Source of the DNA: Echinostoma caproni
Lineage: Eukaryota; Platyhelminthes; Trematoda; Plagiorchiida; Echinostomatidae
Direction of reading: 5' to 3'
DNA length: 64,000 bases
NCBI GenBank assembly: GCA_900618425.1
Contig: UZAN01039889.1
Coordinates: 7,260-71,259, forward strand
Positions 1 to 64,000 of the stretch are shown here, one piece after another (position 1 is the first letter of the stretch; each line of letters starts with the position of its first letter). The notes under the pieces were generated by a model. That model was given only the letters and a program-made list of their open reading frames with translations, did not search any database and was not told the DNA's origin. A program made the translations under genes and the position numbers.

Positions 1-1236
1 GGAGACAACTAGCCATAGCAGAGTAAGATGATGGTTGTATTTGATCGCAGCAGAGAAGAGTTGCACAAATCCAATCTGGATGATAGTCCGGGCTGATTAG
101 CCATTTTCCCCCCACGATTTCGTTTGGAAAGTGATGGCTCAATTTGAAATGCAGCTGAGACCACGTGATATAAAGCTGTTATCGAACGCCCAACAAAGCA
201 TAGCGCGTATTGATTTGACCAACAAATTCAAATCACGTCGCCCGCCCATTTGGCAATGGATTTATCTCACTGGTGGCCAACGTGTAATTCAGCATATTGT
301 TGAAGCTGATCTACTGAGCCAGTTTTCTAATGAATTTCTTTTTACCTGTCAAAAGAATTAAATATCTACACCGCCTAACGAGTTTGAAGGGGTATGATTA
401 TTGAGCGCATTGTTGTTGGTCTCCTGCATACGCCAATTCGGAAATAGCAAAATTTTCTGCACTGATAACGGAGATTTTTGATAACCGTCACTCTAAAAAT
501 GCTTTCACGGAAGTCATATTTTTCACATATGATGGTTGGTATATCTTCTCGCTTGAGCTTGGTGGTAGAAAACGGTTAGACCTGAATAAATATTATTTTT
601 TCACATTTATACAGTTTCTAGAGGGGTTGATTTCAATGTCAAATTCGTTTTATTAACGCGCAGCAGCTAGGATTTTAATTTAATCGGAAACGTTTCCCTC
701 TATCAGAAACAAGGGTAAGTCAGCTACCTTGCCATTGGTCGCCAGTGGTAAAAGTGTGCGGTGTATTAGATGAAACTTACAAATTCTGTTTGGCAGTTAA
801 TTTGGTGGATTCCATCCTAAAGAGACTGCCTCCAGTGCTCAAAATTGAAGAGGAGCAAATGGAACATGCACGAGATGAAAGTTCAATACCTGTATAAAGT
901 CTATGAGTCATTTTAATAAATAAATTACAATTAGGTTTTCTACTGTGACCTTGTTATCTTACAACTGATGCATTAGCAAAAATCACTGAAATCGCGAAAT
1001 TGTACATTTTAATGGCATGTGGCTAATAGAAGCAGTGACAAGTGAATATTATATCAGATATGTTGCATCTGATGTGGGGCAATATCATATTCAGTCCCGT
1101 GAATGAGACTGGAAAAATAAAGCATTGAGAGGAACAAATGTAAAAAAAATCAGGATGCTGCACGAGTTTGGTCAATACCTGTATAGTATACATATTATCG
1201 AGAAATGATAGATATGTCCTCAACTGCATTTTGATA
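1..1236 (+). repeat. Dispersed repeat A, copy 1 (left end cut by window)
   Basis: This stretch aligns along nearly its whole length with 19600-20775 in the same orientation. Shared blocks include the region around 220-290 (matching 19840-19910), the 'gttgttggt' region near 410, the 'tttctagaggggttgatt' region near 615, and the 'gaggagcaaatg' region near 850. Both copies contain an open stretch encoding KFKS(R/H)RPxIWQW(I/V)YL, at 131-361 here, so the element may once have been coding. It also has an internal direct repeat: about 849-900 resembles about 1129-1190 ('GCACGAG' followed by 'TCAATACCTGTAT'). I do not recognise the family. The true left end may lie outside the window. Confidence 0.75.
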
Positions 1237-3839
1237 TTATTAAATACATCGGTCTACTCATTACCACTCATCAAAACTCAATCATCTCTATAATTTTGAC
1301 AACACGTTGTCTCCATACGTATTTGAGTTTAGGATGGAATCAAATACTCTCACTTTTATTGGGAAAGATTAGCATTGAATCACATGTAGAATTCTTCGAG
1401 TTTTAATTTGAAAAACATTCATGCAGTTTTTATGTAAATCTACACTGCGAGGGTAAACGGATCAAGAGGTTTGATACACATGCTCTTTTGGTGTTACAAA
1501 AGACTTTGTGTTCAAGCAGATAACAGTAACAGTTTCTTTTTATTTAACTGACGCACAGCATACTGAGCATAACCTAAGCAAAATCCAGGGTGAGATATTT
1601 CCGATGAGAGGACATCTATTTGGAAGGTTATGTTTGAGGTAACTGATTCATCTGTTACAGGCGCAAGGAATGTGATGAAGTTTGAAATGCTAACCCCATT
1701 ATTCGATTTTCGGCTGCCATTTGCGACTTACGTTGTCCACCTCCTAACGACATTGCCGAGGATAAATCATCCCGTTACCCATCAGCATGGGGAACTTTAT
1801 TGACAGATGGATAAAACCAAACTATGCATGCTCAAAAAATTGATAATGAGTAGTTTCATAGTGTTGTGAAAGCAGATTGATTGGAGCATTCGAAGCAGTT
1901 CGTCTCTTAAAAACACAACTATGCAGTACCTCAGAGAGAAACATGGAAAACAGAAAAAATAAATCAAATTAACAGAAGCTGAATATTGCCAACAGTTGAA
2001 GTAACTCTTGTCTGTTATCAGTTCAAGTTTCAAGGTTTCATATGATCCTGAACTCGAAGCACTTCATAGCAGCAAAGGGATGCACACATTGTAAACAAAG
2101 GTTTTTGAGATGATTTCACACGTCTATGCATCTTGCAATTCCAAAAGATAGTATACTTTAGCAAGACAATAGAAATGTAGCTATTCTCGGTAATCTCGAT
2201 TAGGTGATGTCTTGAAGGTTAAAAGCAACGCAACTGGGTGGCGAGCATGTCTATCAGACCAAGTGGGATAGGTCATAATGGAGACAACGTCGATATGACA
2301 CTCAGCAGAGGCCAATAAGAACAGATGATATACCTAAAGATAACACGTTTAAGATCTCATGAATAATAGGGATGTAGACCCACAAAAATAGAAAATTGAC
2401 AAGGTAGGTTGGAACTGTTTGATTTTCGAGATACATTACAATATGTTTGGTATGAAAAATGTTCAAACACTTATTATAAGATACGACAAAATGTTTTAGA
2501 GTCAGTCAGAAACTTTGAAGGGTAAAGTATGATTCGGTTCTCATGATTTCTCACCTTTACAATATTTTCACTGTTCGAATATTCCGTGGAAGCAATCTTT
2601 TCCCCTAGCCATAGCTACAAAGAAAATAGCGAGAAAACAGGTGAAATGAGATCCACATATGTTTTCCTGTTTTCTCTCATACACAACTGTAAATCCGTAT
2701 AAACTGAGACAATTAGGAAGAAACATAGTTGTCATCTGTCTCGGACAGAAATGCATGGAAACAAATTGGCATTTTCAAAAACACATTCCTTCCTGCTCCA
2801 TATAAATATGTAACAGAATAACACTACGCGAGTGCGCGTGTCTACCAGACCAAGCAGAGCGTAAATCATGGATTGAGTGAGTGCAGGAACGATTGAAATA
2901 CTCTCTGCATTCAACAGTTACGTTTGTGAGCCCTGCGAAGAAACAAAATAGTCAGTCAAACTGCAGACACAATCTATTCTCATTCATTTTTTAGTTCTAG
3001 AAACTAAAAGCTTAATTGATTGCCGGTGGACGAATTCTTTTGTATCAGTATATACAAAATTTGTCACCGCATTTTTAGTTTTAGATACTCAATGAATCAG
3101 TCGACCCTGTATCTCTGTTTGTTAAGTTTCTCACAATCGTATACATAGTTTTGTGTGCTGTTCGATTTACTACACAGACATGGGGCGAGCTTACATATTG
3201 TGACTTTCAAGCGTGATGGATGATACACTACTGCGAGGATCATTATGGGGTTTCGATCATTTGAAACATGTATCACTAAATATATGTAGTCTACATTTCG
3301 GTGCTGACTATAATACCTTGAAGTAACTGATGTTTGTCTACCGAAATATCGACAATAAAATCGCTCGACAGGCTATTACTAAGTAGAATATGACTTAGGA
3401 TCAGCATCCCCGTTGATGCTTTACCGTTGGTGACGGGGTAATTTGTCGGAAAATGCTGATAATAATTTGGAACTGGGCAACATTTCTTGGTCCACCCAAA
3501 CAAAGCCGGACACTATTGACCTTTATCTGCGTGAAATATCTGTTTTTAGGTAAAATAATTATTGCTATATTATCTTCTTCGTATGGAAACAAATGCGCAG
3601 TCTTTTATGGGTCGATCACCCTTACAGATAGTTTGTTACCACAAAACGTCGAAAGACTGTAAACATTTCGGTAATCGAAAATTATCGCATTATTAGTGTG
3701 TGCTTATATGTTGTTTGTTTTCAAATCGATCATTTTAGTAAGATGATAGCACAGCGGACAATGAAATAATGTTTTTCATTAGAATTCGCAAAAATAGAAA
3801 TTCTGAATGGATAGGCTGGTAGTGCAGAGTGATTCTTAC
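1237..3839. other. Non-coding stretch downstream of the RA-domain exons
   Basis: No convincing exon seen. The minus-strand gene whose exons end at 3840 should continue here or past the left edge with a PH domain. I looked on the minus strand for the PH strand-and-tryptophan pattern and for good acceptor/donor pairs and found none I would defend. All longer open frames in this interval look random in composition. Confidence 0.5.
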
Positions 3840-3961
3840 CGGTGCGTTCTCAAACATGCCATACATGTCCTCCCGTTCTTCGAAAAATACCAGATTTTCA
3901 CATCCCACTGTCCAGTTGCCCAAACAGTCAATAATCAGTTCGTCATCCTCAAAGCACCGTT
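3840..3961 (-). CDS. MRL/Grb7-type adaptor, exon carrying second half of RA domain
   Basis: Internal exon of 122 bp. The acceptor is 'ctgtctcaaaacacag' and the donor is GTAAGAATC right after an Ala-Pro codon pair. It encodes ERCFEDDELIIDCLGNWT followed by an acidic stretch ending MYGMFENAP. ER-x-FEDxE, then a hydrophobic patch, NWT, EN, a Phe-rich strand and an (E/K)-x-Y-x-x-F segment is the second half of the Ras-association domain in MIG-10/RIAM/lamellipodin and, less closely, Grb7/10/14. The first codon is completed by the G ending the previous exon, restoring Leu-Glu-Arg. In this family the RA domain binds a small GTPase (Rap1 or Ras) at the membrane and cooperates with a following PH domain to link signalling to actin. 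The MRL choice over Grb7 rests on the NWT..EN and acidic spacing and is not certain. Confidence 0.8.
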
Positions 3962-4292
3962 CTGTGTTTTGAGACAGCAAGATTGACATCATAAATGAAG
4001 TGCGCGTAATACAAGAACTCGAATATAGGAAATAAGGGAACATATTGAAAATACATATCAGGCGGTTTACATACTGATTATAATCAACAACTTGTTCAGT
4101 GGCTCTACATTATAAGATCACGCACTGCCATCTTGCGACTGAAGCTATAATCGAAAGCTCAATTCAGCTGTTCGTAGACGTGCAACGCAAACCAGTAGAA
4201 GTAGCGCATTGTCAACCGATTCATCTATAACACGAGATCCATGGGTGGAACGGATCTCACTGAAAACCTTGGGCGTCGTGCTCATGATTATT

Positions 4293-4394
4293 GGGGAAAT
4301 TAGCTTGTCCTAGCCACGATGAATGAAAACCAAAATACCAACGCATTTTGGTTTTGGTTTTCATTCGCCGTGGCCAAGACAGGCTAATTTCCTC
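4293..4394. repeat. Inverted repeat / hairpin, 43-bp arms
   Basis: The left arm 4293-4335 and right arm 4352-4394 are reverse complements with about 6 mismatches in 43 positions, separated by 16 bases. The inner part contains 'gaatgaaaaccaaaa' and its exact complement. It lies in the intron between the two RA-domain exons, about 330 bases from the nearer splice site. No coding capacity. It could be a small foldback or MITE remnant, or a structured element within the pre-mRNA. Confidence 0.85.
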
Positions 4395-5804
4395 GATTCA
4401 CCTAAAGTTTCGTATTTAAGTGCTGCCACAGAAGAGACTGCAGTAATTGACGAGACACACATTATTGTTTGAGCTATCCACGAGAACTGGAATATGATCA
4501 TCTGGAGTATGTCAATACCGATCCATATGTGGTTCAAAATATGCAATACATCGGCAGTATGGTCGCATAAAAAAGTGATGAGCTTTAACCATTTAGGAAA
4601 CAGTATCGTGTGATGGTAAAGGTGCCACATAAGCTAATCTTTAATAAACCACCTGCAAACCTCTGGGATTGGAAAAACAGTGAATGCTTTGTGAATCGCT
4701 AAATTGGATAGACAATTTCAAAGTTCTTTTCAAGTGAATCAAGAAAATCGGCTTTAGTGTTAGGGTACCCCTGATTACACGATCTTCTCGTGAAGATCAA
4801 AACATCGAATATATCATTTCCTTTTTCATATTATTCATAAGTATAAATAACACATTAGTCGAGTTCTTTGGGAACTGAATCTGAGTATATTTGACTAAAA
4901 CTCCAACAAATATTTAACCCAGAAATCCAGTCTGACTTCCAGCGTCCTGCTGCATGCCAACAATGAATTCATCAAACATTTACTTTCCCGACGCACGGAT
5001 GTTTCATGAGGCTGTGCAAAAACCGATGAAAATAAAACAACTCTACTGTTTCTGATCGTGAATTTGCTACTCAAAATGATAACTTGGTTGATGATGATGA
5101 TGCTAAAATTTAAACAATATTCATTTTCTACGAAATAGAAATGCGCGTAATTTACTGGAATATAACGATTCATTTCTCACTGAGACGAAGTTAAAATGCT
5201 AGTATTTAAGAATCCGTCAGAAACTGACTTTTTTCATACAATCCGACTCAAAAGTTTTCAAGCCATTTTCGGATCTTTCTTGTGTAGATCTCGTTCCAGA
5301 TTTTAAAGTCGGTGAAAAAGCAGATGAAACTTCTCAAGGGGTTAACCCAGATTTATAGCACACAGCTTTTTTCGGTGGTACCTCTCAATAATGCATTTCA
5401 TCATTGTGGTGCACGAAAATAGTTGGCCAGAGGGATTCATGTTATCTGCGTTGAGCAAAAATTCGTCGTCGGCGTTGTGCTCCTGATTATTTGTAATGAT
5501 GCTCGTAACTCCAGGGTTGAAGCAGGCTTATAAGAGGTTTCCTTGCGTGTAGTGAATTGCTCTCAGCGCATTAATTTACATGCTTGCAATGGAATTGCAC
5601 TGCGACAGTTAATTTAATGAGTTGAAACAATTTTGCATTCCACTAGAGGACGTTCCTTATGTCGCTGGAAAAACTCATCAATGAGTGTAACGGGTAGTTT
5701 TAATTGAGCTTACTACTTGTGGAGTACGAAAAAAGTAGTGGGCTTAATTTCAGACCGACAAATCTTCAAACACTGTATTCGTTTCCTTGCTCGCGAAAAC
5801 TTAC

Positions 5805-5964
5805 CCAACTTCATCGAGGGTATTTTTTCCACCAGTGCGTACTTTTTGGACCAAGTCAAATTGTTTTTCTCCAGCAGAGTTTCGATCACGGACAGGGTGG
5901 TCGTATCCGGACCGACCGACACGGCTTTTGTTGTTCGATTCGGGTGATAGACTCGGAGAATGAG
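5805..5964 (-). CDS. MRL/Grb7-type adaptor, exon carrying first half of RA domain
   Basis: Internal exon of 160 bp, acceptor 'cgctatattcgtcag', donor G|GTAAGTTTT. It starts in phase 0 with LILRVYHPNRTTKAVSVG, then DTTTLSVIETLLEKN, then a Trp and KKYALVEKIPSMKL, and ends one base into a Glu codon. This is the ubiquitin-like beta-beta-alpha-beta start of a Ras-association domain: a basic first strand, a Thr-rich turn, the helix with LLEK, and the (A/C)L(V/Y)E strand leading to LER. It joins in frame to 3840-3961 and, upstream, in phase 0 to 8941-9615, giving RKGTDK followed by LILRV. The domain would bind activated Rap/Ras. Unusually there is no coiled coil just before it, which MRL proteins usually have. 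Confidence 0.82.
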
Positions 5965-7290
5965 CTGACGAATATAGCGATCAGAAAAATAAATTGAAAT
6001 AGATGATTCAAGATAAGTCTGGAAGCTTGTGTTTATGTGTCCGTGCAAAGAAAATACAAAGAAAGGACTCAAACAGCGAGACATGCTGTATGTTTTACGC
6101 TTGTTTGTCTGCTATTACTTACTTATCCCCAAAACTCTTTGAATTCGAGAAAAAGGTTTGATAACTATTTCCACATTTGTGTAAAATAACCACGACAGAT
6201 GAGATGCTGGGAGACATATTTTTCTTTACAGTATGTATATTTTGGGTTTTGAACAAAACAGGTGATATAATATGTGTCGTTTATTATCGATTTACCTTGC
6301 TCTGAATCAGTTATCTCCACATATATGAAATATATTACAATGATGCAAGAAGAATACTAAATACCATCCTTTATATGGTAACAGCAGATGAAAATAAATT
6401 TTGTGGTTGTTGCGTAATTATCATAGACGTTTGATTTTGAGTGAACCAACATTTCTTCTCGTTGTTGTGCATAGATAGGTGACTGAGAGCTTAATAAGTT
6501 GATGATTAATATCACTTCTGCTCATGTATTGTTACTCGTTTTACACAAACGGCTCAAAGGGAAACGATGTTTTCGATAGACATAGGGGTTTGAAAACCAT
6601 TGGCAAAGTAACAGTGAATAAAAGATTACTAATAATCGAAATTCCTACGCATGTCAGTAAGTCGTTATTTGCTTGATTCATTCTAATGGATGTATTTTCT
6701 GAAAATCGGATTTGGAAGGTCGCGGAATTCGAAAAATTGTTTTCTAACAATTCCATTGCTAAACGTCTGCGGAATGTGAATCCTCTGTCTACTACAATAC
6801 ATTTCATTTGTAATTTACTCAAACAGGCTCTCCAGAGGGTCAAGCAAGATAGCACCAATTTACAACGAACGCGCGTACAAACTTCAGTCAATAAAAGCGT
6901 CATGATATGCCCTAAAAAACGAAACTTTTGATATCGTATTTATAAGTGACTCAACGCTGTTTAGGGTTTGTAACGAATCCAGCGTTGCAACGACTAGATA
7001 TATTCCCTACTGGATCAGAGAGTACGTATCCTCTCTATTTAAATGTGCAATGCTGACATTAGAATTCATTCATAATATTTCGTACAATAGAACTAAGTTT
7101 GTTGCTATTACGCCCATCAGTATTCTAACAGTCAAGTTGGGAAGATTGGTGTGCAGCTGCCAGCAATTGACTTTGGATTTACGTCTGAATGTATAACACG
7201 ATATCATAAGTGATGTACCACTTGCATTAAGCTATATGTGCCTAGAATGATCATTTCCTGCATGGGAGGCGCCTTGTATCCATGTACTCC
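5965..7290. other. Intron sequence with no recognised feature
   Basis: AT-rich intronic DNA of the minus-strand adaptor gene. Open frames on both strands at about 6541-6931 mirror each other and lack recognisable motifs or splice sites, so I treat them as chance. Nothing else seen. Confidence 0.5.
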
Positions 7291-7299
7291 AAAATGCTA

Positions 7300-7930
7300 G
7301 TGCACTTTGCGAAATGTTTTATTCTTGTGTTCGCAACTCAAAGACAGGATTCCTTCTTCTGCAGTCGCATTTTATGTGTACCGGTTTACGTGTTCCTGTG
7401 GAGCAACATATATCAGCCACACTAGCAGGCGCCTATCTACACGAGCTCGGGAACTTTATCCGGCTTGGCTGAACACGGGTGTGATTAAAACTATTATAGG
7501 TTCCATCGTTCCACACCTCGTCGAGTCCGAACACACATTGAGCATGATTAAAGTATTTCGGCATCTCTACTGTGTTCGGGGTCGCAGATCCAAGCCGATT
7601 AAAACTCGCATCCTAGCCACTGCAGAGGCGGTTGGAATTCTTCTACATAATCCCCCGTTGTGCGCCCAAACACGTGTTTGTGAAGTCACTCTCAATCTGC
7701 CATGGCTGGCCCTCCACCTCCCCCCCCCACTCCACCTCACTCCCGAAATCACACAATTAACACGGATCAAGCTTGAGGTCCGATGGCAGGATCAGTCATA
7801 TCCGGTTTTGTGAAATTCAAACAGAAAACAATACCAACAATCACCAGTTGAATAATCGATAATTATGCTTCCTCTTTTCTATACAAAATGACGTGATATA
7901 AAATGTGACGTATTAGCGAGTTGACGAGTC
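7300..7930 (+). pseudogene. 5'-truncated Penelope-like element, GIY-YIG endonuclease end
   Basis: The open frame from 7307 encodes KDRIPSSAVAFYVYRFTC followed by SCGATYISHTSRRLSTRAR. That is the start of the GIY-YIG endonuclease found at the C terminus of Penelope-like retroelements: two close cysteines, YI(G)-x-T, and the Arg-rich helix. The usual YIG glycine is Ser here. Downstream, HLVESEHT..IKVFR and TAEAVGILLHNPPLCAQTR match the tail of the same domain as seen in the other copies in this window. No reverse transcriptase precedes it, as expected for 5' truncation during insertion. The 3' tail near 7866-7910 ('atgcttcctc') resembles the tail of the copy at 17837, so the element probably runs to about 7930. 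It sits in the adaptor-gene intron, opposite to its transcription. Confidence 0.8.
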
Positions 7931-8940
7931 ACCGAGCAAAAGCTTTTTCGCTAAAGTGAATTTTTTATTCAATGTTTTATTTTCTCTTAAATCTGCCAAA
8001 AATAGTGTACTCGTACACTGCTGATGGACGGTTATACAGCATTCGCCGTTTTATAACCCAATGAAGTCTAACGATGTTGCCGACAACGTCAAATGAGAAA
8101 AGAATGAAATAGATTTTTTGAGATAACATAGTGATTGAATTATGAATCCTACTAAATTGTTCGTAAATTGCTTATTTCCAGAACTGTGCGAAAACTGCTT
8201 TTTGCTCTGACTACCTTTGGGTGTCTCTTTACACATAAGAAATAGATCGATCTCATCTTGTCTCCAACGCGTATGGTAAAACACGTTGAGATTTTATTCG
8301 TTAAAATAGGTAATATAAATTTTTGAGCTATCCAAATATTACGGTGGTCAAAACAACATTCGTCAAGTCGCAATCAGTGACATTCAGAGTATCGCTGTAT
8401 TTCAATGGATTTCAGATACAGAGTGCTTCTGCCCGCGGCTACGTTTATCATCTGCTTCACTGTATCCACTGTGTGCCTGGTAGGTGGCATTTCTGATAAG
8501 ATTATTGATTAAGTAGGGAAGTATTTGATACCTGACTTGTAACACTGTTCGAGTCATTACACAATAAGAAAACGTGATCACACAGGGCACATTGAACGTT
8601 TAAGTCGGTAATTTACTCGGATATTTATTTCTTAGCACGAAACAGTTAGAATCCTATTGATTGAACGTTTTCTGACACAGTTAAAACTATCTGAAACAGT
8701 TGGATCCTAATTTCAACTTTATGTTGCTCATTGTTTTAGGCCAAACAATCTCGATCCTTTTGACCAGCATGTTGTCAATGGTCGCAAGTGATTTGTCTGA
8801 CTACTCGCCACTGCTTCTGAATCAAAATGTGTTTGAAATCCGTCAAAGGACTGAGTAACTGGTCAAATTTCGAATATTTAGATTTTGTAACATTCCAGAA
8901 AAATGCAAACCATCTGGGTGAAGATTAGCAATATACTTAC

Positions 8941-9615
8941 TTTGTCCGTTCCTTTCCTAACAGATACCTCAGTAGTTCTGTAGGGATTCAGATCAGCTGG
9001 ATTCCACGTTTTGATCCGTCCGTTTTCGTCCGGAATCGGACAGGGTGAATCGCGACATGCGGAGCGACTTCGCTGCAGCTGTTGTTGTTGTTGTTGTTGT
9101 TGAGTGGTTATTCGCGTTGGATCGTAGTCAAATGATCCTCCTCGAGGTTGATACCCGTTCTTCTTTGTCAAATCTATTAGCTGTGGAGTCGCAGAATGAC
9201 TACGAACCATTCCCAAACCGTATCTGGATGAATTATCGGTCGATGACAGCAAGGTGATAGGGACTGGAATGGACACAAGATTGGGTTCATCATCGAAGTG
9301 AGATGCACTGTTGAAGTTGAAGTGATTGGGCTTAGTGTTTGCACTCGTATTATTGTTGTTGTTTTCGTATGGTTGCTGTTTGGTCAAATCAGCCAGGGTC
9401 AGAGGAAACGGTAAATTTACGGGGAAAGTAGGAGAGCGGACAGGTGGGCGAATGGAAGGATTCATACTGTGGCTTCTTTTCACTTGGATTTCACGACGCG
9501 GAGGGCCACTGGTTCCGTCAGATGATGATGGCTCATATTGTCGACCTTGCAAAGTGAAGCGACTTGGTGAAATGGATTCCAAACGCTGTGTTTGACGCTT
9601 TTGCATTTGAATAAG
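8941..9615 (-). CDS. MRL/Grb7-type adaptor, long low-complexity exon before RA domain
   Basis: Exon of 675 bp (225 codons), acceptor 'cactcttttgtcttccgtcag', donor AAA|GTAAGTATA, phase 0 at both ends. It begins LIQMQKRQTQRLESIS and ends VSVRKGTDK, which joins in frame to the RA-domain exon at 5805-5964. The content is Ser-, Pro-, Asn- and Gln-rich, with RSHS repeats (KRSHSMNPS and VRSHSATPQ), RPPVRSPTFP, five Asn in a row and eight Gln in a row. This is typical of the disordered, phosphorylatable N-terminal half of adaptor proteins, and the proline segment could bind SH3 or EVH1 domains. No coiled coil is evident. An alternative acceptor 35 bases upstream ('gtgtattaag') keeps the frame open and would fit the upstream exon's phase, but it has a poor pyrimidine tract. 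Confidence 0.75.
9081..9102. repeat. GTT/CAA microsatellite encoding polyglutamine
   Basis: Seven GTT units on the plus strand read as CAA codons in the minus-strand exon 8941-9615, giving the run of Gln after ITT. A shorter run near 9349-9366 encodes polyasparagine. Both are likely length-variable. Confidence 0.9.
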
Positions 9616-10483
9616 CTGACGGAAGACAAAAGAGTGGAATAATTTGACGTCTTAATACACTGACGCCCTGAACATTCAGATGGATATATTCACTGAAGCC
9701 GCTGACCGTTTATGTGTGTGGTTACCTACGGTTAAAAGCAAGAAAATCATATAGAAGTTCAGTTGAAGATCCCGGTTTTGACCGAGAAGTTGAGTTGAAA
9801 AAGTTAATCTGAGGTCAAGGAATAGCTTTGAAATGGTTAATTGTTTATTGCAGCTTATGAAATCGTGACAAAATTAGAAAAACTTTCAAGATGCGCGCAA
9901 AACAGTTTTGGTTGAGCCCCTTGCATCCTGTAGCCTTACGTTTTAATCACAGCCACTTAACTCATCAGTTGGAAATGAATAGTATGCAAAGGGTTATGTG
10001 GTCAGTGTTTGAGTATTTGTCTCAAGACAACTCATTTTGTGATCATTGTGGAACCGTCTTGAATTGAACGATTAAAACAATTTAATAAGAAAAATCAGGA
10101 AAATTTCAGCTTTCATGGTAAATGCTGTTTATACCCAAATTGTTGTATTCATTCACCCGTTGAAATCTTGAAATGAAGCAGAAGAAGCAAACCTCGGTGA
10201 CTAACACACAGCCAACTCTATGGCTGATCGTTTCAAAGCTTGTGGCATTTCCTCTAACCAAATTGAAGGGTTCAAATCGGTAGTTGAGTTACGAAAGCGA
10301 TTTTAATGCTTTCATTTTTTACATGAAATATTAGGCTTTTCTGTTTAGGGTATTAAAAAATATTTGACATTGGGCAGTGCTTTTTATATTTGCTACTTGA
10401 TTTTTATATCTAATGAACTACAGAAACTACCATGTACGGGTAATATTCCTCTTTGTTTTCTTTCAATGGTTGGCAAAATGTAG

Positions 10484-10547
10484 GGAACAAATGAATTCAC
10501 AAGCGAAAATTCTCAAAGGAGAATATCAATACACAACCCCTGTATCG
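10484..10547 (+). CDS. Candidate plus-strand exon, unidentified protein
   Basis: Splice-bounded island of 64 bp: acceptor 'tggttggcaaaatgtag' with an upstream T-rich tract, donor TCG|GTAAGTGTG. After completing one codon it encodes EQMNSQAKILKGEYQYTTPV then Ser and ends in phase 0, compatible with the phase-0 start at 12116. It lies antisense inside the intron between 8941-9615 and the upstream exons of the minus-strand gene. I do not recognise the protein. An island this short with a good donor can arise by chance, but the phase match with the next two islands raises its credibility. Confidence 0.4.
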
Positions 10548-12115
10548 GTAAGTGTGCATCTCGTCAGGCGTTTAATAATCAGATGCTACAAATGTTTACT
10601 CAGGTGGTCATTTTGTGCAACTGAATTTCGTTCTGGTTCAGATTAATAATTCCGAATTTAACACAACCGCTAAGTTTGAATAAGTGTTACTCTCTCCTCA
10701 GCACTGTTGGTATTTTTAATTTGTGTTCGGCATTATGACACGGATGAGTCTTTTGCCTAAGGAGGCTTTAATCCAGGGAAAAATGAAAACGATTTTTGAG
10801 TTCTGCGAACCTGCTACTGATAACGGAGTTTGATCAAGAGCTTCTCTCACTAATAAATGCTGAATTACCATTGGCCGTGAATGCCTTTTCGACACCAGTG
10901 AGATTTACTTTTATTAGAGGATTAATAAAGAATGCTTTTCTTGATTGAAGTCCATCTGCTCGAAAACTAGGCATTTCTATACTAAAAAGGATAAATCTCT
11001 GGATGTTTATTCTACAAACTACTAAAAGGATTTAAATGATTATTTGCAGGATGACCTCTACATAATAAACCGAGATTGTGGTTGCAATCTAAGAAAGAAT
11101 AGTACATAACCCGAAAGTTTGTAATGTACCTGATAAAGGTGACGGAGTGATTTTGCTAGAGTGCTTTGGTAGGCAGCAAAACATTTTGAAACATCGTTAT
11201 ACCCATATAATTCTGAACTGTTGGTTGGGGAATACAACAATTAACCATTAGTTTGGTTGGATGTACCATAAATAACATTTATGTAAAAACCAACTACAAA
11301 TCATGTATTTTAAATAATGGGTTATTGAGACCCAGTTTGTCAGAAGAAACGGAAATATTTCAAAGATAAAAAGTGGCATTTGTGATAGAGGATTCGTCTG
11401 CCCGTGAGAGTCTAACGTTTAGTCAGTACCATGGAAAGCAAGTGAGACATCATTAGTCACCATTCACAACGGAACTTAAAAATCGCGTCGAACATAATTC
11501 AGATCAACATAACTTGCTTCCAAAGAACCAGATGTCCGGTCACTGGTGAGTAGCTGAGCATGAGGAAGGAATGTACTCATCATTTATTACCCATCGTGGA
11601 TCTCCAGAAAGGCATTCACAATATTCTTGAAGGAGGAAATATGTCATAAAGGATTTGTATTCAAATTGTTTCGGAGTAAAACTTTTTAATTGTGCATGTA
11701 GGTTCATGAGAAGTTTACATCAACTGTCGTTTCCTTCATTATTCGTCATTTCGGTTGGTACGAATGAGCACGCAAGCATAGACTATACATCAGTAAACCA
11801 ATCATTATTTGCAAATAAATCTTATCGTTCTGTGTGTAAGGGAAAAATCCGTTAACTCCGTTTCTGGTTTTCGTTTTATTTACAAAAAAGCAGTCCAAAA
11901 TGTCGTTCAAAAGTGTGGCGTATTTTATGAATATGTTTGTAAATTCCCAAACTTCTCTATCTGACAGCTAGTTGAAAAAGTGAGTGCAAATGGGAAAATG
12001 GAGGTGATGGTGACAGTCCTATCGCGCTTTGTGAAACCGTGAAAAATGCGATTTGGTAAGGGTTATTAGAAATGGGAGGTTTTCACGTAATCGTCTCTTA
12101 ATTACAACACCGCAG

Positions 12116-12183
12116 GAATTCAACTGCAAGTATGCCACTGCTATTGATGGAAACACAATCATACTGAACGGGAGAATAACTTC
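12116..12183 (+). CDS. Candidate plus-strand exon, unidentified protein
   Basis: Island of 68 bp with acceptor 'cttaattacaacaccgcag' and donor TC|GTATGTGTA. It encodes EFNCKYATAIDGNTIILNG then RIT plus two bases of a Ser codon. The composition (alternating hydrophobics, DGNT turn) is protein-like and suggests beta strands. It follows 10484-10547 in phase 0 and ends in phase 2, matching the 16-bp island at 13407. I know no family for it. A run of 'gtatgt' repeats follows the donor. Confidence 0.42.
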
Positions 12184-13406
12184 GTATGTGTATGTTGTAT
12201 GTTGTATGTGTTATCCCTACTACCGTCGGATTTGACATCATTTTATTAATCACATTCACCTTAAGGGAACAATGATTTTACATTATTTGTAATTGAGGAA
12301 AACAAAATTAAACACTATTATTATTATGGACATCCTTATTGTGCATCGTCATCTTGTTTCCATCCACAGTCAACTCTCCATTATATCAAAGGATATGCAC
12401 GGAATAAAACCGTTAAAAATATAAACCCGGCTTGAAGTGCATGAAATTAGACCACTATCGACAATCTTGCCTTAGTTTCATGCCTTGTGTTGACTTCTCA
12501 CTCTTGCAGTGATTTTGAATTTCACGGCAATGACTAACAATGTTGACAATGTTGAATGTAACCACTCTCTCTGTCTAATAGCCGACGGATCATCACTGAT
12601 ACCAATTTGATAACGCCTAACTCAGAACGCGTCGCACAATTTCGGCTCTGAATGGCTGAAATATTTTATCCGGTTTCATTTAACGCCATTTAACGGACTG
12701 TTAAAATTACTACCATCCTGCCACAAGCAGTTTGCCAGGGCAATGACAACTCAGCGACAAGAACCAAATCCAAGTTGACAACTGGACTTTACTCAATGTG
12801 GCCGTTCCCCTACGGTGCTACCACCACGTTACCAATCTATGATGTTTTCCCACACTTCTTCCCTCTGATCAATCCAAGTTTGACTAGTGACCTTTGACCA
12901 GTCGAGGTTTTCAGTCACTATAGTCTTCTAGTTCTATTCGGATTTTCACAGAGAAGGTTTTACACAACAACGTGAAACACTTGAATCAAACTTTTGTGCG
13001 ATGACGTCTGTTATTACGCATACGCTATGTATGACGGGAATAAGGTGCACAAAATGAAAGCTAATGGGTGATCTGTCCCCCGAAAACGTAAGAGAGGAAT
13101 AATTTCAGGTAGACAATCTTGGCTTCTGCTTGCAGTAGCCACACCTCTAAAATGAAATGGGTAGCTGCTCCGAATGATGCAAATCGTAAAAAATGGTAAA
13201 AACATCAAAGGGACAGATTCGTGCACTAGGAGCTAGTTGTGAATGGGCAGATCTACAAGATTTGGATGTGGGTTTTTTATGATTGCGACCACATCAATTG
13301 ACGATGCACAAGGAGGTACTAAATATTTGATGAGGTATTTCAATTCGTCCTACAATTGCTTTTGTCTGGTCGTTTCTGTTTCAACTTGCTGCTATTTAAT
13401 TCATAG

Positions 13407-13422
13407 ATTACGTGTAATTCAG
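13407..13422 (+). CDS. Candidate 16-bp microexon on the plus strand
   Basis: Sixteen bases flanked by 'tgctatttaattcatag' and GTAAGTATT. Joined to 12116-12183 it completes Ser and adds LRVIQ, ending in phase 0. Both splice sites are strong and the phase fits, but length and content alone prove nothing. The sequence also reads as part of a longer open frame from 13243, so a larger exon with an earlier acceptor is possible. Confidence 0.3.
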
Positions 13423-14004
13423 GTAAGTATTCTTTATTGTATGCAATGTTTTGGTTATGCACATAGCACAAAATGTATCCGTTGACAATCAATCAAATTG
13501 ATGACGATGCTCCCTCACTAAACGACCCGTTTTTCTTAGCTATACTTGGTCTCTATTGGCCTACAGACGGTGATTTATCATCATCCCTATTGAAGTCATT
13601 TTTGCCTAACCCTCAACATTTATGAAAACTAATTAAAAATAAAATATTTGGTCACTTTGTTTGAAAGTATTATCCATGAATTGGCAGATATTAGCAAATT
13701 ACTTAATAAACATTTATTTGAAATCTTTCTAAAGTAGTAACCTTATTTATTTTGTTTGCTAGGTTTTTACACAATAACCCGTGCGTATTTTATACTTTAT
13801 CTACAACCTGATCATATACTGAACCTACAATCTGAAACACCATGAAGCTCACGAGGCAATATACAACATTCTTCTAAAAACTTTATCGATAGAAACGCTC
13901 AGACGGAAAACACTCTGTTCTCTGTTGCAAATGAAGCAAATTCCGAAAATGTTATTACGCTTAATTAAATTCAGTATTTAGATTGCTGTCATGGAAGGTT
14001 ATTT

Positions 14005-14195
14005 TGTGAAAGCGATCAAGCGATCCAGATCACCAGGTAATCGGAATGGTGGATGTATGTTCGAATCCAACCACCGCCGTCTAACTTTCCACTTTTTCAT
14101 GTATTGCGTGAGCACCCTGTGATTTGCTCCCCCTTTTCTCTAAAGAATCTATCTATAGCTACGCTTATTCAGTAAAGGAAAGTAAAAAAAACTAT
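14005..14195 (+). repeat. tRNA-derived SINE, diverged copy
   Basis: It contains the B-box-like 'tgttcgaatcc' near 14058-14068 followed by 'aaccaccgccgtctaactttcc', matching the copy at 15120-15335. Both continue with a related 3' part (a C-rich 'ctccccc' segment, 'tctatc', 'gga(a)agtaaaa') and end in an A-rich tail. The A box is degraded. Plus orientation. Confidence 0.65.
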
Positions 14196-14790
14196 ATCTA
14201 TGGGAAGTAGAAGGGCACAAATGAATGATAACTATCGAGGGATATCTGCAATGCTGTTCGACCATTCCCGTTCAACGTGCTTCACCAGGGTTTGCCTAAT
14301 AAAATGCTGTCCACAGTGAACAGTTGGAATTCTATGACTTCGTTTGTTTACCATTCAGATTTACACATGCTAAAACGCTTCCTGAAAGCATGGGCAGCGA
14401 AATCTCTCATCCGGTAAAAAATATCATCTACTGATAATTTGCAACCAATCTTTCGCGACCATTTATTTCATTGGCCTGTTGTCACTTTAACCATCTGACT
14501 AACCGCTTTGCTAGCGTGAGCGACACAGAAACGTCCAAGACGACTTATATTTTTGATTCCCGCAGCATTGTCTTGTGAATTTAAGAAAAATGACACGCAT
14601 GGAAAGGAAAGTTATAAAGCTGTACAAATTGAGCAAAACTGTATTATTGCTTAGCAAGATGTACATTGAAAATATCATGGGTAACAGGGTTTCTACGTGA
14701 TGAGTTCTTTCGTTTGAGAGCGTCTGTAAAAACTAAGATCCCTGGTCCATTGTGTAGGAGTAATAGGGAATAAAATCCTGCTTGACTTAC

Positions 14791-14810
14791 GTACTCCTTG
14801 GTGGTGTTAC
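14791..14810 (-). CDS. Candidate 20-bp microexon of the adaptor gene
   Basis: On the minus strand these 20 bases sit between 'gtttgcttataatttgag' and donor GTAAGTCAA. The exon at 24912-25368 ends one base into a codon while 8941-9615 begins in phase 0, so a joining exon must be 2 modulo 3 in length. This one is. The spliced reading is ..SEL-S-NTTKEY-LIQMQ.. with no stop. It also lies between the two exons in the right order. The alternative is an upstream acceptor for the 8941-9615 exon. Microexons are known in flatworm genes; assigning one here is inference. Confidence 0.35.
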
Positions 14811-15119
14811 CTCAAATTATAAGCAAACCACTCAAACATTATTGCTAATCTGGAGATTGTGTTGCAAGAAAAAACTATTTTGAAATATTATTCATAGGTC
14901 CAATACTAAAGCCTAATGACATGAAGGCAATCGCTCGGTTTCCTTGCCTCTTCGTAGCACCTGTTCTCGTCATTGTAACTAAAGGATGGATCCCAGATAC
15001 TGGTACTCAAAACCATGTAATTCCCGCATATGTTAAGTGTCATAAAGGACAGATGTTATCGCCGAATTGGAGAGCAGTACGGACGGGGTATCAGTCGATT
15101 CGTATCTAAGTTCTCGGGC

Positions 15120-15335
15120 CGATGTTACAGGTGGTGGTGGCCCGGTGGTAACGTCACCAATTATCACCCCGGAGGACGTGTGTTCGAATCCCACCACCAC
15201 CGCCTGACTTTCCCCATTTGTGTATTGTATGCAGCCCCTTGATTGGCCGCTTCTCCCTTCCTGAAAATTGTATCTTTGTATCTTCAATAAGAGGAAGTAA
15301 AATTAAAAAGGTGAAGAAAAGAAAAAGGTAATCCA
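15120..15335 (+). repeat. tRNA-derived SINE with recognisable A and B boxes
   Basis: An A-box-like 'tggcccggtgg' at 15138-15148 and a B-box 'tgttcgaatccc' at 15181-15192 are spaced as in tRNA-type RNA polymerase III promoters. An unrelated body follows ('cgcctgactttccccat', 'ttgattggccgcttctccc') and then an A-rich tail at about 15293-15330. Partial copies at 14005 and possibly 57630 share the body. It probably moves with the reverse transcriptase of another element. Confidence 0.75.
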
Positions 15336-17043
15336 CAGTGTGGTTTGGTTTGTCAATAATGTGAATAGGATAGGTATGAGGAGGGATGTACTGCTGTCAG
15401 GAACATTCAATTGGGAGAGAACAAGCGGGTATAATTAGAAACCACCAACAGTGACTGAGATTGTTCCAAATATTGTAATTTATACCCATATTCTTTTTCT
15501 ATTTCTATTTCTGATCTCAAATGTCAGGCAAAAGTATAGATCCATCAGAGAATGCAGCCCCGGAAAAGTCTGGAAATCATCAGCATTACTATTTTCTGCT
15601 GAATAATTAACCTCACTCCTCAATTTACATGGGTGGTAATTTGGGATAGAAACTATCTTGCTTTCATTCATTATGCGTTTGCTGTACAACTCACATTATC
15701 GATCGGAAGCATAGTTGAATGTCTGGCTCTTATGCCACTTTGTTGCTGATTGTAGTCCGATGATTGGGAAGAGGAATCTGTGGAAATACAGAAAAGTGAA
15801 AAGGTTGAATTAATATATGAGCTGCACATGTGTCATGTCTCACTTTAGTCGTACCTACTCTTGTTTGACGAGAGTTTTTACAGTGAAGAGTCTATCGGCA
15901 TTGTCCTAGTGAGTTGATTAACGATATCGGTGACAGTCGAGAAAACAGTTTTCCGGAATGTTTTCTTTTTGTGTATTGGGTATTCCAGAAGGATATCAGT
16001 TGGAATGTGTTTTTCATTGAGAGGCATCGGAATTGCAGAGTTATTAGGGCGATCTAGTAAACACAAAGTGCTCTGCAGCATTGTGAGAATCCTTGGGCCT
16101 AAATATATCAGAAGGATTTACTAGACAAAAACAAAGCACTTATCGTATTGTTTAGACCTTTGCATTTTGAAAATCAGTGGTTTCAAACAAAGCACAGCTA
16201 ACATATTATTATGAAGAGGTTCAGGCAATTTCAGACCCGCATAAAAAGAACCAGGTTGTTTATCGAACGTGTTTGCACTAGTGTCTGTCATCTAGGTCAA
16301 CATACAGCTTTACCATTTTTTATTTTGAGTTACGAAGGAGATAAGTTTTTTCAGGATGATCAACCTTATCTCAGTTGAGAATTTCATGTGGTCACTCCAA
16401 CAACAATCTAGATACTGTCACGGAGTAGATCATTTAGCCGTGTGCACAGTGGTTAATTTTGTTACCATTTGATAGCTTTTGCGTTAAATGAAATGTTTTT
16501 GTGGCATTAGATATAAGAGGTGAAGGCAAATGCTAACTCCGTGTCATTAAATGAGTCTGTTGTATTCAGGTTTGATTCTTTAAAAACCATTTTCCTTGAG
16601 AAGCGTGAAATCACTTCATTAGTGAATTACGCAATGGTAAAATGTTTAAGTATGCTACGAGTTTGCCTACCAGATTTAATATAATCTTATGAATGGAAAG
16701 CACAATATGTCATTGTGATAATACAATACTATACATTTTGAATTCTCAGTAGTAAGCTTCTGTTATTAAAGATGATAAATCTTTGAATGTATCTGAATTA
16801 TGATTTACTCAGAACTATTAGGAATGACAATGAGTTCATGAACTCCAATGGACTTATTTTTCAATGCTGTGGCACACACTGACGGGGTAGCAAATTTTTA
16901 TGTTCACTTTTTATACTCGTGGTGTAAAAACCCAAAGCTCGTTGACACTACGATTTTGGTTGAACTCCAATTACTCGCTGTTTAATGCACCACCGTATGA
17001 TTCTGTTACATAATTCTGCATTATATTGATGCATTAACTGCAG

Positions 17044-17079
17044 AGCAAACACTTCAGGGGTATGAGTTCAAACTCATTT
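17044..17079 (+). CDS. Candidate 36-bp plus-strand exon
   Basis: Acceptor 'tgatgcattaactgcag', donor TTT|GTAAGTCAC, 12 codons reading SKHFRGMSSNSF in phase 0 at both ends, which fits after 13407-13422. Too short to carry family information. Offered only as a possible continuation of the plus-strand gene. Confidence 0.22.
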
Positions 17080-17836
17080 GTAAGTCACAAAAATTGCTCT
17101 TAGCTTCATAATTTGAATACCGCTAAGATACATGCAATGCAGGCCTCTTAAATGAATCTCTGACATACCTGCTTAGGCAAAACCATAAGAATCGTTTTAA
17201 CTGAGACAGAAAACCATCACAAATGTTACTTATCCTAAATCAGTAAACATTTTTATTTCTGTGGCTTAACAATACATTTTCTGAAAATTTAGAAAACTTA
17301 CTAAGGAAGAACGAAATATTACATAAACCTCAGGTACTACGAAGCCAGATAATATGAATATAAATAAGTATTGGTCAAACTCGTGCACCATCACTCTAAT
17401 TTCGGAAGTACATTTCAATTTCCCATATCATACTTGCATATTGATAGTTATGGATGAGATGTATTTATTCCTTACTTTATCTCCCATTTCCATATTCTCA
17501 GTTTTCTTCTACCACCACGATAAAGTTTGTAGTGGTTCAAAAGCTACAGCGCAGATTTCGAAAATGTGTTATGGAAAGCATCAGGGATATTTATTTCTTC
17601 TTATAAATGATTCCTGTTTCATGAGTGTTTATTAGGCGCATTGAACATATTCCAAATTGGACAATAGTCAGGAAAGCGGGGAGAGAGTGGGGTGGGAAAT
17701 CAAGTCCATGGCAGTTTGACTGATTGAGTAAAAAACTCTTGTGAACGTATATTGGGTTACGTAACTTGAGAAACATGGCCTCGCTAAACGCTACAATCCT
17801 GGGGTTCAAGTTATGTAATAATGGCTTGAACGATAT

Positions 17837-19580
17837 TTGTGGGTCAACAATGTGTCCTGTTGCCAAAAAGCAAAGGAGAAAACTGAAACATTCGAAAGAA
17901 CAGTTTATGCTACCTTGAAGCGATTCTGGAAGAAACGTGTGATCGACACAGACACGTTCGTTAAACTGAGACCTCGGGGTTCACACATCGCAAGAATGTA
18001 CGGATTGCGGAAATTGCACAAACCGGGGATTCCATTACGACCAATCCTATCGATGGTTAACTCTCCCCAACACAAACTTGCACAATGGTTGGCGAAGCTG
18101 ATTGCTTCAATTAGTACCAAACCGTGCAGGTTCGGACTGAAGGATATACTTCAATTAAAAGAAGCAATACGAGACGTTGATTACCGTAGTTGTTTTCTCG
18201 CCTCGTACGATATTCCTTCATTGTTCACAAATGTCCCGGTCGAGGAAGCTGCGAACGAAGTATGCAAACATGCCAGTGAGATAGGTTTCCTTGCCAGTGA
18301 TTGGAAAACCCTACTGGATTTATGCGTCTGCGACGTTTGTTTTCAGTAGAAATATCTATAAACAGGTTGATGGTGTAGCTATGGGAAGCCTTTTGGGGCC
18401 AATTCTTGCTGAAATCTTCCTGTCAACACTAGAAAACAAACTGGAAGGTGATTTGAATTCAACCTTACTTTACGAAACATGTATTATAGCATTATTTTAC
18501 AAGTTGAACTCATTGCATCCCAATATCAAACTGACATGAGAATGTAAATCGGAATCAAAACCTCCATTCCTTGACTTACTACTGAATCGAATGTCAGACG
18601 TTAAGCTACAGATATCCATGTATCAAAAGACTACATGGAAAGTACAGTATTTACACTTCAGGAGTTTCTGTCATGCGGGATACAAACGAGGTATGGTACG
18701 CACTCTATTGCATAGGGTTCGCAGACAATGTAGCCTGCAAGCCCTGTCAGATGAACTAAATCAATAGATCCGTGCTTTACTAGACAATGGTTATCCCATC
18801 GCATTCATCCACAAGTACAGCAAGCCGATCAACGCCAAGCCTATTTCCCTATCGGTTATGAAGAAAGACGTCTATATGGAACTGCCTTTCAGGGGAGATG
18901 ATGTGACCACAAGGATATCTCGACGTTTAACGCACGCCGTCGAAAGGACGTACAATGCCGCAAGACTAATGATCGTCTACGGGACGTTTCGTTGTCTCAC
19001 ACGCACTAATCTGGATCGAAAAGAGGTTAGTGTTACCTCCAACTGCATCTATTCATTTCAATGTACTTGCTGTCAGCGGTATATCGGAAGGACAGAACGT
19101 CACTTATCAAGCAGAATGTGTGAACATATTCCGAAAGAGCTTGGTCTTCGCGGAGGGAAATTACCATCTAGTGCGATTGTCCATCATTTGTTAGATTCCG
19201 GTCACCACGTAGACTCACCCAAAGCGTTTCGCGTGATTGCGAGGCCTTGAGGTTCACTTACTTTGCGATTCATAGAAGCGATAATTATTCATCGCTGGAA
19301 AGCGCAATTATGTGATCAAAAATCATTTGTGACGCAACTGTTTTTGCCGTGGTAGTGATGATATCACACCTGATACCACCCTACCACAGCATGACGTGAC
19401 ATGACCTTCCCTCCCCCTCCCTAGTTCACCACATCGTTTGGTCCAGTTCACCCCATATCCAATTTTCTCATCTTACTTGACCTCAACACATAACTAGGCA
19501 CAGATCACTCGACTCACTTGTCCAACACTTTGGTCAAATGACTCATTTCAACTCTTATGCTTCCTCGTTTCACATGATCT
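17837..19580 (+). pseudogene. Penelope-like retroelement remnant (RT + GIY-YIG), catalytically dead
   Basis: The reverse transcriptase part begins near 17880: KLRPRGSHIARMYGLRKLHK, PG, LRPILSMVNSPQHKLAQWL, then LASYDIPSLFTNVPVEEA (RT motif A region with D) and, after a frameshift near 18345, YKQVDGVAMGSLLGPILAEI (motif B). The next part should hold the Y-x-DD catalytic motif, but at about 18470-18500 the sequence runs from LLYETCIIALFY straight to KLNSLHPNIKLT, so YxDD has been lost by a small deletion. Then come PPFLDLLLNR, a linker with several stops, and at 18858-19250 the GIY-YIG endonuclease: CIYSFQCTCCQRYIGRTERH, LSSRMCEH and SGHHVDSPKAFRVIAR. A tail with 'atgcttcctc' follows near 19560. 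Single copy, 5' truncated, in the intron between 24912 and 8941. Confidence 0.88.
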
Positions 19581-19599
19581 TATAAATGTGTGTTTACAG

Positions 19600-20775
19600 C
19601 TAAATGAGAGCACGCGAAATCGATGGCCAATATCAATTCTGCCCACATATGTCTTCTACTGTTGAGAAACGTTGCACATAACCAATATGAATAAAAGTCC
19701 GGGCGGATTAGTCATTGTTTCATCATACTGCAGTCTGGAAGACGATGCATCAATTGGGAATGCGGCTAAGGTCACCTGCTATGAAGTCGTTATTGAACGG
19801 TCAACAGAGGAGAGCACGTAATGATTTTGACAACAAATTTAAATCGCACCGCCCGAACATTTGGCAATGGGTTTATCTCGGTGGTGACCAAGGAGCAATT
19901 CAACAGGCGAAGAAAGTATATCTACTAACCTAGGTCTCCAATAAATTTCGTTTTACCTGTCAAAGCAAGTAAATATCCATCCAGCCTAATGAGTTGGAAG
20001 GGAAATAAATACTACGTGCCATGTTGTTGGTTTCCTGTACACACCAATATAGATATTGTGTAATCTTTTGCATTGATAAGGTAGGGTTTCTATAACTGTT
20101 ACTCTAAAATGCATTCATGGAAGTAATATGTTTCAGAGATGAACTTTAGTATATCTTTTGGCTTGAGGTTGGTACTAGAATACGGTTAGATCTCAATTGA
20201 TATTAATTTTTTCACGTTTATGCAGTTTCTGGAGGGGTTAATTCCAAGGCTAAATTCCTTCAACTACCACCCAGTAGTTGGCGTTTGAATGTAATCTAAA
20301 ACGTGTCCTTGGGTTAGAAACAGAGATACGTTAGTTGTCCCGAGAGTGTTTCTCGGCGGTTAGGGTGGGGTATGTATTAGAAGAAACTGGTTAATTTTGT
20401 TTGGCAGTCAACGTGGTGGACTCAATGAAAAAGCGATTGCCTCTACGGCACACAAAGGAAGAGGGGCAAATAAGACATGGACGAGATGAAAGTACAATAC
20501 CTGTATCAAGTCCATAGGTCGTTTCGATAAGTGAATCCTATTCATGTTTCTCACTTTGACTTTGTTATTTTACAACTGATGCACCAGCAAATTTCACCAA
20601 AAGCGAGAAATGGTATTTTATAATGGCAATAGCATATTAATTTCCATGAATCAGGCTTGAAGCACCAAGTGCTGGGAGGAACAATTCTGATGCAACTCAG
20701 GGTGTTGGACGAGTTTGGTGAATACCTCTAGTTCACAATCTGTTTAGAGTACTTAACCACAAGTGCCTTTGAGTA
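19600..20775 (+). repeat. Dispersed repeat A, copy 2
   Basis: Same order of blocks and orientation as 1-1236. It includes the open stretch at 19715-19933 with KFKSHRPNIWQWVYL and both internal direct-repeat units (near 20460 and 20670). It lies directly behind the Penelope-like element at 17837-19580, so it could be part of that element's flank or an independent insertion. The copy at 7300 lacks it, which favours independence. No known family recognised. Confidence 0.75.
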
Positions 20776-23700
20776 AACCCTATTTTTTTGTTGCAAAATT
20801 AAGACAGAAGCTCGTCCAAAGTAACGGGTCCCATAAATTATCAAACCATCGAAGTTGATTTTTTAGACGAAACGGAAGAACGATAGTTCGTTCACCTGAT
20901 ACTCCCACACAAGTATTTTGCTGAAGTAGCCATGTTTTGCAATTTTTTTTCGATTGAATTGCAACGATCAGCAGCAACCGAAACATGAAATGTGACAACG
21001 CATGTGAGTCACTAACGGCCAGCAATCAAGTCTTTCCTGGTAAAGCGTTTTAATTGTCAGCAAACTAACTTTCTCACGGGGGACATTTGAATATATATGC
21101 CTGTACATCTTGTTTAAATCAAAACAAAACGTCAGCAATCCACAGGGAGTAAAACTAGCGACACGCTTTAACGCTATTTTCATTTAAACTTGTTATACTA
21201 ACCGTGGACTGTAAATAATATTCACGACAATAAACACATCTTCATGTTTACCCCTCATTTGATACGTCTCAACACCCACAACAGTCGACGTAATCAAAGT
21301 GGTGTCAAGGAATCCGCACCGACTTGACCGCAGTCGTAATACAGGAAATGTCTTATTGGATATAAAAGCAACCGAGTACACCATCAACCATGAAACCCAG
21401 GAGCGAAGGTGTCAACTTCGAATTCGAAAGTGTCGGAGTTTGAGTCTCTCCTCTAATGAGACTCAATTTTGATCAAACGAAGAAATTAGGTAAAATGCAT
21501 AATTGTCTCTGATGGAGCCGCTGCCCAACACCGTTTCTTCGCTATCAGCTTAACCAGATCACTAATTCAGTAGCACACTTACCATAGAAAACGGTTGATT
21601 GATGGAATAAGAACATCATTACATGTGGTTCACTGAATTTGAGCAAGGGTATTCACTTATGATCTATAGAACAGAATGAATGGTAATGTATGGTCACCCT
21701 GACCACACCTCCATCGAATAAACATTTGTCCATTACGGATGAAGATCATTAGACACCGTCCGAGGCAGTTCCCTTGAGACAGAAGTAAACAGCTACACTT
21801 TTGGTGACCATGTTAAGTTATCCTAGCTTTACACATAATCTTTCTCTAAACGTCGCTAAGGGACTCCAACGGTGCATGATCATTTGACGGCGCATTCGTT
21901 GATTCGACGATTATGAGAATCACATTATCTGGCCATCTACACGAGTTATTCGCAAAAGACGCTCTTTTGGTTATCATTCAACCACTAATCCCCTAAATTG
22001 CTCCCTCGATCATTCACTTATTTACCAAATTACTCAATCTTTATTTGTTATTATGTAGTTGTCCAAACGATACATCGTATTGAGACATCTTCCTGTCCGT
22101 TTTCGTTTTCCCCCACAAATACGGATACACCTAACGGACTGACTGACTGACTGTAGGCCAACCATGTGAAAAGTTTTAACGAAGTTTGTCCTAGAAATCC
22201 GCCAGGTGTCCATTATCAGCACAAGGACTGGAGTCAACTAGGACCATGTGTAATATGAGCCCCACTGTCGACTGTCTAAATGAAAGATTTCGGGCAATCA
22301 CTGGTACAATTAAAACAAAATTTATCCGAAACCCGATTCACAAGCGATACATACACGTCTGAAGAGATTTCTAGAGGTTCACATATCAGTGATATGTGTG
22401 ACATACTAAAAGTGAAGCTTCCAACTGAAGGACATGCGTATTCAATAGTGTGGTGTGACAACGCACACATCTACGGGATCATCCAGGAAGTAACAGAAAA
22501 TTTTGGAAATGGGGGCAACAAACTGCCCTACAGAAGGGAAGTTTCATTTGAAACTACCCAAAAGGGAAATTGTCGATGGTGTCCAGCTTTTTCAAATCTA
22601 AATCAACAATCCTTTCGAAACGCGCCAAAGTTTACCGTTCCCGTTTTTTCCTACATAAGCTCGTCTACGATCTGTGTTCTGATTACAACTATAGGCTCCA
22701 TTTGTTATTCGAAAGGAACATGTTTGTTCTCTGTACCAACCGATTATCTGATGAACTGCAAATGGGGTGTTATAGAGATAATACGTCTATGGAAGTAGAA
22801 CTCAAACCTTCTTGTGATTTATTGATTCCAACATTCTTTTCTACGAACAGTAATTATCAGTTCGAACTCAGTCAGTGGTGTAATTTAAAATAATTTTTTG
22901 CTATTCACACAAAAGGAACTCTAATTCTATAACATTTGTGAGTTGCTTGTTCAGAGGTATCTGACCAGAGTTTATGTTTATTCCATGTAACATACGCCAC
23001 CTGGAATGCTATTTATGTGTCTTACGGTAGTGTGATGAAACATAGGTTACGCCTAAATCAACAATAGCAAACTTCTGGATTTCTCATCTGTCTAACAGAC
23101 TCAAATCATTTCTTCGAATGAAAAATTTAGATGTTCCCACATGCAGCTTAACGAACTACGCGGTCAAATTGTTGTTTGTTCGAATATCCAGTAGTAGAGA
23201 TCATAAAGATTTCGCAATAAGATAGCAACTTATGAGGTTAAAACAAAAGACAAGTCATAAATAAACTAAGCTCGGGCAAAAGTAGCCCTCTGTACTTAGA
23301 TAATCATTTATTTATTTGGTAAATATTCTCATCGACTGTGATGGAAGATTTGATTTCATTATTACTGAAGTTCCTCGTGTAAACACTAGAGCAACGTTAG
23401 TTGACAATCCGGGATGATAATTTTCCTTTTGTACAAAGGAAGAGGAACGTTAGCTGATGGCCGAGAAGTAATGTATACCTGTCCAGACCTTAATGAAAAT
23501 TGTTAGTTTGGTGTGGGTCCGGTGAGCGGCGAGCTGGTACATTACTCCGAAATAAACGAAAGAATACAATCTTATTTTTACTGGGTATTTCGTCCTACAT
23601 TCATAAAAAACTATTTTCACTCTGGTCATGGTAGCACCAAGTGCTCATAACGAACAAGTGAAAAGCAAACCATGCCATCGTTATATACTATAATCTAGAC

Positions 23701-24911
23701 GATTTTCAAACTCACGACCACTATGAGAACATATAAATTTGATTGGAGCATTTCGACTACGTTAACCGGAATTCAATTAACTTATTCATGATGTTAGCGG
23801 TGGCAGAATTTCAATATACCGATTTTCTAATTCATCGATCCACCACAGTTTCTATAAGTGAGATCAGATCATAGAACTTCCCCAGCTCTCCACAAATTGA
23901 TTGCACGCGGTGGGTAATTTTCAATTAAAATGAAGATGAATTGCGACGTTCGTATTCTTCTGAGTTTTGCAAGACTGAGTTTGTTATTTTGCCAAAATAA
24001 CTAAAACCCATGTAGTTTGTTTATGAATACAATTGTGTGGTCTTTTTGAACTCACAGACATTAAACGCTGCCTACTGTTGTTCTGCTGTGAAACTACGTT
24101 GCTCTTGCGAGTGTAGTAGACATCGGGATATGTCTTCTGATTTTTTCCAATAAAGCGTTGCAATCATTTAGGAAAACAGTTCTAGCACGACAAAAATGGT
24201 CTCATTTACAAGAAAACACATTACCACTAACAAGATTACCCGGATCGTTTCAGGTGAATTATTTATTAGAATACAACTAGGATGATCATCTTGCAAGTAT
24301 TAGGTAGTTGCGACCATACTGTGTCATGTTAAGGCATAGCCCAACCATTCTGAGTAGAAAGTGTATGTGTTAGTCGGTAATTCCTTTCCCTTAACATGTT
24401 CGCCTTCGAAGCACCAAGATATTAATTATTGTACGCATGGTTTCAAGGCTCGTTCGAGGTTTTCGTTTGAATTAGATTTACTTTGTGTGCTGGTTGAGAG
24501 TGGCCAATGGACATTTGTCGGTTATCGTCAGCTGTGCCGAATGTTTGAGATCCCGCGGAAGCCTTTCGGGTTTGAGAGTTGAAACGTTAACTATTGAGCA
24601 TGTTTCTATTTGAATATATTAAGCTTCACGGGTAAACCTTCATAGAGCCTACAAAGCATTATTATTCTGATTCTCATATTGAAAACTCTCCATGAAGTGA
24701 TGCAAGAACATGATACAACATTCTTCCAGCTTATTTGTGCACCTTTGAGTCTAGAAAACAATCTGAATTTCATGCAATTTCATCTAGTTGTTGACAAGCA
24801 ACTTCTTATTCAGCTTACGCAAAAAACATTGTAAGATGCTAAATATATTTACACACAAACTATCCAACATATAATATTGATATTGAAATGTGCGCGAATA
24901 TTAATACTTAC
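20776..24911. other. Intron DNA with unassigned open frames
   Basis: A plus-strand open frame at 22280-22798 (172 codons) and an overlapping one at 22570-22893 are longer than expected by chance in AT-rich DNA. I recognise no domain, and neither has convincing splice sites. A third, 24361-24582, is slightly GC-richer. They may be remnants of old mobile elements. No other structure seen. Confidence 0.35.
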
Positions 24912-25368
24912 TTAATTCCGATGGCCAATGGACACTTTTCTGTTCTCGTGCTGCTGCCGATCTGCCAGTCGTTGCAAAACCATCCTTTCGATCGATGAGT
25001 TGCGTATAAGGACTGTAATGCAGTGTTCCCATTTGATATCCCTGCTTCAATCTATTTTCCCTCGAGGAAGGCTGAATATCTGACTTGTAAACAGCACTTC
25101 CGATATCTCCTCCGAGTTGTACAGATTTCGGTTGGGTTGAGCTCTGAAAGGTGGTCTTGTCACGGTTGAAACTTCCATTCCTTTCTACTCTACCGGAAGG
25201 ATTATTTTGCCCGGACCTAATGATTGGACGAACTCCGCTGGCGTCATGATTTGTTCCAAATATTTGAGATCCAGGGATTTGTAGCGATGCTTTCGTATCC
25301 GACGACGGTTCCTCCTTTGTATCCTTGCTTTCCGTGGTTGAATTCTGTGGATGCACAGCTTTCAGTTC
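24912..25368 (-). CDS. Low-complexity exon, probable N-terminal part of the adaptor
   Basis: Exon of 457 bp, acceptor 'ctggtctttgttgcag', donor TTAA|GTAAGTATT. It opens in phase 0 with ELKAVHPQNSTTESKDTKEE and ends SVHWPSEL plus one base. It is rich in Ser, Gln, Asn, Lys and Arg, without hydrophobic segments, consistent with a disordered scaffold region like that in 8941-9615. Same strand, right order, similar composition. The one problem is that its end phase (1) does not match the phase-0 start of 8941-9615, which requires an intervening exon (see 14791-14810) or an alternative acceptor. No domain is recognisable, so membership of the same gene is inference. Confidence 0.65.
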
Positions 25369-27176
25369 CTGCAACAAAGACCAGCATATTTTTAACATTG
25401 GTGAGGTTTGGTTTTAATAACTGTCCCTTCCTGATGCTATAAACAGGATTCGCGGAAAAAACTGTTGTTTTAAACCGTCACACAGATTTTATCCTACCAG
25501 TCCTTCCGATGGTAACTTGGACCACACTCATGGGATCAGTTTGACCAATTAGTGGCGTATTGACGCTAGACCGCTTGTTCGTATGTCTGCTTACGCCATA
25601 GTCCGATTCGAAAGGAGTGTAGTATTACATGCTTTATTTGGGCAGAAGAGAACTGCTAACCTCTTAGGAGAGCGACGTAGGGACCACATTTACCTCATCA
25701 ATGGGGTGTGTGGCTAGCAAATCAGTTTCTCGGTGTATTCGGTTACATATCACCGAGTTCTGGGTTTGTCTATTCTTCGACCAATTTTAAGATTTTCCGG
25801 ATACAGAGAAAAATGCCAACCGGCACATTCACCTGTTTACCTATTCACTACAAGCCGTAGGCCAACACGTACGTCTGCCGATACCAGATACTGTGTGTGT
25901 GCGAGCGAATGGGAGATTCCGAGAATATTTGACCATCGGGTTTGCCTTTGGCGGAAAAATAACCCTTATTTTCTTTATATTCCATCAGATTGCATGTTCC
26001 CAAAACGAGTGGAATGCAAATCAGGTTCGAATCGGACGGACAATGAAAAGTAATTCTAGAAGAATGAATTTACACGTAAATCACAAAACATTTAGTTGCA
26101 TACGAAATCAGAATAATGTTTGTATGCATAAGGAGGAACTTTATGAAACTGAACTTGTCCACAGTTTTTAAACTTTTGATATATCATGGATTCTCTCCCG
26201 AGCAGCGAACTTCACTGTTAAACAGACAGCACTACTGACAGGTGCTTGGAGTACAACACATTTTCATCAACCGGTTTTCAAGCTCCGCTCCTCAGCATTT
26301 CACATCTGTCATTATTGCTGTTATTTTACACACAGGGTTGACAGGAAGTGAAATTTTGGAAACGCTTTGTCTCTTTGAGGTGGATTGACTAACTTTCCCT
26401 AAAGCGCACCATAGGTATCGGCGTCAGAATGCAGTAGGTGAGAACAATAGTACACCCGAAATTGCTTTATATAACTTAATTTCTTTCAATAATAACACAT
26501 TATTGATTAGTAACATCCTATCAGAAGCTCACTCTTTCTCCAACAGGTGGAACGTGTTATGTATCAGCTGACATCTTCGATCATCTTTAATCGGTTGGAT
26601 TTTGTCTGAGACCTTATATTCATTCACTAAATTAATGTTTAAATATACTATCTTGAGAAAACACTGTTTCTCTGTTAAAGACGACAATTGTGCAGCAAAG
26701 CAGCACACGGTCTCTTAAAAGGTAAAAAATGACATTGAAAACGTGTCAGATATTCATCTGCTTAGGTGCGAGTAATTTAAATAATCAACCCGAATAATGT
26801 TTTTGAATATATACACAATGTGACCCGTTATGAAGCATTGATGTACTACATTTAAATGGTTTACTTTTCAAAAATGAACTATCCTAGCTATTGTGACAAA
26901 GCAACGTTTTCATGAAGCGATTGTAGTGCCGTCAACAAAAGGTATCTATATGGTGTCTACACCACGAGAAAACGGTGATTCTAATTAAGGAGACCATGAG
27001 CCTTTCTTTGCACTGCATGTTGATACATTAAATTGCACTGTATTATTCAAAATCAAGTTTCAAATTGTATTCATTTTGTTACTGGAAACGGAAACCGTTG
27101 CATAAAATCTTTTTTCGGCCGATTTGTTACATAGGTTGTTCAAAAGCAGCATATTTCTACATTTGCTTTGTCACAG
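25369..27176. other. Non-coding stretch
   Basis: Nothing I can support. Short overlapping frames at 25733-26171 on the plus strand are near random in composition. Confidence 0.4.
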
Positions 27177-27259
27177 TTAATCAGTTCCAAAGTTTAAAAA
27201 ACACTTTTGGACAGTCATCTGCCAAGCAGTCTATGACGCTTGAACAACTACGTGAATGC
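27177..27259 (+). CDS. Candidate plus-strand exon
   Basis: Acceptor 'catttgctttgtcacag', weak donor TGC|GTAAAATG. It encodes NQFQSLKNTFGQSSAKQSMT then LEQLREC after two bases. Composition is protein-like (helical, polar). Its end phase does not match the start of 27483-27678, so either the donor is wrong or an exon is missing between them. Confidence 0.25.
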
Positions 27260-27482
27260 GTAAAATGTAATAGTTAATAGCCTGAGCACTTCTAATCTGT
27301 ATACAAAGCTGCACACCGGAAGGGGTTTGTTATTCCAGTGAAAAGTGAAGAGAGCTATTCTTAAAGCCATGAGCTATAGCATCTACAAACATTATGCCTG
27401 TTAAAAACCTGTTTTCAGTTCTATATAAATTAGTTAACTGAAACCAATTATTTTTATGCTACCGTTTATCAAGTTTTTATAG

Positions 27483-27678
27483 GAACTTGTCATCTGATAA
27501 AAATATCAAAACTGCACTTAATCATCGAAGCAGTCGAAAGGACATTTTCCATCTCGGTGAACCCAGCGATACAATCGACATTGTCCCGAGCGAAATACTC
27601 AAAAAATACATTTCCCAGTTTGCTGCGCATCAAACGCTAAAGAATAATTTCAAAAAACAGACATTTGGGGCAATGTAG
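27483..27678 (+). CDS. Candidate terminal exon on the plus strand, unidentified protein
   Basis: The acceptor is 'ccgtttatcaagtttttatag'. The frame (one base, then 64 codons) ends at TAG at 27676-27678. It reads NLSSDKNIKTALNHRSSRKD, then IFHLGEPSDTIDIVPSEILK, then KYISQFAAHQTLKNNFKKQT, ending FGAM. The mix of charged and hydrophobic residues, with a probable amphipathic helix around VPSEILKKYISQF, looks genuinely coding. No donor occurs before the stop, so it would be the last coding exon of a plus-strand gene. I do not recognise a family. It lies between minus-strand exons 24912-25368 and 33283-33486. Confidence 0.42.
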
Positions 27679-29173
27679 TCCAAAACATATTGGCTCGACG
27701 GATATTAAATTGCAGTTACCGAGCTTTGAACAACAAATAAGACTGCATTGAAAATTGATTTCTCCCCTTCTACTCTATTGAGTGTTCGTCCATCAGCGCT
27801 GAAATGAGTCACTGGTATTTCTCAATTGACATCAATCATTAGTTGAATTGTCACAATTAGTCCATGCAATCTATCCACATTAAACCACTTCACTGATTAC
27901 CACAATTATGACTGAGACTAGGACTAAGTTTGCTAGAGGAGATTTCGCATCAAGGCTTATCTCAACCAACAGGTGTAATGTTGGCCCGTTCCCCCATATA
28001 CCGCTGGACGGATTTATGTGTGAGAAACCAAATTGATTTGAGTGATATATCGCTATCTGCATAACGCTAATTTGTAATAAATGTTGACGTCGAGCTCGGA
28101 TGCTCGATTGCAAGTTTAGTTTTGCAAATCCTATTAATTTTCAAGAACCAAGAGAAAGGTATCTCAGCAATTGCTAAATTTTCAAGATCAGAACGGTAAC
28201 CCAGACAACGTTCACAACCCAAAAGATGTCTTCCCCAATTAGTCTTATAATTTCTATTCAAATACATTCATCAAAACATGGCATTTGATACGCAATCTAA
28301 ATTTCCATCTTCTCCAAGTCTCAAAAGATTCTAAACCATATCGCTTTTATGAGATGCCCGGTTAAATGTTTGCTTCTCTAGTGATTTTATTTTGATCTAT
28401 TGCGGAGCAGTAATTTTCTAAATCTACTGACCGTTAGAAAGTAGTCGTTTAGTAGGTGGAACATTGTGTTGTTTGCATCAGGCGGAGCTTGTGTCATTGG
28501 CAATCATTTCTATCGCGATGCGGTTACTTTCCCACGAAGAAATGTATAGGTTATGCGGCTGAGAATATCTAGATCATATCTACTGTATTTAATGACCTAA
28601 TCTGTGTTGTTATTAACAGGTCGGTATTCAATTGTTTTAAATGTACATGTAAATGCTACATCATGACACAAATTTTAAAATGGTCTAGGTACGATCGATT
28701 CGTTTACAGGCGTCGAATGTAGTTCAGGTTGATTGTTGAAGCCGTGCACTCAGACAGCACATGGTGGCATTTGTTGTGAGCAATCCGAAAAGCAAGTGAA
28801 CTGCAAGCACTGTACAGCTGTTTTAGCAATGTTGTATATCAGCACACGTGCAAATCAGTTGGCGCAATGTGGAACGGAAACCCTGGACCTCATGTGTCGT
28901 ACGCATACTTACTAACCCTTTGTCTCTGATGGTGATGGTGGTAGTGCATGTTCTCAGTTTGAAGTTTATTTACATTCAGTACTTTGATTTCCCAAATTCA
29001 GAGTATATTTGAGGTGCGGTGTACTACATAAATCAGCATATATCAAAGTAATAATACCCACAGCATAAGAGAATAATGTTGAGCAGTCTAAGCATCATAG
29101 CCCTTGTTTTTTATTACGTCAGGGACAAATGATATCAGGAGTGTATCGAAAAGTCGATGCACCATGTGTTACT

Positions 29174-29383
29174 TTATTGTGAATGTTATAACGCTAATAA
29201 CACAGGGATATCGGTAGAGAATTATATTTGTCGATGTTTCGGTTGCCGTGGGTAACCCTTCACAAGGCAGGTTTTACAATCAAAATCTGCCTTGAGAAAA
29301 GTTACCCACGGTAACCGTAAGGTCGGAAAATATAATTCTCTACCGATATCGCTGTGTGATTAGGATTATAACATTCACAATAA
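29174..29383. repeat. Long inverted repeat (foldback element), 102-bp arms
   Basis: The left arm 29174-29275 and right arm 29282-29383 are reverse complements without indels and with about 14 mismatches in 102 positions, around a 6-base loop 'acaatc'. Conserved blocks are 'ttattgtgaatgttataa', 'gatatcggtagagaattata', 'ccgtgggtaac' and 'caaggcag'. The transcript of either strand would fold into a near-continuous 100-bp duplex. No coding capacity and no obvious target-site duplication beyond the arms. It fits a MITE or foldback transposon, or a head-to-head pair of one small element. Confidence 0.93.
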
Positions 29384-30047
29384 TTGCCCTGGCTGTGCTA
29401 ACATGTCTTTCTTCAGTTTTAGCTGCTTGTAAGCTACCTACAATGAACAGCTGGTATTTCTTTGTTAGAAAGTTATTTTTACCAATCAAAGGTTTCAAGA
29501 TTATATTTACGTTCGTGGAATGGATGAGCATTTAGTGCGTCGTGAGAAACAGTTTCATTGAAGTTCAACTTTAATGACAAAAACCAATGATGATTTAACC
29601 TGTCAAAAATTCTTTTAAAAATGTTCTCATTCTTTTCTAGATGGTTGTATTAGAAAAGGGAGGATTAACGATACTAACTTTCACGAGGTTTTCGAACGTG
29701 CATGAATCAAACAAAACCAATCTAATCGGCCTCCTGGTTACCTCAGTTCCAGCAACGGGGCTCCCATTACCAATAATGTCTAATAACGTCGACGATCTTC
29801 GACGGCTTTTGTGTAGATATGTCAGGTTTATATTACCTGGCTAACAATTGCAGTTTGCGATTCTCTTTCTGACAATTTATTTCACACTTGTGATGTTTAT
29901 TAATGAATATTGCGATACTATCATGAGCATCGTTGAGGTCATCTTGCCAAGGACAAGTTATAAACAATTCTTGTTAGTTCTTGTTAGTTACGTATTCCAC
30001 CGTGAGAACAAAACAAAAACAAATTCAGTTACGGCTATCTCCATCAG

Positions 30048-30087
30048 GTGTCTGAACGTAATCCCCAAACCGATTATGTAACACATT
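30048..30087 (+). CDS. Candidate 40-bp plus-strand exon
   Basis: Acceptor 'acggctatctccatcag', donor CATT|GTAAGTAAG. Reads VSERNPQTDYVTH plus one base. It ends in phase 1 and fits 34412-34482, which starts with two bases of a codon (the join gives Phe). Too short to identify. Confidence 0.27.
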
Positions 30088-30089
30088 GT

Positions 30090-33000
30090 AAGTAAGGCAT
30101 AACTAGTCAAAGAAAAATGTTTCCAGGGAGAGAAAATAAAAATGTACGTGATGAATCAAATATTGGATAAATGATCTTCTTCAAATAGTTGTTTCAGCTA
30201 TTACTTAAAACGAACTGTATCTGGGGTACGAGATGCAGCCAATCGATTTCATCAAACGGGCAGCCAACTCCACCCCTTTCCAGCATAAAGATAATCGAAT
30301 ACCTAAAATAAATCCCAATGTTTTGACGTGTTCCGTTTACCGTTATGAATAAATCTACCACTGGTCGTTATCAGTACGTGATCTAGTAAGATATTGTTTT
30401 GGTTAGAAAACTTGAGAAATTTATTTATTGTTTGTATTAATTTCATACCAATACGCTATTTCTCTCCTGATCCGTTCATTCTGTATCGGGCGACTGATTC
30501 GCATACATATTTGAAAGAAACCTAATTTCATTCCTCTCTCTTATGGGAGGCGACTACAAATATTACTTTCTATTTGATTCACCACTGTACGGAGATTTAC
30601 CGTTTCTGATTGTCCAATGGACTTGACTTACGATATGCGTATAAGTTATTCATAAGGCTGAATCACGTGATCATAATTCCTAGCTGTCATCGTTGGCGGG
30701 GATTTTCTAAGATGCTGGAAAATCGTTCGGCGAATGCAGGCCTAAATCATTCTGCATCAACTGAGCATGGTATATGAAAATCACCGGAAATTGGCTATAC
30801 GTAAGAATTCACAATGTTGCATGAATCCTTATACACTCATCCACTTTGTGTGATGTTTGTTCTAGTCACGGTTTTAGTAGATCTGTCCTATCGTTATTTT
30901 ACTTGATCATCAGTCATGTGAACCGTCCACGATGGCACAAAAGGCCGCTTGGTCATTCGATAATCCTACCAGCTTTACTCAATTTATAATTCACCACCTT
31001 GGAACTGTAGGCTAGATCTGATTTTTGTATACAGTGTGCCACTGCAGGTTCTACGTTTCATGAAATAATTAATTTAATTGAAAGAAACGACCCCAGTTTT
31101 GAGGCTGAACCTAGATAAGCGAGAATAAGCATTATAAAGTATAGCGTGTTTATACTAATCAAGTCAATTTACACTTATCCAATTTCACACCAATCTGTGG
31201 AATAAATGACTTATAATTCTATTCACTTTTTTAAGCGTCTCTATTGCTCTTCCTAACACATAATGTGGTAAAATATGACCTGAAATATTTGCAATCGGGT
31301 TTGTTTCCTGCCTACAGATTGCTGCTTATCACTCGCTCAATGAACGCAGGCATTGTACGTAGTGTTAACAGTTGACTTTTCACAAAGTGTAGAATGTTTA
31401 TCACGTTTTTCATCGATAAAGGTTTAGCGACGTGACTTGGTTTTAATATGTGCATAGAAAACAGAGAACCACGATACTCTGGGCATCGTTTTCCTGATAC
31501 TGATTTATATACCAATTTTATTTACCATTTACCTCCTGATCAAAGTAAAGCTTGAATGGTATAAATCAACCAGTTCTTGCGAATGAAAATCATTTCACTT
31601 AAGTGTTATATGCACTCATTCAGAGTAATCTTTTGTGGGAACAAAAGACTATTCAAATCAGGTTGTACATCACACTTACAATGGATTGTTCGTTCTTATC
31701 CTCCAGGTTAAAATTTCTCACACGTTCATAAAGAGATTTTTATAGAAACTGCTACGGACGACTGTGTATTGAGAATTTACAAATGGAAATAAATAGCAGA
31801 TGTCAGTTGAAACCATTATCAGATCGATTTTCAACAGAACGGATGAGCATCTAAGCAACGTTTTCTTTTAAAACAAACACTACTTTCGTGAATCTGAAAA
31901 TACCTCTTTCTGGCTATTTCCAAGGGTTGTTCTGACGCAGCAAACGTTATTCGGGTGTCCATAGATGAAGATATACAATAACATCATTTTGCATAAGAAT
32001 CAGCGTAGAAATTGATTAGAATCTCTCAAAGAACACTTCGAATGACGTGCTGGACAATCGAAGGAATTTTAACGAAAATCTCCTTCTCTTTGTAATTAAC
32101 GTTGATCAGTGGCAGCGGTTGCTAACAACCTGATACACAACAAGCGAATAAGACGGGTGAAGACTGCAGCTGTGCAACCAGGTATCGGAATGATTGCTGA
32201 AATGCATGTGATACAAACAGCAGTCTTGATTTAACCTACTCCATAGCATGTAGTTCAGCTAGAAGTGGATATGGCGAGTGAAGAATTTCCAAGAAAAATC
32301 CCGTTTAAACTTTAGTGGCCTTTTTTCATCCTCTGTTATCCATGCTTTCACAAAGACGTGGCTTCCCCCTCCCTCTGAAATAGACACAATTAGTGGAATT
32401 ACTCAGTGAGTACTCGTTTAAAGCGTAATTATCCATGGAAAAATATAATCCATGAGTAACTAACAGCGCATCAATTACTGCTGGTATGCCTGGAGAATCG
32501 TTGTGCAATAAAAATACACCACTCTAAAGCTACACTCTTTAATTCCGGGACGGCTATACATGATTCTATCAGCCGTTCTGCTCTGCAATATTTTAAGTGT
32601 CCTGTTTCAGGTACCGTCTTAGGAAACGGGTAAACAACCGTTAACCGACGGAATCGACAAATACTGTCAGGAAAAGTGGGCGCGGTTTGGTAAAGGTTTC
32701 TACATTCATTTTTAAATTAAAAGGACTTTTTTTAAGGAAACGCCTTGTTGTGCTTCTGAGTTGGAAGCTGCCATCCAGATTTTGCGAAATTTATAAACAG
32801 GTTAGACATCATAATGAATTAAGCGTTCACGTCTCAAGTAGTGTTCAGCAAGTGGTAAAAGCTTTTCCAAATTCTGAAATCTCCACTGAAATATGGTAAT
32901 TAGTTAAAACAGTGATCCTGGCCATACAAAACGTTCCACAGCACCGGTATTAGTATTAGTATTAGGCATTTAGTTTATTGTTTAGTTTTACTATGTTATT

Positions 33001-33282
33001 TGTGTGAATAGAAATAAGAAATAAGATAGCAATACCCAAATGACCACTGACCAATTCTTAGCTGCCAAGCAGAACATGAACTCATGAATTTCGTTTAAAT
33101 AATTGTTGTGACAAAAATACACTACGCGATATACAGTTTTAGATGAACAAACAACTTGTTTCAGGTCTCTAAGTGAGTTGCAAAAAGGATAATTACTAAC
33201 CGGAAAGTTTGTTGTCGCCCAGGTAGCTCTGGTACGTTCAAAGGGTCGACTTGTGATGAAACCATGAATATGTGCATTTAAC
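30090..33282. other. Non-coding stretch
   Basis: No gene or repeat I can support. A possible 18-bp minus-strand island near 31530-31547 has fitting phase but only a weak donor, and I do not call it. Confidence 0.4.
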
Positions 33283-33486
33283 CTGTGCTTTCAACTCACT
33301 GACCAGCCATGGATGGTCCATAAAACGGTCGCTTTTGGCATCTAGTAGCGCCTCCTCATTTTCAGTACAGTGCCTTGAACAAATACGCAAAAACGAGAAT
33401 ATGTTATTGGACAGAATACATTGACGCAATTTTCTCCAGCCACATTCCGTATCTCTCGTAAATGACTGGCGCACGCTGGATGTCAT
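33283..33486 (-). CDS. Exon encoding a Cys- and Trp-containing helical segment, possible 5' part of the adaptor gene
   Basis: 204 bp, 68 codons from ATG at 33484-33486 to donor CAG|GTTAAATGC. It follows 'ttacattggtaagcag', which can serve as an acceptor, so the ATG may be internal. It reads MTSSVRQSFTRDTECGWRKL, then RQCILSNNIFSFLRICSRHC, then TENEEALLDAKSDRFMDHPW, ending LVSELKAQ. The hydrophobic pattern and charge balance are strongly protein-like and different from chance frames here. It ends in phase 0, matching the phase-0 start of 24912-25368. That is compatible with the first coding exon of the adaptor gene but also with a separate gene. No family recognised. Confidence 0.45.
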
Positions 33487-34411
33487 CTGCTTACCAATGT
33501 AATACGTGTGAATGTTTATGCCTGTTGCTCTACCCTGTCATTATTTAGAGCTGTTTTTTTGGAGACTATGAGTTTTGGAAAACCATCTGTCAAATGACTA
33601 TTCGCTTTCGTAGTCCCACACCAAATAAGCTTATTACTGTAGACTTTGTCTATTGTTACCGTTGAATTACCTCTGTAAGAATCGATCTCCAGTGCCACGA
33701 ATTAGACTGTCATTATTCAATAATCGCGTGTTACGGTGAAAAGCACAGCAACGCAACTATGAATTGACGCATATTTAAAATGTTTTTCTTGTGAAATGTG
33801 AACTCGAATATGCAATAACTTGCATATTAGCTTGCATCCATGGGAGGTGTGATTTTCAGATCAACCAGAATGCAAGTTCCCATTTTCATTGGAGAAACAA
33901 ATCATCAGCCACAACCTTAAAATATAACCACTATGTTGGTTAATAAACAGTTAACATGTTCTGACTATCACCTCCATTTTTCTCCCAACCCGATTGGCGC
34001 TATTGGTGAATGAAGGCGGAACATAGAGGCTTTTCACTTTCAGGAAGCCTTCAAAATTGTCATAAGTGATTGCAACAGTTGCATTTTTCCCTGGCGTGTG
34101 CGTAAAAGAATCTGTCACTGGTCGGTACATTATACCGACTTATTTAATACTCCCGAAACTCGAATATGACATCTCGAGCCGGAATTGAGAAAGTGAGTAG
34201 TAATTTTTAGAATAAGTAGATTGTCCATTGCAAAGACAGTTGAGGGAAAAGATGCTATTTTGATTAAGTTTTGAGAAAGCCTTTGAAATTTTCTGAAGCA
34301 AGTAATAAAGATAGCTTTACAAATATTAAACATGTTAAAAATATGATTAAGTCTTGAATAAAATGTGCCATTAGGCAAAAACCGATTTGTCACTAATTCG
34401 CCACTGCACAG

Positions 34412-34482
34412 TCTTAGAAACACAACTAATCGATTCAAATTGGTATTCTATCTTTCACCGAGACGATGGTTATCGACAAAAG
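34412..34482 (+). CDS. Candidate plus-strand exon
   Basis: Acceptor 'attcgccactgcacag', donor AAAAG|GTAACATCC. After two bases it reads LETQLIDSNWYSIFHRDDGY then RQK, in phase 0. Good composition with two aromatic clusters. It follows 30048-30087 in compatible phase. Unidentified. Confidence 0.35.
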
Positions 34483-35891
34483 GTAACATCCAGACACGAT
34501 CCTTGTTTGAGCCCTTTTGGGAACAGTCTGTTGGAAGTTCGATTTTGTCAAGTGGTGGTGTCTGAAGTCAACCCATTACACCTTTGAGTCTTTCTGGCTT
34601 TCCGTTGATCATTGGGATGCATCGTGAGCAAGAACATTCACGGTCATCCGAAGTTTAATCTTTGGATGAGTATTATTTGGTTTATTATACCAACTGCTTC
34701 ATCCAAAAGTGAGAATTTTAACTGGGCACGTTCATCCCAAAGAGCTGATTATTATTCATTATTTTGTCTCAGTGACCAATCACGTTTCGGTCCGTGCAGG
34801 CCTTCAATAGTTGATAGTAGGGATGAATTTCGCATGAGCCGTTGAAGTCCTAATATGTTGCTATAAATGTTGGCACAGCAGTTTGCATAATGGCATTTTA
34901 AGCTATGAAAGAAGGGAATCGCAGACTAAAAATTGATGTACTCTACTCATTTTAAATCTGAATATGGTGATTCTAGATCAGAAAGCTTGTGAAAGTAACG
35001 TGAATAAATCGTATCGAATTAGGAACCGACAATGTTGCAAAACCCCTGTATGATTCCAGAATACTATTTATTTAATTTTAATTTACTATTCAACTTGTCA
35101 AGGACATTGCACCATTCCTCAATCGAACTCCAGTACAGCGGAAGTGTTTTTGTTTTCTGTTTTTCTGATTTTAATGTGTGTTTACATTGAATTCGCATGA
35201 ACAGCAAAACGATAGTATTGTCCCAAGAAATCAGATAATTCGCTAATAAGTTAGCTGTCCACAGTGGAACACATTTCAGCCAGGTAATATAGTGCTTTGA
35301 TGCCGAAACATTTCACCCAGTGAGTGAAAGGTTACACACTCTGTGACATGTTACAAAGGGCACTGTATATATTCTTCAGAACGTTCATTCAGGAAAGAAG
35401 CATTCCGGTAACATGTATAATTAGGTTGTGATGTTTCGTTCTGGGTGGATAACTAAATTGAATAATCCCGCAACCTGACATGAGCTATTTGTTCGTTCCT
35501 TTCAGATAGTAAAAGGGATATGTGATGTAGGATGAAGCCTCTTACAAACTAGGATCACGTATCGATGCAAAAAGGGTTTCAACCACCTATGTAACAGCCA
35601 GTACTACGCATGCACTACCTGGAGCCTCCCAGCTAAATTTGATAATCACCTAATACGGTTTCTAAACCAACGTTATGAGATCCTTCCCTGTAGCTTGCAC
35701 GTAATGTCACTTAGGAATTTCCACACGTGCAGCATGGGGAGAATGGACAGACGACGGCAATCAATGCCTCAGTAAATAGCCTTATTAGTCAAAAAGAGAT
35801 TATCTAGAAGATGCAGGCCGCCTGTGGTGTATCATTTTAAAACGTATGTCTCTTTAATTCATTTTAATTCATTTAATGTATATATTTGCAG

Positions 35892-35986
35892 TAAACTTGC
35901 AAGAGGAGGGCCGCGTTCATAAAAGAGCTGCCTGGAAACATACAGAAATGGGAAAGATGAGCAGCGGTGGAGCGGCTCTATTGTGG
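35892..35986 (+). CDS. Candidate plus-strand exon
   Basis: Acceptor 'tttaatgtatatatttgcag', weaker donor TGG|GTGATCCGG. It encodes NLQEEGRVHKRAAWKHTEMG then KMSSGGAALLW, noticeably GC-richer than its surroundings, as true exons here are. The start phase (two bases carried over) does not match 34412-34482 directly, so another exon would be needed between them. Unidentified. Confidence 0.4.
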
Positions 35987-37529
35987 GTGATCCGGGCTAC
36001 TGTTGTGATCAGCCTAACTAATTTAGCACTTGATCTCACGGTTGCTTTATCCATTCTTTCGTGTAGTTTCAGCTCTTCATACATTGTGTATGTGTTTGGT
36101 CACATCTTTCTACACTACATCCGAAAACGTCATTATGGTTTATTCCCTCATTACTGTACATTTTACTTTGGCGAACAAATTGTTCCACAGATCGATTAAA
36201 CGTCGGTATTTAAAGTCTCATTATGCCTTAAAAGAACCCTACTGGATGCTTTCAAACTTCCAAGCGTTGGCGCGCTTAAACGCTTTGTCTATTGTTGTGT
36301 GTATACCACATTATACCATATTATACCTTATTAAAATTTCCAGGGCTACTACGGTCTGACGGCTGTTTTATTCTGTTATCCTAGAAGCACCTTCTGCTAA
36401 TGAAAAGTATTTTTAATTTTGTAGTGTGAGCTGATTCATTGATTCACGCAGGCACTTGGGGATGTGTTTGACCATTTAAGTTGGAAGTAATAAATTTATC
36501 GATTACCTTACCCATAAGAAATAAAATTAGAAAATACGCACACTTTGAAAATGTTTTTACCTGTCAGCCACCAGTTTCCCGATATACATGACCATTTTCC
36601 GTTTTGGTGCATATCAGCTTTTTTAGCTTAACCAGATGATTTCAATAGAAAACAAGTAAATACAAGAATTGCAGGGGTCATGCTTTTTCCTCTATAATGT
36701 ATCGTGTCATGCCTGCGTTTCCCGGTGTTAGTTCAACTAAAATAAATCTATTCGAGATGGTTCAATTAGATAAGATCTGAACAAACGTTGTAAGGTATCA
36801 CTTGAGTTATTACATGAAATTAAGTAATCACGAAGTTCATTTGACTAAGAATTGTCTCTACATAGCCCTAGTGCAGGAGCGTAAATAATGCTTGGTCAGT
36901 GAATTGTTTTGTATCAAAACCAAATGAAATTCATCATCTTACCTCACAAATCCATAAATCACACACTCTCTATAGTAATTCTGAATGTTGAATGAAGATA
37001 ATATGAGTTTGCTTTGGCGTAAAGTTATGATGTTGGTCTTACATTTTTCTGTCGATCGATTTATTAGGTTTTCCTATACCAGAGGAAACTCGTTTATCCG
37101 TAAGCTCCTTGAAGAAGACCTTTCTGTTGTTGGAACCGGAATATGTTGGATCAGCTGCACACTTATTTTATCTTTTGATTCATTGTCTTACTCTTTATGC
37201 GATTTAGTTGATTAATATGTGCTAAAAATACTTAACAATTTACACAAAATTAACGCACAAGGTTATGCAACATTGGGCTAGCTGACACTGGACTTCAGTG
37301 AAAGCTTTATGTTTCTTATGTTAATACGGGTTTCCCTATTTCCGGCTAATTAGGTACTCGATTTAATCAATTGCGCTCCCTGACGGAATTTCACATATGA
37401 ATTCTTTGCTATTATGTAAAAGGAAATATTTCTAATGAGAGTGTGCCTTTTCATTAATAATCTATGGAGGTATATTGAAAATAAAATCAGATAGGGGAAA
37501 CAAGCTGTTTTTTGATAAATTCATCAACT

Positions 37530-38400
37530 GGTCATGTTAGTTACATAGGTAGAGCCAATCATAGAGGATTTAAAAATTTACTGCAGATACATTGATGATA
37601 TATTGCTTGTTACTAATAGAAATGGAGAATTGGACAGCATACTGATATCACTTCACAAGGATCATCGATCCATAAGCTTTACTTTCGGAAAAGGAACGAA
37701 CGATTGATCCCCGTTTCTATGTGTCTTTATCCGTACAAACCCAGATGGATCTATCCGCCGGAACATTCACAGGAAAGCAACTTGGACAGGACAATACATT
37801 AATTTAAACAGTTTCTCGTCGATTCAACAAAAGCGAAACGTGGTTCAGTGTCTAGCGAGACGAGCACAGAGAATCTGCACTACGGACACCCTACTCGACG
37901 AAAGGAAGTAAATAAAAAAACACATTATGCGAGAATGGCTATTCGGATCCCTTTTTTGACAAACACCTAACAGAAACAACGGAGAAACCAGTGAGTACGG
38001 TAATCAGAAAAATTCTTTGCCTGCAATTACCGTACAAGGGCGACAAGGCGGCAGACTGAGTTAAACGAACAGTACACCAAACGCTAAGAAGAACATTCAC
38101 TACGGCAACACTCCTCCTCACCAGTAATTGACTTTCATTTCAAAGATAGATTGCCCCTCAGACCGTTTCCATCTACTCGAAAGTAATCACCGAGTGGACG
38201 TAAGTCGAGCGTTCAGGCCCATTTATTGTAATCCACCATTAAGATATCAATCCGTACGCTTGATCCTTTTGTGTACGGCTAAAGCTATAGCGATCAAACT
38301 GTTTGACTCCCCCCCATGCAATCAGAAACTTTCGTCCAGACATTTGCTCTACCATGACCGGTCACCAAATGACTAACCGATGTGAGCGTGGTAACTGGAA
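37530..38400 (+). pseudogene. Penelope-like element remnant with YIDD motif and deleted endonuclease core
   Basis: At 37572-37690 the frame reads YCRYIDDILLVTNRNGELDS then ISLHKDHRSISFTFGKG: the Y-x-DD catalytic motif of the reverse transcriptase and the following strand. Frames at 37740-37920 give NIHRKATWTGQYINLNSFSS, then QQKRNVVQCLARRAQRIC, the Penelope thumb and connection, with stops and frameshifts. Near 38020 comes LQLPYKGDKAAD. The GIY-YIG domain should follow, but after about 38125 the sequence jumps to FHLLESNHRVDVSRAFRPIY, the domain's distal part, so the YI(G) core and catalytic Arg region are absent. It ends with AKAIAIKLFDSPPCNQKL. Same family as 17837 and 7300, same orientation. 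Confidence 0.85.
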
Positions 38401-41400
38401 GAATGTCTTAACCAAGAGGAAGCTCAATCAAATAGTGGATGCATGTAGCATCGCTTTGTACATTGGGTAATAAGATCCACCGCCAACAGGACCAAACAAT
38501 ATTATATATTTTCCTTATATAAATGCCAATGGTTAGTTGATGAATTTATCGAAAACCGGATTGTTTCTCCTATCGGATTTTATTTACAATGTCACAATGA
38601 ATGTTTTCCATAGGACGACCAAATCATCAACTGATGGGAAAAACTTAAGAACAGATGTCAAATTCTGTTGCAACTGATGTAGCACAACAGAAAAATGGGA
38701 ATTTTTTTATTGCAAACAGGTAGGCATGAAATATGGTTTTATAATAGAAAGAATAGTAATATTAATGTAGTGAAGTTTTACACATACACTATATCAGTAG
38801 TATTTTTGTCGAAAACGAATAAAGAGAATACGTTTCCTCTCAACATCCTAGAGTATAACGATGGACTCCGTAGTAAAGCTGCAATTTAGGGATATAGACT
38901 ACTGAACTGCTTGATGGCGTTTTAAAAGAATACTTTTATGGTTTTCGGAAGTAGTCGGATTGTGCTTCTTTATTCAGTACACATTGAAGTCCGTCAATTA
39001 ACGAAATATTAAAGATCAGTGATGTAAATCAAAGTGTGTTATAGTTGATAACAAAGTTGAGTTTGTTTTTAGACACAACGTAACTATATGCCAGGATGGG
39101 GAATTATTGAAATAGTCCTCTGTTCCGCAATACTTCAAATCAATGATGTGTACAATTTTTAACTGAAATGTATGCATATCAGCTGGTCAAAGCTATACAA
39201 ATACAAATACAATGATCACAATGTCACGGTTCCTCTGTGACCACTAATTTGAAAATTATGATTCGAAACTGATTTATAAAAATCATTCCACAGAGATGCC
39301 CTTCTATTTGGCAAAATACATCATAAAATAGGTAGGAAGTCGAAAACGAGAAGCAACCTCTTTTACTAGAATTTATTTACCTCAAATAAATTAAATAACT
39401 CCTCAAAAATCAATTTTGCATTCATCAAAAACGATCACTTTGGATCCACCTTTCAGACATCGTGTTCGACTTCATTTTAGGCTGAGAAACTCAACTTTAG
39501 CAGTAAAAGGAAGCGGTTCTCCGGTTTGTATTAGACAAAAACTATCCACAATAATCATTCGGGCACGAAACCTTTTAATCCAAACACCTCTGCATTGTAA
39601 CTGGTTTTCGATGGAAAAAGATTAGCTGCATTTCATAGGGTTCAATGAAGGTAAATAAGCCACTCTACGTATTTCTCCCCACGTTCCATACCGCAACGCA
39701 GCTGCTTTAATGGAATATTGGAATTGATTCGTTTTTGTGTGGCTGATTTTACGAGCCTTCTTCCGACTGGTTACTACCAATGCTGGTGTTTCATTCACGC
39801 GGTCTGTCCGACTACATTGTTTGGCCCTCTCGGATGGCCCTGTAACACACAACGGAAAGTAGTGTGCCTGAGAGAAAGCTTTCACAAAAATGTTGTTTTG
39901 AAATTCAAAAACGGATAGTGATGAGTGACAATATTTGGTTAGACTAAGTTACCAATTCCATTCAGAATGAACATTCCACTTCGCTGAAAAGACACGAAAA
40001 CAGGGAAAACCTAATAGATGAAACATATTCTCGTTTTTAATTAAACAATTCATTATCGTGACAGATGCCATAAAAGTTTCTTTTGATATGCCATTAACGA
40101 TGACCACAGTGGTCGCTTTGACGGATGGTTGTTCCTAGCGAGTTCATAACAGCTAAACTCCCTTTCCTTATTTGGTTTCCGGAACTCCCAATAAAGGCAT
40201 AAGCTTAATCAATTATCTTGTACGTTGATCATGAATCAGCTTATCCAGACTACAGCTCTTACACGTTAAGGGCTAATCTTCTGATGTCTCGCAGAATGAT
40301 TGACATTCTAACCAGCTACATTGTTAGTCTATTTGGGATGGGATAATGAGGAAAAACGTCCCATTGAACACAAGGTCATAGGACCCTGACAAATAAAGTG
40401 ACTTTGTCTGATGCGTTGGTATGTTCCATTCCTTTGTAATCGTGAACCAATATCCGGAATGCTAAGGCCACTTTAAAGTTGTATTAGGGTGAATACGTTT
40501 ACTCCTCATACTCATGCATTTTCGGTTGACTGAGCATCAGCTTTATACTTGCTGAACTTCAAAACGTTTTGAGCACATTCTTTTGCGTTGATTAAATTTG
40601 GGTGGAAGAATTTATGATCATATTGCTGAACTGTGGCAGGGTTGTACTCTGATAATGGATAAAAAAACTTGTATTCATACACGCTAACAACTCTCTGTGG
40701 GTGTGACAAAATTTGTGATAAGTGTGACAAATAGTTAGCAAAATGAAGCCCGTATGTTGGTGTTTGGTTGCACAAACTGAAAATGAAACTATCTGGCTTA
40801 GACTTAGACTTGCAAGTTTGTTCATTGCGCTGGGAGACGAAATGCGATTTTAAATCGAAAGAAACGGACTTTGTTAGCGCTTTGAAAGCAAAGTTACTGA
40901 ATCCGAAGTATCTTTCTGCATTCATGGCTGTTCTTCATTATTGTCTTTTGAATAACGGTTCTATTCTTTAGTGCAGTAATTATTTGTAATTTTGTAGAAC
41001 GACACTCTGATCAATACAACTCGGTAGCTCATCTTTCGTTCGCTTTGATGTTGTTTGCTCCTCCTCTAGAATCTGGCGAGATGTTTCTGTCTCCAAGCCA
41101 TATTTCACTATCTACAGTTCGAAGAAATCCAGCAAACTGAGGCTTACTCTCAGCTGTTTTGAATAAATCTTAATAATTGAATTAAAATTCCATGCGATCA
41201 TGGCCATTATATAAACATTAAGCACTTATTTTAATAATTAAAACCAAATAAAATATATTGCTCAAATTTTCGTCTTCTAATCCAGTTACAACACCACAAT
41301 GCCTTTTAGATCTAGCACTGTAACGAAGCGAAAGGTCTATATTAATGGTGAAACCCCCGACGAATTGAGTGTTTCAAAAGCTTTCTAACTGTCAGTTCTT

Positions 41401-41517
41401 AGGAAGGTGTGATGGTGGCACGCCAATTCACCCCGTAATTGTCAAAACTGCAGAGAAACGCGAACCTGATGGATTGGTAGACGGAGCTGCTATGATCTGC
41501 TGATTTCGAATCCTGAA
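38401..41517. other. Non-coding stretch with one long minus-strand open frame
   Basis: The minus-strand open frame 40512-40925 (137 codons) is long for this base composition and contains KFFYPLSEYNP and KFFHPNLINAKECAQNV. I find no good splice sites or known motif, so I do not call it a gene. The rest shows nothing. Confidence 0.3.
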
Positions 41518-41739
41518 TTATGTATCTGGCATTATTATTTCCCAAATTGGCTGCCCTTTTTTGCATGGGTCATCCGTCAAGTCAGTTTCTTTTCTCTCGC
41601 CAGACGGTGCATTTATCAGTGCCATAGAAAAAGTCAGTTTCTGCGGTCCGGATTGTGATTCCGTCATTTTTCGCTTGTGAAGATATTTTAGGGAATCTAC
41701 GAGTTCAGGTATCAGTTCACGCTTTTTGCAACACCATAC
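41518..41739 (-). CDS. Terminal exon of unidentified minus-strand gene
   Basis: Acceptor 'cattatttaaagttgcag', then 73 codons and stop TAA at 41518-41520. It reads VWCCKKRELIPELVDSLKYL, HKRKMTESQSGPQKLTFSMA, LINAPSGERKETDLTDDPCK, ending KGQPIWEIIMPDT. The first third continues the helical character of 53777-53913, to which it joins in phase 0. The rest looks like a soluble C-terminal tail. No GT donor of quality lies before the stop. I do not recognise a family. Confidence 0.5.
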   Translation of the reverse strand, partial: VWCCKKRELIPELVDSLKYLHKRKMTESQSGPQKLTFSMALINAPSGERKETDLTDDPCKKGQPIWEIIMPDT

Positions 41740-43779
41740 CTGCAACTTTAAATAATGTGGAATTGTTTAGTATATATATTGAAAGCTCAATTATTTTTCA
41801 TTCCTGTGAAATTTAACATGGTTATCATCTACCTTGTATTGGTTCATACTCTCTGAGGTAATCTTGGGTTAGTGACCCGGGTTAAATGTAACTTTAAATA
41901 CTAATCATGTTTAATTATTTGATAAAGATCGTTAGACGCTTAATCAGTACCTATTATTCAGGTAGGTGTAAAATTGGACAAATTCAGGATCACTCAGTTT
42001 TCTGAACTGAACACAAATGATCATGCAAAATACCGTAAGCAGCAGGAATGGTTCAATTTGCAGCAGTCGCTCGATGGGATTGACTAACANAACAATTGTA
42101 TTCAAAACAACGGTAAGATAAACTGACAGGTTATCCTCTGAGGTTCCTTACAACAACAGAAGCGATAAAAGTCAAGATTATAAAGCCTCCGTTGTGCAAA
42201 CAGCGAAACGGAGTTTACTGTTTGAGTTTCCATCACCATGAAAGGGCTGTGAACAAATCCTCTCCGATCACATTCCCTTTGAAAAACGGATAAAATCTGT
42301 GAATAGATTTATTTCTTCTCTTATTTACTACCTCGCAGTTTGATTCCGCGGTCTCGAACATTTCACAGCCACTCAATCATCCCAATCTAACGTTCAACGC
42401 ATGAAGTATTATTGTAGAAGTACCACTGTTCTAAAAATGACTGTGGATTTCAGAATGAAGGGCTGCATAATGATAACGGGAAACTGACAAAAACATTTTT
42501 GACGATAAAGGAAAAAAGGGAAACCCGTTTTGCTGCACACCGTCGGTGTTTGAAAGTTCATTGATTTGCACCCGAACTCACCGCAAACAAAGTTATGAAG
42601 AAAATAATACCAAGGTTTTTGGATCCTTCACTCATTTTACATGTTTGACTTTCCAACTCGTAAGTGACTTTATTGATCTCGGTTATTCTGTCAATAAACC
42701 AAATTTGCATGCTTCACAATAACCACGGTTAAGCTGTAGCCGTTGATTCTATATCATTTTGCTAATAAACGTTTATTTTCACGTCGTTTTTATTCCATTG
42801 ATTTTTTTCACTTTTGCTGTTGAACTCATTTAGTTTATGATATACAAAGCTCCTGCTCGTTTGACTAGAGGACGTGTAGATTAAAACTGATACGTGTATT
42901 ACCAGCCTGTGAGTGCCAAGCAGACAATTTGAAATCTTTTACAAAGCATTTTCAGGTTTCATTCGGAACTTGGTCATGTTTGCTGTGTTGTTGGTCAGCA
43001 GTCTCTAGTAATAAACTCTCTAAAGCAGCCGCCGATCAAACCTCCACAGAAAACCTGCATGGCAGCCGTTATACTCTTAAGGCAAAGTAGTGTCTGTCTA
43101 TTCCAATCTACCAGTAACGATTGCTGAAACCAAATGGCATCGGAGCTCTGGACTGGTTTCGAAAGTACCTTGCGTGTAACGCAATAAGGAGGAAAGATAT
43201 TTTGTTTTTTAAATTACCCGGGCAACTCCCCACCAGCCGGACGTAGGATCAAGCATGTCGCATTCCCTTCATTTACGACAAACGTTGAAGAAAGTCGTTT
43301 ATGTTTTGAGTTATATGAAAAACGTATAAGTCGATCGATTAGATACGTTGAATGCATAATTCATTGCTAGGACAGCAGGACGATTCTGCGTGTGGCGTTT
43401 TACGGAAGCCAAGTACACCAACAAAGTTGCACTACGCTGCTTACTTGAGTTTACGTTCCATTCGTTAAACTTTATCAAAAGTAGTTTTGTTTTTCGAACC
43501 TTAACTTGTGCTAATTAGCAGATTATTAAGTTACTGGTGTTGAAAAATGTGACACCATAGGATAATAGGTATCGGAACTGTTTTCCCAAAGGGTCAGTGA
43601 ACTTAAATTGAGGCGTTCTTTGTGCAACAGGATGATTTATGTGACAGAAGGTAATCAACATCTCCGGATTGTTTTTATTTCACTAAATAACATTGGTGTG
43701 TAAACCGAATAACTTGATCTATATGTTATGTGTTAAATGTTATCAAACCAATGTTGATGCAACAGATAAGAAACATTGA

Positions 43780-43880
43780 ACATATTACACAGTGACGTGA
43801 ACGACCTCTGTGTCGTTCAAGGTCTACATTGGTTACCGATAAACGTGAGCAATATATGGGCCAGGTTCCGTTTAAATGAT
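43780..43880 (+). pseudogene. Possible LINE reverse-transcriptase fragment
   Basis: DVNDLCVVQGLHWLPINVSN followed by IWARF resembles the LHWLP(V/I) segment found downstream of the RT domain in many CR1/Jockey-type LINEs. Only about 30 residues match, so this is a small and doubtful relic. Confidence 0.35.
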
Positions 43881-43910
43881 GATTTTGGTGTAATTTCAAA
43901 CAATCAATAT

Positions 43911-43933
43911 AGATATATATATATATACATATG
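43911..43933. repeat. AT dinucleotide microsatellite
   Basis: Alternating 'ta' tract 'agatatatatatatatac' with short flanking imperfections. Confidence 0.85.
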
Positions 43934-43959
43934 TGAAACAAATGTGGTTACACATTAAT

Positions 43960-46900
43960 TACACAACGAAGTATAGATCAAATTGTGTCAATCATGCTGT
44001 TTTACGATCTTTTCCTTCTGCTATCAAAAAAATCATCCTCGAGAATTTGGTTTTCTTATGTAAAACGACGTTACCGCAGTGATATCAAATATATATAACC
44101 GTAAACAGCCAGCTACAATTTAATTACTATGTAGGAAGAAAATTTGTTAAATATCTTCGGGCATATTGTGAAGTGTTGAGAATCTCAAGCATCAGTTTTC
44201 CCCTGAAATCAGCGTCACTCGAAACGTACTTGAAATTCCGATTACATATATTTGCGCAGTGTCACCAGTTCTTGCCGATTTCCGGCGCAATACGGGAATA
44301 TCATTTTCAAAGCTGATTTGGCGTTTTTACCATCAGTGGATTTGAAAACTAAGGATATATTATATTTACGATCGACAGTATACCTACTCTGAGAAACGAG
44401 TTTAACTGAGAATAAAAAGTCTGCCATATTTGGAGTCACCGTCTCTTTGAGCGCTCAAAAGTGGTTTGTAAAACCCATATAAGCTTATTACCTTGTGGCT
44501 GAAGATTGACAATTTACGAGTTCAGAGTGACTACCCTTTTTCATTTAAGGATTATTATTATGCATTTATAAAATCTGGAGCATAAGAATCTCAGAGACCC
44601 ACAAACCTGACGTTCATTGTATATTTCCGGTTACCACTCAGTTAAAAATGAAGGTCTGCAATTTTAATGACGGCTAGCACATAGAGCAGTAAAAATGGCA
44701 TCAACTTAGGTCATTAAGAATTTGACAGTTTGGCAGTTTCGGAGATACCCATGTATGGGAATATCTTTCTGTGAATCAATAGTTAGAAGACGAACCAGAT
44801 TATCCCATGTATTCGGAGAAAAAGCATATAATATATTTCACTCATCGGCCTTTAAGTCAACATTGACAACAAGTTATTTTTCATGCAGTTTTTCGGAAAC
44901 AGAATAAAACAATCAGGCGAAAACGGAAGAGAATGATCATTTTCACGCACAATCTGTGCTTGTCTGTGCACATGGGATCAGTAAAGAATAAGATAGGGAC
45001 TTAAAAGTTCTTTCTAAGAAACCACATGCACTGGGAAATCTGATAGGGTGCGTTTTCAACAATCTGTTTGATAAATAAAGCTTTTGTGGTACTGAGGGCT
45101 GCTATCACAAGCATGAACGTGGATCGGTGGTTCCAATTTTGTAAGCTGTTCACAACACAATCTAAGAGACATTTCGACCAATGGAAACCTGAATTAGTTG
45201 AGAATGTTTTTGCTTTGGGATAAAAGACACTCTAATTTGATTACAACAGGTAGCAGCGTTTAGGCGCTATGTAAACATGGATAAATATTCCTTCTTATCG
45301 TTGAATTGACACAATAAATTTATTAGTTCGAGTGTGGGGGTTGATGAATTTCAATTTTCTGAGAACCCACGTTCCTAATTTTTGGAACACACTATTATTT
45401 AAAAACACCCGAATGTCCAAGACTTACAACATCATTGCTAAAATATCATTTTGGAAAAGACTGGTTCAACAAAAGTGACTCAAATAGGATCGGAGAAAAT
45501 ATTTGCCCTGATTTTGAGTGTATTGATTGCAAAAGGGCGATAGAACCTCACCTAAACGTGTGCAAAACTGTTGCGTTGTGATGGTAGTTGGCTTTATTTT
45601 TCATCCTGCACATTGTTGTAATTCATGATGCAAATGGTTTAGGCTGCAACAGAACATTACTGATTAGCTTGCACTTATTACGGAAGCGATTCCCATACTT
45701 TCAGGGTGGGTACAGAAGAAATAATGGGGAAATGAACTGATTAGATTACAATTGAGCACATCACTGTTAACAGAATTTTTGTCAAATTATAAATCATCGA
45801 CAAGAGCCAAGACAGTTGTGTTAGTCTTCTTAGGCTACTCCCCTATNCCCCTATTTCCGTTTCCTGGTGAGTTTAACGAGGTTTCAAATATATCGCTCTG
45901 AAAGAATGCGTTAAAAGTAAACGGAAATAAGTGGAAACCTACCTAAAATCACATGTTCAGTAAACAGAATATACAGTGATGATTAACGATCGAAACACAT
46001 TTGGAAAGCCTTTGCTCACCTAACAGTTATCTCCACAATTCACAGTTGGTAATGCACGTTGTAACCCACTCTACGATAAAACGGGTCTGAAAAACGGCTT
46101 GTACTACTGTAATCTATCAACAACGGACATGCATACACGAATCACTACTAGCGCTAATTGGTGTAGGAATATACATTCTCAGTCAACTTGCGGAACATTC
46201 TCATCGAATAAGCCCATAACCGTAAATGGATCAAACAATAACTAAGCGGTGGACTCGGACGCTCTAACTTTTCTCAGCTAAGGTAAATTTTCAATGTGAA
46301 AACAATATCCGTTTGGGTATAATCTAAGCGCATTTTTTGGCGAAGTCAGTCCGAACAAAAGTGACCAATAGAGCTAAAAATAGGCTGAAGACTAACCGCG
46401 TCCATTCAAATAGTTTGAAACAATAAAGACAAATGAATGGAGACGCGGTGGTACGCAGCATATGTTATGCAACCCACTTTGTGATGAGCAATTCGGATGT
46501 TTTCTGTTTCGTATTAATTTGCAATTGCCACTACCACTTAAAACGGAAATATATTACCATTGGAAAACAGGTGTATTGAGCTTCGCGGAAACTATTTGCA
46601 CAGAGACATTGCAACTAGAATCTTGTCTGCAGACTGTCGGAAACATAATTATCACATATAACTTGAATGCGAAAACATCGTGAAATTCTATCGATCTACC
46701 TAAAATGCTTCCGGCATAGGTTGAATCCTTCCTGAATTATGTGGTATTGTTAGTGCGTCTGTGAGAATAGGTGTCTATTTTGCACCAATCATAGTCATTT
46801 GTGTTGCTTCGACATCATCCGAATCGGATCCCAACTATGCACTGTACAACTTTTTCAAAAACGTTCGTTGCCTTACAACGGTGCACGGAGAAAAATCAAT

Positions 46901-49390
46901 TTTGTGGCCAAATCGTGCAAAGATTGATGTCATCCGATTAAGGATGTCAAGTATCAATATTTGACATTTTGCAGAAGTGACCACGCCAAATCGACTTTGA
47001 TGACCAGCGGTTCATTGTTTCTACCAACCACTTGGTACTGATCATTCATAGAAACCACCAAATGATTGATTTCATTCTATGCAGAATTATTATTAGATAA
47101 AACAGGGATTAGGGAAATTATAGTCTTTTGTTTTGAACGGACCGTATTACGTAAATTATCAGAAGCGCATGGTCTCCCTCTCTCGCCCTCCCGTGTGTCT
47201 TACACGTATCGCTTCAAAACTTTGGTTTATAGCCCATTTTCTTCACAAATAGTTGACCTAATTGTCTAACCAGCCATGCTCCAATGTATCCCTAAACTGC
47301 ATTAAACACACCATGAAATTTTCCTAATCTTATGATTGTGGTATCATTCTAAACTCCTTAATGAAGTGGTTATTTCATACGTAATTCAGTTGACGCTTTG
47401 TTTCTATCAGTAATGATGCGAATTGTCAATTATTTTGTTCAAACGGCTATTGTTGTGATATAGATTATGCAAGTGTGTTGATCATTGAATAAAAATATCA
47501 TCAACTAATGCGCCACGTCATTTTTTCTGTATTGACCCGGTCACTAATGAACAAACGATTAAATTCGACCGCTTTAGGTGAGACAGTCACAGATTGACCC
47601 GACATCTCCCCCCCCCCACACACCAACTGTTTCATTTGAGTTGGCTTTTACCGAATCCCATTAAACTTTTAGAAAACCAACTGTGCCTTACCATATTCAA
47701 TACAGTGGAACAAGATTATTCTGTTATAATATTTGTCGAATTCATTTCACTTTATAACAATTTTTATAAGCAAATGAGGAGCAGGAGAGTTGTTTGAGGG
47801 TATTTGTTTCTTGTATGAAAATGTTTCGTCTCTGGTGGTAGCATTTTGTAAAACGTACAGGCGACAATGCAGTCAAAGGATCTGTATAAACAAAAAGAAC
47901 ACAGCTGCAATCAAAACAGTGTGGACTGTACATACATGACTGCATTTATGAACTTTCTATTTGGTTTAGTAGCTCATAGGGACTTGCCCTCCCTATTGAT
48001 TAAAAATAGATTTTCGAGAACAATTTATCACACATACCAATAAAACACTGCTTCTCGGGATATTTTTGTGATGTATTTTTCGCGATCATTGACTCAAATT
48101 GACACTCAGACACTGTTTACGTCAGATAAATCACCTAAGTGAACCTTAGCACACGTTTGAAGGGGTGATTGCTAATGGGCCCAAAATACACTCCTAGCCG
48201 GATGCCGTCCTTCCTTATTTCATAAATATGTTTCGGAGGTTAAACCGTGAATTATAAAAAACGACGAGTTGCACACTTATTGATATGAATATACCACTGA
48301 GGCTTCCCATATGCGTATCGAGTGGTTGATGTTCGTTACTGTTATTGTACCCCTAGTGAAATTGAGCAGCCGGACTAAATACAGTCCTGTGCTCAGTCCC
48401 AGTTGTTTCAAATCAAGACGCAGTAGTGATCCAGCCAGACGCTCAGGGATACGGGACTAGAAGTCTTTCGCCACGGTTGGTTATTATACGTTGATTCTTT
48501 TGCTGTGTTTATGTGAACACTTTCGAGAGGTGGCCAGAGAACAGTAACTTGAAGATTCGCCTTCTATTGATAACCAAAATATAAATATGCTTTCGCTTTC
48601 GGTACAAATCAAATCGGTGCAGATAATTCTAACCCATGAAAATTATGCTGATGGTCAGTTTCATCGCTATAAAAACAGTTTAAATTGTAAACTTAACTTT
48701 CATCACCTACGATGGTTTAAAGTATGTGGATAGGAACTTCCTACTTTATATAATCGTAAAGATCAAATAACCCATTTATTCACTGGCAAAACATCAAGAT
48801 ACGATTTGTCAAGGTTTATGCGCTTTCAACGCTCATAGGTTAGCCGTATCATGCACTAAACCTCATCACTGCACACCTCAACGAACAATAACATTGTAGA
48901 CGGAAATTTTGACTCATTGATCCTAAGTGAACCTAACCGTCAAATCCACCATATAACTTCATTGATTCACATGGAATGGATTTTCGTTTCTAGTTTTATT
49001 AAAAATGACTCATAGCCTAGCCTTTGCAACTAAACCGGTTTTATTCTGAGAAAAACCCGTGACTTTATATAAAGAGCTGCTTATAGCTATAGCGTTTACC
49101 ACAAAAACGATTCCGGAATGTTGACTTGCAATGATAAAATACACATTGCCATTGGTGTTATAAAGAAATACCGGTGAAAGAATTTACGAACTCCCTGAAC
49201 AGGTAAATTGCATAGGCGATAGGAAAGCAGTAGGAAAGATCAATTGTGGTAAATTCTAACAAACCAGTTCACCTTTGTCTGCATTTCCATTGCATTACAA
49301 ACGAAGTCTTTTTCGTTCCAGAAAGTATTGATTCGGTAAAGTTTAAAAGGACTAATTGTTTTTCTTTTTCTATTACGCTGGCCTCAACAG
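43960..49390. other. Non-coding stretch
   Basis: Apart from the hairpin at 46395-46449 and a one-base N at 45847, I see no gene. Frames at 46462-46683, 46761-46964 and 47066-47269 on the plus strand have no recognisable content. Confidence 0.4.
46395..46449. repeat. Short imperfect hairpin
   Basis: 'accgcgtccattca' (46395-46408) and 'tgaatggagacgcggt' (46434-46449) are reverse complements apart from a two-base bulge, around a 25-base loop. It could be a terminal-inverted-repeat remnant or a chance stem. Confidence 0.6.
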
Positions 49391-49436
49391 ATCAAGGTTT
49401 GACCTCTGTTCAGTCACCGAATTGCTCTATCCATCT
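49391..49436 (+). CDS. Weak candidate plus-strand exon
   Basis: Acceptor 'attacgctggcctcaacag', donor CATCT|GTAAGTGTT. It encodes QGLTSVQSPNCSIH. Good splice sites but only 46 bp. A tRNA-like repeat follows the donor at once. Confidence 0.22.
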
Positions 49437-49439
49437 GTA

Positions 49440-49640
49440 AGTGTTTAGTGATCTAGCGGTAAGACACAGAGCGCTCACCGTGGCTAGTTTCCGTGACCTT
49501 AGGACATACAGGCGAAAGGATAAAATGTCCTCTCCAGGTGGTAACTTGTGGTAAACATGTTCTACGCTCAGCTACGTTCGCAGATGTCACTAGTACAAGG
49601 TCAGTGAGACAATGATACCGGTTAAGGACAGCCTTGGTCT
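49440..49640 (+). repeat. Possible tRNA-derived SINE (A-box type start)
   Basis: 'gtgatctagcggtaagac' resembles the start and A box of a tRNA gene, followed by 'gagcgctcacc'. A clear B box is not visible, so this is either a diverged SINE or coincidence. Confidence 0.35.
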
Positions 49641-51274
49641 ATTGATACACTTTAAGTGCTCGACAAAAGTTTACCATCGTTTAAGGTTAATAAAAAGTTG
49701 CATACATTGATGGTATACGATAGGTAGCAGCATCAACATGATTGCACAGAACACTCATGTACTTTACTCGTCACGTGAGGGAACGTGTTGTATTGAGCAA
49801 ATTACACAACGCGTATTTCGCGGAAATTCTGAGTGCCATTGCTTAGTGCGTCTCCCGTTTTCCTAAATGTGATTCGCTTTAGCACATTTGAATTGATGTT
49901 TGAACCGTATCCATCGCCTCTGTCGCGTGATTTGAATTGCCACACCCGTTTTTGTTTTATAATGCTGTTTCATTATGTTTATCCTTTCCTGGGTTAGTCG
50001 TTGCTTAGCAATCCGAAAAATATTTTGGCGAAATGAAGAAAACTCACCATAACCATTTGCTATATTTTCTAATTCTGTTTTTAGCGAAAGATCAATTTCT
50101 CATTCAAAGGTCAAAAGTGAAGCAGTTTTCTAAAAAGCTGCTTAATCTTGAAATCTTGATTCGGATCAATTTTCGCGATTTTTCTATTGCCCCTTTAACA
50201 TATGCTACCGCGAAAATGAAGGTTTCTGGTCTGTAACCTATTGGTCTTTTCAAATGATTCAACCGAAATATGGCATTTCAGGTGGTCGCCCCGTGTTTCG
50301 CGATCAGTTACTCCATTGTAATTATCTTCTACACACAGTTTTCTGCTTCTTTATCGCGAAACGTACAGGTTGTACAGAAAACAAGAAAAATAGCAATGGC
50401 GGAAAGTGTCTGTGACTAAAATCACAGACAAAAAATGAACAATGGGGTTATAAAAATAATTCAGGGATTCAACTACGTGCGTGATCTTGCCAATGTATCT
50501 TCAGAGAAAACAGCTATTAGCTAAGTCAAAAATTGTACCACTCAGAAGTGATCGTTGGGTTCTTCCTTTGTTCATTTGGAGGAACCAAGCTCTCGTTGGG
50601 AATACAGAAAAGGACACACTACTGATGCGCGCAAACAGCAAGAAACCAAACTACGAGATAGGCGTGGTCTGTTACGAAAGTAAACTTACGATGCGGTAAC
50701 CATGGTCATCCTTCTGTTAAGGTAAACCCTACGAAATATTTTACAGATTTTTGGTGAAGCTTGTGAACATTAATTTCATCTATTTGCCTAATGGTGGTTT
50801 CAGTTATATTGAAAAGAATCATCTTATTATTTTGGTTTCCGTACCCTGTTCACCTGTTCACTGCGCAACTTCGTTTTCGGAGCCAACCGTCAAACCAGGA
50901 TCAGTGTACTTTCCCGATAAATTGAAATGCGGTAGTTAATCATGATGCATTCAGCACTGTGCCAGTGAAGGAATTTGGGGAAGAGAGACGGTTCGTCGCT
51001 CAAGCCTTGACACTCACGATTTACTCACAAAAAGCACATACGCTCAGAAACGCTCGCACACAAACGTCCAAACACACATACACATAGGGAAGAAGGCAAC
51101 TCACATTCACGTTACTGCAAATAGGCCACCTAATCCTTCACTACACCCCATTTCCCCCATCTCCTACAACCAACCCACACTATCCAAAACTGTGCCTCCT
51201 GCGTGGTTACATTCAGGTCAGCCACAGTATGTGTGCTTGGCTGATGTAGATTAACGTTTCACCTGTCGTGATTT

Positions 51275-51541
51275 ATGTCTAATTCAGACAGCGATCTACA
51301 GAGAAAGACGGTTTCACCCATTTGGTGCGAGGAGTTTGATCTGGAATCCGAACAGCTTGGGCTTTCACGGGCAAACTATTCCGGGTCACCGGGTGGCTTA
51401 GCAGGGTGTGTTATCATTGACCTGGAATCAAGACTAAACCGCTCATTACAGCATAATCTATACGATTTGGAGATCAGGAAAGAAACGCGCGCAACAAATG
51501 AATCATCCCACTGTTATCTCAAGAGCAGTTTGACGAATTAG
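51275..51541 (+). CDS. Hypothetical open frame, 88 codons
   Basis: Begins MSNSDSDLQRKTVSPIWCEE and continues with FDLESEQLGLSRANYSGSPG and GLAGCVIIDLESRLNRSL to a stop. The acidic/polar composition is more protein-like than neighbouring frames. The upstream 'gtgatttatgtctaattcag' could be an acceptor placing the ATG in an intron. No family recognised, and the long open region could be chance. Confidence 0.28.
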   Translation: MSNSDSDLQRKTVSPIWCEEFDLESEQLGLSRANYSGSPGGLAGCVIIDLESRLNRSLQHNLYDLEIRKETRATNESSHCYLKSSLTN

Positions 51542-52589
51542 TTATGCAATTCATGCAGCGGTGGACCAGGGGCAGGAGGAGCATTCACAACACGTAATAA
51601 CGGGTGTCCACCTTATGAGATTGTCTCGTGAGTTTGACTCAGTGTCAGGTGATAAATAAGCTCAAGAAACCGCTGTTAGTTCAAATCAAAGAAGGCTTAG
51701 TGTGACTTAGTTGTAATAGTCATGAAAATGATTTATAAAAAATTGGCTATTTTGAGCAGCATCCTCGGTTAGTGGAGTAGATTGCTTTATCGTGATGAAT
51801 AAAATAACCACGAAAGGTGTAACAGTTGAGTGCGTAGGATCATCTATGGGTACCACTCAGATATAAGTGCCTGGATTATGATTCTAGTTCGTTCCTTTGA
51901 AAATCCGCGTTTTATATATACATATTTTATAAAGAATGTTTTTTTATGATTTTGTCAGCGACCTAATGCTGTAGACAACTTCGCTTCCCACAACCTCCAA
52001 GGAAATATTCTTTCTGTTACGGCCGATGCAGAGCAATAAACAGCTATTTCTTCTTGTTTGGAATTCGTCAGTTTTGCGTACAATTTGTGTCCCGATCTGA
52101 ACTCGAACAGTAAGGGTGAGAGTCAACTTCATTAACCTTGAGCCACACGACCGACAATCATCCTAAATCAATTCGGTTGTTCGTAGGCTTTCACAAATGC
52201 TTATGATCTCGAGTGTGCTCTTGTGATGTAATCCTGTGTATTCATGGTGCCTGCAAAAATTCAAATGGGGTAAGCAAACCATTGGCCATCTAAATTTTGT
52301 AAACCACTTGAAAATATATTTATGGTAGTTGTCTGAATCTATTGTCCATCGACCAACAGCTGAACATTGTTCTCACCATGATGTTTGTGTGAGTATTTTC
52401 ATACACTATTTATTTTGTACCATGATCCAGATTCGTTTTTCTCTTCCTAATCTATCTTTTGGTTGTGATAAGCCAATGGATATAACATCTCTGATTGGTT
52501 GCTCCAATCGATGGAACCTTCACGAAAACCATAATCACTGGAGTTTATCGCTAATATAATTCAGATTAAATATATTCTAGAGTCTTTTA

Positions 52590-52810
52590 AGGACCGGCTG
52601 TGGTATGTGGTGGTATGTGGCGTGTAGATAAAGCGGCCGGTTTTTTGGTGGTTNGGTGGCTCTTTGTGCTGTCTTGGCCTGGGCCCTCAGTTGGGTAGAG
52701 GGAACCGAACAGCTGATGAGACCCAATATGGTTGAAACAGCTTGTTAATGCTTCTAAGCATTCACTTCATATTTCTTTCATTTTGTGTTTAATAAAACCG
52801 CGAATAAGAA
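52590..52810 (+). repeat. GC-richer block around the ribozyme, possible retroelement copy
   Basis: From about 52590 the composition becomes G-rich ('ggtatgtggtggtatgtgg', 'gcggccggttttttggtgg') and returns to AT-rich after 52742. A small hairpin 'aatgctt..aagcatt' (52747-52762) and 'aataaaa' near 52792 follow. The block looks foreign to its neighbourhood, like a short non-autonomous element. An unresolved N lies at 52654. Confidence 0.4.
52668..52741 (+). ncRNA. Candidate hammerhead self-cleaving ribozyme
   Basis: All conserved hammerhead elements occur in the right order. Stem III 5' strand GCTGT (52668-52672) ends in the GUC triplet with C17 at 52673. Stem I opens with TTG (52674-52676) pairing CAG (52710-52712), has an internal loop, a GG/CC pair (52681-52682 with 52705-52706) and CCCTC/GAGGG (52684-52688 with 52698-52702). 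The core CTGATGA follows at 52713-52719. Stem II GACC/GGTT (52720-52723 with 52730-52733) has the loop CAATAT. Then comes GAA (52734-52736) and stem III 3' strand ACAGC (52737-52741). Cleavage is predicted after 52673. Stem III is open, so this is type III topology. An internal loop in stem I near loop II is what natural, fast hammerheads use for tertiary contacts. Activity is inferred, not shown. Confidence 0.8.
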
Positions 52811-53776
52811 CAGCCGTCCTTCAAAAAAAATTATTTCAGGGACCCCTAGTCAAGATGTAGAAAAACGTTTAGATTGACCTCTTTGAAACATAATATTGCG
52901 ATTATGTAAACCAATCGTTTATTATTATACCTTATTTTGACATATTTTTTATTTTGAAAATATTGTTGAGATCGATCAAAATCAATTCGCTGCTGTGATT
53001 CCCTGTAACTATATTTAAACTGGGTGTTGGAGTAATACGGTGTAAGTTACTCATTTCAGGATAACCACGACTCGGTCGAATCGGATCGATCAAACAAATC
53101 ATATTTTGCCCAGGTTCACAGCTTGGATAGGTATTACACTCGAAGAAACTCTCAAACAATGCATTCATTTAATATCATATTCGTTGCTTAATTGCTGCCT
53201 TGTATCTGCCTAAAACAGCTCATTACCCGAGGAATTTATCCTGATCACTACCACCAATTAGTCAGACAATGCCTCAGAGAGAAGATATTTAGAATCGTCT
53301 TACCTCAACGTTAAATCTCTAGTGATTGGGATGCGTTATTCTCTGGTTGGTGGGCAAGCCCAGTGGTCCCATATGATAAAACTATCCATCACATATAACT
53401 TCAATCACCGCGTACAAAATTGTGCAACCAACTAGTATCAGCCAAGGAACAACAAACACGAGCTTCGTGAAAAAAACAAATAAAAATTTATCCATGAAAC
53501 TTCCCACTTTGTCGTTTCATTCGGATTATGAACGGTCATTACTAAAACGTATAAAGTCTCTATGAAATCCTTCCGGTACACTCAGTCGTTCGCATGAATC
53601 ATTCAAGAGCCAATTTTAAGGTTGATAAAAGTGTTGCGATAAATCAACCGACACAAGAAACTATGCAGTAATTAGATTATCTCGACGGGTCTGATTATTA
53701 ATTGGTTCGACTATGGACTTATTGCATTGTAAAATATTACAGACGCATGACTTAGTTGGAACACCAATGAACTGAC

Positions 53777-53913
53777 CTGCTGGAGAACATCTAAATCCAC
53801 AATCCATTGGTCCAAATCCTTGTAGTCCAATCCGGCCATAATATGTCCGTGAAGAACAAAAGCACGAACACAAACACAAACTCCGCGTGACAGATTGTCT
53901 TCAAACTGTACTG
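53777..53913 (-). CDS. Exon of unidentified minus-strand gene
   Basis: 137 bp, acceptor 'ttaaaactacttacgttcag', donor CAG|GTCAGTTCA. After two bases it reads VQFEDNLSRGVCVCVRAFVL, HGHIMAGLDYKDLDQWIVDL, ending DVLQQ. It looks alpha-helical with buried Cys/Val/Leu. Phase 2 at the start matches the phase-1 end of 55546-55589, giving LSYPA-VQF; phase 0 at the end matches 41518-41739, giving DVLQQ-VWCC. The overlapping longer frame with a run of Phe/Val is a shadow. I cannot name the family. A helical-bundle tethering or scaffold protein is a guess only. Confidence 0.5.
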
Positions 53914-54559
53914 CTGAACGTAAGTAGTTTTAATTATATCAGAATATTTGTCAGCAGATTTTGGAGTCACACTGGTGTTGCTCAGATCAATCAGGGCAGC
54001 GAGTAAGACTAGAAGCTGATTTCCATATGGAGCAACAGTTTGATTTACCACTGTCTCAGATTGCCACGATGGTCCATCACATCGACCGAAAATGTTTCGT
54101 ACTTAACAAACGTGAGATAAGATATCCACTTCCAGCTGCTCCTCACCGACGTACGTTTAGCAGTTCAGACATGCCGGTTTCTTTATCAGTTTATACACGC
54201 GATCACGGTGTGTGTTGATTGGTAGGGATGTGTGTTCTACTTGGTTTTCAACACCCGAACGTAAGATTGTTAAACAAACAGTATGTGACGGCGTTAAACA
54301 AAATGTACAGTGATCCGTGTCAAAATGATTAAAACGTTATCTTTGTTTTTGTCGCTTCTGCATGACTGCAAACGGTCATGTGATCCGTTGTGTGGGAATA
54401 AACACGCTGGAATGTGATTGGTCTATTCACATCAGGCGTGACCATAATTAGCCAATCAAATCTTAGTCAGGCTGGTCCACTGAATTCAGGTGAGCAGGGG
54501 CCTTCGGGTGAACTGTGTCTGATCTCTGATCAATAGCGTTGGGTTTCCACATTGTTTAG

Positions 54560-54782
54560 GATTTCAGCAATGTTTATTCGGTCCATCTCCGTCAATCTGG
54601 GTAAGCATCTGGAAACACTGGATTTATCAGTGAAGCAAAGCCCTTGTACATTCAAAACTGTCGAAGCTTTGTACAAAATAGTGAAGTACCAGTTATTGCA
54701 CAGGGAAACCGAGATAGAGATGCTTTGGATATCAAACTTTTGCCGTTTGTTCAGTGATTTACCACAACCAGGTTTCACTTAA
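54560..54782 (+). CDS. Candidate terminal exon, possibly leucine-rich-repeat-like
   Basis: Acceptor 'tgggtttccacattgtttag'. The frame then stays open to the stop at 54780-54782: ISAMFIRSISVNLGKHLETL, DLSVKQSPCTFKTVEALYKI and VKYQLLHRETEIEMLWISNF, ending LPQPGFT. The 'L..HLETLDLS' element resembles one leucine-rich repeat as in F-box/LRR proteins, but a single unit is weak evidence. The opposite strand is also open here, so the coding strand is not secure. Confidence 0.3.
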
Positions 54783-55545
54783 GATCCATAAACATATACA
54801 CGGATCTAATCAAGATTCATTGCACTCGACTGCAGGACATATCACGGTATAATAGATCTTGGCTTATAATATAATAAAGTGAAGACAAATGCGTTTCACT
54901 GAATCAGTACTAAATTTATGGCGTTTATCATCTGAATGAATATTCAAATAATATAATAATGAAACACTCGAAGATACGTTATGATGACTCAATGATGCAA
55001 TTCGATTTACTCGACATGATTTTGGTTTGCGAAGTAGCTGCTCGTTTGGAATAGAAATACCGGAGACGATTAAACAATTTTGTTAATTCCTGTCTACTTC
55101 AGTGAGAACCCCTTGGAGTGGGATTACAGTGCAACCGAAAGATTAGCCACTTATTTCAAACGTGGGTCTGTTTCCTGGGCTTTTCGGTTTTATTCCTGTT
55201 TGTTTAGGTTTTGAACAGCTAAAAAAGGGTCTCGGAGATCATTTGAATTCTGGTGAGTAAAACTAGTTATGGAACAAAAATGGTTTAAGCAGTGGTCATT
55301 CTATCTCCCCTACCCCAAGTTGTAAGTGGTTCAATCGGAGGTTGACAACGATTATAAATCGTTTAGTAAACCCAAGGATGACACAGCAAACAGGATACAA
55401 TACGTAATCTGCCGATTTGTTATGTGATCTTAAAGATGGATTGCAGGGAATGGAAACAATTAGAGTAGGTTTCGTGAAAACTGCATAGGCATATTTGTGT
55501 GTGGAAGAAAAGTACAAGGGAACGGATGATGCGTAAAGTACTTAC

Positions 55546-55589
55546 CGGGATAGGAAAGCAAATACAAGGAGGCGCAAACAGCATCCAGG
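55546..55589 (-). CDS. 44-bp exon of unidentified minus-strand gene
   Basis: Excellent splice sites: acceptor 'tatttgagttaccttttttag', donor CCCG|GTAAGTACT. In the frame that fits its neighbours it reads LDAVCASLYLLSYP, starting with the last base of a Ser codon and ending with the first base of an Ala codon. Both junction phases agree with 60684-60859 upstream and 53777-53913 downstream. Confidence 0.5.
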
Positions 55590-55599
55590 CTAAAAAAGG

Positions 55600-57620
55600 T
55601 AACTCAAATAGCGTCATAAATGCCTTTTAACCAACCATTCTGATTCAGATAAAAAATGAGAACCTCACCGCAACATAACAAATCATGCATAAGTTTGTGC
55701 AATCACATAGCACCGCGCTCATAACTCTCAAAGGACTCGGCCATACAATCAAACAACGAACTTCTCGTGAACGGTATTCAGTTGATCCGCACTAACTTTG
55801 GTAAACTATTCCCGTGCATATGAACTGAACTGAATTTATCGACCTTGGGAAGACATTTGCCTATGGTATGAGCTTTGTTTCGATTCCGGAAAGAGGTGAA
55901 ATTGCAAGGGGGTTATGTTGACGGGGAAAGCTGAACATGCTGTCCTGCTGATAGGGAAAACCTTGAAGAATTCAGATTAATCAGGTTCCGATCGGAATGA
56001 ACAACACAAAGAGACCGGTACACATCGTGGTACCCGTGATATTGGTTGACCCTCTATGGTAAGATTGAGCCCACAGTGAAAGGAGGATATCGCGATGTTT
56101 GCTGTGAGATTGCTTAAAGCTTCATTCATCTATCTTTCATAATTCAAAGCGTAGACAGAGATCAGTGTTGGAGTATTGCTGTGTTAGTGCACAACAAAGT
56201 TAATGAATCATTTTATGCATAGTTATTCTCAATTGGCAGAAATCAAGTAGGCAATCCATCGGTGCCACTGATGTATAGTGAGAGGATTAAACCTTGTGGA
56301 CTAGAAAAACATCAAGCAGGTAAAAACACGCAATTTCTTTTACCTGACGTATCAAGATCCGGGATGAAAGATGCCCTGAACGTTTGGATGAGGGGAAAGC
56401 TTTATGCAATATGCATCTGATATCTTATTATCAAGTCTTAAGGATTGCATAGTTGCATAGTTTATGAAAACAAATTGTAAATATACAGTGCATCCGTGCC
56501 ACTGAAAAATTCTTCTAAAACGAACATGTTATCCTGTTCAAGTACCTTAGTGCCTAATCAAACTCTACAGATTTCTTTCAGGAAGCCGTGCAAGTAACAG
56601 GCCCAGGAAGGGCATAGCCTTTGTGAATTCCATAGTAAAACGTTAAGTTGAGTTAGCATGCAGTAATTTCAGCCCTTTGGGTAACTTCTCACAACCTCGA
56701 AGTGTCATCACCGTGGCAACGATACAATAAGGGAGACTGCTATCTGTAACCCGTCCATCAGCGTTGAAAGGAATATTTGGCTGAAAGTTTTCCGTTGGCT
56801 TTCCACACCACCCCCGTCTATTTTGTCCCCTGTCCGATGAAAACTAATTACCAGTGTGAACAAACCAATCTTAACAGAAGCTCCTTCCCAATAACATATA
56901 TACGAACAACTTACTACTTCTTCTTGTAAAGAACAGCGAAACATTACATGGAGCGTAAACCCATTGATGATAGTGTTTACCAGATAAAAAACTCTTCACT
57001 TAGCACTTATTTTTAAAACATGTAATTTAAAGCTTTTCGAACGGAGCTTATGCGGTTGACCAATCAATGTGTCAGTTCATTTTCGGTTAATCGATCGTCA
57101 ATACGATGAATCATACTAGTCGATGGCAGTCGATGCACGCCAGGGGTGAATGAACCCGAGGGTCTCAATTCGACAAACGTGTCTGCACTGACATTACCAG
57201 TGCTCAGACTTCTTTTTTACGTAATGTTATTTGTTTTTTTTCAAAAGCTTTATTCGTTCCTTTGAGTTGGAAAGTGCTATCCATCGGTAAAGCTACACGT
57301 TTCTTTACAGATTGTTTCTTATTTAGAATACTCACTCCGGAACTTAGTTCCATGACGTTAGGACCCTAGCCCCTTTCTGCCCGAGTAGTTTTACCATATT
57401 CGGGTGATCCATACATAACAGATACTTTTGGAAAATAAGACGCCGGGCATAAGCTTTTCAGTCACAAAGAACACAAAGCAGAACAGTCTCGTTTGAAAAC
57501 TCAGTCAGGGCATCCGAGTGTGTCTGCGCATGTGCACATACCAAGAAAACAAAATAAATCGATTTTTGGGTATCGCTCTGAGAATCGTGAACGAAGGCTA
57601 AAACTTAAGAATGAAGTTAA
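55600..57620. other. Intron or intergenic DNA
   Basis: No feature I can support. The long minus-strand frames near 55296-55617 are partly explained by the exon at 55546-55589. Confidence 0.4.
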
Positions 57621-57629
57621 AAATAAGCT

Positions 57630-57800
57630 AGTGAGGGCAGACGGCGGCGGTGGTCAAACCATTAAGATCATCAACTCACCCCTCCAGAGGGCGTGCATTC
57701 AGAATTTCCCTAATATGTGAAACCCAAGGCAGTGCCTTTAAGTTTGCAGACCTCTCTCCTGTATATTTGTGCTTTACACGAAAGGAAGTAAACAGTATTA
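57630..57800 (+). repeat. Possible decayed SINE copy
   Basis: A G-rich 'cggcggcggtggt' start, 'gagggcgtgcattcagaattt' at the B-box position, and an end 'tgtatatttgtgctttacac' then 'gaaaggaagtaaac' parallel the 15120-15335 element in order and spacing. The box sequences are badly degraded. Confidence 0.35.
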
Positions 57801-58626
57801 TTATTTCATCAGAAAACACAGTCATTTACAACGCTGATGAGTTCTAACAACAATGAAACTACTGCCCGTTGCTAGTTGTCATCCAGGTCTCAGAAGAATG
57901 TCACTCAACGCAAATACTATTTAAAACGGACACAGCAAACATCGTTTTCCTGTCTCCTCGTATTACTATTCCCTGTTCTGTCAAGACACGATTGTGAAGC
58001 GATTACCCAGTCCATGTGGCTAAACCATGTTATTCTAACGTTACCATGGTTGTGTACTCATAGCTAATCATCTACGGGTTATTGCTGGTTACGGGAGAGT
58101 TTTAGCACTCTAATAAACCAAAATGTGGTCGAAAAGGTGAAGTTGCGCAGAATTTGACACCAGTGTTGCCGTCGTTCCTGAATAAGAGGATGAGGAAGCC
58201 CGGAACTGGAGAAAATTAATGGTTGAAGATTATGTGGTCAAATTAAGGACATCATGAATGGACGAGGTCAATGTGGACGAGGTTTTATCACGGATACTAA
58301 GGCCCAATAACATAGCTAGGCAAAACAGTACCTCATGTCCACATTGCGGATATCTCATTGATTAAAGAAGAAAGTTTTAACGATGCCGTTTGACTTAGTG
58401 AAACCGATTATAAGAGATACACGAATTAGATAGCTACCATTACTGCTTATCTCCAATTTAGAATAATACAAGCTTGTGCACGTTTATCCTTCCATGGATA
58501 TAATAAATAACTCAACTTGAGAACAATCTCTCTGGGTTTTGACGCTAGCATTGAATGTAGCATATGTTCCCACATAAATATTGTTAAATACCTGGACCAA
58601 TTTTTCACTTCATGCTTGTTGCTACT

Positions 58627-59143
58627 NNNNNNNNNNNNNNNNNNNNNNNNNNNNNNNNNNNNNNNNNNNNNNNNNNNNNNNNNNNNNNNNNNNNNNNNNN
58701 NNNNNNNNNNNNNNNNNNNNNNNNNNNNNNNNNNNNNNNNNNNNNNNNNNNNNNNNNNNNNNNNNNNNNNNNNNNNNNNNNNNNNNNNNNNNNNNNNNNN
58801 NNNNNNNNNNNNNNNNNNNNNNNNNNNNNNNNNNNNNNNNNNNNNNNNNNNNNNNNNNNNNNNNNNNNNNNNNNNNNNNNNNNNNNNNNNNNNNNNNNNN
58901 NNNNNNNNNNNNNNNNNNNNNNNNNNNNNNNNNNNNNNNNNNNNNNNNNNNNNNNNNNNNNNNNNNNNNNNNNNNNNNNNNNNNNNNNNNNNNNNNNNNN
59001 NNNNNNNNNNNNNNNNNNNNNNNNNNNNNNNNNNNNNNNNNNNNNNNNNNNNNNNNNNNNNNNNNNNNNNNNNNNNNNNNNNNNNNNNNNNNNNNNNNNN
59101 NNNNNNNNNNNNNNNNNNNNNNNNNNNNNNNNNNNNNNNNNNN
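58627..59143. other. Assembly gap of 517 N with duplicated edges
   Basis: The 28 bases just before the gap (58599-58626, starting 'aatttttcacttcatgcttg') are identical to the 28 bases just after it (59144-59171). This is the signature of two contig ends that overlap but were scaffolded apart. Long frames running through the N are artefacts. Confidence 0.95.
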
Positions 59144-59171
59144 AATTTTTCACTTCATGCTTGTTGCTACT

Positions 59172-60683
59172 TCAACGAGATGGTATGCTGACATTAGTCT
59201 AAGCACTTTCGTAGTCAGTAGACTCCTAATGGATAGATATTATTGGTGTAAACCAAACCCATTCAGCAAACATTTAGATTGTGACTTGATTTCATTGAAC
59301 CAAGTTTATGACATCCTAGCAATATGTAGTTAACAAATGGTGTTATTTCGAGTGAGGCTGCTCTTAGTTATCATTGTATTTGAGATATATTTATTCAGTA
59401 TATCAATTAACGTACAATAACTTTCGCGGAAAATGTTCATATTCAATGTTCGTGTGGCCCTTCTGTATTTCGTATGTGATTAATTTCCATGAAAAGACAG
59501 TCACGTTTGGATCGTTTCCAGTGTTACTGATTAGGGCTTCTCTCATATATTACGCAAATGTTTGTTAATGTGCGTTTGAATGCACGAATGTATCGAACAA
59601 TCCTTTATTCATGTAATTAGACAGTTCTTGAAGTCTTTCTTAGTCTCTAATGCATGATGGATCAAAAATTCCAAACGGTTTCGGCTTGTGTTCATTTATA
59701 CAACAGTTGTTTATTATTACAATTCTCATATAGCTACATTTTATTGAAACGGGACTATTATAATGCGTAATCGTTTAGTAATAATATGTTGGACGTCACA
59801 TTAAGTTTGTCTACCTCAAGTTTCATAGAGGTTAAACATGTTAAGATCGACTGCAATTTGCTAAAAGTAGTATCATTCTCCGTGAGGTGACTAATAAGCT
59901 GGTCTAAAGCTACATTGTCATGGACTAAACAAGGCACTAGGTATAGGATTCGACCTGAAAACCTATTTCAACTCTATTTGAAAAAGGTAGTTTTTTTGTC
60001 ATACGATAAGTTACCTTGTTCAAATCACATGCAGTTCGTTGTCCACAAGAAATTAATCTATTGTTAGGGGTTTTAATACGCACATTTCGGAGAGCTGAAA
60101 ACCATTCATTTCATTAATGTTTGTTCCGAGTGTATTCATCTTTCATTACCTTGACTTTGTTCCACCAACAAAATGTGCTCGGACGGATCATGAAACAATT
60201 CTGCTCAAACAAAAGCAAAATAAAATATTTTTATTTCAAGATTTAACTTATTCTATCAGCAGCTGCATTTTGACTCCTAGAATGTGTACATATTGAGCAG
60301 TTCTACTTTGAGGCCACCCACGGTTTACTATTAGTGAGAGAGAAATCGAGTGACTGAACTGCTTCATGTCCAAAAGGGAACATGGTCTAAAAGCTGATTT
60401 ATGACAGAATTCGACCACGGAGCGTGTTTGTCCCTCTCCCCCCCTCTCGGTCACTCTTCGAAAGTCTCACCCGCTCTCTATTCATGTGCCATGCTTCCTA
60501 GCGAAAATGGTCTTTACCAATCCACGAGAACCGGTTTGCAATCACCTTATCAGTGTATTCACACTATTCCCGCAGTTGCAAATAGGATTTTCAGCATAGG
60601 TGCTTCGCGCAAGTGGTATTCCTTTAGAGCACTGCCTGGAAACTACTGATTTTTCATACGTTTTCCTTCTCAAAATAGTTAAC
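59172..60683. other. Non-coding stretch
   Basis: No gene or repeat that I can support. AT-rich with scattered short frames. Confidence 0.4.
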
Positions 60684-60859
60684 CTTCGTTGCAGTGCATT
60701 TATCAAACACTTTCCTACGCATCCCCGCATCTTTTCAGCGAGGCGCTGCTCGTCAATCTGTTTGCACAGCTTATCAATCGTAATGTCTCTTATCAGTGGG
60801 CCGACCAATGAGAATGAGAAAGTTTCCAATACCAAAGACAGAATTTGCACGCTGACAGC
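60684..60859 (-). CDS. Exon of unidentified minus-strand gene (5'-most supported)
   Basis: 176 bp, acceptor 'ccttatcctagttttttcaag', donor GAAG|GTTAACTAT. It starts in phase 0 with AVSVQILSLVLETFSFSLVG, then PLIRDITIDKLCKQIDEQRL, then AEKMRGCVGKCLINALQR plus two bases. Clear amphipathic helices (ITIDKLCKQIDEQRLAEKM). Together with 55546-55589, 53777-53913 and 41518-41739 it gives an uninterrupted frame of about 190 residues across four exons. Possible 5' exons, both phase 0, are MSTRKAFSTKQT at 61391-61426 (donor GTTAGTAAG) and MNQNPTLDDR at 63952-63981; neither is secure. No family recognised. Confidence 0.5.
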
Positions 60860-60879
60860 CTTGAAAAAACTAGGATAAG

Positions 60880-60965
60880 GATCAGTATTTCCAACTGGAC
60901 TCGAACCCCTGAACCAGCCTGTATGGAAGGATAGTAACGACAGCTCCAAACCGGTAGGTTTCTTA
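60880..60965 (-). repeat. tRNA-like repeat with B box on minus strand
   Basis: The minus strand carries 'ggggttcgagtccagttgg' at about 60887-60905, a near-perfect tRNA B box, preceded by 'ccatacaggctggttca'. No acceptor-stem pairing or A box is clear, so a SINE relic is more likely than a tRNA gene. Confidence 0.4.
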
Positions 60966-62199
60966 ACGTAATGTTTTGCCAATTTAAAATTACAAATAAC
61001 TGCTTCCGTTCTTAGGATACTTGATTTACGTTTTGCCATGGACACACCAACTGACTGAATATCGCTTTCCCCGGAAATAGTCCTGCGATAATGTTTACTT
61101 TCCAGATCAAAAAGTTAGTTAAATCAAATAGTTGGAAGTGCGTTCACGTATTGCACTCACATGTTTACTTAGTGCATCCTTAAATCCTCGTGCAAAGGCC
61201 AAACTTTCGTATAGGTTCTTATTAGTTGAATGTACCTGACTATCTATCGATAATGATTAATCATCTGAGTTGAGATTTGCCTAGTTTGATTTCTTTTTTT
61301 GAGCAAGGTAGACGTGAGACAGGGTACCGAATTTCTGGCACCAAACTGCTGTGAATTCCTATGGAAAACTATTATTTGATTCTTACTAACCGTCTGTTTG
61401 GTTGAGAAAGCCTTTCTAGTGCTCATGGTTTAATGAGTGCGTAAGGTTTCTCCCTCTGAGTTTAAAAGCTGTCTGTTGGCGAATCAGTTAAAAGTGACGT
61501 CTTCTCTAGTTGCATACCGTGCGACCTTGTTGGTTCCCATGGTGGTTGCAGATATGTGAACCAACCTGGATTGCATACCTTAATTTACGCGCCTCCAATG
61601 AAATTACCTTAGTATTCTCAGCTCATAGTTCTGGTAATTATCCTCTAATAAGAATCATTACGCCAGGTAGAAAATAGTGTTGAGCTGCGTCATGTTTGTT
61701 AAACTGCTCTTCCGCTGCTTATTTTAGCTGGACTTTGTCCGTCGAATTAAGCAGAAAGCCATTCGGAGTTTCCTCAACATTGGAGATTTTGCCGGACGGA
61801 CACCGTCTAGACGTTTAGGTTAGACCATACTCGATACGTCATCTGGAAGGTCTTCGATATTCCCCGTCCTCTCTTGTCTTCCAGTTACTTGTAATCGCCT
61901 TTAGTTCGGTTTGTCTGTTTCATGCTACGACGATTGCCAAACTCTCTTAAGGAGTTTACTGTGGATTGCTCACCTTTGTTGTTCCTTAAAACTTTAGCTA
62001 ATCAAGTCCCGGATGTCACTCAGTGTACCAGTCGTCCTGTGGTTTATGGAAAAGCCCTCCGGTCATTTATTTTGGTTCACAACGTTCAATTACCTGTGAT
62101 CCTTGAGTAATTCGGCACAGTAAAAGTGGATTCTTGTCCAAACTTCATTTGGTTCCGGTCATGGACGCAGATTGGCTTTTGTTGGTACCTTGGTGACTA

Positions 62200-62470
62200 T
62201 CTTTGCAACCGATGCATAAATAATATCTATCTAATACTGCAGAAGCCAAACCATCCATGTCGGCAGCTGCTCATGTTATCAAGCAATGTACATCTTAGGG
62301 GACACCGTTTCAAATTACTGCCTCCAAAGTGTCGACTGGAATGCCGGCATCAATATTTTGCAGTCAGAGTATGCAGTACTATGAACACCATTCCACCTCA
62401 CGTAGTTTGTGCACCAACTATTGAATCTTTCAAATAGAGACTTGATGAAACCTTGGTACACCTCATATTC
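62200..62470 (+). pseudogene. 3' end of a non-LTR (LINE) retrotransposon
   Basis: The plus-strand frame reads LRGHRFKLLPPKCRLECRHQ then YFAVRVCSTMNTIPPHVVCA then PTIESFK, a stop, and RLDETL. This is the conserved end of CR1/Jockey-type LINE proteins: RGH-x-x-KL, R..FF..RV, W(here M)N.(L/I)P..VV.A.(S/T)..FK..LD. The Trp-to-Met change and the in-frame stop before RLDETL mark it as dead. No RT motifs are recognisable upstream to 61700, so the copy is 5' truncated or decayed. Confidence 0.75.
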
Positions 62471-62479
62471 ATACACCAA

Positions 62480-63951
62480 TAAAGCAAACGCAAATTCGTG
62501 GAAGCCTAAATTCTCTATAATCTCCTACCTGGAACTGTATGTGATATTTTTCGCTGCGAAGCGGTTCAGTTGTGTAAATATCCTATGGGGACAAGAGAAG
62601 CATGATCTTGTAAGTAATTCCCAAAAGAAAACTGACTTTTATTGCAGTTGCTTAAGCTGTTTGTCCATGTTGGGCGAGTTGTCGCAAATGTATACTAGAT
62701 TGTTCTTGCGATTGAATCCTGGTTGCTCAGCGTAACGTTGTCACAACAACTTCATCTGCAGATATTTTGGTGTGACAACTCACTCGGCAAAAAGGTGCTA
62801 TTGTTTACAACAGAAAAATATTCCACGTAGTCTGTATTCAAACTGCATAGTGTGTCTGCAACATTCATATTCGCAGTGAATGGATAGTTAATGTCAAAAT
62901 CTTTTCCGAGGGACATGCCTACTCAGCGTTGCCATCGGTGCGTCAAATACACCGAGAACCTACATTTGACACCATCAAAAAGAGCTTGGTTGTCCATGAC
63001 CAGCATGAAAAGACCGCCAAGCAGCATATTGATGACAATAAGGCAATCAAGTGCAGGGCAACTCCCAGCTTATGCAAGAATCACTCCTCACAACTGGTAA
63101 ACAACAGTGTACCAATTAACACAGTAAAATCTAAGTAGAAGGTTCTGTTGCTTTTTTTGGAACAGCATATACAAAGAGTTGAAATTCGGATCGGAGATAG
63201 TAGTTCAACTCAATATGAACTGCGTGAGTGNNGAGTGAGCGTAATTTCATAGCGGAGATCTAAGTGGTTTGGGCAAATGTCAGCCACGACAGTCAGTATG
63301 AAGACCAAACCATTTGATATATAACACATGAACAATATCCGCCCATTTTTTAGTCTACTTTCGGCGATATATACAAAAGACTCAATGCTTTTACCCTTTT
63401 TTAATATATCTTGTCGGTTCCTAAGAGCAGCGTGGCTTGACCATCCGAAACAAGGCAAGCAATCACTTGGGTTACGGAATTTACACTGATATTTTCTCGG
63501 GATTTCTCAGCATTAAGAAAATGACGCCAATGCAGAAAATCAATCCACATTTTAAGTCAAGAAGTAAAAAGTATGTTCTTCATGACGACATTCCTTGTAC
63601 GATAGTAGTAGCCATTTCATATTTTTATGGTTAAATGATACATATACTGATGGCTCAATGTGAAGATCAATTGTTATACGAGGCTAAATGTGTACTCTTA
63701 CATCACTGTTTGCTTTTTCATAAACAATGGAATCACCTATAGTGAGTGAAAAGATCACTAAAAGACAAAATTATATATGATTTCTTCAAACTCCTAAAAA
63801 GATATCGGGTATAACTCATGCCATTTAGCGCAATGTAGGACGGGAAGAGAAGCAATATTACACACGACTGCCAGTGTAAATTGATGTGAATCATTCCTAA
63901 TTGTCCATCACCTGTCCACCGCACACATAGTGTCCAAACTCCTGTACTTAC
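62480..63951. other. Non-coding stretch with small frames
   Basis: Plus-strand frames at 62891-63138 overlap one another and a minus-strand frame at 63210-63458 (KKGKSIESFVYIAESRLKNG) looks mildly protein-like. None has convincing splice sites or motifs. A two-base N gap lies at 63231-63232. Confidence 0.3.
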
Positions 63952-63981
63952 CCTATCGTCCAGAGTTGGGTTTTGGTTCAT
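63952..63981 (-). CDS. Possible first exon fragment of a minus-strand gene
   Basis: MNQNPTLDDR followed by the donor AGG|GTAAGTACAGG. Only the donor is strong. The upstream context runs off the window end, so whether the ATG is the start cannot be judged. Confidence 0.25.
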
Positions 63982-64000
63982 TTTTCACGTCAGAATTCCA

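Follow-up and report, generated by a model that had tools for sequence, protein, structure and literature searches.

The stretch of DNA analysed here, a window of 64,000 nucleotides from an Echinostoma caproni contig, raises the question of whether the hammerhead-like string at positions 52668-52741 is a functional type III ribozyme, a chance arrangement, or the remnant of something else. An earlier note had read it as a complete type III hammerhead, and the core letters are as described there, with CTGATGA at 52713-52719, GAA, and C17 at 52673. Three stems can also be drawn: a stem III of 5 bp, a stem I of 3 bp (U.G, U-A, and G-C), and a stem II of 4 bp (G.U, A-U, C-G, and C-G). We are nevertheless highly confident of another explanation, namely that the site is a mutated copy of an echinostome fluke SINE that has tRNA-type promoter boxes and, directly after this promoter, a type I hammerhead. 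A hammerhead origin was thus correctly recognized, whereas the assignment to type III was not, as pairing, covariation, and Rfam all place the family in type I.

The 426.5-Mb assembly, which includes the window contig, was searched with positions 52560-52860 as the query. The element occupies at least 40 genomic places, i.e., the window site and at least 39 other copies with 74-85% identity, dispersed over many contigs; this number is a lower bound, as 40 of 69 candidates were scored, and the 39 copies were selected by their likeness to the decayed window copy. Most of the matches cover positions 126-210 of the query, corresponding to 52685-52769. Aligned with their flanks, the copies form one element, family A, in which a promoter region is followed by the hammerhead, GGATTCGCACTG-CTGATGA-GACC-CAANCA-GGTY-GAA-ACAGCTGT-C-CAGTGC-T-TCC. 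The B box is exact in 26 of the 39 copies (1.3% of random window stretches) and the A box in 10 (4.3%), and three of the 39 gave a tRNA call. Family A is a dispersed repeat with internal Pol III A and B boxes and no ORF, and these are the characteristics of a tRNA-derived SINE. The remark on a GC-richer block resembling a short mobile element was right in substance. Tandem arrays were not seen at the loci inspected, where the units stood singly or in inverted or widely spaced pairs instead.

In family A, stem I is formed by GCACTG/CAGTGC, stem II by GACC/GGTY, and stem III by the palindromic ACAGCTGT, and the cleavage triplet is GUC. On the alignment of 40 rows, including the window, this structure was 90.0% paired in comparison to 26-41% for slid controls, and only 2 of 500 shuffles were as high. 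None of the 500 shuffles reached its covariation score (0.136 versus 0.114 for shuffles) or its number of further pair types (20 versus 14.2). The margin in covariation is modest because the shuffles ignore relatedness, and one slid control matched the count of pairs with a change on both sides (6); the contrast between type I and type III on one and the same alignment is the stronger point. Stem II of the family was paired in 96.3% of the cells, with the normally G-C pair 10.1-11.1 being G.U in 23 of the 40 rows. A stem I of at least 5 bp, a stem III of 3 bp, and an NUH triplet were found together in 14 of the 39 copies, and the other 25 failed, or could not be assigned, these criteria of an intact type I hammerhead. 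Among 20 copies that had been chosen for a better core, 18 scored above the Rfam Hammerhead_1 cut-off at the family A site; L212 had no match, and L213 had a match only elsewhere in the locus. Genome-wide, all 74 hits that were scored, out of 66,429 first-look candidates in the assembly, passed with Hammerhead_1 (best score 60.6 bits), and none of 14 control genomes responded. The SINE copies have what Rfam RF00163 describes for type I, i.e., the core CUGANGA, GAA, the A15.1-U16.1 pair, an NUH triplet, and three stems of which stem I is open, and as far as can be judged from their sequences, the family A hammerhead is of type I.

The window copy is a decayed representative of this family. The stretch that aligns to the other genomic copies spans 52685-52769 on the plus strand and is 77% identical in blastn to the family A majority sequence from which the window row had been excluded (E 1.8e-12). 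Within it, the family A type I model R2 identified a hammerhead remnant at 52701-52755 (+) with 44.5 bits (E 7.4e-9, rough calibration). The catalytic core CTGATGA (52713-52719, columns 48-54 of alignment A3), stem II with GACC/GGTT and a six-base loop (52720-52733), and the core GAA (52734-52736, columns 69-71) are intact, all on the plus strand, and with this R2 score, the core is far beyond chance. At 52737-52746 (+; columns 72-80), where the remnant of stem III and the cleavage triplet are located, the family sequence ACAGCTGT-C is altered. The sole type I reading of the window copy has GTT at 52744-52746 and no stem I, of which 0 bp remain in the gapped and 3 of 6 pairs in the gapless reading. 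Read as a type I ribozyme, the window copy is broken, its stem I and GUC being gone, and the completeness ascribed to it was wrong. Exact A and B boxes are both absent, and GCTGTC at 52668-52673 (+), the supposed 5' strand of the type III stem III with the cleavage site, lies in the eroded promoter half, where its pairing is coincidental. Because stem I and the GUC are lost, no cleavage is expected from this copy, and none after 52673; the cut that had been placed there is, by our prediction from a type I family, wrong. No Rfam match in the 64-kb window reached the cut-off, and at E <=10, a 401-base stretch gave HH9 with 14.8 bits against a cut-off of 52. Flanking repeats around the window copy are at most 5 nt long, the scanned ends not being those of the family. 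Terminal inverted repeats at 52585-52601 and 52810-52826 were considered as a sign of a DNA transposon and rejected, as 69 of 300 shuffles align equally well.

It was in principle possible that the site belongs to the genuine type III hammerheads with a long helix I, known from the toad and termite HDV-like agents and from flies, whose outline comprises a short first stem, an internal loop, and an extra hairpin of about 20 nt. The 3 bp, the 7x7 loop, and the 19-nt hairpin of the window copy do resemble the description in section 9 of PMC7936874. On the 40-row alignment, the type III structure was 68.1% paired and thereby exceeded its own slid versions (20-49%); this structure had, however, been drawn from one row of that alignment and shares stem II with type I, and 42 of 500 shuffles were as high. 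The stem III helix was paired in only 53%, with two of its inner pairs missing in 36 and 35 of the 40 rows, and the type III covariation score equaled the shuffle mean. Paralogous copies that keep the core do exist, at least 39 of them, but the type III fold is absent from all 34 that could be read; the remaining 5 of the 39 were unreadable due to mutations in the core or in GAAA. In L209 and L215, the 5-bp stem III partner is present and stem I is absent. The upstream strand, i.e., the supposed 5' strand of stem III, is unconserved in the genomic copies: 38 of the 39 matches start at 52684 or later, past 52668-52672, and one starts at 52664. Moreover, where the published motifs have a pseudoknot, loop II of the window copy can pair with the helix I internal loop over no more than 2 nt; a pairing of 4 bp with the loop of the far hairpin is present. 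In the light of these data, we consider a genuine type III ribozyme very improbable.

A descriptor of the type III motif matched once in the window and 7 times in simulated single-strand sequence totalling 2,900 Mb, which corresponds to about 3e-4 per window. Such rarity would seem to favor a type III ribozyme; this chance model is, however, not applicable to the core, because the core was inherited from the repeat. The other characteristics of the match, namely its stem length, its span of 74 nt, its wobbles at 10.1-11.1 and 1.1-2.1, and its fold at 9.4 kcal/mol above the MFE, which itself speaks against type III, were nothing unusual for chance matches, of which 400 were simulated. The 44 unique phage type III descriptor matches had spans of at most 57 and energy gaps of at most 7.5, a 3-bp stem I was present in 2 of them, and none showed either wobble, with most of these controls having been found with a pattern that demands C11.1. 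The energy gap is only supporting and not decisive, because misfolding of single units is also predicted for intact copies of the family. Taken together, the type III stems of the window copy behave like a coincidence.

Among the phage loci L008-L176 from IMG/VR are many contigs with clear hammerheads, with 82 type I and 48 type III descriptor hits. Of the latter 48, type I is the better reading for L073, and stem I has 3 bp in L120 and in one hit of L173. With a covariance model built on 17 type III ribozymes of phages, the candidate scored 30.0 bits (E 1.2e-5, again with a rough calibration), which speaks for type III; scores of 37.1-66.0 bits were reached by 31 of the 39 matches in 20 additional phage loci. 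When the filters were switched off on 10 kb, however, the full-length match to the candidate vanished and the best score was 11.8 bits. Of a set of 57 loci, 50 were scored, the 7 omitted ones holding descriptor hits, and the best scores in those 50 were 26.7 (L001) and 24.3 bits (L007, which is read as type I). The exact core had no match in viral contigs. At its cut-off, Rfam named no type III in 15 phage loci that contain 18 type III descriptor hits, and as Rfam also misses these, its null result at the window is weak evidence against type III.

A random hammerhead-like string in unique DNA would be compatible with the lack of a copy of this string within the window, the lack of an Rfam match at the cut-off, and the chance-like type III features. 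This core recurs in at least 39 further copies in the genome, which refutes a chance origin of the core and leaves this explanation with practically no probability, even less than a genuine type III ribozyme. For the type III pairing, chance is still the explanation.

In the preserved copies of the SINE, the core is conserved, the three stems show compensatory changes, promoter boxes are present, and GUC is found in most. Such copies would be transcribed by Pol III, and their RNA would have stem I as the open end, with GCACUG/CAGUGC and an outer GGA/UCC, and a stem II with a six-base loop. Cleavage is predicted after the GUC that follows ACAGCUGU. In a single unit, stem III would be very short, but ACAGCUGU is self-complementary, and a shared stem III of 8 bp can therefore form between two units of the same transcript. 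Most likely, the ribozyme acts on dimeric or tandem transcripts, from which unit-length RNA would be released that could circularize and be retrotransposed. In silico, the two-unit hammerhead fold was 2.9 and 1.3 kcal/mol above the MFE for two intact copies and 39 kcal/mol above it for the window copy, these being the three sequences tried in total. In the MFE folds of single units, core bases paired with the CAGC strand in all 34 cases, which argues against single-unit cleavage, and the mean pair probability of stem I was 0.62 for 14 family A copies and 0.24 for 20 copies of a second family. According to the portions of PMC7761336 that deal with animal type I motifs, a weak helix III often blocks self-cleavage of the monomer and not of the dimer.

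This second family, family B, is a SINE-like group formed by the best 20 of the 74 scored Hammerhead_1 hits in the genome, with a B box in 11 and an A box in 8 of the 20. Between the majority sequences of A and B, a block of 47 nt, comprising the ribozyme with stem I, aligns with 89% identity, and outside the ribozyme there are only matches of up to 10 nt; stem II differs between the families, with both of its strands changed. In 3 of the 20 loci (L236, L241, and L242), intact family B hammerheads occur in pairs of opposite orientation, about 290-330 bases apart. The window also has a decayed family B copy with a type I remnant on the minus strand at 52029-52108, about 600 bases from the site in question. 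Over the 79 nt of 52030-52108, this copy has 78% identity to the majority sequence of family B (E 1.4e-13), R2 scored 29.8 bits at 52029-52083, and Hammerhead_1 scored 20.3 bits at 52033-52077, which is under the cut-off of 34. An older decayed family A copy is located at 28803-28892 on the minus strand (72% over 89 nt in blastn, E 1.7e-6), with R2 at 22.1 bits for 28803-28857. A possible further remnant at 57822-57876 (+) is weak, with 24.4 bits for R2 and no blastn match to family A or B at E 0.05.

As A and B have different heads and only the ribozyme in common, the ribozyme may have been captured or swapped. We tentatively consider that the type I hammerhead of this fluke is a mobile cassette exchanged between SINEs with different tRNA-like heads and retained since self-cleavage aids their spread, and, equally tentatively, that this cassette covers the ribozyme of about 47 nt together with a stem III whose palindrome is suited to cleavage in dimers. 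Somewhat more doubtful still is the view that the hammerhead is a passenger that is inherited with the element and no longer used for its spread. The misfolding of single units in silico, the G.U at 10.1-11.1 in more than half of the rows, and the 25 copies outside the intact type I criteria would fit a passenger, but the compensatory changes in stem I and the conservation of the ribozyme block between two otherwise dissimilar families, with stems II changed on both strands, would not.

Several other features of the window were recorded. Frames at 17822-18349, 18768-19250, and 7301-7813 (+) resemble a Penelope-like reverse transcriptase and, by eye only, a GIY-YIG-like endonuclease; an Echinostoma caproni protein matches the reverse transcriptase frame with 65% identity over 55%. 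Another protein of this species has 98% identity to a 256-aa reading frame of the window, over 91% of that frame. Penelope-like elements elsewhere carry hammerheads, and none was found at these frames. A repeat of about 1.1 kb is present twice (53-1183 and 19664-20730), with 73% identity between the copies, one of which stands shortly after the reverse transcriptase frames. Long palindromes at 29174-29383 (84%) and 4295-4392 (80%) produce false microRNA matches under the Rfam cut-off, and an N run at 58599-59171 has the same 28-base stretch on either side, as though the edge of the assembly gap had been duplicated.

The closest known systems are the schistosome elements Sm-alpha and Sj-alpha. 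According to passages in PMC8490949 and PMC2770079, these share with the fluke SINEs a short SINE-like element with a type I hammerhead and a very short stem III, a core and stem II near the Rfam Hammerhead_1 consensus, and many decayed copies. Here, the host is an echinostome fluke with two families that have different heads; the fluke hammerhead SINEs nonetheless appear to be of the same kind as Sm-alpha, in another fluke. Metazoan non-LTR retrozymes, as excerpted from PMC7229834 and PMC7761336, likewise are small non-autonomous elements with a type I hammerhead and a weak helix III, for which cleavage is expected in dimers. In contrast to them, the fluke SINEs have tRNA-type promoter boxes and no tandem arrays at the inspected loci. 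The type III motifs of HDV-like agents, termites, and flies, as far as section-wise described in PMC7936874, have only the helix I outline in common with the window copy, whose first stem has 3 instead of 5 bp, which has no internal-loop pseudoknot, and whose type III structure is unconserved in the family. Full-text searches, with most subscription papers outside their coverage, found no report of echinostome hammerhead SINEs.

Documented hammerhead SINEs thus take the place of a type III hammerhead that had been wrongly claimed for an animal, and the case demonstrates that a decayed type I core can pass for a complete type III ribozyme. Hammerhead SINEs, which the consulted parts of the literature describe from schistosomes, are also present in many copies and in two families in an echinostome genome. 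As these two families have only the ribozyme in common, the question of why SINEs keep a self-cleaving RNA becomes testable by comparing the families.
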